Source: a virus
IMG/VR virus record: IMGVR_UViG_3300020201_000050
Location: 1 to 39,917 of that record
Length of the DNA: 39,917 nt
Reading direction: 5' to 3' (one strand)
Part shown: positions 1 through 39,917 of the stretch, piece after piece
How positions within the stretch are numbered: position 1 is the first letter of the stretch
How the letters are laid out: every line of letters begins with the position of its first letter
Notes under the pieces: model-generated
Told to the model about the DNA's origin: nothing
Databases searched by the model: none
What the model saw: the letters and a program-made list of their open reading frames with translations, nothing else
Program-made: the position numbers and the translations under genes

Positions 1-168
1 CTGTACGTCGTGCGGCACGTCGGCTGTCTGATGGTAAAATTTGGGTATTTTTATGGCGACCTAAAAGAATTCGAGCAGCACGTGCAGGAGAATTACGGCA
101 CAGGCAAGGAAGGTACACTGTACGCCGGAGCAATCCAGTTTCTGCATATCTGGCACCAGAACACCTAG
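1..168 (+). CDS. C-terminal end of an unknown protein (partial)
   Basis: The first frame is open from the window edge to a TAG at 166-168, giving 55 residues. The start lies outside the window. The segment is rich in aromatic residues and histidine (ends HIWHQNT) and shows no motif I recognise. It is on the same strand as the following small genes and lies 66 bases before the next start. A short palindrome (CCGCAC-A-GTGCGG, 180-192) sits in that gap. The coding call rests on the open frame and position only. Confidence 0.45.
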   Translation: MYVVRHVGCLMVKFGYFYGDLKEFEQHVQENYGTGKEGTLYAGAIQFLHIWHQNT

Positions 169-234
169 TAACTAATCACCCGCACAGTGCGGCTACTTAA
201 CGTGCAATTATCCGATCATTTGAGGACATAAGAC

Positions 235-876
235 ATGAAACCACACTACGAATCGCCGGACGACCAAACACACACCGACGACCCGCCCGAAGCGGTTGCC
301 GCCGCCGAAGCGCTCAAGGTGCAGTATGAAGAAACAACACCCCGCGAGTCTCGCACTCTGCGTTACGCGCCCGAAATCGGTAAGCGCACCGCCATCGTCA
401 CCTATGACCCACTCGATACTGATGAACGGAAGCTGGCGATTAAAGCGCTGGACGACCTGCAAGACCGGGACTGGAACATCATCAGCACGACCACCCACGC
501 GCACAATCACGGCTTCATCACGGTCATGCTCACCCGCTACATCTTCGCCACGCCCGACCCCGAGCCAGTCGCACTGGTTGAAGTTCCCGTTGAGGTTAAG
601 CCCGAACCCGAAGTTCGCACCGTTACGGGAACGCTCATTATGGATGTGTATGAACTCGATGCACATATTTACGGGGGGTCGTTGAGCAATCCGACCTTCA
701 TTGAGGCGTTGCGCTCCAAGCAGTATTCATTGGATGAGCTAAAAGCAGTTGGCAACAATGCGCCAACCGTTCAGCATGGCAAAGAAATAATTTTGGATGC
801 CATTGAAAAGTTGATGCGCCCACCGTCTTTCCCCTTTAGACCGTTTGGATTACCCGCTGAGGTGCAGCAACCATGA
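235..876 (+). CDS. Hypothetical phage protein, 213 aa
   Basis: I do not recognise this protein. It starts at an ATG preceded by TGAGGA about nine bases upstream, a reasonable ribosome binding site. The first 35 residues are acidic and probably disordered. Residues about 50-110 look folded, with alternating strands and helices and a THAHNHGF stretch. Residues about 115-130 are a Pro/Glu/Val-rich linker, followed by a second small globular part. It overlaps the next gene by four bases (ATGA), so the two are translationally coupled. Codon use matches its neighbours. Probably an early or accessory phage gene. Confidence 0.7.
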   Translation: MKPHYESPDDQTHTDDPPEAVAAAEALKVQYEETTPRESRTLRYAPEIGKRTAIVTYDPLDTDERKLAIKALDDLQDRDWNIISTTTHAHNHGFITVMLTRYIFATPDPEPVALVEVPVEVKPEPEVRTVTGTLIMDVYELDAHIYGGSLSNPTFIEALRSKQYSLDELKAVGNNAPTVQHGKEIILDAIEKLMRPPSFPFRPFGLPAEVQQP

Positions 877-1517
877 CCATGACACAAGACCCACAAACCG
901 AAACCGCACGTCAACTCGTCGCCGTCCAGAAGCGCATCGGCGCGCTAGCAGATGGACAAGCGACATTGGGAGAAATTTGGGCATCCTTAAACACCGTCTA
1001 CCTCAAAGCGCAAGAGGCGAACGATCAAGAGACACTCGCCGCAGTTCCGGCAATTTGGGAACGCGCCGAGCAGCTTGCGAATACCAGCGCAGCCGCAATC
1101 ACGGTTGCGGGTGGCGCACTTGAGATTGCAGGAGCGGTAGCCTTGCAGCGCGACGAAGCCGCGAAAGCCTACAAAGAGTTACACAAGGCGGCGGTTGATG
1201 GCGATGGCAAACACCCCGTCATCGGTCAGCTTATCGAGGCAGTTGAAGAACATGTCCATGAGTTCATGGAAGAGATGGAAGCCATCCATTACCAAGACAG
1301 TCCCGAAGACGATATGCAAGTCGCCCACGAAAACGTATCGGGCGAACTTGAGAAAATCGGCGTAAGCCAAAAAGCAGCGATTCGGTTTGCAAATTGGACA
1401 CTTTACTACACCCTCATAGAGGTTACACCGGAGCAGGGCAAAGCCCTTGCTGCTGCTATTGAAGTGCTGTTCGGCGGTACACATCCCGAATGGGAGGATG
1501 AATTAGATGACGAATAA
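873..1517 (+). CDS. Hypothetical helical phage protein, 214 aa
   Basis: The start ATG overlaps the stop of the upstream gene (ATGA at 873-876). A second in-frame ATG at 879 is an alternative. The protein is largely alpha-helical, alanine- and glutamate-rich, with an acidic C-terminus (ends DELDDE). No enzymatic motif, signal peptide or membrane segment is visible. It overlaps the following gene by eleven bases. The three genes from 235 to 2040 form one coupled unit of acidic proteins. Function unknown. Confidence 0.7.
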   Translation: MTMTQDPQTETARQLVAVQKRIGALADGQATLGEIWASLNTVYLKAQEANDQETLAAVPAIWERAEQLANTSAAAITVAGGALEIAGAVALQRDEAAKAYKELHKAAVDGDGKHPVIGQLIEAVEEHVHEFMEEMEAIHYQDSPEDDMQVAHENVSGELEKIGVSQKAAIRFANWTLYYTLIEVTPEQGKALAAAIEVLFGGTHPEWEDELDDE

Positions 1518-2040
1518 TACCCTCGCCCTACACCCGTCGCACATCGACCAAGAGGTTATGGAAGGCGCGCTCGTTAAGCCTGATCGCCTAGAAGCCCTAC
1601 GCACCTGTTTCGAGTGGCTGATAACACCCAACCTCGAAGATGTCCAGATGGTGGAGTACCTCGCTGAGATGTGGGGATTGATCGCCAGCATGGACTCGGA
1701 CGTGCGCCACCTGACCAAAGCCTATCAGGGCGCGATGGGTATGGCATCAGAGTTCCTGAGTCAGCGTGATGCTGTGTTGGATGAGAACGCGATTAACGTA
1801 AAAGACGCAGAGAAAAACGGTCAGCAGCGGCTGATCGGTGATCTGGCGCAGGCGCTTAATATGGACATCGCGCAGACGGAGCGCATCATTGATATGTTGA
1901 CGGGCGACGATGATGTGATTTACATCAGTCGCTTTACATGGAATGACCTATACGAAGCGCTACGGAAAGTCAGCAGTGAGATTGAAGAAGCCTTAGATTG
2001 TGACGACGAAGCAGGGGAGGGCGACCCGGACGACGATTAA
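1507..2040 (+). CDS. Hypothetical acidic helical protein, 177 aa
   Basis: The start lies inside the end of the upstream gene, an eleven-base overlap that suggests coupling. The predicted product is helical, with a tryptophan-containing segment near residue 36 and a strongly acidic tail (ends GDPDDD). No known domain is recognised. It is followed by a 64-base gap containing a strong inverted repeat, which probably closes this three-gene unit or tunes the next one. Confidence 0.7.
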   Translation: MTNNTLALHPSHIDQEVMEGALVKPDRLEALRTCFEWLITPNLEDVQMVEYLAEMWGLIASMDSDVRHLTKAYQGAMGMASEFLSQRDAVLDENAINVKDAEKNGQQRLIGDLAQALNMDIAQTERIIDMLTGDDDVIYISRFTWNDLYEALRKVSSEIEEALDCDDEAGEGDPDDD

Positions 2041-2053
2041 ACTTTTGTGGGCA

Positions 2054-2084
2054 CCAGACGGAAGTGTAGAAGACTCCCGTCTGG
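2054..2084 (+). promoter_or_regulatory. Intergenic hairpin (8-bp stem)
   Basis: CCAGACGG at 2054-2061 pairs perfectly with CCGTCTGG at 2077-2084 around a 15-base loop. There is no T-run after the stem, so it is not a classical intrinsic terminator. It ends about 20 bases before the next start and could be an mRNA processing or stability element. Confidence 0.5.
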
Positions 2085-2104
2085 CAGGTTTCTAGGGAAA
2101 ACCA

Positions 2105-2353
2105 ATGACCAATATAAATAAAAATACTGAACTGGTCAAGCGGGTTGCAGAACTGGAATCAGAAATTAACCAAGCGCATATCATTCTGTACGAAGCAGGA
2201 TGTCCCGCCGGGGATTTGTGCGAGCGCATCAAAGGGCTGCTCGACAGCACCACCATAGGCAGTTGGCAAGTAGATGCAATCTTAAACGAACTTCGCGCTT
2301 TAATTGCGCGGTCAGAAAGTGAAGGCCATGATCAAAGCACCACTGACTCATAA
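2105..2353 (+). CDS. Small hypothetical coiled-coil protein, 82 aa
   Basis: The ATG is preceded by TAGGGAAAACC, a plausible ribosome binding site. The N-terminal half (NKNTELVKRVAELESEINQA) has heptad-like spacing typical of a short coiled coil. Two cysteines occur near residues 33 and 39. The end overlaps the start of the zinc-finger gene at 2328. Small proteins of this kind are common in phage early regions; function unknown. Confidence 0.6.
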   Translation: MTNINKNTELVKRVAELESEINQAHIILYEAGCPAGDLCERIKGLLDSTTIGSWQVDAILNELRALIARSESEGHDQSTTDS

Positions 2354-2741
2354 GGTCTGCGTCCGCTGCGGCGAAGACAAGTCGATTAACGAGTTCCCCC
2401 GCGTAGGCGGAAAAAGTAAGACAACACGTAGCGAGTGCAAAACTTGCTACAACGCCGCAAAGAAAACGATTTATGGAGGTGGCGAGTGGAAACCCACACC
2501 GAAGATGCCGCCTGCACCTGCATCTTCTGCCAAGTCGCAAGGCATTGTGATTATGAATCATGACACGGGTGAGGTTTTCTTGGCGGAAGTGGTCGCCGTA
2601 CACAAGCTGAACTTCACCCCGCGCAATCCAGCAAGGGTACTGGACTTCTACAAAAAGCAGGGCTACGCGGTTTTTGAAGCGGGTCAGCACAAGAACATCC
2701 GTGCGGATGAAATTAAAGCGTCAGAAGGGGCGGCAGACTAA
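2328..2741 (+). CDS. Zinc-ribbon protein, 137 aa (HNH-associated finger type)
   Basis: I chose the ATG at 2328, which follows GTGAAGG, rather than the TTG at 2304. Near the N-terminus a C-x2-C pair (CVRCGEDK) and a second pair about 24 residues later (CKTC) form a treble-clef or zinc-ribbon like the one preceding many phage HNH nucleases; the gene at 22009-23004 carries the same finger. Here no HNH core follows. The rest includes GIVIMNHDTGEVF and a basic C-terminal part. Likely a nucleic-acid-binding accessory protein, by inference. Confidence 0.65.
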   Translation: MIKAPLTHKVCVRCGEDKSINEFPRVGGKSKTTRSECKTCYNAAKKTIYGGGEWKPTPKMPPAPASSAKSQGIVIMNHDTGEVFLAEVVAVHKLNFTPRNPARVLDFYKKQGYAVFEAGQHKNIRADEIKASEGAAD

Positions 2742-2751
2742 TAAACAAAAA

Positions 2752-2817
2752 ACCGACTTGCGTCGGTAATCTGTCCGTGCTGGCGCGTTTGGTTTTCGAG
2801 GCCGATAGACGCGCCAG
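2752..2817 (+). promoter_or_regulatory. Two consecutive intergenic hairpins
   Basis: ACCGAC-TTGC-GTCGGT (2752-2767) is a compact tetraloop hairpin. CTGGCGCGT (2780-2788) pairs with ACGCGCCAG (2809-2817), a perfect 9-bp stem. They fill almost the whole gap before the next gene, whose ribosome binding site (AAAGGAAA) follows directly. They may form a structured leader or processing site. Neither has a terminator T-run. Confidence 0.5.
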
Positions 2818-2837
2818 CCAGCAAAGGAAATACTATC

Positions 2838-3089
2838 ATGAACAACGAACAACGTAAACCGCTTGTCAAAAAATGCCGCTGCTGTGGCGGTAGTCTAGAT
2901 GTCCAATGGCAGTCTGCGATGATGCCGGGCAAAAGCGGCTATTTCCTAGTGACGTGCTGGGACAAGTCCTGCACACTGGAAGGCTACACGCTGGTGGATA
3001 TAGATTATGCCGATATGGATTTGACCACCTATCTGCGTCCGCGTCGTGGGATGACGGGTAAGGTTTCGGAGGCCGCCGCCAATGAATAA
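2838..3089 (+). CDS. Small zinc-ribbon protein, 83 aa
   Basis: The start ATG lies about seven bases after AAAGGAAA. The protein has a CRCCGG knuckle at residues 13-18 and a second cysteine pair in TCWDKSC about 30 residues later, the layout of a small zinc ribbon. It is the last gene of the plus-strand block and is followed by a convergent terminator. Such mini zinc proteins are frequent in phages; the exact role is unknown. Confidence 0.65.
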   Translation: MNNEQRKPLVKKCRCCGGSLDVQWQSAMMPGKSGYFLVTCWDKSCTLEGYTLVDIDYADMDLTTYLRPRRGMTGKVSEAAANE

Positions 3090-3114
3090 CATCCAACCTT
3101 CCGGCGCGACCACT

Positions 3115-3168
3115 CCCCCTCGCCATTCATTGGAGAGGGGGTCGGACGGTGAGGTTCTTACCCTCACC
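3115..3168. terminator. Convergent (bidirectional) terminator hairpins
   Basis: CCCCCTC (3115-3121) pairs with GAGGGGG (3135-3141). GGTGAGG (3148-3154) pairs with CCTCACC (3162-3168). They lie between the end of the plus-strand block and the end of the minus-strand structural operon, where transcripts from both sides converge. T-runs are weak, so the terminator role is inferred from stem strength and position. Confidence 0.5.
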
Positions 3169-3388
3169 CGATAACCAGCGCCAGCATTCCGTTTACCACC
3201 GCTAACACGACCCCTGCCCCGACAGTCAGCAGACCCCCGATAAACAAAAACCCGACGAAAGACAACACGCCTTCGCCGGGTTCACCGATGCCCGTCCATC
3301 CTGTTTCACTCGGTAATGGTTTCCATGTCGGCCTAGTCACCGGATATTGGTCTTGGTGGCGGACTGATTGACGTGGGGTAGACGGCAT
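3164..3388 (-). CDS. Small membrane protein, 74 aa (possible holin-like)
   Basis: Residues about 40-74 form one long or two short hydrophobic segments (SFVGFLFIGGLLTVGAGVVL then LAVVNGMLALVIG) after a polar, proline-rich N-terminus. It is the last gene of the minus-strand operon. The ATG start gives a 56-base overlap with the upstream gene and has no clear ribosome binding site; a GTG at 3340, close to the upstream stop, is an alternative. A membrane role next to the other putative membrane genes suggests part of the lysis cassette, which is inference. Confidence 0.5.
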   Translation of the reverse strand: MPSTPRQSVRHQDQYPVTRPTWKPLPSETGWTGIGEPGEGVLSFVGFLFIGGLLTVGAGVVLAVVNGMLALVIG

Positions 3389-3611
3389 AACACGGTGCGC
3401 CGATCATCGAATAGTCAGGGGTATATCCATCTGGACACGTCCAGCCGCGAGGTAGGGTGGGCATCGCCGTAACCTCTGCTGTTGCGTCCATCGGTACAGA
3501 CCGAGCGCGGGGCGTTGAGGTAGGGTCGATGAAACCCCACTGCGAGTCATTGATCGCCAGCGCTGCGCTGACGACCAAGAGAACAGCGATCAGGGCGAGA
3601 AAGACACGCAT
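3333..3611 (-). CDS. Small secreted or membrane-anchored protein, 92 aa
   Basis: The N-terminus is a clear signal peptide or anchor (residues 1-19: Arg followed by FLALIAVLLVVSAALA). The rest is polar, with two cysteines (TCPDGY and GAPCYAVY) and a proline-rich end. The start overlaps the upstream stop (TAATG). It could be a spanin-like or exported accessory lysis protein: it is small, exported and in the distal operon position. No lipobox is visible. Function not established. Confidence 0.55.
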   Translation of the reverse strand: MRVFLALIAVLLVVSAALAINDSQWGFIDPTSTPRARSVPMDATAEVTAMPTLPRGWTCPDGYTPDYSMIGAPCYAVYPTSISPPPRPISGD

Positions 3612-4234
3612 TATTCAGAGCCGTATTTCGCCGGGTCGTGAGCGGCGGCGCGGTCAAAGTCGGGATCGTGCATACCCGCACTGCGTTTGCCCATGTCTTC
3701 GTAGTCGTAGTTTCGTCTGGCACCAATTACCAAATCTTTAACCGACAATCCGGTTGCAATTTGTGATTTAAGAAGTTCAAATTCACGATCAATCTTTGCC
3801 CACCGCGCATCATCATCAGCGGAGGGTGTCTTAGCAGCTTGCGCCTGGCGATAATCAATATACCGATCAGTCGCATTAATCAGTTTTTCGCGCCGCACAG
3901 GCGATAAGGTCACCGCAAAAGCAATAACTACAATAATTGCAAATGCACCAAACACGATATAGGCGGTGCGGTTTTGTGCGGCTGCACTGTTGGAAATGTC
4001 AGTCGCTAGATTAATCAGCAGATCGACCAGTTCAATATCCGGCGCGGGAGCAGTCTCGACGCTGATCACCTCTGGTGCAGTAACCGTCGCTTCGGGCACC
4101 GCCACCGCTTCATCAGATGGAAGGGTGACAACTGGCTCGCTGGATGGGGTGACTTCCTGAGCAAAGGCGGGGGCGCACAGTGCCAGCGCCAACAATAAGA
4201 CAAGGACAAAGGTAACGAAACGGGACACTTTCAT
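3611..4234 (-). CDS. Exported single-pass membrane protein, 207 aa
   Basis: I use the ATG at 4234, with GGAGG six bases upstream, rather than the TTG twelve bases further. A signal peptide spans residues about 1-27 (ends PAFAQE, a good cleavage site). A Glu/Val/Pro-rich linker follows, then a membrane helix at about 93-115 (TAYIVFGAFAIIVVIAFAV) and a charged cytoplasmic tail. The topology (exported N-part, transmembrane helix, helical tail) would fit a phage membrane or lysis-associated protein, but no family is recognised. The ribosome binding site lies inside the end of the upstream gene. Confidence 0.6.
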   Translation of the reverse strand: MKVSRFVTFVLVLLLALALCAPAFAQEVTPSSEPVVTLPSDEAVAVPEATVTAPEVISVETAPAPDIELVDLLINLATDISNSAAAQNRTAYIVFGAFAIIVVIAFAVTLSPVRREKLINATDRYIDYRQAQAAKTPSADDDARWAKIDREFELLKSQIATGLSVKDLVIGARRNYDYEDMGKRSAGMHDPDFDRAAAHDPAKYGSE

Positions 4235-4235
4235 C

Positions 4236-4997
4236 TCAACCTCCAAGTAATTTAATAAGAGCAGAAATCAAACCACCGCTGACAAGACCGCCGACAGTAG
4301 CCGTCTTGGCATTGGATAAAGTCCACCTCAACGGACGAACCAAAAATTGCACCACACGGTCACGTTCCGTTTTAAGAATATTGACATCCGTTTGGATGGT
4401 GGTAAGTTGGCTATGAACGGTACTTACTTGAGTACCAACATTTGCTACAGTGCGATCCAGCCCCGCGAACATCATCTTGAGCGTGACGAACCCGGGTGTT
4501 GCTTCCATGTCGGTTGACCCAAAGATGAAATCCGTCATCTTTCGGTTGCGCGCATTCATATCATCCATGAACAGGTTGATGTCGCGTGTTTCAGCTTCGA
4601 CATTATCCAGCCGCTCACCGTAGGTTCTCACTTGGTCATCGCGGCTGTTGATGACTTTCTCGAAAGAGCGCATCTGCAAGCCAAGCGATTCGTTCCCGGC
4701 TCTGATCGTTTCTTGCAAAGCCTTTTCCAAGTTGCGGATGTCATCGGCGGCAGCTTGTTTGTGAGTCTTGAAGCGTGTCTCAATCGCATTGTCGGTGGCT
4801 TTACGTTCATCCAACCGAACCGTCTCCAGCGCTTCGTCCATCTCAGCGCGAGTCGGTACATTCGCAAGACGCTCGTCAATAGCCACAAGCTGCTGCTGGT
4901 TGTGCGTTGCTATTTCCTCACGGATGATACGCCTGAAATCCCCTTCACTCATTTGCGGTGGGGTGGGTGGCGCATCAGTAATCGGGTCAAGCGTCAT
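4236..4997 (-). CDS. Coiled-coil protein with C-terminal membrane helix, 253 aa (XhlA-like layout)
   Basis: Residues about 15-215 are highly helical with heptad character. The last 25 residues (TVGGLVSGGLISALIKLLGG) form a glycine-rich hydrophobic helix. Coiled coil plus C-terminal anchor is the layout of XhlA-type hemolysin or holin partners, although this protein is far longer than XhlA. The ATG at 4997 lies at the edge of the 365-bp transposon remnant; no Shine-Dalgarno remains upstream, so the insertion has probably separated the gene from its native ribosome binding site and put the element between it and the promoter at 5404-5431. Confidence 0.55.
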   Translation of the reverse strand: MTLDPITDAPPTPPQMSEGDFRRIIREEIATHNQQQLVAIDERLANVPTRAEMDEALETVRLDERKATDNAIETRFKTHKQAAADDIRNLEKALQETIRAGNESLGLQMRSFEKVINSRDDQVRTYGERLDNVEAETRDINLFMDDMNARNRKMTDFIFGSTDMEATPGFVTLKMMFAGLDRTVANVGTQVSTVHSQLTTIQTDVNILKTERDRVVQFLVRPLRWTLSNAKTATVGGLVSGGLISALIKLLGG

Positions 4998-5000
4998 CAA

Positions 5001-5365
5001 AATTGGCGCGAGATACCCCTAGCTTTAGCTATGGGGAGGTAAGCACCTTAATCCTTTCAATTCTGTCGGACAAGTATCCCCGAAGGGAAAGGGAGATTTA
5101 AGTTACCTATGGCTCTCCCTCAAAGCCTGCTCCGCTTGCGCGGGGTGAAGTCTTCCTCGACAATGTTATGCGGTGGTTTTATGTACACGACACTGGTTTA
5201 GACCCTCAACCTGTTTAATCGTGTACCGCAGCGTTCAGGGCTGGAACGTCACCCTGAAGTGCCTATCTATATTCACCGCTAACGTAGTTCCCCGAAGGGA
5301 ACTGAGTCTGGTCAGCACGGCTTGTATTGCTACAAGCCCCTAGCTTTAGCTATGGGGTCGCTGAC
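5001..5365 (-). mobile_element. Non-autonomous IscB-family (IS200/IS605-type) element, iscB deleted
   Basis: Both ends carry the same subterminal hairpin, CCCCTAGCTTTAGCTATGGGG-like, at 5017-5036 and 5338-5357. The flank before the left end is GTCATCAA, identical to the flank of the iscB element at 37661. Bases 5150-5365 match 39023-39238 at 210 of 216 positions without gaps. Between lies about 115 bases whose minus strand still reads a remnant of an iscB C-terminus (ELKGLRCLPPHS then stop; compare YMKGELALPPHA in the intact gene). This is therefore an internal deletion derivative that lost the nuclease but kept both ends and the omega RNA. No tnpA is present. Confidence 0.85.
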
Positions 5366-5381
5366 AAGAAACACCGTTGTC
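5140..5381 (-). ncRNA. Orphan omega RNA (IscB guide RNA scaffold without iscB)
   Basis: In IscB systems the omega RNA lies upstream of iscB, with a guide of about 16 nt taken from the DNA flanking the element and then a scaffold. The scaffold here is 97% identical to the one next to the intact iscB. Its outer stem GTCAGC/GCTGAC (5365-5360 with 5316-5311) encloses two hairpins. A TTCG-loop hairpin (AGTTCCC/GGGAACT), a TTCAGGG/CCCTGAA stem and a GTACACGA/TCGTGTAC stem follow. The six differences fall in loops or linkers or keep pairing. The guide would end in ACAACGGTGTTTCTT (flank 5366-5381). A promoter lies just upstream. Activity would need IscB in trans, and one is encoded at 37686-38984. 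Confidence 0.75.
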
Positions 5382-5403
5382 TATAGAATAAATGTTCATA
5401 TAT

Positions 5404-5431
5404 AGTGTAGCACAAAAAAGAAAGATGTAAA
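5404..5431 (-). promoter_or_regulatory. Sigma-70-like promoter reading into the orphan omega RNA
   Basis: On the minus strand TTTACA (5431-5426), a 16-base spacer and TACACT (5409-5404) with an extended TG at -14. The motif TTGTGCTACACTAT recurs exactly in the capsid promoter near 21856. Transcription would start around 5397, about 30 bases before the element boundary, so the transcript would begin with a short leader, then guide and scaffold. Before the insertion it presumably drove the four-gene cassette 3164-4997. Confidence 0.65.
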
Positions 5432-5541
5432 GTATATGGGTGAGTTATATCAATTCTAAATTAATAGGTCTGTGAGGACATTACTAACGATAATGCCTAT
5501 TATCAGAGAGTAATTACGTTTGACATTAGAACAGGCCGGAT
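5432..5541. other. AT-rich intergenic stretch
   Basis: No coding frame of note. The stretch separates the fibre gene from the promoter at 5404-5431. It contains a degenerate inverted repeat (AATGCC/TATTATC region near 5490-5505), which may help terminate the long structural transcript. I see no clear intrinsic terminator. Confidence 0.4.
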
Positions 5542-6735
5542 TTAATATTTGTCGATTGTGCCGCGTCCGCCCATCTGGAAGTAGCTCACGCCATTGGTGG
5601 AGTAAGCGGTAGCCGTGCCGAAAGGCGATTGTTCTAGCAGATACATGGTCTTGCGTCCGACAGGTAGTTTGTCGATGTACTCAGCGCTAGATTGTCCGCC
5701 GCCCGTTGGTGATGCACCGTTAATATCGCTCTCATCTTGGTAAGCGCCAGGTCCGGGTACGCCGATGCCAACGTAATACAGTGAGTTGATGGCATACCCA
5801 TCATGACGCAACTTGATCGTTGATTCGCTCACACCGATGAGAACTTGAATTTGGCGAGTATCGTCGTTGTGCAGGGGTCGCCATGACGCAGTATTGACCG
5901 TCCACGAGTTGGACCCGGGACTGAGTGCATACAGCCGGAGCTTCTTCTCGACCTGATTGTAGTAGTTGTAACACAAGGCGCGCTCATTGCTATCATAACA
6001 CCGTCCGCTGACATCATCGCTACCAATATCCCCCAGATAGCGGCGCGTGGGATCACCTGATTTAACAAGCCAACCGTTTTGTTTCACAAGCGCCGTTGCG
6101 CGTGTCCCGGTGTCCGTCCATTGTTGGAGTTCGATGTCTACCGCGCTGCCCGTCCAGTAGGCATATACCGCCCACTGTCTCGATGTACCAGACGGGACGC
6201 TTTTAGAAATCTCACTAAAGGTATACAGTCCCCACGCGCCGCTGGAGTACAAGCCAATTTGAGCGCCCCTGTATGGGGCGTAATAGATGGTTGTGCCGAA
6301 TGTGTTTGATACATTAACAGGTTCACCGCTGGTAATCGTAAGGCGACCATCCACGATATGACCAGCGTTCAATCCTTCAGAGACAATCCAATCCGTGCCG
6401 TTACTAACAAGCGTTCGCCCCGCCGCGCCGGGTACGACACTGGACAATACGCCTGTAGCCGTTGTGACGGCGAGTAGGCCACTTGCCAAAGCTGCTAGAG
6501 CAAACTCGTTAGTTAATGCGCTGTTGGCTACCTGTGTAATGTAAGTTGCATTGACAGGTGCAGCGGCTGTCACAGCATTGACCAAAACCGGAAGGCGAAG
6601 CAGGTTTGAGAGATAATAATTCCCGGTATCCAACGCCCAGAAGCCATCATTAGGCACGTCGAACAGCGTAGGTAATTCCGATTGAAGCCCGATGCGGACG
6701 TGTCCTAAACCCGGATATTCCCAATAATTTGTCAT
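5542..6735 (-). CDS. Tail fibre / receptor-binding-type protein, 397 aa
   Basis: It overlaps the upstream gene by four bases (ATGA). The first ~45 residues (GLGHVRIGLQSELP, ALDTGNYYLS) resemble the start of the upstream gene product, suggesting a shared attachment module. A Thr/Ala/Val-rich shaft follows. From about residue 150 there is a beta-rich region (TTIYYAPYRGAQIGLYSSG, then RRYLGDIG, then NYYNQVEKKL) that resembles a domain found in many siphovirus tail appendages. The C-terminus is glycine- and tyrosine-rich. It is the last gene of the tail operon, the usual place for host-recognition proteins. Exact receptor unknown. Confidence 0.7.
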   Translation of the reverse strand: MTNYWEYPGLGHVRIGLQSELPTLFDVPNDGFWALDTGNYYLSNLLRLPVLVNAVTAAAPVNATYITQVANSALTNEFALAALASGLLAVTTATGVLSSVVPGAAGRTLVSNGTDWIVSEGLNAGHIVDGRLTITSGEPVNVSNTFGTTIYYAPYRGAQIGLYSSGAWGLYTFSEISKSVPSGTSRQWAVYAYWTGSAVDIELQQWTDTGTRATALVKQNGWLVKSGDPTRRYLGDIGSDDVSGRCYDSNERALCYNYYNQVEKKLRLYALSPGSNSWTVNTASWRPLHNDDTRQIQVLIGVSESTIKLRHDGYAINSLYYVGIGVPGPGAYQDESDINGASPTGGGQSSAEYIDKLPVGRKTMYLLEQSPFGTATAYSTNGVSYFQMGGRGTIDKY

Positions 6736-7520
6736 GATGCAGCGATGACCGTCCAGTTATTGGCGGCGTTAACTGAGGGAGAGAGTGTCGCGCTGTTGGT
6801 GAGTAGTATCTCCCACTGCAAGTAATCGGTGGCGGCGAGTGCGCCCTCCCACGCCCCATTTATCATCTCAGTTGTGGTCGTGGAGAAAGATCTACCATAC
6901 AGCACTGACAGCGATGTGCCATTCTTGAGCAGACGAATTGTTACATCCGCAGTAGAATTTATGGTGATCGTGGAATAAAGGTTCATGGAGACGCGATACC
7001 GTCCAGCGGTAGCAATCGTCAGCCTAGAACGATCTGCGCTTGTCCAGAAATTGGCATCATCATAACTTTCAGTTGCCCAATCGATTACGGCGGAGACGCT
7101 GTACGTCGGTGTGCCATTGACTCCTTCAATCCGAGCGGAGGTCTTCGGTAGAGGCGCAGCCCACTTTACACCTGTAGCGGTTGTGCTATCGGCTAACAGC
7201 GTTTGATCGTTTGCCCCCACCGTAAGCAGTGTCGGAACACCACTCGCATTGGTGACCAGTATTTGACCCCTACTATTTGCTGGATCAATTAACCCGTAAG
7301 TTCCCGGCGCGGTGCAAACAATGAGTTGCCCCGCTTCGGTTGGGGTTGGAATAGCACTGCTAAAGCTCACCCAATCGCCCGATGAGCTTGTACCCGTAGC
7401 GATGTATCTATTTCCGGTGTCAGTGGCGAAATAAGTCTGCCCCAAGTATGCGGGTGTGCCTTTAGCGGCATCCAGTCCCGATTGAAACCAAGTTGGAAAA
7501 CTTCTTAAATCATTGCTCAT
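6732..7520 (-). CDS. Tail appendage protein with C-terminal jelly-roll-like domain, 262 aa
   Basis: The start at 7520 overlaps the upstream stop (ATGA) and is preceded by GGAGTGGG. The N-terminus (FQSGLDAAKGTPAYLGQTYF, ATDTGNRYIATG) is the kind of short beta module that starts many tail fibres and is related to the start of the downstream gene. From about residue 130 the sequence (RYRVSMNLYSTITI, DVTIRLLKNGTSL, DYLQWEILLTNSATL) has the strand pattern of C1q/TNF-like or similar beta-sandwich tips. Likely host attachment or fibre component; fold assignment is inference. Confidence 0.65.
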   Translation of the reverse strand: MSNDLRSFPTWFQSGLDAAKGTPAYLGQTYFATDTGNRYIATGTSSSGDWVSFSSAIPTPTEAGQLIVCTAPGTYGLIDPANSRGQILVTNASGVPTLLTVGANDQTLLADSTTATGVKWAAPLPKTSARIEGVNGTPTYSVSAVIDWATESYDDANFWTSADRSRLTIATAGRYRVSMNLYSTITINSTADVTIRLLKNGTSLSVLYGRSFSTTTTEMINGAWEGALAATDYLQWEILLTNSATLSPSVNAANNWTVIAAS

Positions 7521-8347
7521 AACCCACTCCATGTTACTACTTGGCTGTTAAATGTCACGACCTGTCCGCGATAGGTCACAATGTCGCTTGCCCCGCTGCC
7601 TGACTTGGCGAGGACTTCCTGTGCTGCCAGTACCTCATTAATGGTGATTGCCGTCATGCCGTTGTAGAGCTTGACCCACCCCGAAGCGAACCGCCCCGGC
7701 TGAACGGTTTTGATGAGATTCACATTAAACACATCCTTCAGCGTCAAATTGGTGTTGAAGGTTGTCCCGGTGGTGTAATAGAGCGTCCCCGTTGCCGGGT
7801 CAATCTCGACCAGTATTCCCACAGCCAACCCAACAGTGACGGGGATATCGGCGGTAAAGTCTTTCGTGTCCCGGTTGAGGACAAGATAACGTAGGTTGCC
7901 CAGCGTGTACGCTGCCTCAGAGACAATACAGCGCATGACGGTTGGATACATCGGACGCAGCAGCCCTACATCGAATTGTGAAATGTTGATCGGGCGCTGT
8001 GGACGCACTGGTACACCTTCGCGGTAGAGCGCATCTTCTGGCGCGCGTCCGACGATGGTTAGCCCTTTGGCTGAAGGCTTGACCGAGACAAAGCAGTTTG
8101 GGACAATTTCCTCCGAAGCCAGCGACACGTTAAGCGCGGGTATCGCTTCGCCGTCGAGCGAGTTAGATGTGTATGGACGCACCCACACCATGCCGGGGAT
8201 TTCGGGATTAGGGACATAGACCTGAACAGTGCCATCCGTCAGCACCCGCCCAACACGATAGGTCTTTGCGGTTTCAATATGCGTCGACCAAGTGTCGCGG
8301 GCGGCGACGTACATCTCTTGCAGGTCGCTTTCATTTAGAATACTCAT
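7517..8347 (-). CDS. Distal tail / baseplate-like protein, 276 aa
   Basis: The start ATG at 8347 overlaps the stop of the 1229-aa protein (ATGA). A longer upstream frame exists but would run into that gene. The protein is beta-rich throughout, with a region near residue 35 (YRVGRVLTDGTVQVYVPN) resembling an OB or beta-barrel module and a hydrophilic C-terminal repeat-like end (VTYRGQVVTFNSQVVTWSGL). It lies between the large tip protein and the fibres, so a role in the tail tip is likely. No specific family recognised. Confidence 0.6.
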   Translation of the reverse strand: MSILNESDLQEMYVAARDTWSTHIETAKTYRVGRVLTDGTVQVYVPNPEIPGMVWVRPYTSNSLDGEAIPALNVSLASEEIVPNCFVSVKPSAKGLTIVGRAPEDALYREGVPVRPQRPINISQFDVGLLRPMYPTVMRCIVSEAAYTLGNLRYLVLNRDTKDFTADIPVTVGLAVGILVEIDPATGTLYYTTGTTFNTNLTLKDVFNVNLIKTVQPGRFASGWVKLYNGMTAITINEVLAAQEVLAKSGSGASDIVTYRGQVVTFNSQVVTWSGL

Positions 8348-11300
8348 GGTGTTTTCTCGATCAATATAAGGGCGTTTTCGATGCGGCCTACCTGCCCCAC
8401 GTTCTGCAACCATGTCCCAATACGCGGCTCAAACGTACTCAGATCATCAATAGAGATGTCCAGTTTATTGTCCCCGCCCGCGACGAACACACCCGCCTGT
8501 AAGCGCTTGAGCCAGTTATAATTTGTGCTGCGTCCCTGCGCCCAAAGGGTGCCACCATCACCAGAACGCCAGAAAGCGCGTGACCCGTCCAGCGCTGTAG
8601 CGATCATGCGTAACTCGCTGCCAGCAGCCGTAAGCGCGAAGGGATGGCGCGGTACTCTTTCTTCTGTCGGGGTAACGTCCGTCCAGATGCTTGAACCGCT
8701 GACGCGATACATGCGCCGTCCGGCCTGTCGTTTGTTGGTGATAATGAGGCTGCCAAAGACGGCTTCAAGTTGGAGTTCTGGAAGTGTCACACTGTTGTTA
8801 ATCCACTTTCCATAAAGTTCCGTTGAGTCGCTGAGGAAGCGCACTTCAACAAAACGCACGTTTTCGATTGGTGTAATGAAGGTTACATTAATCGCCGCCG
8901 TGACATTAAACTGCACAAAATACGGAAACCCAAAGATGGCCGCCGCGCCGATATACGACACGCTCCACGACTGGCTTTTATCGAGTGTGTGGAACTGGAC
9001 GCGCTTCGAGTATAAGACCTCGCGCCTACTGTTGAGCATGGTTAGTTCAGCGGTGACATTCACGCGATACGCGCCGTCAATCGTGTTGCCCGGAGGCCAA
9101 TAGATTGGCGTACCACTAACGCCGGGCGGGTCCGCAATGACGCTTGGATACAAAAGTTTGGTGGTGAAGCTGCCAATCAGTTGAGACACTGTGTATACCG
9201 TCCCTGATTTCTGCTCATCCGATTGCGCCAGATAATCAACGCCGTACCGAATAGATTGTTGATCAGCGTCGGCCTCATCAGATGACAACGCCAGTTCGGT
9301 ATTAGGAAGCAGGTCAATCCGGTTACCTGTCGGGAAAGTGCTAATTGTGGTGCTGATGGGCGTATCGTCATAGATGTTATACGTCGTAAAGATGTTGCCC
9401 GAACCATCTTTCTTGATGGTGGACATGGGTTCACTGCTGGCTTGATCGTCGCCCGGATGATTAGCAATCTCGCTGAACGCTCCCGCTGACCCGGTGGCCT
9501 TCATTAACTTCCAGCGTCCGGTGGCGAGTGTTCCCGGTAGGTAAATGTCACTGCCGGAAATCTCCATACCCAAAGGCATGTTAGCGTTAGCTTCATCTAT
9601 AAACGAACCTGAACCGACATTGACCACTGCCCCCCACGACCCACCGCTGGAACGGCGTTTGATCTTGACACCGAAACTAGACAGATAGGCCACCGTCAGA
9701 AAGTAAGGCGCGGTGGTACTCTGCACGATTCGGGCGCGTCCATAGAATAAACCTTCGGTGATGATCGTCGTCTGCGTATTCCAGATGGGCGCAGGAGATA
9801 GCAAATTAGGACAACTCGATACCGTGAGCGTTATTCCGCCATCCCATACAACGACCAACACAGACGGATAGAGCAAACCTTTCGACCAACACGCATCAAG
9901 GACTTGACCAACCAGCGCTTGAGACCCAGAGTCGCGCACACGCGCATAATTCACGACTTCCTCTAAAAAATTCTCGGAGAGTCCCGGCTCACCGAAGGAG
10001 TTCCAAGGCATCGCTAGAGCAAAGTCTGCACCCAAATTAATTTCCGGCGGATCAGGTGGAAAGACTTGCTCAACGGTATCAATCCAACCGTCCGGGTCAA
10101 CATACCCACCCGCCCCGCCGCGTTCGATGGGGAGATAGATTCCGCGTGTGCCGTCGCTTTCAGTGCGGACATTCACAGCGATATCCATCAACCAGACATT
10201 GCCCAACTTGCGCCATGTGCGCGTGACCTGTACCGGACGCACACGAATACCGGTCCCGTCACTACCGCCCCATCTCACCCCAAACCGATCAGGTTCAAAC
10301 GCAAGATAATCCTCAGGTACGTTCAATTTATGCCAGTCGTCATCTGCGGGGTCGAAGATGTCCAGCGGCATCAGCAAAGTTAAAGGCAGACTTGCCAGCG
10401 GGTTATTGGCATAGGCAAAGGCATCACCGACTAAAAATTCAAGTTCTGTTTGTCCGCCAGCGGCGGTTACGCTCACGTCGGGAAGGTCGCTCTTGGACAG
10501 CCCTTGTCCCTGAGCGCTGCCGGGTGCCAATGCCCGATAGGTCGAAGGAATCTCCGAGCCATCATGTGAGATACCATCAAGGATGACATGCGCCACGTCC
10601 GGCCTCAGCTTTGGCTCAAGCACCAGCGGCACACGGACGCTGTTCTCTGTCCAGGTGTATTTGGTATCGAGCGCATTACGCGGCACACCGGGAAGATGGT
10701 TCGGCTCACGGACAAAATAGATGGTGCCATCGCTGCGACAATTGACTTCGCCCGTTGAAATTTCATTCAAGAATTGCAATTGCGAAGCGATGTTTTCAGC
10801 GCGAAAGCCATAGGTACGGCGGCGCAGCCCAAGCAGGTTGGCACTAAAATAAAAGTCATGGTTATAAAGGAAGGTCGCATGATTGCGGAGGATATAATAA
10901 GCCGCAAAGCCCGGATGGGTGTAAGCCGGAGCGACTTGAGTCCATTCCGTCGGCGTTGTGTTTTCTTCCATCAATTGGGTTGCAGTCGGAATACTGCGCG
11001 CCAGCTTCAGCGGGCCGTAAAACTTGAGCGTCACGCTTTTGCGTCCGCGCTGGCCTTCGGTGGTCATGTCATCCATGTACCCGACAAAGCTCTTGGTGAT
11101 AACGCCTTCGGCCAATTCCTGACCGTCGAAGAGAATGCGATTGGTCAACACGCCCATCATGCCGGGATAGAGCGCGGCTTTCGCTTCACCCTTCACCGTG
11201 ACCGAAAGTTCACGCCCAACATTGACGGAGGCATCCCCACCGATGGCATCCAGTCCATATTTATAATTAAATGGTGCATAAGGACTGGCGGGATTATCCG

Positions 11301-12033
11301 AGTTGGCAAACAGCCAGCGCCAACCGGAGGCTTGCCGTCCGTTGATGCTCGTCACGGTGCAGTTCACTTCATAGAATCCAGCAGGCAAATCAACCACCAC
11401 CACCGAAGACGTAGAACTCCCCGACAGGATAACCGCACCAGCAGGCAGACCCCATGCATAGGCGATGATGCCGGGCGACCCGTACAACCAATCGAATGAC
11501 CCTCCGGCGTTGAGTGTGAACACAGCGCGACCACTGGTATTGACCCACTGCTGTTGATGTGTTCCCATGTTGACGACGGGTACAGGGCGAGACCCAGAAC
11601 CATCATAGGGCAAATCCCATGCCTTATAAGCTGCTTCGCCTGTGGCGCGAGAGAGCAGCCCCCACATCGGGCGATGCTGATAAATATGCAAGGTATCGCC
11701 AGCGATGACAGTCTGCATTACATCTCTTGCATATCCGAAATCACCTTCGCTTTTGGCATCGGTGTAAAACGTGGTGGGTGTAGGCTGTTTCCGAACAACA
11801 CCCCACGTCTTGATTTTGCCTGCGCTATTCTTGATCGTGAAGGCCTGCCCCACCGTGAAGTTTCCCCAGCCTACGGTGCTGGTCACACTGATCTCGATCA
11901 TCGGAATAGTAGGAGCTGCGGCAAGTGTCGCACTGGCGACCTCTACGAGCGGCACCACATTAAATACAGGCTGTACCGTGACACGCTTGGCGTTGGTGAT
12001 CTTGTTTTTGTCGGGCGTTGAGAGGATAACCAT
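8344..12033 (-). CDS. Large tail tip / hub protein, 1229 aa
   Basis: Largest gene in the window, one base of overlap with its upstream neighbour (TAATG). Residues about 45-130 are beta-rich. Residues about 180-245 resemble a PKD/Ig-like fold (IIAYAWGLPAGAVILSGSS, then YEVNCTVTSINGRQASGW). Residues about 270-480 (SVNVGRELSVTVKGEAK, GRKSVTLKFYGPLKLARS, STGEVNCRSDGTIYF) fit a gp27-like tail hub. The remainder is beta-rich, ending in a region with sialidase- or propeller-like character (GSRAFWRSGDGGTLWAQGRS). Position after the tape measure and another tail gene supports a tip or host-contact role. Confidence 0.7.
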   Translation of the reverse strand: MVILSTPDKNKITNAKRVTVQPVFNVVPLVEVASATLAAAPTIPMIEISVTSTVGWGNFTVGQAFTIKNSAGKIKTWGVVRKQPTPTTFYTDAKSEGDFGYARDVMQTVIAGDTLHIYQHRPMWGLLSRATGEAAYKAWDLPYDGSGSRPVPVVNMGTHQQQWVNTSGRAVFTLNAGGSFDWLYGSPGIIAYAWGLPAGAVILSGSSTSSVVVVDLPAGFYEVNCTVTSINGRQASGWRWLFANSDNPASPYAPFNYKYGLDAIGGDASVNVGRELSVTVKGEAKAALYPGMMGVLTNRILFDGQELAEGVITKSFVGYMDDMTTEGQRGRKSVTLKFYGPLKLARSIPTATQLMEENTTPTEWTQVAPAYTHPGFAAYYILRNHATFLYNHDFYFSANLLGLRRRTYGFRAENIASQLQFLNEISTGEVNCRSDGTIYFVREPNHLPGVPRNALDTKYTWTENSVRVPLVLEPKLRPDVAHVILDGISHDGSEIPSTYRALAPGSAQGQGLSKSDLPDVSVTAAGGQTELEFLVGDAFAYANNPLASLPLTLLMPLDIFDPADDDWHKLNVPEDYLAFEPDRFGVRWGGSDGTGIRVRPVQVTRTWRKLGNVWLMDIAVNVRTESDGTRGIYLPIERGGAGGYVDPDGWIDTVEQVFPPDPPEINLGADFALAMPWNSFGEPGLSENFLEEVVNYARVRDSGSQALVGQVLDACWSKGLLYPSVLVVVWDGGITLTVSSCPNLLSPAPIWNTQTTIITEGLFYGRARIVQSTTAPYFLTVAYLSSFGVKIKRRSSGGSWGAVVNVGSGSFIDEANANMPLGMEISGSDIYLPGTLATGRWKLMKATGSAGAFSEIANHPGDDQASSEPMSTIKKDGSGNIFTTYNIYDDTPISTTISTFPTGNRIDLLPNTELALSSDEADADQQSIRYGVDYLAQSDEQKSGTVYTVSQLIGSFTTKLLYPSVIADPPGVSGTPIYWPPGNTIDGAYRVNVTAELTMLNSRREVLYSKRVQFHTLDKSQSWSVSYIGAAAIFGFPYFVQFNVTAAINVTFITPIENVRFVEVRFLSDSTELYGKWINNSVTLPELQLEAVFGSLIITNKRQAGRRMYRVSGSSIWTDVTPTEERVPRHPFALTAAGSELRMIATALDGSRAFWRSGDGGTLWAQGRSTNYNWLKRLQAGVFVAGGDNKLDISIDDLSTFEPRIGTWLQNVGQVGRIENALILIEKTP

Positions 12034-12896
12034 TACACGACCACCACTACATTTATTGCGGCATTATTCCCGCTGGTCACATCGCCCGGTGTGGTCACGC
12101 TGGCGCTCACATCGTAACTACCTGTTAGCGTTGGTCTCATCGTCAGTGTAAGCGTAGTGGCTGTTGCTCCGGCTGCGAGTGAAGCATCCAGTGTCGCCCG
12201 AACTTTAGTGACATTCGCCGGAGTTGTAACGGTGCTGACCCATACCCCGCTTTCAAAGTATTCTCTCGTCCAGCCTGTCCCTGCGAAGGTGACGAATGTA
12301 AACGATGCCAGCACATCAGCGCTCACAACCACATCCCCATACGTCGCAGAGCCAATATTGTTGACCGTGATCGTGTAGGCTTTATTGACGTTGACCGCCA
12401 CAGGGGCAGGATGCGTCATAGTGATGGCGAGATCGGGACCCGCTGGTGCATCAGCAACAATCACCCATTCAATTTTGTAGCTCTTAAATCCCCTCCGCCA
12501 GCCGGGCGTACCCGCTTCCGCTGGACGTTTGAGATAGCCGTAACACTGGACGACGATCCAGCCTACGCTTCTATCCCACGTCATAATCGTAAATTTCCCC
12601 CAATTGAGTCCGCTAAAGATCGTATCCTTAACGTAGGTGGTCATGCCCGTTGTCCAGCCGCCCAGAGGCCATAAGTCGTTACCTTCGCCTAACGTGATGG
12701 CCGCGCCGCCTAAGCTGATAACATCCTCCGCGTAACGATTGGTCAAACGCCCTTCGTCCATTGGAATTTTCCATCGGGCGTACCTTTGATCGGCGGCTTT
12801 AGGCCAGCGCACAATCTCATACTCTGCTGCCAGTTCGGCTCGACTGACCCACCCGGCGCGCAAGCGATACGAGCCGCCGCTGTGGTAATCCGACAT
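12033..12896 (-). CDS. Tail protein with C-terminal Ig-like (DUF11/CARDB-type) domain, 287 aa
   Basis: Starts at an ATG preceded by AAGGAAATGCG. The N-terminal half is a compact domain with many tryptophans (WPLGGWTTGMTTYVKDTIF, FKSYKIEWVIV). From residue about 153 (DLAITMTHPAPVAVNVNKAY) to the end is a typical DUF11/CARDB beta-sandwich with Thr/Val-rich strands. Ig-like modules are common decorations of phage tail proteins. The gene lies directly after the tape measure, the normal place of the distal tail protein, so the N-domain may play that role. This is positional inference. Confidence 0.65.
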   Translation of the reverse strand: MSDYHSGGSYRLRAGWVSRAELAAEYEIVRWPKAADQRYARWKIPMDEGRLTNRYAEDVISLGGAAITLGEGNDLWPLGGWTTGMTTYVKDTIFSGLNWGKFTIMTWDRSVGWIVVQCYGYLKRPAEAGTPGWRRGFKSYKIEWVIVADAPAGPDLAITMTHPAPVAVNVNKAYTITVNNIGSATYGDVVVSADVLASFTFVTFAGTGWTREYFESGVWVSTVTTPANVTKVRATLDASLAAGATATTLTLTMRPTLTGSYDVSASVTTPGDVTSGNNAAINVVVVV

Positions 12897-12905
12897 CGCA
12901 TTTCC

Positions 12906-15257
12906 TTACCTCGCGCCAGACAGCGCGGCTTGATTTGCTTTTAAAATTTCTCGTACAGTTGATTTGAGTGCGCCGCGCACATCATCGACAGTGACTTGAT
13001 TCCCTGCCCCGATAACGATGTCGCCGTTCATGGTGAATCCGCCACCCTGTCCCGTATTCATACTCAGCGCGAGTCTGGATAAGGTGTCTGCGTTTAAAGG
13101 CAAAACCACCTCGTCATAATTGCGGTTGCCCTCGAACTGCGCGAAGACTTCCTTACCTTTCGGAACGAGGCCGCCCTTACCGAATTGAATAAAACTGCCG
13201 CCTCCTCCGCCGGATGCTGGTCGAGCGCTTGAACCACTAAACGACCCACTCCCGCTAATGCTTGAACTGTTGTTCGTCGGCCTTTGAGTAGTCGTGGTTG
13301 TCCTGCTTGCGGCGGCTTGTTGGACGCTTCGCACCATCGTGAGCGCGGCGGTTTGCACTGCCTGAATACCTTGCAGTTCAGCGTCCCGCTTACGGGTGAT
13401 TTCTTGGAGTTGGCGGTTGGTCGCTTCCTGTCGGCGACGATCCGCCAGCGCATCATCTTCCGCTTGGCGTGTGTTGCGCTTCTGGCGACTGGCTTCCTGC
13501 GTGGCCTGTTGTGCCTGCTCACCAGCGACAGCCGCCGCGTTCTGCGTCCGCTGTGCCGTGAGGCGCTCCACAAGTCCGGCCTGAATCTGTGCGCGTTCTT
13601 CGCCTAATCCGCTTTTAATTTCAGCGATACGCGCTTCGCCCTCAGCACGAATTTCGGCGAGGCGTTCTTCTTTTTGCGTTGCGGCTTCCTGCTTAGTCGC
13701 ATCAAAATCTTGTTGGCGCTGCGATGCTTCGGTTTCGCCTCTGCGTTTCGCCACCGTTATGCTCAATATATCGTTGCTTAATTCGCCCTCGAAGATTTGC
13801 TGGTCAAGCGCTTTGGCTGCCCGTTGGCGTTCTTTGGAGAAATCCACATCGCGTTTAAGTGTTGCTTTTTGGCTATCGACTTCCAGCTTGGCGCGGTCTT
13901 TGTTGATCTTCGCTTCGGCGGCGATGATGTCTTTGCGCGCCTTCGCGGTGGCCTGAACCTCAGCCTTACCCGCTTCTTTGGTGATGGCCTCGATTTGCTT
14001 GAAGCCGTCTGCGCGAATTGCTTTGAGTCGGGCATTGGCCGCAATCGCTAACTCTTTTTGATCTTCATCGGCGCGGCGGTCTCTGATCTTACGATCTTCC
14101 CGCGTCTGCGCGGACTGCTGCGAAGCGGCGGCGCGGATACTCGCTTCCTGCTCGGTAAGCTGCGCGATGACCTGAGCAGACCGAGCGCGTTCTTGTGACA
14201 GTTCATTCTCGTTTTGTTTTGCGCCGTCTGAGGCGGCAATACCGCGCTTGTCGGCATCCGTTGCGGCTTCTTCAGCTTGTGCGCGATCAATGGCTGCCGT
14301 ACTGCCGTTATCCATCGCGGCCTGAAGCGCTGTAATACTGCCTCGGTAATCATCGATATTGTCTTGAGCCTCGTTACGCTGGTTGACAATCAACTGCTCA
14401 CGCTTGTCAAATATCGAGACGATACCCGCGGCGGCACCAAACCCCTCATTAAATCGGCGACGAGCCTCTTGAGCGCGCGCAAGTTCCCCCTGCTCACTTG
14501 TAACGAGTGCTGACAGGCGTTCAATCTCAGCCTGTGCAACTTCGGTAGAAAGTGTGCCACTGGCAAGCTGTTCGTTGACGGAGCGCCGACCCGCTGTAGC
14601 AGACTGTACCGCTTTAACTTGTTCGTTCACACCTTTGTTGTAGTCACCCAATGCAACTGCTGCGAATGCTATAGCCGCGCCAGCAGCAGCACCAACAACC
14701 CCCATTGTGACGAGTCCTGCACCTGCACTCGACAGGCCGGGTACAGCAGAGAGCGCACTACTTGCCATACTGCTCAATGGTCCCGTCGCGGTGTTGACCG
14801 CTGTGCCAATTGCCTGAATACCCTCCCCAAATCGTGGAAGGTATTCGATCAGTCCGGCAATATCCCCACCACCTTGCAGCGCCCCTTGCAGCGCCCCACC
14901 ACCCGCCAGCGAGGCGACAGACCCCGCCGCGCCCAATGATGTACTGATGTCGCCAACCGAACCGCTAACATCCGGCTTCTTAATGTCTTGCAGTGCCGCG
15001 CTTGTTTTAACGGCTTCGTTCTGCACTGATACCAGTTCAGATCGTAGAGTGGCTAATTCTTGTGTTGCGGGGTTGACGTTGGTTTGCGCCGCCATATCTT
15101 TAAGGGATCGACCTGCAATGCTGGCGGCCTTGCCGATTGCCTCAGCGCCTTTGCCTACCTGTTCAAGACGCGACTCAACAGAGCCGATAGCCTTGATACT
15201 ATCGCCGATGCTTCGCTGGTCGGGTCTAAGTTTAAGCAGCGCTTCTACAACGGTCAT
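12906..15257 (-). CDS. Tape measure protein, 783 aa
   Basis: Tape measure proteins set tail length and lie between the chaperone and the tail tip genes, as here. The N-terminal 110 residues are helical. Residues about 105-215 are Gly/Ala/Ser-rich with a hydrophobic stretch (GAGLVTMGVVGAAAGAAIAF), the membrane-like segment typical of the family. Residues about 220-640 are continuous charged helix rich in Ala, Glu, Gln and Arg. A Ser/Gly linker and a small C-terminal domain (FAQFEGNRNYDEVVLPLN and following) end the protein. The family's usual range covers this length. Confidence 0.85.
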   Translation of the reverse strand: MTVVEALLKLRPDQRSIGDSIKAIGSVESRLEQVGKGAEAIGKAASIAGRSLKDMAAQTNVNPATQELATLRSELVSVQNEAVKTSAALQDIKKPDVSGSVGDISTSLGAAGSVASLAGGGALQGALQGGGDIAGLIEYLPRFGEGIQAIGTAVNTATGPLSSMASSALSAVPGLSSAGAGLVTMGVVGAAAGAAIAFAAVALGDYNKGVNEQVKAVQSATAGRRSVNEQLASGTLSTEVAQAEIERLSALVTSEQGELARAQEARRRFNEGFGAAAGIVSIFDKREQLIVNQRNEAQDNIDDYRGSITALQAAMDNGSTAAIDRAQAEEAATDADKRGIAASDGAKQNENELSQERARSAQVIAQLTEQEASIRAAASQQSAQTREDRKIRDRRADEDQKELAIAANARLKAIRADGFKQIEAITKEAGKAEVQATAKARKDIIAAEAKINKDRAKLEVDSQKATLKRDVDFSKERQRAAKALDQQIFEGELSNDILSITVAKRRGETEASQRQQDFDATKQEAATQKEERLAEIRAEGEARIAEIKSGLGEERAQIQAGLVERLTAQRTQNAAAVAGEQAQQATQEASRQKRNTRQAEDDALADRRRQEATNRQLQEITRKRDAELQGIQAVQTAALTMVRSVQQAAASRTTTTTQRPTNNSSSISGSGSFSGSSARPASGGGGGSFIQFGKGGLVPKGKEVFAQFEGNRNYDEVVLPLNADTLSRLALSMNTGQGGGFTMNGDIVIGAGNQVTVDDVRGALKSTVREILKANQAALSGAR

Positions 15258-15261
15258 TTGA

Positions 15262-15561
15262 TCACTCAGTCTTTAGTCTCATAAAATCACCCCATGAAGG
15301 TAATTCGTCTGGATCGTCGCGTTCATTTTCAACGAGCCACCAAGAGACCATACGGTCTATCAGTCGCAGCCCATCGAGCAACCCATTAGGCTGCTCAAGT
15401 ACGCCACCGTCGAATGGTAGGAGGTTCTTGTCCCGATAGTGTAAATAGGCTTCTATCACCATGTCCGGGTCAAAGTAACCTTCTATCTCCTCATCTTCGT
15501 GGTCGCTTTTAAGCAATCCCGCCTCGCGCAGCGCGACCTGTCGGGCGAGATCGCTTAACCT
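15262..15561 (-). CDS. Frameshift extension of the tail assembly chaperone (T part), 99 aa
   Basis: The frame is open from the A-run at 15561-15566 to the stop at 15262, reading RLSDLARQVALREAGLLKSD and on. It has no convincing start of its own: the first candidate is a TTG at 15516 without a ribosome binding site. A -1 shift at the A-run joins it to the upstream 148-aa protein, giving 246 aa. In lambda-like siphoviruses the G and GT proteins are made this way and both act as chaperones loading the tail tube protein on the tape measure, which begins four bases further on. Confidence 0.75.
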   Translation of the reverse strand, partial: RLSDLARQVALREAGLLKSDHEDEEIEGYFDPDMVIEAYLHYRDKNLLPFDGGVLEQPNGLLDGLRLIDRMVSWWLVENERDDPDELPSWGDFMRLKTE

Positions 15562-16001
15562 TTTTTGGTAGTCTTGCCTTCGTCTAAAAAATTCGGGTCT
15601 GCTTTTTCCGCCTCAGTGTGTTCACTTGCAGGCAGAATCGGGCGCGGCACCAGCGGCGCGTTAATCCGATCAAACGCGGCACTAATGGCGTTCCCGATAC
15701 TAGGCTCTGTTTCCATCCAAAGGGTGACGGCATTAACATGCTGCGCGATAGGCACATGAAAGGCGGGAATATTCCACGCTGGATCATCGCTGATAATTTC
15801 GCAGCTATTGCTTGCCAAGAGAACATAGATTTCAGCATCTTCAACACGAAGCGGTAGGCGGTTACCTTCCTCATTAAATCCCCGAACCGCACCTACTAAG
15901 TCGTTATAGAGGATGCCGCGCTGCGCTTGACCCATACGGTTTTCACGATAGACCGTAAAAGTCACGCCCAAGAGTTCGCCTTTTTCGCTGGCACGTTCCA
16001 T
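15555..16001 (-). CDS. Tail assembly chaperone (G-like), 148 aa
   Basis: Starts at ATG 16001, nine bases after GAGGG, immediately after the tail tube gene and before the tape measure. This is the fixed place of the G/GT chaperone in siphoviruses. The protein is small and beta/alpha mixed (ELLGVTFTVYRENRMGQAQR at the start) and ends with Asp/Glu and Lys-rich residues just past the slippery run (KTTKKG). The sequence itself is not one I recognise by homology; the call rests on position, size and the frameshift. Confidence 0.7.
   Translation of the reverse strand: MERASEKGELLGVTFTVYRENRMGQAQRGILYNDLVGAVRGFNEEGNRLPLRVEDAEIYVLLASNSCEIISDDPAWNIPAFHVPIAQHVNAVTLWMETEPSIGNAISAAFDRINAPLVPRPILPASEHTEAEKADPNFLDEGKTTKKG
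15558..15566 (-). promoter_or_regulatory. Putative -1 ribosomal frameshift site
   Basis: On the minus strand the zero frame reads ACC AAA AAA GGT TAA. Slipping one base back on the six-A run changes it to AAA AGG TTA AGC and enters the open T frame. A zero-frame stop follows one codon after the run, as in many chaperone genes. The site is not a perfect X-XXY-YYZ heptamer because the base before the run is C, so slippage of the P-site lysine tRNA within the A-run is the likely mechanism. Confidence 0.65.
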
Positions 16002-16002
16002 G

Positions 16003-16872
16003 TTAAGAAGCCCTCAAATACACGATGTAGTTACGCTTGGTTGCGCTGGGCGCGACTGCAAACGTGACAACTCCGGTTGATGGAACAACCGTCCATGCAG
16101 TAGTCGGCACCAAAAGCGTGGACACTCTTGTAGACGTGTCTTGCTGATAGACCACGATATTCGTAGTGGTATGATCGCTAAGCGGTTTTTTGGAAAGTGT
16201 CATGGTGGTTAACACACCATTGCCCTGAAAAATGTCAATGTGCGGCGGCGTTACTGCAATAGCGCGTCCGCCAGACATGGCAAGCGACCCTTCAGCAGCC
16301 AAAGTCATGATCTTGCCCCAAGGCCATACGGTTGTACGTTCCCATGTACCCGTGTGGGTGTAGTCGCGCAAAACGCGCTCGTCACGGCTACTCTCGCCTT
16401 TGACTGCAATTTCGCCATAATTCATGATGATGAACTCATAGCCTTTTTGAGATTGTTCCCCATACACGCGCTTCTTCGCGCTGCTGTGGTTGAGTAGCAT
16501 CATCGGCGGGAGGTCTTCGATCTGTGGGTTAATACCCACAATCTCGAATGGTCCCACGTCATAGACCTTTGTTCCTTGCAACGCTGCTTCGCGGTCAAGG
16601 TCGCCCACGCCCATATCAATGTCGGTGGTTGTATTCTCGATAGGGTCAAACGTGAGAAAGCCTTGTGAGATATCATCACCGCTTTGATTTTCGCGGGTGC
16701 GTTCTGGTGTTGCCACACTCATCTTTTTGACGGCATTGAGACGCAGCAGGGACGATGACTCGCCAGCAGCCAACGCGGTTACGCTCCCGCATAACATGCC
16801 GTTGGTATCGTAGAATGCGCCCCACGTCTCTTTACTGCCGCCAGCTATATAGCGCTTAAACGGACTTCCCAT
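16003..16872 (-). CDS. Major tail (tube) protein, 289 aa
   Basis: Starts at ATG 16872, eight bases after GGAG. It lies between the tail terminator gene and the chaperone, the standard place for the tube protein. The first 200 residues are beta-rich with GAFYDTNGMLCGSVTALAAG near the start and a WERTTVWPWGKIMTLAAEG stretch. From about residue 200 a separate beta domain (TPPHIDIFQGNG, LVPTTAWTVVPSTGVVTFAV) resembles the Ig-like extensions found on tube proteins. It would polymerise into the tail tube. Confidence 0.7.
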   Translation of the reverse strand: MGSPFKRYIAGGSKETWGAFYDTNGMLCGSVTALAAGESSSLLRLNAVKKMSVATPERTRENQSGDDISQGFLTFDPIENTTTDIDMGVGDLDREAALQGTKVYDVGPFEIVGINPQIEDLPPMMLLNHSSAKKRVYGEQSQKGYEFIIMNYGEIAVKGESSRDERVLRDYTHTGTWERTTVWPWGKIMTLAAEGSLAMSGGRAIAVTPPHIDIFQGNGVLTTMTLSKKPLSDHTTTNIVVYQQDTSTRVSTLLVPTTAWTVVPSTGVVTFAVAPSATKRNYIVYLRAS

Positions 16873-16875
16873 AGC

Positions 16876-17397
16876 CTAAACTCCTAGCCAGATGGCTTCT
16901 TCATTTTCGATATTGAATTTCAAGGTGTGGCTTAGTTCAAAGCCGACATGCTCCGGGTCATCCCGAAATAAGCCGTTGCGCGTTACAGATGTCACAAACG
17001 CACCGCCCGGTATTAGCCAAAGGTCAGCTTGTCCCGTCTTCCAGCTAAGGTCAGAATGGGCATTGAACCAGTTGACCGCATACGGGATAAACAGCCATAA
17101 TAGTTTTTGATTTTCGCCTTTTAGGTTGCTCTGCACCTTCCCGATCAGGAAGCGACTGATGACGGTAATCGCCTGCTCGTCGTAGGGTTCGCCAGCATCG
17201 CCAGCAGTCAACCCGCCCGGATAAAGCATCACACACGGGAAGGCTGTCGGAACAGGAAGTAAGAACTTCTGTGCCGCCTGCACAACTTTAAGCGACTTCT
17301 TCAAGCGCGGCGGTGATGCCGGAATGGTCATCTCCTCCCACGCTTCTACGATGCGCTCTACAGCATCATCAAGGTACAAGTATTGAATGTCGGTCAT
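16876..17397 (-). CDS. Tail terminator / tail completion protein, 173 aa
   Basis: Four-base overlap with the upstream connector gene (ATGA). Its place between connector and tail tube, its size, and the arrangement helix-strand (IVEAWEEMTIPAS, PTAFPCVMLYPGG, FLIGKVQS, HTLKFNIENEE) fit the small tail-terminator family, which caps the tube and joins it to the head. No diagnostic motif; assignment by size and synteny. Confidence 0.6.
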   Translation of the reverse strand: MTDIQYLYLDDAVERIVEAWEEMTIPASPPRLKKSLKVVQAAQKFLLPVPTAFPCVMLYPGGLTAGDAGEPYDEQAITVISRFLIGKVQSNLKGENQKLLWLFIPYAVNWFNAHSDLSWKTGQADLWLIPGGAFVTSVTRNGLFRDDPEHVGFELSHTLKFNIENEEAIWLGV

Positions 17398-18278
17398 ACT
17401 TTTTTAATCCTCGCCAAACGTACCAGTGAGGCGAAAAACAACTTTGATTCATCGGGCATATCCACAGGCCATTCAATAGCGGTCATGCCGTCAACTTGCG
17501 TTTTGATGAACTGTCCACGATGTTGAAATTTGTAAGCTGCCCACCGCGTCGCGTAATAGCGGACACTTGGGTCAGGCCGCCAGATTGTGATCGGCGCGCC
17601 TTGCGCGTATTCGGCTGCGGTGGTGCCGCGTACTCCACGCATGACTGAAAGCGTGTGGACAGGTGTAGCGGCGACTGAGATCGTGACCTTACGCACCTGC
17701 ATATATTCGCTCCCGATCTTGAGCAACTGACCGGGTGAAAAGCGCGGCGTTTCAAAGCGCTCGTCTTCGCCTTTGATGTCGGTGACGGTGATCGTGCGAC
17801 TGGATGAAGACAGTGGGGCATCCCGCACCGTGTCCATACTGTTGAGCCACGCCTCGCTCGGCTGCGTGTGGTATGCCCAAACACCCGCCACCGCGATAGC
17901 ATCAGCCGGAACGCTTGCACCCAACCAAGACCCGTCAATGATCTGGATTTTGGTTTTGTGCTTATCCTCTTGCGGCATGAGCGTATAGGCACTTGCCGCA
18001 AGCGCCGAACCTTCGACTGTGATTGATGAGGCGGTCAACAGTTCAGCGTCTAGGAAAAGTAGATCGTCATAAACCAGACCATTGCACGACATGGGTAAAG
18101 CGTCGAATTTGCGCGTCTCAAGACGGGGTGCTAGGCTGCGCCGCGTGTTACGCTCGGCGGTTGCAAGCACATCGTCTATTGCTCTCAGGATGTATTGCTT
18201 ATCCTGCACCGTTGGCGTGACGTAGCTTTCCTCTGTCTCTCGCATCTCATCAATCACTAAATCAAAGGTCGTGAGCAT
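17394..18278 (-). CDS. Head-tail connector (adaptor-like) protein, 294 aa
   Basis: Starts at ATG 18278 overlapping the upstream stop (TAATG). The first 60 residues are helical (TPTVQDKQYILRAIDDVLAT, then AERNTRRSL), as in gp6-like adaptors. The middle is beta-rich with an inserted domain (RTITVTDIKGEDERF, GQLLKIGSEYMQVRKV, LSVMRGVRGTTAAEY) of a type found in several phage connector proteins. The C-terminal part is helical again. It would attach below the portal after packaging. Family assignment by layout and synteny. Confidence 0.6.
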   Translation of the reverse strand: MLTTFDLVIDEMRETEESYVTPTVQDKQYILRAIDDVLATAERNTRRSLAPRLETRKFDALPMSCNGLVYDDLLFLDAELLTASSITVEGSALAASAYTLMPQEDKHKTKIQIIDGSWLGASVPADAIAVAGVWAYHTQPSEAWLNSMDTVRDAPLSSSSRTITVTDIKGEDERFETPRFSPGQLLKIGSEYMQVRKVTISVAATPVHTLSVMRGVRGTTAAEYAQGAPITIWRPDPSVRYYATRWAAYKFQHRGQFIKTQVDGMTAIEWPVDMPDESKLFFASLVRLARIKKV

Positions 18279-18592
18279 TACTTACGCTTCACTTTCGGTT
18301 CGGCTTCCGGGTCAACCCATTCAAGTATTTCGGGCGCGATGCGTTTAAGTGTCTCCTGCGAGATACCTAACTGCTTGGCGCTGCGGATTTGCTCCTCAAC
18401 GGTGGCGCGCTGTTCTTGCGTGATGCCATTCCGCGCCTGACGGGTCAAGCGATAGAACAACATCGTTTCTCTGATAAAGCATTGCGCCCCTTCGCCATGC
18501 GGCACAAACGCACCCGTGACGGCGCAAGTCTGCGTGTCACGGATGGTCTGCCCTGTTTCGTCAACTTCCCCCCAGTGTTGGAAGTCTTTCAT
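18278..18592 (-). CDS. Hypothetical head-region protein, 104 aa
   Basis: Coupled on both sides (ATGA at its start, TAATG at its end). Contains a C-x-V-TGAFVPHGEGAQC region with two cysteines and histidines that might bind zinc, followed by a helical region with ITQEQRATVEEQIRSAKQLG and a basic end (VKRK). Located between the decoration-region genes and the connector. Function unknown; probably a head completion or accessory protein. Confidence 0.6.
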   Translation of the reverse strand: MKDFQHWGEVDETGQTIRDTQTCAVTGAFVPHGEGAQCFIRETMLFYRLTRQARNGITQEQRATVEEQIRSAKQLGISQETLKRIAPEILEWVDPEAEPKVKRK

Positions 18593-18912
18593 TTTCTACC
18601 GCCCTTCTTAGCGGTTTTAGCGACAGGTGCAGCATCTTCATGCTGCTCGTTGGCAAGCGTTTCAAGTGCAGCCAGTTCCTCATCCGTTAAAGGATCAAGT
18701 TCCGGGTCGCGGTCTAGGTCGGTTGGGACGATAGGCGCGATGACTTCTTCGGGTAACGATTCGGCGATGACTTCCGCATGACCGTTCTCCACGAGGTACT
18801 TAGCCAGCCCAAAGAGGCGTGGATCAGTATCTTCATATTCGCCCGGCTCGATGCGTTCTTCATTTGTCAGTCGTCCGCCATAGTTGTTGTGTACGGAAAT
18901 TGTTATAGCCAT
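18589..18912 (-). CDS. Hypothetical head-region protein, 107 aa
   Basis: I use the ATG at 18912, seven bases after a perfect AGGAGG, rather than a longer upstream reading that would run into the previous gene. The N-terminus (ITISVHNNYGGRLTNEE) is followed by RLFGLAKYLVENGHAEVI, resembling small Rho-N- or head-tail-joining-like modules, then an acidic linker and a Lys/Ala-rich basic tail. Such tails are common on small head proteins. Not recognised as a specific family. Confidence 0.65.
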   Translation of the reverse strand: MAITISVHNNYGGRLTNEERIEPGEYEDTDPRLFGLAKYLVENGHAEVIAESLPEEVIAPIVPTDLDRDPELDPLTDEELAALETLANEQHEDAAPVAKTAKKGGRK

Positions 18913-18923
18913 CTGTACACCTC

Positions 18924-19532
18924 CTATGAGAAGGCTACGCTGCCAATGTTGGACAGCACTAAAAAGCGGGTTGCAGAAAGTGCGATGACAAGCAGCGCTT
19001 CGCCTGGTGCATCCAGTGTCGCAACGCTGTTTGTCCCGTTCCAAGTCACACCCGAAAGCGTGACGGTATGTGCAACCGTTCCCGATGCAGAGCCATTCGC
19101 AATGATGAGCATGTCACCCGCCGTAGGCGCAACTAAAGTTGCCGCGATGACTACCGTCGCATGACTGAGGATCACCAAGCCGCAGCGCAGCGTAATCGCC
19201 CCGGTGGCAGTTAAGGTCTGCACCGCTTGGCGAAGTTCGCCTTTCATTAGGCTGCCCGACAACGCTTCAAAGAGATTGGCGGTAAAACGGAAGTCGTCCG
19301 CCCCGGCAATCTCAACGTCGATCTGGTTATCCGTTGGGGCGCTGATGGTGGTATCGGCATCGGCATCTAAAACAAGCGCATCATTCTCGCCGTTAAGATC
19401 AACGACTTGCCCCGCACCAAGCAGCACTGAGGTCATGCTCACCGCGTTGCCGCCAACAGTCAATGTGGCGGCGGTGAGATTTCCAAAATCTGCGTCTTCA
19501 CCCATGCGCGGGATATAAGTTTTCTGGGTCAT
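18924..19532 (-). CDS. Capsid decoration-like / head protein, 202 aa
   Basis: Starts at ATG 19532 with GGAGG about ten bases upstream. The protein is beta-rich, Thr/Ala/Val-rich and contains a pattern seen in phage structural proteins (FGNLTAATLTVGGNAVSMTS, LVLDADADTTISAP, DDFRFTANLFEALSGS). The second half has six short strands (ITLRCGLVILSHATVVIAAT, LLVIALSATRFLVLS) suggestive of a beta-sandwich. Immediately downstream of the major capsid gene, where decoration or stabilising proteins are usually encoded. Role inferred. Confidence 0.6.
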   Translation of the reverse strand: MTQKTYIPRMGEDADFGNLTAATLTVGGNAVSMTSVLLGAGQVVDLNGENDALVLDADADTTISAPTDNQIDVEIAGADDFRFTANLFEALSGSLMKGELRQAVQTLTATGAITLRCGLVILSHATVVIAATLVAPTAGDMLIIANGSASGTVAHTVTLSGVTWNGTNSVATLDAPGEALLVIALSATRFLVLSNIGSVAFS

Positions 19533-19598
19533 TTCTACAGTCCTCCGTTAATGGACAGGAAAGAGTTTCTTTACTTGCCTGCTTATGCAGCAGACGGA

Positions 19599-21764
19599 TT
19601 AGGCGATAGTCGTGCTGACGTTGTATGCAATCGCGGCGGCTTCGTTGTCACGAAACGCCAGACCCCAACGCATATGCGCCACAACCTGAGTTGTATCCGA
19701 TGCCGGATAGTAGGTCGTAAAAACCTGCATACGACGCTTCCAGCGACTCGCCCACTGATCGGGTCGCACCAGTAGGATGCGGCCTTTGGTGTTGTTGCCA
19801 CCCGTCGCGCTGACTTTGCCTGTGGCATTGCCTTTGCCGAAGAAGCCGGAGCGCACAATTTCAATGCCATAAATCCGACGCAACACACCTTCAACGATGG
19901 TGGCCGTCGGGAAGACATCTTGCGTCTTCAAGATGGCAAGGTTGAGCGCTGCGAAGTACGTTGAATTGTCGATGATGTACAGCACCTTGTTTGGGTCGGT
20001 GGCATGTTTACCGTCCACGCCTAGCAGCGGAAGCAGTGCCAAGAAAATCGTATCTGCCAGCGTGTTAGCTGCGTCAGCGGCATTGGCGGTATTGGTCACC
20101 AGCGCCAGTTTCGCCAAGCCGTTCAACAGTGTGTAGGACGGTTTGGAGGGTGCCGTTGCCGGAGTGCCATCGATCAAATTAATGTTCGTACTCGCGCCGG
20201 TGGCGGTATCCCCATTAATCAGGATGCGTTCCATTTGTTCCGCACCACTCACATTGATCTTGCGGTTGGCTTCTCTGACGATGTTGATGATGCTGTCTTC
20301 TTCCAGTTCCTGCTGGTAGTTGAGACGTGTAGACAGCTTGGCGACAGTGACGCTTTTCTGTCCCGTCCCGAATTTTGAAGAGGCCGATGTAGGGGTGACC
20401 ATACCGCTACTTGCGTTTTCATCTGCCCCCCCGGTGGAAACATACCAATCAGGATCAGCGCCTTCAAGCGGGATGGTTTCAGCTTCATATCCTTGTGGAA
20501 TTTCGGCTTCATCCATGCCATAAGAAAGCATCTTCTGATAGACGGGTGTTTGTTCGCGGATTTGTTCCCACAGTTGAGTCCCGTAGTAATTGAAAACCCA
20601 CTCGTCGCCAAAACCTGCTGAATCAGCAGCCATGACTTCGCTAGCCTTCAAAAACGGGAAGTGACTTTTGACAGCCAGATCATTAGCGGCGACATCGCCT
20701 TTTTCGACCAGTTGAGCGGTTTTATAGGTCATCGCTTTGCGATATTCATCGCTCGTCCGTCCGCGCAGCATCTGATAACCAAGCGCCAAGTCATGGGCGG
20801 TCAGTGGGTCAAACTTGCTACCAACGGTGATCTGTGTCGGCTTGTTCGCGGGTGGGTTGACCTGTGCGCCAGATGCGCGGCTCGTGCCGCCATGTCCTAC
20901 ATTGGCTTTGATAGCCTCAGCAATAACGGCATTGGCGCGGTATTTGTTGATGACATCCATCACAGTCTTGATAAAGGCGGTGTTAATCGTCTTTTGCGGA
21001 ATGATGTCTTCGACATTTTTCATCATTTCTTCTTCGGGTAGGGCTGCCTGGGCTACCGGATCGGCTTTTTGTTCGCCGCCCACGCTGCTGTTTGCGGCTT
21101 CAACTTGGGTGACGATCTGCGCGAGTTGTTCCTCAGCAGGTACATCAAGTCCCATAGCGGCGAAAACCGCTAGGACTAAATCACGAATGGTCATGGTCTT
21201 TGCTCCTGTTTGCGATTGAGATTCGGATGGTGCCGTCTCGCGTTCAGGGTCGCTCTCTGCTTCACCTAAAAGGTCTTCCAGAGTCTTGAAACCGTTAACG
21301 CCTCTAATGGCGGCTTTCAAATTACTGACATTAGTTCTGCGCGGTTCAGCGGGGGTGGGTGTGAGACTACCTTCGACGATAGGCCACTTCTTAATCCGTC
21401 CGTCTGCGGCGACTTCCACCAAATGCGGAAGGCTACCGGACGACCAACCAAGAGCGCCCTTCTCTACGAGGTTGCGGACAGCCCCAACATAGCGGTTACG
21501 CATGTCGAGTTGGGCTTCCGCCCAAAGGCCAACGGCATCTACTTTCAGCGTGTCGATTGTGCCGATGAGCGCTGTCTTAAGTTCGCCGTCGAGTCCGTGA
21601 TGGTAGAGCATGGGACGCTGTGCGTACCAATCCAAGCCCAATTCAGTCTCAGGTGTAAAATATTCACCTGTCAGGTCTTTTTGTGCTGGACTGCCGAAGA
21701 CGACCAGATAGCCGCCGATGCGATCCCCTGCATCACCCAACATCTTCAAAGCTGGAACTATCAC
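19599..21764 (-). CDS. Prohead protease-major capsid protein fusion, 721 aa
   Basis: Residues 1-150 look like an HK97-type (U35) prohead serine protease: GGYLVVFGSPAQKDLTGEYF, a histidine in YHHG (55-56) and a serine in GWSSG (108-109) as likely catalytic residues. Residues about 155-290 are an acidic helical segment (delta/scaffold-like). From about 300 to 721 is an HK97-fold capsid protein (LALGYQMLRGRTSDEYRKAM, MERILINGDTATG, RWGLAFRDNEAAAIAYN). The GTG start at 21764 follows GGGGGTAGG. Normally protease and capsid are separate genes. An in-frame ATG at 21194 has its own strong ribosome binding site (see that entry). Confidence 0.85.
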   Translation of the reverse strand: MIVPALKMLGDAGDRIGGYLVVFGSPAQKDLTGEYFTPETELGLDWYAQRPMLYHHGLDGELKTALIGTIDTLKVDAVGLWAEAQLDMRNRYVGAVRNLVEKGALGWSSGSLPHLVEVAADGRIKKWPIVEGSLTPTPAEPRRTNVSNLKAAIRGVNGFKTLEDLLGEAESDPERETAPSESQSQTGAKTMTIRDLVLAVFAAMGLDVPAEEQLAQIVTQVEAANSSVGGEQKADPVAQAALPEEEMMKNVEDIIPQKTINTAFIKTVMDVINKYRANAVIAEAIKANVGHGGTSRASGAQVNPPANKPTQITVGSKFDPLTAHDLALGYQMLRGRTSDEYRKAMTYKTAQLVEKGDVAANDLAVKSHFPFLKASEVMAADSAGFGDEWVFNYYGTQLWEQIREQTPVYQKMLSYGMDEAEIPQGYEAETIPLEGADPDWYVSTGGADENASSGMVTPTSASSKFGTGQKSVTVAKLSTRLNYQQELEEDSIINIVREANRKINVSGAEQMERILINGDTATGASTNINLIDGTPATAPSKPSYTLLNGLAKLALVTNTANAADAANTLADTIFLALLPLLGVDGKHATDPNKVLYIIDNSTYFAALNLAILKTQDVFPTATIVEGVLRRIYGIEIVRSGFFGKGNATGKVSATGGNNTKGRILLVRPDQWASRWKRRMQVFTTYYPASDTTQVVAHMRWGLAFRDNEAAAIAYNVSTTIA
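21192..21207 (-). promoter_or_regulatory. Internal ribosome binding site and start for separate capsid protein
   Basis: On the minus strand AGGAG (21207-21203), eight bases, then ATG at 21194, codon 191 of the fusion. The product would be a 531-aa scaffold/delta plus capsid protein starting MTIRDLVLAVF. Spacing and sequence are ideal, so the same frame probably makes both a long (protease-containing) and an abundant short form, comparable to the nested scaffold gene of lambda C/Nu3. Confidence 0.7.
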
Positions 21765-21772
21765 GACCTACC

Positions 21773-21829
21773 CCCAAAATAAAAAGAAGTGTTGCCAACA
21801 CCTTGAATAGACAAGGCATTGGCAACACT
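21773..21829 (-). terminator. Strong hairpin with T-run in the capsid leader (attenuator-like)
   Basis: AGTGTTGCCAA (21788-21798) and TTGGCAACACT (21819-21829) form a perfect 11-bp stem, with an extra inner ACCTTG/CAAGG pairing. On the minus strand the stem is followed by TTCTTTTTATTTT, the shape of an intrinsic terminator. It lies between the promoter at 21856-21883 and the capsid start, so it would either attenuate late transcription, be bypassed by antitermination, or protect the 5' end of a highly expressed mRNA. Confidence 0.7.
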
Positions 21830-21855
21830 CCGCGCAGAGTTAATTGTTGAACAAT

Positions 21856-21883
21856 AGTGTAGCACAATTGTTCGTTAAGTCAA
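21856..21883 (-). promoter_or_regulatory. Promoter for the capsid and tail operon
   Basis: TTGACT (21883-21878), 16 bases, TACACT (21861-21856), with TG before the -10 (TGTGCTACACTAT). The start would be near 21849. Only a leader hairpin separates it from the protease-capsid gene, and all genes below it to 5542 read the same way. Confidence 0.7.
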
Positions 21884-22008
21884 ATGGAATAGGTGAATCA
21901 AAAGACCGCCGCGTTCAACCCATCATCTCCATCATCGGCAGCGTAGCCTGCACACCGATTTCAACCACATCTCGCTCGACCGTCTGCGCTGTCCGCCTTG
22001 ACGGTCAG
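21884..22008. other. Gap with possible gene remnant
   Basis: No gene on the plus strand. On the minus strand a 26-codon frame (22012-21932) starts by ATGA overlap with the HNH stop and has AAGGA upstream. Another minus frame ending at 21908 reads a protein-like tail (AQTVERDVVEIGVQATLPMM). The two are in different frames, so this may be the eroded, frameshifted end of a lost gene. Confidence 0.3.
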
Positions 22009-23004
22009 TCATGCGACTTCCTTATCCTTTGCTTTTACCAATTCAAAGTATGCGTTGATGCGCTTCAAGATTACTCGCGCCTTCCGTTTGCCAAATTTCA
22101 GGGCAAGCCACACTTCTGGCATAGCGTTATGCTTGGAATTATTGCATCCGTCCTCACCGTGACATAGAGGCACGATGTTATCCGCTGTCGTCCCGCCGCC
22201 TTTGGTGAGTGGTATCCAGTGATCGGCGGAAGCGGTGTGCGTGACGAATAAATCCTTTAACGGTCTATCGCATACCGCGCAGTAGCCATGAAAGTAATCA
22301 ATGGCATATTGCCATTCGGCGGTGGTCAAGGTGTTGGGGAGGTTAGCTTTACGGGCGCGGCGGCGCTGGCTGTGAACCCGCACCTTTTCCGGGTTAGCAA
22401 CCTGCCAGACGCGGTTTTTCTCTCTCAACTTTTCTGGATTAGCAGCGTAGTAAACGCGGCCTTTCTCGTTCAACTTTTCTGAGTTAGCAGCGTAGTAAAC
22501 GCGGCTTTTCTCGTTCACCTTTTCTGAGTTAGCAACGTAGTAAACGCGATTGTACTCTCTCACCTTTTCTGAGTTAGCAGCGTAGTAAACGCGTTTTCTC
22601 TCTCTCCCCTTTTCCGGGTTAGCAGCGTAGTAAACGCGGCCTTTCTCGTTCAACTTTTCTGAGTTAGCAGCCCGGTAAACGCGGTCTGCCTCTCTCACCT
22701 TTTCTAGATTAGCAGCCCGGTAAACGCGGTCTGCCTCTCTCACCTTTTCTAGATTAGCAGCCCGGTAAACGCGGTCTGCCTCTCTCACCTTTTCTAGATT
22801 AGCAGCCCGGTAAACGCGATTGTACTCTCTCATCTTTTCTGGATTAGCAGCCTTGTAAACGCGGGCGTACTCTCTCGCGCACTCTTTACACTGGTAAAGT
22901 AATCCATCTTTTTTCGTGCTGTCCCGCGAAAACGCGCTCACCGCCTTCGTTTCCTTGCATTTCGCACACCGCTTGCTACCAACAATTATCTCGTCTGCGC
23001 TCAT
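22009..23004 (-). CDS. HNH endonuclease with zinc finger and eleven 15-aa repeats, 331 aa
   Basis: Starts at ATG 23004, six bases after CAGGTAA. Residues 13-42 form a C-x2-C...C-x2-C finger. Residues 49-213 are eleven tandem repeats of consensus VYxAANxEKxxExxR, predicted helical and highly charged. Residues 240-293 are the HNH core: CAVC (242-245), SADHW with D261-H262, and LCHGEDGCNNSKH. Phage HNH proteins near terminase genes often assist DNA cleavage at packaging, and this one lies in the head gene cluster. The repeat block is unusual; three consecutive units are identical at DNA level, a sign of recent expansion. Confidence 0.85.
   Translation of the reverse strand: MSADEIIVGSKRCAKCKETKAVSAFSRDSTKKDGLLYQCKECAREYARVYKAANPEKMREYNRVYRAANLEKVREADRVYRAANLEKVREADRVYRAANLEKVREADRVYRAANSEKLNEKGRVYYAANPEKGRERKRVYYAANSEKVREYNRVYYVANSEKVNEKSRVYYAANSEKLNEKGRVYYAANPEKLREKNRVWQVANPEKVRVHSQRRRARKANLPNTLTTAEWQYAIDYFHGYCAVCDRPLKDLFVTHTASADHWIPLTKGGGTTADNIVPLCHGEDGCNNSKHNAMPEVWLALKFGKRKARVILKRINAYFELVKAKDKEVA
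22366..22860 (-). repeat. Coding 45-bp tandem repeat, eleven units
   Basis: Each unit encodes 15 residues of the HNH protein. The units at 22681-22815 (three copies) are identical in DNA; the others differ at several positions but keep VY-AAN-EK. The unit length of exactly 15 codons means that gain or loss of copies leaves the frame intact, so the length of the rod between finger and nuclease can vary freely. Confidence 0.9.
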
Positions 23005-23025
23005 CGTTTACCTGCTTTCAACCCA

Positions 23026-23280
23026 TCACACGACCTCTCGCCACGCCCACGCCCATGCAGCCAACCTATCCATAGCGACTACATAACAGCGGTTTGGTCT
23101 TCCGTTCCGCATCAAATAACCCATCCTGATGAGCTTCTCGCACCAGCCGTATACGGTGGCGTGATCGGCGTAAAATTTTGTGCCGATCTCCTGAAGTGTC
23201 GGCGCGTAGCCGTACATCCGGCGATGGATTTCGATGAAAAGTAGAAGCTCAACTTGGTTGGTGGTTAGATCGTAATTCAT
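23026..23280 (-). CDS. Small winged-helix DNA-binding protein (LexA N-domain-like), 84 aa
   Basis: The sequence LTTNQVELLLFIEIHRRMYG, then YAPTLQEIGTKFYADHATVY and GWCEKLIRMGYLMRNG follows the LexA N-terminal domain pattern (T-x2-Q...I...G-x-x-P-T-x-x-E-I). The LexA protease domain is absent. The recognition helix would be HATVYGWCEKL. An ATG at 23289 would add MVC, but a -10 box overlaps that ATG (see promoter), favouring 23280 as a nearly leaderless start. A repressor or late regulator, placed inside the head genes, is plausible. Partners unknown. Confidence 0.7.
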   Translation of the reverse strand: MNYDLTTNQVELLLFIEIHRRMYGYAPTLQEIGTKFYADHATVYGWCEKLIRMGYLMRNGRPNRCYVVAMDRLAAWAWAWREVV

Positions 23281-23296
23281 ACACACCATTATAGCA
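23281..23296 (-). promoter_or_regulatory. Extended -10 promoter for the winged-helix gene
   Basis: TGTGCTATAAT on the minus strand (TATAAT at 23293-23288). No good -35 at the usual distance (TTGATG gives only 13 bases), but the extended TG compensates. The last base of the box is only seven bases before ATG 23280, so the mRNA would start at or next to the start codon. The TGTGCTA core is shared with the promoters at 5404 and 21856. Confidence 0.5.
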
Positions 23297-23298
23297 CA

Positions 23299-23784
23299 TC
23301 AGTTCTCATCAAGCGACTCTTGGACGATCATAGGCCACATCTCAATGATGTTGTCCTCAAGTTCCGCGCCGATATCTAATGCGATGTTTTCAACCACAGG
23401 CCACTTGTTTAAAAACGGCTGCTGATCTGGACCGTATACATAACGCGCTTGAGGCGCTGCGTTCTCAACATTAATGGTCACGTCGCCACTGTTGAGGTCG
23501 ATACTTGTCTCCCAACCTTTCGCCAATGCTCCTGTGCGTCGGTATGGGAGATTGTTCTCTTTACGCAGCTTTGCCATCACATAGCGCCGCTGACGCTCAC
23601 TCGCCCACCGAATAGGATAATCCGGTTTTGGCGGCGTATACCGCAATCGTCGATCTAGCTCGCGTTCCAGCGGCGGGATGATGACACGCGCCACTACGCG
23701 GTAGATTTTGCGCGCTGCTTTTTTCTCAAGGCCGCGTAGTGCTTCTGCAAGACCGGACGAAACGGAAAGCGAGATGTCAATCAT
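23299..23784 (-). CDS. Minor head / HK97 gp10-like structural protein, 161 aa
   Basis: Starts at ATG 23784, overlapping the portal stop (ATGA). An N-terminal amphipathic helix (LAEALRGLEKKAARKIYR) is followed by a basic region (YTPPKPDYPIRWASERQRRY) and a beta part (GDVTINVENAAPQARYVYGP). This is the layout of gp10-like head-tail or minor head proteins, though these normally lie after the capsid gene rather than right after the portal. Structural role likely, exact one not. Confidence 0.6.
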   Translation of the reverse strand: MIDISLSVSSGLAEALRGLEKKAARKIYRVVARVIIPPLERELDRRLRYTPPKPDYPIRWASERQRRYVMAKLRKENNLPYRRTGALAKGWETSIDLNSGDVTINVENAAPQARYVYGPDQQPFLNKWPVVENIALDIGAELEDNIIEMWPMIVQESLDEN

Positions 23785-26696
23785 TCGGTGACCGCCTCCG
23801 GCGCGGGTTGCGAGTCGGGAATATCCGGCCATTCGCTGAGACTGTCATAAGCAGCCTTCGCCCTGCCCCGCGTCGTGTATTCGAGAGGATTAAAGTTTAC
23901 GGGTTCATCGGTGTCGTCAAGCTGGCAGTTACAGTTCCATTGGCCGCAAGCGTGACGATTTGAAACGCCGGAGCGTGGCGACCATCCCGACTTATTCCAA
24001 TCATCCCGGGTTGCAATTTTACCATCCAAAAACGCACAGTCCGCACAATGTTGGATTGTGCCACCAAGGCGGAAGACTGATTTTTGACCCGGATTAGCGC
24101 GAGTCTTTCCTTCATCGTAAATGCGGTCAAGGCTTAGGTTTGCCCATAACTGCGCTCGTGTTCTTACTTCTGTTTCGGTTAAGCCAGAGGTATACATCTC
24201 CGCGCCAAGATTAGTGACACGACTACTTTGCTCACTTAACCAATCACGGAACACCGCTACATCGTCGGTGGATAAACTCTCGCTGGTCATGCCGCCCGAT
24301 TCTAAACCATCACGGAAAGCAATCAATCCGTAGCGTCTTAGTTGCGAGCGCATCCGAGACGCGAACTGGCGACGGTTAACCTCATTGTTTCGACCCGACT
24401 CAAAGAGTGCCACAAAGGTATCAATGAACTCGCTGCGGGTGGTCGTGTAGGCTTTGATAGTCGGGCGCGGGAGCAATGCCTCACGCAACTCAACATAAAT
24501 ATCCCACAGTTCCAGCCCCTTGCGAGCGGCCTCAAACACCGCACTCATGGCGGGTTTGTCATTGGCTGCGTCTAGGCTGGCTTGAATGCTATTGACCAAT
24601 TCGGGCGGAATGATGTCCGTCCCGAATTTACGGACGTTGGATTTACCTGCGCGGTTTATCTCAAACCGCTGCCACTTGAGCAGCTCATCAAGCACAAGCG
24701 TAGACTTGGCGGTGATGTCTTCGACTGGCGCTGGTTCGTCGTCTGGTTCGGGCGTAGGGTCGTCCGGCTGTTCGCCAATCGGTAACTCCTGAATGATGGT
24801 GTCGTCTACACCGATCTGCAAGCTAACAGGGGATACGCTCAACTTAGGATTAAACGGTACAGCGCGAGGCCGTTCTTTCGCTTTACCCATCGTGATATGT
24901 GGTACATAGTTGACCGGATTACTGTAGGTACTCATCTGTAAACCGTCATCGACGCACAGATCATAAAGTGTTTCTTGCAGGTCGCGCAGATCGGGGTTAC
25001 TGCCCTTCAAACGAAAATGAATCGCGTGACTGCCTAGACTGTCAAACGTCCTCAACGAACCGATAGGAAGACTTAACGTAGGTAGTTCAAGGGTTGCAAG
25101 TGTGCTTTGCAGCGCCTTAATTTGTTCATCTGTCGCAGCGGGGATATGCACGAGCGTGACATGAAAGGTGTCTGCCGCGTTCCATTCAACTTGTGCATCA
25201 GGAAGCAGAATTTTAACCTGCCCTTGCAGCGCGATCAAATCAGGGCTGTTTTTGAGAGAAAGCGTCAGATAGAGAGACTTGCCCGCTGGTGGCGTGACAT
25301 CCTTGTCCGCTGTTGCTGGTGCAGGGAGTTGCGGTACAACGGGCGGCGCTTCTAATACAGGCTGTATAGGTGTAACGTCAATCGTTGGTGTAGCCGTTGC
25401 CAGCATCCCGGCGTGTGCTGCGTTCTGGATAATCTCAGGCGCACGTTCTAAATCCTCAATCTGAACAATGATGGTGCCGGGCTTGAATATAAGAAAGTCT
25501 CCACCGGGTAAAGGTTCATAGCCTTCTTTTTCGCGGCGCTCGTTGAGGGTGATAACCCCATCGTTGTACTGCACACTCAGGATGTCGGTCTTTTCTTTGG
25601 TGTTGTGGATCAGTCCCAAGACATGCTCGGACTCGAAGCACAGTTCAGATGTAGGGTCGAGCCAAGGCATGACCACCGCATTGTAGAACATGGCGATTTC
25701 TTCCGCGTCGGGGATGGCGACCATCTCCCAAAAGTTCGCCGTCTGTGCATCCATCGTGGAGCCTGCGCTCAACGGGTCACTTACACCCCCTGCTCCCGCC
25801 ATCGACATAGGCACACGAAACGCCGCGCATATTTTCTTGGCGGTGCTTTCTTCGTTGTCCTTCTGGCTCGTGGGTGGCTCTGCACCCATCTTGATGTACT
25901 CAAGCGCCCAAGGCAAGAGGATTGTGCTAAAGGCATTGTCTACACCTTTAGTCTGTTCAGCGAATTGTGTTTGGATAAGTTGCGCTTGGTTTTCATCTAC
26001 AACCGTGCCATCGCGTCCGACAATGATGCCGCCCGGCGTTGCGTCGTTTTTGTAAAAGGCTTTGATAAACCGCTCGATGTTTCGGTCAATGTTGACCGAC
26101 CCCAAAGCGACCATCAGCGGCGACTTGCCACGCATGTCGTCAGAGGGGCGCATCAGTTTATGATACGCAATGTCATCAAGACCGTAGAATACCATGCCAC
26201 CCCCGCCGCTGTAGTCGTAGCGGATGATCTCACCCATCATAACGAAAGGCGCGGTTACGGCGGGATTCAACCAGCGCAGCCCACCGGGGATATGAGTATT
26301 TCCTATCTGCATTTTTTCAAGATAGACCTCACCCCAGATCATCAGGCTTGCCATATGGTTGTAAATAAGGTTTTGCTGCCACTGTAAATAGGCTTGGTCG
26401 AAGGCTTTTTGAAACGGCGAGTTAAGGATCGGCTCGCCCGTATATTTATTTTTGATCGTCCGTTTGAAACGACTTACGGCCTGCGCTCGAATGTGGATGC
26501 AGACATCAGCCCAAACAACCGCTTCGGCGGCGCGAGCGAGATCGTCCGGCGATAAGTCGAAGTCCTTAAGCTGCTGGCGTATGCGATAGCCACTTTCATA
26601 ACCGCCGCGCGCTCGGCTGTTCTGTTTAGCCAACATTAACCCCGCAGTGATAAATGCGCGCGAGGCTTGTGTCTGGAGTCTTTGTAATGGTCCCAT
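23781..26696 (-). CDS. Portal-2H phosphoesterase-MuF fusion protein, 971 aa
   Basis: Starts at ATG 26696, overlapping the terminase stop (TAATG). Residues 1-430 are an HK97-type portal (MRGKSPLMVALGSVNIDR, TPGGIIVGRDG, AGAGGVSDPLSAGSTMDAQ). After a Pro-rich linker, residues about 474-632 form a 2H phosphoesterase domain with both motifs, H512-V-T514 (FHVTLVH) and H600-I-T602 (PHITMG), 88 residues apart. A second Pro/Asp/Glu linker is followed by a helical region and a MuF-like cysteine-rich end (HCADC, CGQWNCNC, residues 883-924). Portal and MuF are normally separate proteins; an enzyme domain between them is very unusual. The 2H family cleaves 2',3'- or cyclic-nucleotide phosphodiesters and includes anti-CBASS Acb1. 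Confidence 0.85.
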   Translation of the reverse strand: MGPLQRLQTQASRAFITAGLMLAKQNSRARGGYESGYRIRQQLKDFDLSPDDLARAAEAVVWADVCIHIRAQAVSRFKRTIKNKYTGEPILNSPFQKAFDQAYLQWQQNLIYNHMASLMIWGEVYLEKMQIGNTHIPGGLRWLNPAVTAPFVMMGEIIRYDYSGGGGMVFYGLDDIAYHKLMRPSDDMRGKSPLMVALGSVNIDRNIERFIKAFYKNDATPGGIIVGRDGTVVDENQAQLIQTQFAEQTKGVDNAFSTILLPWALEYIKMGAEPPTSQKDNEESTAKKICAAFRVPMSMAGAGGVSDPLSAGSTMDAQTANFWEMVAIPDAEEIAMFYNAVVMPWLDPTSELCFESEHVLGLIHNTKEKTDILSVQYNDGVITLNERREKEGYEPLPGGDFLIFKPGTIIVQIEDLERAPEIIQNAAHAGMLATATPTIDVTPIQPVLEAPPVVPQLPAPATADKDVTPPAGKSLYLTLSLKNSPDLIALQGQVKILLPDAQVEWNAADTFHVTLVHIPAATDEQIKALQSTLATLELPTLSLPIGSLRTFDSLGSHAIHFRLKGSNPDLRDLQETLYDLCVDDGLQMSTYSNPVNYVPHITMGKAKERPRAVPFNPKLSVSPVSLQIGVDDTIIQELPIGEQPDDPTPEPDDEPAPVEDITAKSTLVLDELLKWQRFEINRAGKSNVRKFGTDIIPPELVNSIQASLDAANDKPAMSAVFEAARKGLELWDIYVELREALLPRPTIKAYTTTRSEFIDTFVALFESGRNNEVNRRQFASRMRSQLRRYGLIAFRDGLESGGMTSESLSTDDVAVFRDWLSEQSSRVTNLGAEMYTSGLTETEVRTRAQLWANLSLDRIYDEGKTRANPGQKSVFRLGGTIQHCADCAFLDGKIATRDDWNKSGWSPRSGVSNRHACGQWNCNCQLDDTDEPVNFNPLEYTTRGRAKAAYDSLSEWPDIPDSQPAPEAVTE

Positions 26697-28117
26697 TATC
26701 GTTTCCCTTGCCTCAGCACCGTAACACTCGCTACGGGTGCGGTATTCGCGCCATGCCATGCTAAGGCATTGGCTATAACAAAATCGTCGTGTTCGCCGTC
26801 TGGGGCGCTGTATTGCCACACGCCCGTAATCGTTTGCTTGGCGGTGAAGGCTTGCATCTCCCGGCGCTGGTCGGGAATGTTGAGCAGCTTCAAGTCGCCC
26901 ATGTGCAGCGCTTCATGCAGCGCGCCCATGATCTGCGCTTTGCTGGATGCGCTGGTGGTAAACGCCTTCACCGAAGTCTTACATTCGGCGGCGCGCATCT
27001 CACTTTGAAGCGCCTCAATATTGGTGCTGCCCATACTGTTGCGTTCCGCGACCAACGTCACCACGTTCCAGCGTTTGAGTTTCGCCACGATCTGCCGCCG
27101 CATCTCTGCCCAAGGCAAGCGGTTAATCCGCAGCACATCGACCTGCCGCATGGTGACCAGATCAATGACGGATAACACGGTGTAATCGACAGTCTGCGCG
27201 AAATCGAGTCCGGCGTAGTGGCGTCCGTCGCCGGGTTCGACACCATTCGACGCGCTGAACACTCCGGTCAGGTCTCCAAAGTAACCACCGCCCGACAGCA
27301 GGAAACATGACCGCGCATCCTCAGGATAGGCTTGGAGAAAGCGATGCTTTAATTCGAGTTGCTTACTGCGTCGCCACTTGATTTGCTCCGGCGATAGGTT
27401 ATAGAGGTCAATCACTTCTAATTCTTCGTCGGTGTACTCAAGGTCTTCGCCGCGCCTAAGCGATATGCAGTAGGCCGGATCGCTGAACCAAGGATAGAAA
27501 TGCAGCGACCACGCGCTATCTCCATCCATAGCGCTCATACAAGCATTGTAAAACCAACCTTGTGCGCCGTTGGGCGTGGACTCCAGCACAATCCATGAGG
27601 GATTTCCGCCCTGCATGATGCCTTCCATCAATGACTCGGCATCCTTCCAATAGGCGACCTCTGAACCGTGAATATGGGAGTAGGTGCCGCCGCGCCCGGT
27701 GTGGACGTTGCCAGCCGTGATGATGACCGCCTCGCTATCCAGACCCGGATAGGTCGTCACGGTGGCGTTTGCATAGTGACGTTTGGGGCGAAAGCCAGTC
27801 GGGAGATTGTTGTAGAACCGGTCTTTCATGCGTCTCAGTTTTTGAGTGCTTTCATCGTCATGGGAGAGTGTCGCCGTCGTTGCCGTCCGGGTCGTCTCAT
27901 ATCGGAACATCTCACCCTGAATGGCGGTTGAAAATCCCAACTGTCGCGCCTTCAGGACCAGATCGCGCCGGGTGCGGTGGGCTAGGTAATGTCTTTGTGC
28001 GGCGTTGTGCCGAAACCTGACCAACTGCTTTTCTTTGTTCTGGACGTAAAGAAATGCCTCGGCAAAGAGCGACGCATCATTGGCGACTTCGACGGGTGTA
28101 GGCATGGCGCGAACCAT
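26696..28117 (-). CDS. terL: Terminase large subunit, 473 aa
   Basis: Start at ATG 28117 overlapping the small subunit stop (TGATG). The ATPase part has the P-loop variant KARQLGFST (56-64), HIHGSEVAYW near 148-157 (Walker B region) and the coupling motif ESTPNG (179-184). The nuclease part has the RNase-H-like acidic residues in YAGLDFAQTVDYT (D305), VAERNSMG (E359) and GEHDDFVIA (D444/D445). It packages DNA into the prohead using ATP and cuts the concatemer. Length is usual for the family. Confidence 0.9.
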   Translation of the reverse strand: MVRAMPTPVEVANDASLFAEAFLYVQNKEKQLVRFRHNAAQRHYLAHRTRRDLVLKARQLGFSTAIQGEMFRYETTRTATTATLSHDDESTQKLRRMKDRFYNNLPTGFRPKRHYANATVTTYPGLDSEAVIITAGNVHTGRGGTYSHIHGSEVAYWKDAESLMEGIMQGGNPSWIVLESTPNGAQGWFYNACMSAMDGDSAWSLHFYPWFSDPAYCISLRRGEDLEYTDEELEVIDLYNLSPEQIKWRRSKQLELKHRFLQAYPEDARSCFLLSGGGYFGDLTGVFSASNGVEPGDGRHYAGLDFAQTVDYTVLSVIDLVTMRQVDVLRINRLPWAEMRRQIVAKLKRWNVVTLVAERNSMGSTNIEALQSEMRAAECKTSVKAFTTSASSKAQIMGALHEALHMGDLKLLNIPDQRREMQAFTAKQTITGVWQYSAPDGEHDDFVIANALAWHGANTAPVASVTVLRQGKR

Positions 28118-28611
28118 CAGTCTTTGCCTCGCATCACATCTTCCCATGTCAGGCTAACATCGAATGACGTAGGCTCACCGAACTCCAGTCGCGTTTCCTT
28201 CATGATGGTTGCGGCTGCTTGAGCAAGGTCTTTGAGGTCTTTCATCGAAAGTTTGGCCACCTGTTCCTGCTGCGCGGTAATGACCTTGCCCAAGATCGCT
28301 TGAAGCGCTCGGATAGTCACCTGACGCAGTTCGACAGCACGGGCGCGGTCTGTCTGGCGCTTCTGATCTTCGGCGGCGCGTCTTTCTTCCCGTACAAATT
28401 CGTCCCACGCTTCGGCGCGGGATTGCCAGTTCCATAGATCGGATGTGTCACGCCAAGGTTTCGGGATGGCTTTAGCGGCTGGCTTGCCCAAGTCGCTGCG
28501 CTCGGCATTGTAGACAGCCTGCTTTGCTCGGTTCGACCCTAGCAGGCGATAACGTTCAAAGCGATCAAACCAGTTGCCCGGCTCGTCCGACTGCTGATCC
28601 CATAGGTTCAT
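28117..28611 (-). CDS. terS: Terminase small subunit, 164 aa
   Basis: Directly upstream of the large subunit, overlapping it by one base, and overlapping the methyltransferase gene by four. The N-terminal half is HTH-like and contains FDRFERYRLLGSNRAKQAVY and a tryptophan-rich stretch (PWRDTSDLWNWQSRAEAWDE), typical of the phBC6A51-type small subunits. The C-terminal half is helical and oligomerisation-prone (ALQAILGKVITAQQEQVAKL). It recognises phage DNA for packaging. Confidence 0.8.
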   Translation of the reverse strand: MNLWDQQSDEPGNWFDRFERYRLLGSNRAKQAVYNAERSDLGKPAAKAIPKPWRDTSDLWNWQSRAEAWDEFVREERRAAEDQKRQTDRARAVELRQVTIRALQAILGKVITAQQEQVAKLSMKDLKDLAQAAATIMKETRLEFGEPTSFDVSLTWEDVMRGKD

Positions 28612-29930
28612 GAGCCGCGCTCCACTGTTAATCCCATGAGAGTCAAGCGTTCCAGTGTGCAGGCGACGTAGACGGGCGATAGCTCTACCCCACTACCCAA
28701 CCGCCCCCGCGATTCGCAAGCAACGATGGTTGTGCCTGTACCGCAGAAGGGGTCAAGCACACGCTCGCCCCGGTTGGTAAAGTTCGCGATGAGGTGCCCA
28801 GCTACATCAAGCGGCATGGTCGCGGCGTGTAGATCGGCAAATTCGTTTTGACGCTGTGCCGAAGTAGTGAAGACATTATCGACAGTGCCGCGAAAGTCCT
28901 TTGTGCCAATGGCGCGTGTCGGGTATTTCGACTGGCTCAGGACATGCACATACTCAAAGCCGGAATTAATGACCCGTTCCGCCATAGCAGGCTGTGCGTT
29001 GTCCTTCGACCAGATGAGGGTATCGGCGTAGTGCGCTTTGAACGTGTAGAGATAGTCGATTAAGGCCAGCTTGTTACCAGCCAATGATTGAATGTTGATG
29101 AATAGCCATCGCGCATAGGGTATCGCCGACTGGGTGAAATCGATCAGCAGCCGCAGGTAGTCATCGACGGATAACGCATCATCGCCGCCAGCGACATACT
29201 TAGTATTATCGGTGTGGGTGTTTCCAGACAGGCTTTCACTCGATCCGGCGTTATAAGGCGGACTGGTTAAGAGCATCGAAGCAATAGAGTTATCGACGGC
29301 TCGGCATACATCGTCAGATTGAGTCGCATCGCCGCAAACTAATCGGTGAGTACCAGAAACGCTTTGACTTGCAATCAGCCACAGGTCACCGGGTTGCACA
29401 TCATACTTAGCGACTAGCTCCTCACCGCGCATCGAAACGGCTGGCGCATCGCGTTTAGCTTCATCGGCGCTCATGTCATCGACCAATGCCCGAAGGTCGT
29501 TTAACGCGCTGTCATCGAAGCCAACCGCCAGCCGCACATCGCCCACCATCGACTCCAGGTACTCTAGCAAGAGTCGATCATCCCGCACCGAAGACCGGGC
29601 GATTTCATTATCGGCAATCGCAAATGCGACGGCCTCAGGCTCGGAGAGATGAGAGATGTCTACCGTGTCGATAGACCATGCACCGTTATCGACATGCACA
29701 TTCTGCGGCGGGTAGCTGTGATCAAGGCCGGGGCGCGCACCTTCTGACTGAATCAATCGAAGGGCTAAGACCGTGTGATTGTTGGCTCTAACATGCACAT
29801 CACGCCAGATGCGCGGCGCATTGTTGAATCCAAAATGGCGAATGCTTAACGCAATCGCTTCAACGTCACCCCTATTATAATTTTCCGGCCACACTATGAG
29901 GCCGTTTAGCATACATCTTGTCATCGGCAT
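28608..29930 (-). CDS. ParB-like domain-DNA methyltransferase fusion, 440 aa
   Basis: Start at ATG 29930; a TTG just before and an ATG at 29924 are alternatives. Residues about 9-150 resemble the ParB/sulfiredoxin-like domain often fused to phage methyltransferases (VEAIALSIRHFGFNNAPRI, HTVLALRLI, EAVAFAIADNE). The rest has methyltransferase motif IV TSPPYN (222-227) before motif I DPFCGTG (393-399), the beta-class order. TSPPY favours N4-cytosine or N6-adenine methylation; which one cannot be decided. Placed just before the terminase, it probably modifies phage DNA for protection or packaging. Confidence 0.85.
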   Translation of the reverse strand: MPMTRCMLNGLIVWPENYNRGDVEAIALSIRHFGFNNAPRIWRDVHVRANNHTVLALRLIQSEGARPGLDHSYPPQNVHVDNGAWSIDTVDISHLSEPEAVAFAIADNEIARSSVRDDRLLLEYLESMVGDVRLAVGFDDSALNDLRALVDDMSADEAKRDAPAVSMRGEELVAKYDVQPGDLWLIASQSVSGTHRLVCGDATQSDDVCRAVDNSIASMLLTSPPYNAGSSESLSGNTHTDNTKYVAGGDDALSVDDYLRLLIDFTQSAIPYARWLFINIQSLAGNKLALIDYLYTFKAHYADTLIWSKDNAQPAMAERVINSGFEYVHVLSQSKYPTRAIGTKDFRGTVDNVFTTSAQRQNEFADLHAATMPLDVAGHLIANFTNRGERVLDPFCGTGTTIVACESRGRLGSGVELSPVYVACTLERLTLMGLTVERGS

Positions 29931-29957
29931 CAACCGTCTTAATTTTGTCTTACATCT

Positions 29958-29987
29958 ATTTTAATAGAACAACCGTCCTAATGTCAA
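29958..29987 (-). promoter_or_regulatory. Promoter for the methyltransferase-terminase operon
   Basis: TTGACA (29987-29982), 18 bases, TAAAAT (29963-29958). The motif GACGGTTG occurs twice, within the spacer and just before the start codon, and may be an operator. It diverges from the promoters for the plus-strand control genes. Confidence 0.65.
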
Positions 29988-30030
29988 AGTATTGAGTAAC
30001 CCCCCACTTTTTGGGTGCTGTCAATGTGGG

Positions 30031-30051
30031 ACAACATTGTATAATATAGAT
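30031..30051 (+). promoter_or_regulatory. Promoter with operator-like palindrome, copy 1
   Basis: TATAAT at 30040-30045 directly preceded by ACAACATTGT, a near-perfect palindrome. The block CATTGTATAATATAGATAC recurs as GTTGTATAATATAGATGT at 30283 and, inverted, near 31162-31177. No good -35 is visible, so an activator or a repressor that binds the palindrome is likely. Confidence 0.5.
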
Positions 30052-30058
30052 ACAACTA

Positions 30059-30133
30059 AATAGCGCGGTGGCACACCGTACAAGCGACGACTAGAAATCA
30101 GGGGGGGAGTCGCCACCCTACCCCCGACGCTGG
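30059..30133 (+). ncRNA. Candidate structured leader or small RNA, copy 1
   Basis: After the promoter copy 1 the transcript would contain the hairpin CGGTG-GCA-CACCG (near 30065-30077) and a second stem GCGAC/GTCGC. The second promoter at 30277 is followed by a similar arrangement. No coding frame follows copy 1, so it may be a free RNA. Not a known family that I recognise. Confidence 0.35.
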
Positions 30134-30276
30134 TTTCGTTAAGACCAATAGAACACGACTAGAACATATCAACACTAAACAATTATAGAATACAACAGAA
30201 CAGACCCTTAATCTACCCCTATCGCCCTACCCCATAACCATGAAATGACCCGCGAACCTTTACGTATTTATGTTCA

Positions 30277-30350
30277 ACAACGTTGTATAATATAGATGTA
30301 CTGCAAAGCATGAGCGGTACGCCGGACGTGCGAAAAATCATTCGCCCTGG
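30277..30350 (+). promoter_or_regulatory. Promoter copy 2 with palindrome and structured leader
   Basis: ACAACGTTGT (30277-30286) is a perfect 10-bp palindrome overlapping TATAAT (30286-30291). The leader contains CGG-TACG-CCG and GCGAA-AAATCA-TTCGC hairpins, then AAGGAG before the start at 30373. It drives the 185-aa gene. The palindrome suggests repressor control. Confidence 0.5.
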
Positions 30351-30372
30351 CTCTCACACATAAGGAGTCATC

Positions 30373-30930
30373 ATGCAAAACGAAAACATCACCACATTTT
30401 TTAGCCGTCTCGGAATCAATGCCAGTGAGATAAGTCTCATGGCAGATAATGAGACAATTGAATTTGCCGCCACTTTGGGCGGGTTCGGCAAATTGCAAAG
30501 TATTCCGGCGAATACCTTGCAGTTAGTGACAATCAAGGGCAGCCGCGTTATTGGGCGCATTAGCCTAGCGGAATTGTCCAGTATTACGCCAGCCCGTGCG
30601 GAACGCGCCAAGCGGTCTTTTGATGGGAATATCGCCAGTAAAACGGTTTACGAAATTACTCCGAATACTGGCGATGTGAACATTTTGACGCTTGCAGAGA
30701 TGGGCGGCGATGAAGGGTTCGCTATTATTAACGGCGAACACTTTACACTGTTTACCGCGGCGGCCTCAGATTACTATCAAGTTGGTGAATTGAGTGACCC
30801 CGCCCGTGTCATTTATGCAATGGAATACCTTGACCCGGAAAACAAAAAACAAACTTTGACCGCTTATGGTGTAACAAATTTGTTGCGCCGGATTCAAGCG
30901 CTCAAAGTGGCGATTACCCCTACTGAATAA
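30373..30930 (+). CDS. Hypothetical phage protein, 185 aa
   Basis: Start ATG seven bases after AAGGAG. The protein is globular, with repeated short strands and helices: FFSRLGINASEISLMADNET near the start, a LVTIKGSRVIGRISLAEL strand pair and a second beta part (YEITPNTGDVNILTLAEMGG). No motif I recognise. It forms a single-gene unit between its own promoter and a strong terminator, in the divergent control region, so a regulatory or superinfection role is possible but not shown. Confidence 0.7.
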   Translation: MQNENITTFFSRLGINASEISLMADNETIEFAATLGGFGKLQSIPANTLQLVTIKGSRVIGRISLAELSSITPARAERAKRSFDGNIASKTVYEITPNTGDVNILTLAEMGGDEGFAIINGEHFTLFTAAASDYYQVGELSDPARVIYAMEYLDPENKKQTLTAYGVTNLLRRIQALKVAITPTE

Positions 30931-30948
30931 TCCCCGCTAATCCCCTAA

Positions 30949-30981
30949 CCTGAGGCTCCAACCAGAGCCTCAGGATTTTTA
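30949..30981 (+). terminator. Intrinsic terminator
   Basis: CCTGAGGCTC (30949-30958) pairs perfectly with GAGCCTCAGG (30965-30974), followed by ATTTTTATT. A textbook rho-independent terminator directly after the 185-aa gene. Confidence 0.9.
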
Positions 30982-31142
30982 TTGTATTGCGGTAGAACAA
31001 ATGTTCCGACCATTTGAGCATAGAACATTTGTTTTTCGTCAAGGGTGGGGCGGCGTGTCCCTTAGTTCCCCTATGTGCCGTTAGCACCCTGCCGAAGATG
31101 GCAGTAGGTTTAACTTTTAAAGCGTCCCGATGAACCGCGGTA
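30982..31142. other. Intergenic stretch with stem-loops
   Basis: No gene seen. Contains the two SOS-like sites (30995-31034) and adjacent small hairpins GTGC-CGTTA-GCAC (31075-31087) and CTGCC-GAAGAT-GGCAG (31089-31104). On the minus strand the block at 31162-31177 could act as a promoter for a leftward RNA through these stems. Confidence 0.4.
30995..31034. promoter_or_regulatory. LexA-type (SOS) operator pair
   Basis: GAACAAATGTTC (30995-31006) matches the GAAC-N4-GTTC (Cheo/DinR) box. GAACATTTGTTT (31023-31034) is a near match; together they form an 11-bp inverted repeat. Host LexA, or the phage's own winged-helix protein, could bind here and link induction to DNA damage. Confidence 0.5.
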
Positions 31143-31172
31143 TTGACTTGTTAAAGAACTTAGATATATTAT
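31143..31172 (+). promoter_or_regulatory. Promoter for the HTH gene
   Basis: TTGACT (31143-31148), 18 bases, TATTAT (31167-31172), or TATATT with 16 bases. It overlaps the inverted copy of the block seen at 30031 and 30277, suggesting the same regulator acts here. Confidence 0.6.
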
Positions 31173-31206
31173 ACAATGATACACCTTATAAACAGCACCC
31201 AATAAT

Positions 31207-31215
31207 GGGGGGGGG
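31207..31215 (+). repeat. G9 homopolymer in the ribosome-binding region
   Basis: Nine consecutive G from 31207, five bases before ATG 31221. It takes the place of the Shine-Dalgarno. Such tracts slip during replication, so the spacing and strength of initiation could vary between phage copies. Confidence 0.6.
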
Positions 31216-31220
31216 TTCAA

Positions 31221-31442
31221 ATGTATACCACAAAACAAATGACCGAGATGCTTCATATATCACGCCACACATTCTTAAATCATCTGGATAAATTGCCAGC
31301 GCCCGGCACGAAGGTCAATGATCGCTTACGCATCTTCACTGATGAGGACATCGCAGCGAACCGCGCTTACTTCGATAGCCACGTTGACAGCCGGAATCGC
31401 GGCGGACGTGGCAAGAAACGCAAGATCAATCCAGCAAGCTAA
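31221..31442 (+). CDS. Small MerR/excisionase-like HTH protein, 73 aa
   Basis: MYTTKQMTEMLHISRHTFLN, then LPAPGTKVNDRLRIFTDEDI fits the MerR-type winged-helix (HTH_17) found in excisionases and phage regulators: helix-turn-helix at residues 5-22, wing near 28-40. The basic C-terminus (RNRGGRGKKRKINPAS) is extra DNA contact. It has its own promoter and sits in the control region, so it is probably a transcriptional regulator; an Xis role is less likely because no integrase is seen. Confidence 0.7.
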   Translation: MYTTKQMTEMLHISRHTFLNHLDKLPAPGTKVNDRLRIFTDEDIAANRAYFDSHVDSRNRGGRGKKRKINPAS

Positions 31443-31498
31443 TTCGCGCTAAGAATTAAACGGCTATAACCGTGTTTCATATTAGCTCACCCGTTCTA

Positions 31499-31527
31499 TT
31501 GCGCTTAATCAACTGTTCAAGTATACT
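31499..31527 (+). promoter_or_regulatory. Promoter for the AAA+ operon
   Basis: TTGCGC (31499-31504), 17 bases, TATACT (31522-31527). The start would be about 40 bases before ATG 31574. It would transcribe the three genes to 34118. Confidence 0.6.
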
Positions 31528-31573
31528 ATTGATGTAGTTCACACACACTGAGAAAGCAAAGACGGAGAATTTT

Positions 31574-32773
31574 ATGATCGACATGACCACACCGCCACCA
31601 GTCGTTATTGATGATTTACCTGAGTTCGATGATTTCTTACCACCCGCGCCGATAGCTGCTAGCATCGACTTTCCGCCAGTCGCCGCACCAGCACCACCAG
31701 CCATCACGCACTACGGGGGCAATGACCTCTACGCCGAATATGATGGCATCATGGGGCGGTGGGAAGTCACGGGCGCGACTTTTGATTATCGCAATTCACT
31801 GAAATCTTGGGGCTTCAGATGGCAATCATTCCCTAACAAGTTATGGGTTTTTTCCGGTCAAGACCTACCCGAAAAATTCCTTAGGCTTCTCAAGCCTATA
31901 CAGCCCATAACGATCATCGCACCCGCGCCCCAGCCCGTAGCGCCAACTGTCAATGAACCCGACGAAGAAGAAGCGCCAGCACCGACCATTAACTTGACGG
32001 TGGCTAATTTACCCGCATGGTTTACACCGCCGTCATGGTGGGCAACGATCAACATCTTCATCCAGTATCGCCCAGGCATCGCCATTGTGGGACCAGCGGG
32101 GAATGGCAAAACCACAACCGCGGAGATGGCGCTCAAGGCGCAAGGGATCGAGTATCTGATGCTGTCCTGTACAGATCGCACCGAAGTGCTTGATCTGGTG
32201 GGCGGCATGATGCTGACAGCAAGCGGTGAGAAATGGCACGACGGGATTGTCACCCGCGCATTTAAGGAAGGCAAAGCGCTTATCCTTGATGAGGCTGATG
32301 CACTCGACCCCCGCGTTATGATGAGCCTACAAAACGCTTTGCAGGATGCCGGACCAGACAACAGCCAGCGATTTATATCAACGCCGGAAGGTCGAATCCT
32401 TCCAACGGATAAATGCCCAATCATCCTCACGATGAACACATTCGGCTCTGGTGCAGACCGTCAGTATGTCGGACGTAACCAGCTTGACAGCGCATCACTT
32501 GACCGCCTGAGTTTCATCAGCACGACCTACGAAAACGAGGATCACATTTTGATGGCGCGTGGGTACAAGTCGAAGTTGTCAAAACAGATTGTGAAGTGGG
32601 CAGAAACCACACGCAACCGCATCGAAGCCAACGGCTTACGCATTATCGTGTCGCCGCGCACTATGCTCCGCATCGCACAGGCGATAACGGTCTTTGGGTG
32701 GGCGTTTGATCTGGCTATCGAGATCGAATTTCTAAGTCGCGTCGCGGTCAAAGACCGTGCGTACATCGCTTAA
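31574..32773 (+). CDS. CobS/MoxR-type AAA+ ATPase with N-terminal accessory domain, 399 aa
   Basis: Start ATG nine bases after GGAG. Residues about 1-45 are a Pro/Ala/Asp-rich disordered arm. Residues 46-108 form a small domain (YAEYDGIMGRWEVTGATFDY, then WGFRWQSFPNKLWVFSG) like DUF5710-type modules. A second linker follows. The AAA+ core has Walker A GPAGNGKT (173-180), Walker B ALILDEAD (235-242) and sensor-1 LTMN. The layout is that of phage CobS-like ATPases, which work with a CobT/vWA-type partner, here the next gene. Probably remodels a protein or nucleoprotein substrate in phage replication; substrate unknown. Confidence 0.8.
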   Translation: MIDMTTPPPVVIDDLPEFDDFLPPAPIAASIDFPPVAAPAPPAITHYGGNDLYAEYDGIMGRWEVTGATFDYRNSLKSWGFRWQSFPNKLWVFSGQDLPEKFLRLLKPIQPITIIAPAPQPVAPTVNEPDEEEAPAPTINLTVANLPAWFTPPSWWATINIFIQYRPGIAIVGPAGNGKTTTAEMALKAQGIEYLMLSCTDRTEVLDLVGGMMLTASGEKWHDGIVTRAFKEGKALILDEADALDPRVMMSLQNALQDAGPDNSQRFISTPEGRILPTDKCPIILTMNTFGSGADRQYVGRNQLDSASLDRLSFISTTYENEDHILMARGYKSKLSKQIVKWAETTRNRIEANGLRIIVSPRTMLRIAQAITVFGWAFDLAIEIEFLSRVAVKDRAYIA

Positions 32774-32784
32774 GGATGATGACG

Positions 32785-33660
32785 ATGAAACCGATCTTCC
32801 GCTGGACAGACTACAAAACGGAGACTGGTCAACAGGCGACCAGTGTAGAACTGCACATCAATGACATGCCTTGCACGCGGCATAATTTCCCCGAAGCCCT
32901 GCGCGAAGAAGCGCGTCGGGCTTCGCGCCCACTCGAAGAAGCCTTACGCGAAATCGCAGAACGCCAATCGGTAGAGCGACATCTCGTAACTGGCGCACGG
33001 CTTGACCCACGTAAGCGTCACGCGGTTGGCACTGCGATGCAGCGCGGCACACTTGACCCCTACGAGCTGCGCCCTTACGTGCGGCGTAGCCTCACGCTCG
33101 ACTTGCCGCGAATACTTGCCGTGGCAAGTGTCGGTGTACGCGAGGTCAATGAAGACTCTGGCTTTATCGGACGCATGGTCAAACTGACGTTGGCTGTTGC
33201 GTGGGCATGTGAGGCCACCGGCGCAGAAGTGCGCTGCATCATGATGGAAGGCCATGGTCCTGAATACTTATCCCCGAATCAACCGTATCGCCGGGCGCAG
33301 TTGGCTTATACGCTGATCGAACCCGATGTCACCACGCCACTCCAAGCCTACAGCGTGGCATTAAATCGGCAAGAGTTTTACGGAGAGGGTTATGTGGGAG
33401 CGTTCAGGAAAGACCGCGAGTCGCTGCGGCGCGCCGGGAAGCTGCGCGGTAACGAGAACTGTGAACCGTTAGTGACGTTCCCCGGTGAAAACGGAGGCTA
33501 TGGCGTTCATTGGGCGCGCACCCTCTACAACCCCGATATCGTGATCGGCATCGGCAAACTCATGGACATCAACGATGCGGACATCAAGCTACAAGGCAAG
33601 TGGGATGTCAAAGCAGCCGTTGAGGATATCGCCCGTCAAGCGCTGAGGATTGCGAAATGA
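32785..33660 (+). CDS. CobT-like (degenerate vWA) partner protein, 291 aa
   Basis: I chose ATG 32785, eight bases after AAGGA; ATGs at 32776 and 32779 lie too close to it. The N-half is helical and basic (ALREEARRASRPLEEALREI). From about residue 104 there is a Rossmann/vWA-like alternation (ILAVASVGVREVNED, LTLAVAWACEATGAEVRC, PDIVIGIGKLMDIND), but no DxSxS metal site is seen, so the vWA would be degenerate. Phage CobS ATPases are typically followed by such a CobT-like gene. Four-base overlap with the next gene. Confidence 0.6.
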   Translation: MKPIFRWTDYKTETGQQATSVELHINDMPCTRHNFPEALREEARRASRPLEEALREIAERQSVERHLVTGARLDPRKRHAVGTAMQRGTLDPYELRPYVRRSLTLDLPRILAVASVGVREVNEDSGFIGRMVKLTLAVAWACEATGAEVRCIMMEGHGPEYLSPNQPYRRAQLAYTLIEPDVTTPLQAYSVALNRQEFYGEGYVGAFRKDRESLRRAGKLRGNENCEPLVTFPGENGGYGVHWARTLYNPDIVIGIGKLMDINDADIKLQGKWDVKAAVEDIARQALRIAK

Positions 33661-34118
33661 CGCGCATCCTCATTGTCGGGTCGGAGAGTCCGACACAAGA
33701 CCAGATCGGCCACCTCACAGGACAGATCGTTCACCTGTGGTACTTCCACAGGTTGCACTCGTGGGGTGGGTTAGAAATTCTTTTAGGCGATGGGTATGGG
33801 GCGGATGTATACCTAGCGCAAAGCTGCATCGCGCACAGCCTCATACACGTCGTCTATGGCGTGACCGTCGCACCATTCAATAATATTAGCCGAAAACATT
33901 ACAAGCAACTCGACATCGATGGGCGCGGCATCATCGAGCGGCGGCGGCTGCGCGATCAATATATGTTGGAAGCCTGCGATAAAGTGATCACCATCGGGAA
34001 TACGGAACGGTGCAGAGCGATGAACGCTTACGCGGAGACACACGGCAAAGTCCCGGTGCGGTATGACGCAAGTTATTTTCCGCCAGAGTGGGAGTCAAAA
34101 TTGTGTAGGCTGCGTTGA
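33657..34118 (+). CDS. SLOG-like nucleotide-binding protein, 153 aa
   Basis: Overlaps the upstream gene (ATGA). MTRILIVGSES, then LEILLGDGYGADVYLAQSCI and later RDQYMLEACDKVITIGNTER follow the SLOG/DUF2493 pattern (G-D-x-x-G-A-D ... R-(N/D)-x-x-M ... a-D), a Rossmann-type family proposed to bind nucleotide-derived ligands. Third gene of the ATPase operon, followed by an intrinsic terminator. Assignment by motif resemblance only; a glycosyltransferase-like Rossmann protein is an alternative. Confidence 0.5.
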   Translation: MTRILIVGSESPTQDQIGHLTGQIVHLWYFHRLHSWGGLEILLGDGYGADVYLAQSCIAHSLIHVVYGVTVAPFNNISRKHYKQLDIDGRGIIERRRLRDQYMLEACDKVITIGNTERCRAMNAYAETHGKVPVRYDASYFPPEWESKLCRLR

Positions 34119-34136
34119 TAAGCAGCTTGAAGTGGA

Positions 34137-34168
34137 AACGCCGAGTCAATCAACCCGGCGTTTTTTAT
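34137..34168 (+). terminator. Intrinsic terminator after the ATPase operon
   Basis: AACGCCG (34137-34143) pairs with CGGCGTT (34156-34162), followed by TTTTTTATTT. It ends the plus-strand operon and overlaps the end of the convergent HerA-like gene. A nearly identical terminator sequence occurs at 37245-37272. Confidence 0.8.
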
Positions 34169-35607
34169 TTCAGCGTGGCGACGATCTGCGAAAGCATCTT
34201 CGTGCCGATCAGGTCAGGGAACATCTCGATCAAGTGGGTATGGGCAGTACTCATAAACTGACGGTTATCGTCGAAGGCAACGAGTCCAGTTTTAAGTAGT
34301 TTCTTGGGTGGCTTTTTAGAGTACGATTCCAGTGAATACCCCAACCGTCGCGCAACTTCTGAACCGTAAAACCTAACGCCCGGGCTGTCCATCAGGAAAA
34401 CTAACATCGCTTTTTCGTGCGCTGCTAGTTCGATTATCCCCTCAAGTAGTTTATTGAATTTCCGCGTTTGCCCATCAACGAGTCGCTTACTTGCAAAGCC
34501 TGCACCAATTTCGATACTATCCGTTTCAATCTTGGTTGTGACTATGCTTCGCGTGGTCGTCTTCTTGTAAGCGATTGCTTGAGTCGTTGAGCCACTCACA
34601 GCCTGCGGCACCATCTGGAACGCAACGATCTGGTCTTGGAGCTCCTTGATCTGTGCATCTTTCTCGCGCAGCAGCTTGGCGGTGTCGGTGGCGATGTGCA
34701 TCTTACGCGCAGGCCACCGATGCGCGGGTTTGACTGTCTTTACAGATGATGCGATTGCATAACCTGTATCGACCTTGAGCAGATCGCGCAGCTTGTCCAG
34801 TGCTGAGTTATCCGTTGGGCGTAATGGCGGCTGCTCGGTGCGCTGCAAACCTGTACTCGGGTGGAAGGTCTTACGCAACCGGATATGGGCGGTGATATGC
34901 TGGTTCTCCATGATAACAACCGCTTCACCCGGTACGAGCTTGGCGATCAAGGTTTTAACTTGGCCTGCTGGCAGTGGAATAAATTCGCGGTAAATTGCCA
35001 TGTCGCGGGGGTGTGTCACCTGATGTAGAAACAAGATCGAGGCTTGTGTCAGTACATCCTTGGTGACCAGATGCGAGCGCTGCGAGACGATCACCATACC
35101 AAAACCGCGCTTCCGCCCACGCAGCGCATAGTCTACGAGAATGTCTTTGAGGTCTGCATTGTGTCGCCCGGACTGCGGCATAAACTCGTGGGCTTCCTCA
35201 ACTAACAGCATATAGGGCGCGGCGTTGTCCTGTTCTTCCGAACATGCCCACAACGCGGAAAGGTATTCGATGAGGAACTCCTCACGCTCGGACTTGCGAT
35301 AGTCTGAGACATCGACCACGAGCGACACACGTTCTGTATAAGAGAATCGCGCCAGCGCTGCGGCCTGCACCGGAGTCACTTCCAGATCGACATGACGCGA
35401 TTTCCCAACCACGATAAAGCCAAGTTCTTTCAATCCCCACATCTCGCCTTCACGGTCAATGACCGTGAACGGAACGTGGGGCGCAAGCTCCTCGACGATG
35501 ACGGCGGCAGTGTTGGACTTGCCACTGCCTGAGATGCCCAGCACGGCGATGCGCTTCCCAATCAGACTCTTGGGTTCGCCTTTGATGTTTTCTGCTATGG
35601 TGAGCAT
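34165..35607 (-). CDS. HerA/FtsK-type ATPase with C-terminal winged helix, 480 aa
   Basis: Start ATG 35607 after GGAG. Walker A GISGSGKS (24-31), Walker B YMLLVEEAH (132-140), arginine-rich RGRKRG (163-168) and VSQRS (174-178) are the usual HerA (DUF87) elements. Residues about 260-320 form a linker with a short coiled coil (LLREKDAQIKELQDQIV). Residues about 385-480 resemble a winged helix (AHEKAMLVFLMDSPGVRF, YGSEVARRLGY). HerA proteins are hexameric DNA translocases, usually paired with NurA; no nuclease gene is adjacent. Next to ParA and a DNA-binding protein it may pump plasmid or phage DNA. Confidence 0.8.
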   Translation of the reverse strand: MLTIAENIKGEPKSLIGKRIAVLGISGSGKSNTAAVIVEELAPHVPFTVIDREGEMWGLKELGFIVVGKSRHVDLEVTPVQAAALARFSYTERVSLVVDVSDYRKSEREEFLIEYLSALWACSEEQDNAAPYMLLVEEAHEFMPQSGRHNADLKDILVDYALRGRKRGFGMVIVSQRSHLVTKDVLTQASILFLHQVTHPRDMAIYREFIPLPAGQVKTLIAKLVPGEAVVIMENQHITAHIRLRKTFHPSTGLQRTEQPPLRPTDNSALDKLRDLLKVDTGYAIASSVKTVKPAHRWPARKMHIATDTAKLLREKDAQIKELQDQIVAFQMVPQAVSGSTTQAIAYKKTTTRSIVTTKIETDSIEIGAGFASKRLVDGQTRKFNKLLEGIIELAAHEKAMLVFLMDSPGVRFYGSEVARRLGYSLESYSKKPPKKLLKTGLVAFDDNRQFMSTAHTHLIEMFPDLIGTKMLSQIVATLK

Positions 35608-35617
35608 GGGTCTACTC

Positions 35618-36364
35618 CTATCTATCTTCTAAAATCCGCTCGACTTGGGCGAGCCAGTCTTTCAAGAATTGAATGTCTTCGCGTTTGATCTCCCCTACCC
35701 CACTGCTGACACTGCGGTACAAGCGTGTAAAAACGCGCTTATTCTTGCGATTTGCCAGCGGATTAGCCGATAGGGTAGGGGAGTTGTGGCTGTTTGATTT
35801 GTCAATGTAATCTTGCAAACCGCGAACTGAGAGTTTGTTATCAAGCGCATATTGCAATATCTGGTCTTGATCTGATGGGGCATAGGGAGCCACAAGACTA
35901 TGATGTGAAATGGTGAGCTTTTCCCGACGTCGGGAAAACTCCACATTTGAGCAAGCATACGCCCAATTGTAAAGCGTCTTTACACTCCTCCCCAAAATCG
36001 CCGCTGCGTCCTCATACGATTTACCGTATCGAAGTTGCCCGTAGGCTAACCAATCGCCAACCGCCCACTGATAGGACTTGCCAACACGACGAAGATAAAG
36101 CCCGAATGTCGTCCAGTCTTTTTCGCTTAACTTTTCGATATCGGGTATGCCCGTTTCGGTGATCGTCACATTCGCAATAACGGGCGTTCCGTCATCGGCT
36201 AGTGTGATACCAGAAGCGCGGCGGGGGGGTGGGGGTGTTTTGTCATACGACCCAAATATGGCGGCATCTACATCGCCATCTTCCGTAGCAAACTGCTCGT
36301 CTGGTCGTTCGCGCTCGTCGTCAAGCACTTGCTTGGCGCGATCCTTCAAACGACTAGGAGGCAT
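35618..36364 (-). CDS. LmbU-like HTH protein, probable ParB-type partner of ParA, 248 aa
   Basis: I use ATG 36364, with GGAGG seven bases upstream and an eleven-base overlap with parA; a longer frame would lie inside parA. The N-terminal 70 residues are acidic with Pro-rich stretch. Residues about 78-185 (WAVGDWLAYGQLRYGKSYED, then RSVKTLYNWAYACS, REKLTISHHSLVAPYAP, KLSVRGLQDYI) match the LmbU-type DNA-binding region known from actinobacterial regulators. The C-terminus is basic then helical. Coupled to ParA, it most likely plays the centromere-binding role; a pure regulator is the alternative. Confidence 0.65.
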   Translation of the reverse strand: MPPSRLKDRAKQVLDDERERPDEQFATEDGDVDAAIFGSYDKTPPPPRRASGITLADDGTPVIANVTITETGIPDIEKLSEKDWTTFGLYLRRVGKSYQWAVGDWLAYGQLRYGKSYEDAAAILGRSVKTLYNWAYACSNVEFSRRREKLTISHHSLVAPYAPSDQDQILQYALDNKLSVRGLQDYIDKSNSHNSPTLSANPLANRKNKRVFTRLYRSVSSGVGEIKREDIQFLKDWLAQVERILEDR

Positions 36365-37181
36365 GAGCAACCTCCGCCAAACCCTTGACAACTCGATCAA
36401 CAAGCGCCCAAGTTTCGGTGACCACTTCATGCTGTGGTGCAAAACGGAACACGGTTTCGCCTGCCCAAGAGGCTTTCTCCCAAATCGTGCGAAGCGGTAT
36501 ACAAGGCCAAACAGCGCGTTTGTACTTGCCAGTGAGTTGCGCCAGCCCTACATCATGCGCTTCAACCTTACGGTACATCGTGGGGATAATCCCAAGCGTC
36601 TTGATCGTACCAAGTTCATTACCCGTCCGCTGACGCTGCGCTCCATCTTTATGGATGATACTTTCTGCTAGGCCATCTAGGCTAAAGTAATTACAGTGAG
36701 TCGGGAAGACCATCCCATCAGCCGCCATATAGATTGACGTGTGGATGATCGACGGCGTGGGGGCTGTGTCGTAAATAACATAATCCGCCCATCCTTCCAG
36801 TCCTCCACCGATTTCTTCATCGGTGTCCACATCCAGACCCAAGACGCGCTTGCGAAGTATAAACGGGTCTGGGCGCATGACCGGAATACCGCGAGTCTCC
36901 AAGTTGCCCGGAAGCACCCACAGTTCACCTTGAACGTCATACCCGATAATGTCAGGGTCAACCGGACGAAGTACATCCCGAAACTCGGCATCACGAATAA
37001 TGAGGTTGTACAATCCACCTTCTTTTTTGTGGCCTAGCGCCAGCGTAGCATTGGCTTGAGGGTCAGAGTCCACAAGAACAACCCGATACCCCCTGATTGC
37101 CAGCCCTGCGGCGACGGACACCGAGATTGTTGTTTTGCCCGTCCCGCCTTTTTCATTGAAAACCCCAAGTGATTTAACCAT
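36354..37181 (-). CDS. parA: ParA-type partition ATPase, 275 aa
   Basis: I chose ATG 37181, eight bases after GGAGA; earlier codons have no site. Deviant Walker A NEKGGTGKTT (9-18), VLVDSDPQANAT near 34-45 (A' region) and VIYDTAPTPS around 140-150 (Walker B) are typical of ParA/Soj ATPases. It would segregate the molecule together with a DNA-binding partner, probably the overlapping LmbU-like gene. ParA genes in phages mark plasmid prophages, which fits the absence of an integrase in the window. Confidence 0.85.
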   Translation of the reverse strand: MVKSLGVFNEKGGTGKTTISVSVAAGLAIRGYRVVLVDSDPQANATLALGHKKEGGLYNLIIRDAEFRDVLRPVDPDIIGYDVQGELWVLPGNLETRGIPVMRPDPFILRKRVLGLDVDTDEEIGGGLEGWADYVIYDTAPTPSIIHTSIYMAADGMVFPTHCNYFSLDGLAESIIHKDGAQRQRTGNELGTIKTLGIIPTMYRKVEAHDVGLAQLTGKYKRAVWPCIPLRTIWEKASWAGETVFRFAPQHEVVTETWALVDRVVKGLAEVAHAS

Positions 37182-37208
37182 CTTCTTTTCTCCGTTTAAG
37201 TTATAGGT

Positions 37209-37272
37209 TATACTGTCTTCGCTGACGCGGTTCTCCCCGCCAGCCGCCCGCGTCAACCGGGCGTTTTTTATT
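37209..37272 (+). ncRNA. Candidate short plus-strand RNA or attenuator upstream of parA
   Basis: On the plus strand TATACT (37209-37214) could be a -10 box. GACGCGG/CCGCGTC (37224-37230 with 37248-37254) and CGCCCG/CGGGCG (37245-37250 with 37258-37263) overlap and cannot form together; the second is followed by TTTTTTATTT, an intrinsic terminator. No plus-strand gene lies here, so a roughly 50-nt RNA antisense to the parA leader is possible. The -35 is poor. Confidence 0.4.
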
Positions 37273-37300
37273 TACACAGACAAATGCCTGTGGATATAAA

Positions 37301-37657
37301 CTATTTAATCGTTGGCGCGGTAAGGTCTCTCGCCCACACAAGCCACAAGTCATCACATTCCTTGACCCATTCAGATACACCAGCCTCAGCACGTTCTGCG
37401 ACAATCCATATCAACAGCCCACACGGGTAACGCACATCGCTATCCGGGTCGGTGGACGGTTCGCTCATCCGGCGGTCATACAGATCAAGCGCGGATTCGA
37501 CGGTTGCGATGTCCAGTACCGAATGAATCACAATCTCGATCTCGCATTCGCACAATGCGTCCCATGCGGCGATGTTCCCATCGTCGTTGATTTCAACGCC
37601 ATACAAACGGAACTCGAGCCACTGCTCGATATAAGCTAACATATTATCGCGGGTCAT
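37301..37657 (-). CDS. Hypothetical acidic protein, 118 aa
   Basis: Start ATG 37657 lies three bases outside the end of the iscB element. AAGGA, five bases upstream, is inside the element, so the insertion now supplies the ribosome binding site. The protein is acidic with several tryptophans and cysteines (AAWDALCECEIEIVIHSV, CGLLIWIVAERAEA). No family recognised. Without the element its start would overlap the stop of the 39223-39888 gene (reconstructed TGATG), so the two were once one operon. Confidence 0.6.
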   Translation of the reverse strand: MTRDNMLAYIEQWLEFRLYGVEINDDGNIAAWDALCECEIEIVIHSVLDIATVESALDLYDRRMSEPSTDPDSDVRYPCGLLIWIVAERAEAGVSEWVKECDDLWLVWARDLTAPTIK

Positions 37658-37660
37658 CAA

Positions 37661-39238
37661 ATTCCTTGCGCGGATACCCCTGCCTTTAGGCATGGGGAGG
37701 AAGCGCAAGTTCTCCTTTCATATAGGTGTAGCCGTCCGATTGGTGAAGCGGGGTGCAGTATTTGTAGCCAATACCCTGCACCGTGCCTGTGCGGGTGGTG
37801 ATATTAAAGCTGCCTGAGCTTCGTACCGCCACTCGCCCGATATACGCGCCAGCTTTCGTACCAGTGGTGACGACGGCCTTTACCATGTCGCCCGTCTGGA
37901 AACCTTTCACCACGCGACTTTGTTTCGCGCCTGTACGTGGAAACCCGTACTTATCCGGGCGGCACATCTGGCGCGATTGCCTGCCTGTGGCCTTGATGAG
38001 CAGTGGCGTGTGATTAGCCGAAACAAAGACACGCGCCCCGCTTTCGCCTACACAAGTCGCATCGAGCCAATGCGCTTTAGGATAGGATTGCTTAATGCGA
38101 TTGAACTTCGTGCGCCCACCCGTGCCGACTTCCAGCGGGATACCCGCCTGAGCAAACACGCCGTGCAACTTCCGACGTGAGGCATTGACCGCCGCCGCGT
38201 CTTTCAGAGGCTTTTTGGCTTTGCGCTGAATGTCGGGAAACCCAAACTCAGCCGCCGTTTGATTGCCTTTTTTGTCGTTACAGTCGTGACAAGCGATAGT
38301 GAGGTTGCTCACACGGTTTGACCCGCCCCGCGATTTTGGGTTGATATGCTCCACTTCAAACCGCACGTTTTCTACCCCACAGTAAGCGCATTTGCGCTTC
38401 CATTTTTCCAGCAAGTATTCGCGGACTTCATAGCCCATCAACTCGCCTTGCTGGTATTCTACGCCGCTGATTTCAGGGTTTTGCATGGCCTGCATATCGA
38501 ATTTGACCAGTTCCAGACTGACGGATGCCAGCGGCGAAAAGCGACCTAACTTGTTTGCCCATGTCACGATGTTATCTACGCGGCTCATGAGCGACGGCGG
38601 CAGCCAACCCTCAGCACGGCGGCGGTTATCAAACCGTGCCGGACGATAGCGGGTGTGACGCGCTCGGCGACCCCGCCGCAATGAGCGCCGTGATTCCAGC
38701 GCGGCTTTGATCTGCTGCCCACGATGGGCTAACTCTGCTGCCCAGATCAAGCGTTTACCCCGTTTGAAGTCTGCGACTAACGCTATGCCTGTCGTTTTGC
38801 TGCCGGGATCAACTTTGAAGGCAATAGGCTGCACATCGCCGCCGTCCCGTTCTTTCAGGATGATCGTAAAAGGATATTGGCGATACACTGCCGCTTTCCC
38901 TTTGTCCAGTAGCTCCCGCGCCCGTGCCGGATGGCAAGGCATAAGGGGCTGTTTGTTGCGGTCTAGTACAAATACACGTTGCATGAAAGTTACCTTTCGT
39001 TTCTCGGATTGCTCCGGGTAATGTCTTCCTCGACAATGTTATGCGGTGGTTTTATGTACACGACACTGGTTTAGACCCTCAGCCTGTTTAATCGTGTACC
39101 GCAGCGTTCAGGGCTGGAACGTCACCCTGAAGTGCCTATCTATATTCACCACTAACGGAGTTCCCCTAAAGGAACTGAGTCTGGTCAGCATGGCTTGTAT
39201 TGCTACAAGCCCCTAGCTTTAGCTATGGGGTCGCTGAC
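37661..39238 (-). mobile_element. IscB-encoding IS200/IS605-type element
   Basis: About 1578 bp with subterminal hairpins at 37677-37696 (CCCCTGCCTTTAGGCATGGGG-like) and 39210-39230. Flank GTCATCAA before the left end equals the flank of the 5001-5365 element. It carries iscB and its omega RNA but no TnpA transposase, so it moved or moves by transposase in trans. Joining the flanks restores a TGATG overlap of two phage genes (see findings), which fixes the ends to within a few bases. Confidence 0.85.
37686..38984 (-). CDS. iscB: IscB RNA-guided nuclease, 432 aa
   Basis: IscB is the transposon-encoded ancestor of Cas9; it cuts DNA matching the omega RNA guide next to a TAM. Seen here: the PLMP motif at the N-terminus (KQPLMPCHPARARELL, residues 11-26), RuvC-I VDPGSKTTG (D59), an arginine-rich bridge helix (99-123), RuvC-II SLELVKFD (E158), HNH with EVEHINPKSRGG (H213) and zinc cysteines C199, C202, C232, C235, and RuvC-III HWLDATC (H305, D308). 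All catalytic residues are present, so it should be active. The stop codon lies inside the right-end hairpin of the element. AAAGGTAAC precedes the start. Confidence 0.93.
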   Translation of the reverse strand: MQRVFVLDRNKQPLMPCHPARARELLDKGKAAVYRQYPFTIILKERDGGDVQPIAFKVDPGSKTTGIALVADFKRGKRLIWAAELAHRGQQIKAALESRRSLRRGRRARHTRYRPARFDNRRRAEGWLPPSLMSRVDNIVTWANKLGRFSPLASVSLELVKFDMQAMQNPEISGVEYQQGELMGYEVREYLLEKWKRKCAYCGVENVRFEVEHINPKSRGGSNRVSNLTIACHDCNDKKGNQTAAEFGFPDIQRKAKKPLKDAAAVNASRRKLHGVFAQAGIPLEVGTGGRTKFNRIKQSYPKAHWLDATCVGESGARVFVSANHTPLLIKATGRQSRQMCRPDKYGFPRTGAKQSRVVKGFQTGDMVKAVVTTGTKAGAYIGRVAVRSSGSFNITTRTGTVQGIGYKYCTPLHQSDGYTYMKGELALPPHA

Positions 39239-39254
39239 TTGAGCAACCTCACCC
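39000..39254 (-). ncRNA. Omega RNA of the intact iscB
   Basis: Lies directly upstream of iscB on the same strand, as in known IscB loci. The scaffold (39238 towards 39023) has an outer stem GTCAGC/GCTGAC (39238-39233 with 39189-39184) enclosing two hairpins, then AGTTCC/GGAACT, TTCAGGG/CCCTGAA and GTACACGA/TCGTGTAC stems. The guide would come from the flank and end GGGTGAGGTTGCTCAA, which is part of the interrupted gene 39223-39888. 210 of 216 bases match the orphan copy at 5150-5365. Confidence 0.8.
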
Positions 39255-39888
39255 TCACGATAACCTGCACCTCAACATCACCCGCGAATGGGATGGGCAG
39301 CCGATCAATCAGCGATGCAGGCAGCCGATAGGTTGCCCACATCTCCGACATGCTCTCGGCGATGTATTGCTTCTGGCGTTTGATCGCCTCGATCTCGCCA
39401 ACTGTTATAGCAGTAATCACCGGATTGCTTTCGCCTGAACCTGTATCTACATGGCCTGTGTTCATCGCTTCTTCGATGACCTCAGCCGTACGTTGAATCA
39501 ACGGGGCGGTGATCGGCTGGTTATTGGTACTCGCATACGCAGCCGCCGCTTTCACCACCACCACCTGTACATCAGGCCGCAGCGTCTTAACCTGACGCGC
39601 AACAGCTTCGCTCGGAAGCGTTACACCTGTAACGGAATGAATGTACTTGGTCGTCGTTGCCCCGTTAATCCGCTGGCTGGCGCGGGATGAAGAGAAGCCC
39701 CACACGCTTTTGCAGTAGGTATCAAAGTCGGGCGCGACATCACGGTAGAGTCGCTTGTCACGGATGGCTTGAAGCTGCTCGGCGACCACTGTCCAAAAGA
39801 CCTCCTGCGCTTGGCGAATCATGCTCTCACGCAACGCAAGTTCTTGGCTTTCGATGGTTGTGAGTGACGCGGTTTCTAGCTCAATCAT
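39223..39888 (-). CDS. DNA-binding-like phage/plasmid protein, 221 aa, end altered by the iscB element
   Basis: The region FWTVVAEQLQAIRDKRLYRD, then FDTYCKSVWGFSSSRASQRI is typical of a family found in plasmids and phages (I-R-x-x-x-L-Y-R...F-x-x-Y-x-x-x-x-W-G-x-S-x-S-x-A) that is predicted to bind DNA through an HTH. The last residues (SATP and stop) come from the transposon end; the original end was probably RLLN. The frame stays open upstream to the window edge and no ribosome binding site precedes ATG 39888, so the true start may lie outside. Confidence 0.65.
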   Translation of the reverse strand: MIELETASLTTIESQELALRESMIRQAQEVFWTVVAEQLQAIRDKRLYRDVAPDFDTYCKSVWGFSSSRASQRINGATTTKYIHSVTGVTLPSEAVARQVKTLRPDVQVVVVKAAAAYASTNNQPITAPLIQRTAEVIEEAMNTGHVDTGSGESNPVITAITVGEIEAIKRQKQYIAESMSEMWATYRLPASLIDRLPIPFAGDVEVQVIVRVRLLKSATP

Positions 39889-39917
39889 CTCGGAAAGCAG
39901 GCCGTCGCGGCGGCAGT

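Follow-up and report, generated by a model that had tools for sequence, protein, structure and literature searches.

The virus record IMGVR_UViG_3300020201_000050, which is the entire stretch of DNA analysed here (39,917 bp; the window), carries a 365-bp unit that is probably a non-autonomous mobile element with no coding content beyond an omega RNA, using an IscB nuclease and a TnpA transposase in trans to keep or regain its sites (Table 1). Four aspects of this reading are supported by the sequence comparisons described below, namely the mobility of the unit, the absence of iscB and transposase genes, the conservation of its structure and the matching of its scaffold to those of iscB elements.

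Table 1. Position and basis of the features discussed, in coordinates of the window.
Feature	Position	Strand	Basis or remark
Mobile omega RNA element without nuclease or transposase	5001-5365 (365 bp)	-	~98% identical copies elsewhere, in unrelated flanks
Omega RNA scaffold (HEARO, RF02033)	5145-5365	-	cmscan, 149.1 bits, E 1.7e-31, full length
Putative guide GACAACGGTGTTTCTT, from the flank	5366-5381	-	flank varies with each insertion
Conserved 3' RNA domain of iscB-less elements (model R1)	5085-5159	-	covariation; 78.3 bits
8-bp covarying stem, 5' arm	5114-5121	-	covariation analysis
8-bp covarying stem, 3' arm	5089-5096	-	covariation analysis
Left-end palindrome CCCCTAGCTTTAGCTATGGGG, within the omega RNA	5337-5357	.	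direct reading
Right-end palindrome, identical to the left-end one (CCCCTAGCTTTAGCTATGGGG)	5016-5036	.	direct reading
TTGATGA flank, putative target/TAM, includes ATG of downstream gene	4994-5000	-	common to six full insertions
Downstream gene	4236-4997	-	start codon within the TTGATGA flank
Promoter-like TTTACA-N16-TACACT, extended -10	5404-5431	-	consensus match only
Full iscB element, same kind of ends, TTGATGA flank at 37654-37660	37661-39238	-	
IscB, 432 aa, RRXRR and HNH, candidate trans-acting nuclease	37689-38984 (also given as 37686-38984)	-	Pfam PF14239, 245 bits; IscB relatives in PDB
Omega RNA of the full iscB element	39018-39238	-	RF02033 match, 145 bits (Rfam)

The orphan omega RNA and its iscB-linked counterpart

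According to BLAST and the alignment of viral copies, the element has sharp termini and reads GTCAGCGACC...CAATTT on the omega RNA strand. It holds no protein-coding frame, and neither iscB nor a transposase gene lies inside it. An iscB reading frame was sought in 5001-5144 and none was found; the omega RNA is therefore not directly followed by iscB or isrB, as it is in a complete IscB transposon. The right end is common to iscB elements.

The orphan RNA is a HEARO by its full-length match to the covariance model RF02033 (model positions 1-211), with a score above the gathering cut-off of 83 bits. The omega RNA beside iscB gave the second match, and the Rfam scan detected no third HEARO in the 39,917-bp record. 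A sequence-only reading of this DNA had reported that the two RNAs agree at 210 of 216 positions without gaps, and realignment confirmed the figure (six differences in the first 216 positions). The differing bases mostly occupy unpaired columns or form G-U wobbles, and the TTCG tetraloop noted in that reading is real. Standard consensus pairs are formed at 60 of 65 positions in the orphan and at 59 of 65 in the iscB-linked copy. The iscB gene itself, the only one located in the window (37686-38984), is intact as judged by its domain content. At 39223-39888, and at 16128 of contig L120, the element splits an overlap of stop and start codons, and its first bases give the upstream protein a short tail ending in ...SATP*; the element thus supplies its own stop codon in the frame of that protein.

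The promoter noted in the earlier reading is present at 5431-5404 on the minus strand. It lies in an AT-rich stretch in which eight promoter-like sites were found compared with 1.6 expected, so that the match is weak evidence, and its role may be no more than to drive the downstream gene.

Copies in other viral contigs

Exact matches to the omega RNA's initial 29 nt were found in four other viral contigs (G001-G004). In three of them the sequence shared with the window at this place is the 365-bp unit (97.8-98.7% identity), with unrelated flanks as determined by BLAST and alignment, while G003 represents the phage of the window itself (99% identity) and carries the element in an unchanged position. 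Near-identical elements occupy four different sites in viral contigs, three of them beyond that of the window. G001 has two copies, the second of which is ended by the contig edge and is found at a site that is occupied in G002 too. TTGATGA, within which the following gene has its start codon, was present on the 3' side of all six full insertions read, and the guides, being derived from the flank, differed between insertion sites. Discrete ends, multiple insertions in unrelated flanks, CCCCTAGCTTTAGCTATGGGG at both ends and a TTGATGA fixed beside the six insertions are the characters of a non-autonomous IS200/IS605 element. The terminal palindromes are likely to be the recognition sites of a transposase.

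Of the five viral records, just one was found to carry iscB, the other four being possibly fragments; in G001-G004 there was no second HEARO above the cut-off and no iscB. No Y1 transposase was detected in the five records (G000-G004). Numbers of Y1 transposases in other genomes were three in G006 (a Chloroflexota genome, see below), eight in G014 and zero in G015. The element was not found in annotated phages, and plasmids gave only partial matches of 69-72%.

Some further observations concern the phage sequences. When the window was compared with locus L116 of G003 (same site), the element (5001-5365) differed at 10 of 366 positions and the flanks at 25 of 3635 (Fisher p 8e-4), and several of the differing bases recur in element copies at other sites; conversion between copies or re-insertion are possible sources of these differences. 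Another region that differs between the window and G003 is 22336-22921, where an HNH-domain protein (22009-23004) contains a 45-bp (15-aa) direct repeat in nine copies. A 49-nt inverted repeat (30000-30048 and 31165-31213, 78% complementary, 1116 nt apart, TATAAT-like bases in each arm) surrounds a 185-aa ORF on the plus strand. Finally, 3234-3337 and L120 19383-19486 share 104 bp at 83% identity in phage contigs that are otherwise unrelated.

A conserved 3' RNA domain

The part of the element beyond the scaffold had been taken for a mere trace of an iscB C-terminus. What was found instead is a conserved 3' RNA domain together with the shared right end. The domain consists of roughly 45-75 nt outside the Rfam model and is built from a hairpin and, 3' of it, an 8-bp stem, which encloses a GUAA-capped helix. 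A GGC/GCC pseudoknot is possible from the sequence, and the change to GGU/ACC in one element of G005 (a second Chloroflexota MAG) is a single observation in its favour.

In an alignment of 16 sequences, 97.8% of the cells were paired and eight pairs showed compensatory changes; for 19 sequences, two of them from G005, the values were 94.7% and ten pairs. One pair takes AU, CG, GC and UA. Such values did not arise in any of 500 shuffles, and structures slid along the alignment paired at 32-50%. A covariance model of the domain (R1), built with the phage and G006 rows, scored 75-78 bits in the phage elements, whereas the iscB-bearing loci tested matched it over a shortened stretch and with no score above 23.5 bits. 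All 16 R1 loci of G006 are at iscB-less HEAROs, and so are the two of G005, whose rows are independent of the model.

The Rfam scan of the domain gave nothing above the gathering score, and the search of viral contigs with the core of the R1 pattern gave no match. Among 400 Chloroflexota genomes only three had matches, one of them weak; relatives of G006 and G005 yielded only these two genomes themselves, and 12 other genomes or records with iscB relatives yielded none. Since iscB elements of the same groups have a simpler GAAAG-GUAA-CUUUC hairpin directly 5' of the iscB start codon, the 3' domain probably grew from such an iscB leader hairpin.

Bacterial relatives and matching of scaffolds within genomes

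HEAROs were counted as iscB-less when no iscB was present within 400 nt. In G006 (Chloroflexi PMV_1.47, a Chloroflexota MAG), 16 of the 24 HEAROs over the cut-off were iscB-less. Ktedonobacter robiniae had 7 such HEAROs among 17, Dictyobacter 1 among 9 and a Deltaproteobacteria MAG none among 5. G005 has two diverged iscB-less relatives of the phage element. Fourteen of the 16 iscB-less G006 elements align co-linearly with the phage element over the whole 360-385 nt, and an ATGA or GTGA lies no more than a few bases downstream of each of these 14, often opening a reading frame. The short G006 elements have diverged to ~70-90% identity, yet they are full HEAROs scoring up to 135 bits. The iscB-less HEAROs L136-L140 of K. 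robiniae are of another kind; four of them co-align over ~410-455 nt and have no R1 domain.

The scaffolds of the short phage elements share 95.5-96.4% identity with the iscB-linked RNA of the phage itself, compared with at most ~76% with elements elsewhere. Similarly, the short scaffolds of G005 are 96-98% identical to two of the three iscB-linked RNAs of that genome, and S_L127/F_L164, a short scaffold and that of a co-resident iscB element, are 90% identical. In G006, some short elements resemble a particular iscB element most (90%, 89% and 85%), and others resemble other short elements more. The short scaffolds are thus not one group, despite their common 3' domain. On its well-supported branches the omega RNA tree requires six or more state changes, and a single clade of short elements was rejected, by a test that assumes no recombination and on a tree with two long end branches. 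Such matching is the outcome expected if the local IscB used the short RNAs in trans; gene conversion or repeated replacement of iscB could give the same result.

Guide targets and a possible mechanism

IscB uses a guide of 16 nt, which derives from the 5' flank. No exact copy of the phage guide followed by GATGA occurs in 2.9 million viral contigs. A local search allowing up to three mismatches found the exact guide only at its own locus in two near-identical phages, and among the matches listed no other had TTGA directly after it. Empty sites were sought by means of the neighbouring genes, which gave only the same phages or nothing. At the occupied site the element displaces the motif from the guide, as a local check of the sequence showed.

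For the element to function as proposed, we infer a transposase, expression, loading into IscB and cutting of empty sites. A transposase supplied in trans would act on the terminal palindromes and move the element. By insertion just 5' of TTGATGA, or RTGA, at the start of a gene, 16 nt of flank would become the guide, and the IscB of the same phage or host would load the orphan omega RNA. Copies of the site lacking the element, in which the guide is directly followed by a TTGA-type motif, would be cut, and recombination or repair from the occupied copy would keep, restore or spread the element; the occupied site would be spared because its motif is displaced. The iscB-less elements would then constitute a lineage in which a structured 3' domain of their own replaces the iscB gene. 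With regard to the phage, trans-use by its IscB had been suggested earlier. The part of that suggestion concerning an orphan RNA with a nearly identical scaffold stands, and because this scaffold so resembles the omega RNA of the same phage's IscB, the most parsimonious function is maintenance or homing by use in trans; the use itself is predicted from sequence.

A wider interpretation, which we put forward tentatively, is that these units are a guide-only selfish class, RNA-only parasites of the transposase and the RNA-guided nuclease of their relatives, whose scaffold selection or conversion would keep in step with the local IscB and whose conserved 3' domain, standing in place of the nuclease gene, would have a dedicated function.

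It is rather unlikely that the unit is a plain MITE-like passenger, needing only a transposase in trans and retaining its omega RNA for the structure of the left end or because it is young. The phage copies are indeed young (~98% identical), their terminal palindromes are identical and G006 has Y1 transposases, but the short G006 elements remain full HEAROs after considerable divergence, and the 3' RNA domain is still covarying. The position of insertions immediately before start codons in phages and G006 might point to a cis-acting leader, the omega RNA regulating the downstream gene with or without bound IscB; this is improbable, as the downstream genes are different and unrelated, and a target motif containing ATG or GTG explains the placement. 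Even less credit is given to the earlier suggestion of a domesticated weapon, in which the guide would direct IscB against a rival phage or against the host. It could draw on the promoter-like site upstream, but the guide is merely flank, other copies have other guides from their own flanks, and the search of viral contigs gave no exact match of guide plus GATGA. A single iscB transposon in decay, with an omega RNA surviving by chance (the "remnant" of the sequence-only reading), would fit the iscB-like right end and the lack of an ORF. It is hardly credible, given that near-identical copies occupy several sites, in more than one phage, and that structured relatives in bacteria share the 3' domain.

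Relation to known systems

With the IscB/HEARO OMEGA elements (IS200/IS605 superfamily; RF02033, RRXRR/HNH) the element has in common the scaffold, the guide from the 5' flank, palindromic ends and a 3' motif of TTGA type, but it has no iscB and instead an additional covarying 3' domain. Non-autonomous IS200/IS605 derivatives (PATE- or MITE-like) are likewise short, without ORFs, bounded by palindromes and presumably mobilised in trans, whereas the 365-bp element carries a complete and conserved guide RNA. ORF-less HEARO elements, and insertion beside ATGA or GTGA, were reportedly described by Weinberg et al. in 2009, and Meers et al. are said to have discussed ORF-less IS605 derivatives in 2023.

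Judged by the literature consulted, three things appear to be new: the discrete mobile phage unit, its conserved 3' domain and the agreement between scaffolds of one genome; an earlier description of the 3' domain is possible. Standalone omega RNAs able to work with IscB were reported by Altae-Tran et al. (2021), as cited in PMC9581776. These are similar in that the omega RNA is remote from iscB and use in trans is reported for them; going by that citing description, the present elements are set apart as discrete mobile 365-bp phage units with a common 3' domain. The omega RNA of IsrB has stem-loops SL7 and SL8 on the 3' side of the nexus, and SL8 is dispensable for the activity of DtIsrB (PMC9581776). 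By analogy, the 3' domain may be an enlarged counterpart of SL7/SL8, differing in its 8-bp outer stem, its GUAA-capped inner helix, a possible GGC/GCC pseudoknot and its occurrence in iscB-less elements.

The proposed reading would make it testable whether an element can survive by encoding only the guide for another element's RNA-guided nuclease. The phage offers a matched pair for this, an IscB and an orphan omega RNA (scaffolds 96% identical), along with several natural guides. The RNA domain outside the Rfam model may matter for the stability or loading of omega RNAs.

What the first reader, a model, noticed from the sequence alone, without database searches (positions are those of the whole stretch)
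37661..39238. Empty-site reconstruction defines the iscB element, its guide and a predicted TAM
Seen: removing 37661-39238 joins CTCAA to TTGATGACC on the minus strand. The upstream gene then ends in a TGA that overlaps the ATG of the downstream gene (TGATG), a junction type used throughout this genome. This supports the boundaries and shows a recent insertion. Known: the TAM of IscB lies on the side of the element away from the guide. Inference: guide ends GGTTGCTCAA and the TAM is TTGATGA or part of it, shared by both insertion sites.
Basis: partly seen in the sequence, partly recalled or inferred. Interest (0 to 1): 0.7.

Follow-up and report, generated by a model that had tools for sequence, protein, structure and literature searches.

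The report
Phage IscB transposon inserted at ATGA

Summary
The element is real: an intact IscB gene (37686-38984, -) with its HEARO/ωRNA (39018-39238) in a phage contig. The left edge (39238) and the guide ending ...GAGGTTGCTCAA are supported. The right edge is very probably not at 37661. Cutting at 37658 also restores the two genes, through the overlap ATGA, the common tight junction here (6 cases); no other TGATG junction was found (three 1-base overlaps, all TAATG). Empty sites of homologous elements (Cupriavidus, Vreelandella, Anoxybacillus) show insertion directly before RTGA, with the preceding CTG or TTTC belonging to the element. Best boundaries: 37658-39238; inferred TAM: ATGA, not TTGATGA. 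No empty site of this exact lineage was found, so that step rests on homology. The 'second insertion site' is a 368-bp ωRNA-only element (4998-5365) without iscB; 98-99% identical copies sit at three other sites in other phage contigs, all directly before ATGA. These ATGAs are usually start codons: 28/42 related insertions against 34% of control RTGA sites. Some right ends, including this one, carry a Shine-Dalgarno-like motif that could replace the displaced one (suggestive). Overall: a new member of a known kind, with corrected anatomy.

The parts
39239..39254 (-). predicted guide (16 nt, GGGTGAGGTTGCTCAA), phage flank directly 5' of the ωRNA scaffold
   Evidence: flank abuts HEARO model position 1; length taken from published IscB effective guide lengths of about 13-16 nt (PMC13180657)
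39018..39238 (-). HEARO / ωRNA scaffold of the iscB element; left end of the element GTCAGCGACC
   Evidence: Rfam RF02033, 145 bits, model 1-211
39210..39230 (-). left subterminal hairpin CCCCATAGCTAAAGCTAGGGG
   Evidence: DNA fold, (z -1.6)
37686..38984 (-). iscB, 432 aa, intact RRXRR/RuvC and HNH domains, PLMP motif
   Evidence: NCBIfam NF040563 445 bits, Pfam RRXRR and HNH, PDB IscB chains
37677..37697 (-). right subterminal hairpin CCCCATGCCTAAAGGCAGGGG, overlapping the iscB stop codon
37658..37676 (-). right terminal segment TATCCGCGCAAGGAATTTG; element ends at 37658
   Evidence: homology to right ends with known empty sites
37663..37667 (-). Shine-Dalgarno-like AAGGA, 5 nt from the captured ATG
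37654..37657 (-). TAM / insertion tetranucleotide ATGA, containing the start codon of the downstream gene
37301..37657 (-). downstream gene (118 aa) starting at the TAM ATG
   Evidence: translation
39239..39888 (-). upstream gene; its stop TGA lies in the ATGA at 37654-37657 when the element is removed; it now reads into the element to a TAG at 39223-39225
4998..5365 (-). ωRNA-only mini-element, 368 bp, no iscB
   Evidence: alignment with L205, L206, L207, L208
5145..5365 (-). HEARO scaffold of the mini-element, 95% identical to the iscB element's over 236 nt
   Evidence: RF02033, 149 bits
5337..5357 (-). left hairpin of the mini-element CCCCATAGCTAAAGCTAGGGG
5016..5036 (-). right hairpin of the mini-element, the same 21 bases as its left hairpin
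4994..4997 (-). TAM ATGA of the mini-element, start codon of a 253-aa gene
5366..5381 (-). predicted guide of the mini-element (16 nt, GACAACGGTGTTTCTT)

Best explanation
37658-39238 is an IscB (OMEGA) transposable element of the IS200/IS605 type, inserted without target duplication directly 5' of an ATGA that contained the start codon of one phage gene and the stop codon of the gene before it. Shown: the intact IscB gene, the adjacent ωRNA, hairpins at both ends, and, in homologous elements, empty sites placing the junction directly before RTGA. Inferred: the phage sequence abutting the ωRNA (...GTGAGGTTGCTCAA) is transcribed as the guide; IscB recognises guide target plus ATGA, which exists only in the element-free allele, cuts it and favours retention or re-copying of the element; mobilisation is by a Y1 transposase (TnpA) supplied in trans, since none is in the window. 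The second site, 4998-5365, is an ωRNA-only non-autonomous relative with the same kind of ends and the same TAM, which would use IscB and TnpA in trans.
For: IscB identity: NF040563 445 bits, RRXRR and HNH, PDB IscB relatives. ωRNA: two RF02033 hits. Empty sites: Cupriavidus pyrB-pyrC, CGACAAGCCAAGCT|ATGAAGATTC-type junction in 11 of 12 aligned relatives against GCT|GTCAACTACC...CGCGCAAACTG|ATGAAAATTC; further ATGA empty sites in Cupriavidus and Vreelandella; GTGA empty sites in Anoxybacillus with the element ending TTTC. Unbiased reading of the bases after the right-end word: ATGA in 22 of 22 distinct flanks of three lineages, then variable bases. Mini-element at four sites: identity ends after ATGA, next base T, C, C, A. 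L039/L175: the same architecture, upstream stop and downstream start sharing ATGA, with an empty counterpart.
Against: No empty site of this phage or of this exact element lineage was found, so assigning TTG to the element rests on homologous elements (about 50-55% IscB identity). All five insertions of the local lineage share TTTG before ATGA, so a longer target cannot be excluded from them alone. No transposase is in the window. Nuclease activity, guide use and TAM were not measured.
Confidence: 0.9

Rival explanations
1. One reading: the element is 37661-39238 and the target/TAM is TTGATGA (or TTGA, which would fit the measured NTGA/TTGA TAM of the related nickase DtIsrB).
For: Restores a TGA/ATG overlap; all five local insertion sites carry TTTGATGA; DtIsrB prefers TTGA but also cuts ATGA (PMC9581776).
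Against: Empty sites of homologous elements lack the bases preceding RTGA; those bases differ between element lineages while RTGA does not; TGATG junctions are not otherwise used here while ATGA junctions are.
Confidence: 0.07
2. A decayed or domesticated remnant: the locus no longer moves or cuts and is kept as an ordinary HNH gene with a leftover structured RNA.
For: No transposase in the record; IscB-like genes persist in phages as annotated HNH endonucleases.
Against: Intact 432-aa frame with all domains, intact ωRNA, clean ends, and near-identical mini-elements at several sites in different phages.
Confidence: 0.08
3. The ωRNA-only element is simply a local deletion scar of an iscB element rather than a mobile unit.
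For: It shares 95% identity of the ωRNA with the iscB element.
Against: The same 368-bp unit with the same ends occurs at three other sites in other phage contigs.
Confidence: 0.04

Closest known systems
IscB / HEARO (OMEGA) elements of the IS200/IS605 group
   Same: IscB with PLMP, RuvC and HNH, RF02033 ωRNA upstream, guide at the ωRNA 5' side, TAM at the other end, insertion without duplication. From memory, the 2009 description of HEARO RNAs already placed insertions before ATGA or GTGA; that paper is not held.
   Different: Phage-borne, accompanied by an ωRNA-only mini-element; some right ends carry a Shine-Dalgarno-like motif.
DtIsrB (IscB-related nickase), TAM NTGA/TTGA
   Same: 3' TAM ending TGA, ATGA accepted (PMC9581776)
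   Different: IsrB lacks HNH; the present TAM is inferred as ATGA from insertion sites, not assayed.
OgeuIscB and OrufIscB
   Same: IscB family and guide logic; effective guides about 13-16 nt (PMC13180657)
   Different: Their TAMs are NWRGNA-like and NTAAA, not ATGA.
Stand-alone (trans-acting) ωRNA loci
   Same: ωRNA without an adjacent nuclease, reported before for other genomes (from memory, Altae-Tran 2021, not held); 14 of 20 HEARO copies read in one Chloroflexi MAG have no IscB within about 2 kb
   Different: Here the unit is a 368-bp element dispersed among several phages, with identical hairpins at both ends.

Membership tests
IscB/HEARO element | IscB protein with PLMP, split RuvC and HNH | tested here: met
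   NF040563 445 bits against cut-off 175; Pfam RRXRR and HNH
IscB/HEARO element | HEARO ωRNA directly upstream of iscB | tested here: met
   RF02033 145 bits at 39018-39238, full model
IscB/HEARO element | insertion directly before RTGA, no target duplication | tested here: inconclusive
   met by homologous elements with empty sites and consistent for all local copies, but no empty site of this phage was found
IscB/HEARO element | RNA-guided cleavage of the empty site | not testable with these tools
   needs biochemistry
IS200/IS605 transposon | subterminal hairpins at both ends | tested here: met
   four hairpins of the same form; energies only modestly below shuffles
IS200/IS605 transposon | Y1 transposase TnpA encoded by the element | tested here: not met
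   no PF01797 in the record; IscB/HEARO genes mostly lack a nearby TnpA (PMC9755519), so mobilisation would be in trans and the element is filed as a non-autonomous IscB element, not as a complete IS605
TAM = TTGATGA (reader) | TTG belongs to the target | tested here: not met
   tested in homologous elements only: preceding bases absent from empty sites

The most novel reading that the evidence does not exclude
IscB elements are start-codon-tuned: the ATGA TAM steers them between a gene's ribosome binding site and its start codon (or onto stop/start overlaps), and several lineages, including this one, have evolved a right end that supplies a new Shine-Dalgarno sequence to the captured ATG while the left end supplies a stop codon, so insertion is nearly harmless. 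Phage-borne ωRNA-only mini-elements exploit the same niche using IscB in trans.
Probability: 0.3. Interest if true: 0.6.

Novelty: new member of a known kind. Interest (0 to 1): 0.38.

Why it matters
It fixes the boundaries and the TAM prediction (ATGA) for an IscB lineage, which is what anyone testing it would need first, and it shows that small guide-RNA-only elements are spread among phages. If the start-codon and ribosome-binding-site pattern holds, it would explain how these elements insert in compact phage genomes without breaking genes.

Tried and rejected
Empty site of the window's own iscB locus: both flanking proteins searched in IMG/VR, the upstream one also in phage and plasmid records, both together in 300 genomes of the phylum of a Chloroflexi MAG that carries related elements and in the contigs of related elements: no usable relative. 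Empty sites for the mini-element via its downstream genes: only occupied copies; the one further contig (L211) is also occupied and ends inside the element. Gene-overlap argument as proof of boundary: rejected, since two boundaries satisfy it. Idea that the second copy is a frameshifted iscB: rejected, the ORFs there are phage genes. Off-target copies of the guides in the sequences held: none with a directly adjacent ATGA. A right-end scan requiring RTGA is circular for the TAM and was used only for listing; the count does not require it. In the start-codon count a few right ends were probably miscalled. The Shine-Dalgarno count uses related lineages and mononucleotide shuffles, so its P value is too optimistic. 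Key papers (Altae-Tran 2021, Meers 2023, Weinberg 2009) are not held.

Full report
What is there. On the minus strand the order is: upstream phage gene (39888 to 39239), ωRNA scaffold (39238-39018, Rfam RF02033, 145 bits, full model), iscB (38984-37686, 432 aa; NCBIfam NF040563 445 bits, Pfam RRXRR and HNH), a terminal hairpin, and then the downstream gene whose ATG is at 37657. The contig is a phage: terminase and portal are present. No Y1 transposase is in it. Solved IscB structures are recognisable relatives.

The letters are right: removing 37661-39238 gives CTCAA|TTGATGACC and closes the upstream frame with a TGA overlapping the ATG. But removing 37658-39238 gives CTCAA|ATGACC, which closes the same frame (AAA TGA) and overlaps the same ATG as ATGA. 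The gene argument therefore cannot choose. As to the junction type, this contig has six ATGA 4-base overlaps and three 1-base overlaps, all TAATG and none TGATG.

Empty sites. No relative of this phage without the element could be found. Homologous elements do have element-free counterparts. In a Cupriavidus genome (L076, 51% IscB identity) the element sits before pyrC as ...CGACAAGCCAAGCT|GTCAACTACC ... CGCGCAAACTG|ATGAAAATTC. Twelve relatives without the element were aligned; eleven keep the CGACAAGCCANGCT leader and join it directly to ATGAAGAT. Further ATGA sites: L078 against L167-L170, L031 against L184-L189, L039 against L175. In L039 the upstream frame also ends in the ATGA (170 open codons), the same architecture as here. 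In Anoxybacillus (L045) the element ends TTTC and the empty sites read like TATAAG|GTGATGA. There is no target duplication. The bases before RTGA belong to the element and are lineage-specific: CTG, ACG, TTTC. Reading the bases after the right-end word without requiring any motif gave ATGA in 22 of 22 distinct flanks in three lineages, followed by variable bases.

The second site. The other HEARO hit (5145-5365) has no iscB. It is a 368-bp ωRNA-only element, 4998-5365, bounded by the same 21-nt hairpin at both ends. Scanning IMG/VR for the exact 29-nt ωRNA start found four contigs. L207 is a near relative of this phage with the same insertion (99%); L205, L206 and L208 carry the 98-99% identical unit at three other sites. 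The contigs of L205 and L206 overlap at 99.9% identity over 3.4 kb, so they are probably one phage species with two different insertions. Identity stops after ATGA, the next base being T, C, C, A, and in every case ATGA begins an ORF. None of these contigs, all fragments, shows an iscB. In a Chloroflexi MAG with 32 HEARO hits, 14 of 20 copies read had no IscB nearby, so ωRNA-only loci are common in this group.

How it most likely works. Shown: anatomy, homologous empty sites, RTGA adjacency. Inferred from the established IscB mechanism: the abutting phage sequence is the guide; IscB with its ωRNA cuts the element-free allele at guide target plus ATGA, so an allele that lacks the element is cut and can be refilled from an occupied copy; TnpA acts in trans; the mini-element borrows IscB in trans. 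An ATGA TAM is close to measured TAMs of the related IsrB nickase (NTGA; TTGA and ATGA cut; PMC9581776) and unlike OgeuIscB or OrufIscB (PMC13180657).

Start codons. For 42 related insertions with a called right end, the RTG of the TAM opens a frame of at least 60 codons in 28, against 34% of control RTGA sites in the same flanks (binomial P 2e-5; a few calls are probably wrong). Selection for harmless sites may explain this as well as target preference. Insertion separates native ribosome binding sites from their ATG (L032 AGGAGG, L030 AGGAGG). In 13 of 41 non-redundant right ends a Shine-Dalgarno-like tetramer lies 4-10 nt before the captured start, against 3.7 expected from shuffles. The window's iscB element is one of these (AAGGA, 5 nt); its mini-element is not. 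Lineages are related, so this is suggestive only.

Verdict. A new member of a known kind. The left boundary and guide stand, the right boundary moves to 37658, and the predicted TAM is ATGA.

Noticed in passing
window 4998-5365; L205, L206, L207, L208: A 368-bp ωRNA-only element with identical 21-nt hairpins at both ends, 98-99% identical at four different ATGA sites in several phage contigs, none of which shows an iscB gene except the window.
   Followed up: yes
window 37663-37667; L003, L004, L008, L013, L017, L023, L086 right ends: Shine-Dalgarno-like motifs at the right end of several IscB element lineages, suitably spaced from the captured start codon.
   Followed up: partly
G009 (Chloroflexi MAG PMV_1.47), loci L146-L165: 32 HEARO copies in one genome; 14 of 20 examined lack a nearby IscB, so a few IscB genes may serve many stand-alone ωRNAs.
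   Followed up: partly
window 39223-39240: The left end of the element gives the interrupted upstream gene a new in-frame stop (TAG) within the first ωRNA hairpin.
   Followed up: no
window 22009-23004: Protein with endonuclease VII-like and HNH matches in PHROGs among the phage structural genes; a possible second homing-type nuclease.
   Followed up: no
window 28608-29933: Protein with both ParB-like and DNA methyltransferase matches; a ParA-like ATPase lies at 36354-37256.
   Followed up: no
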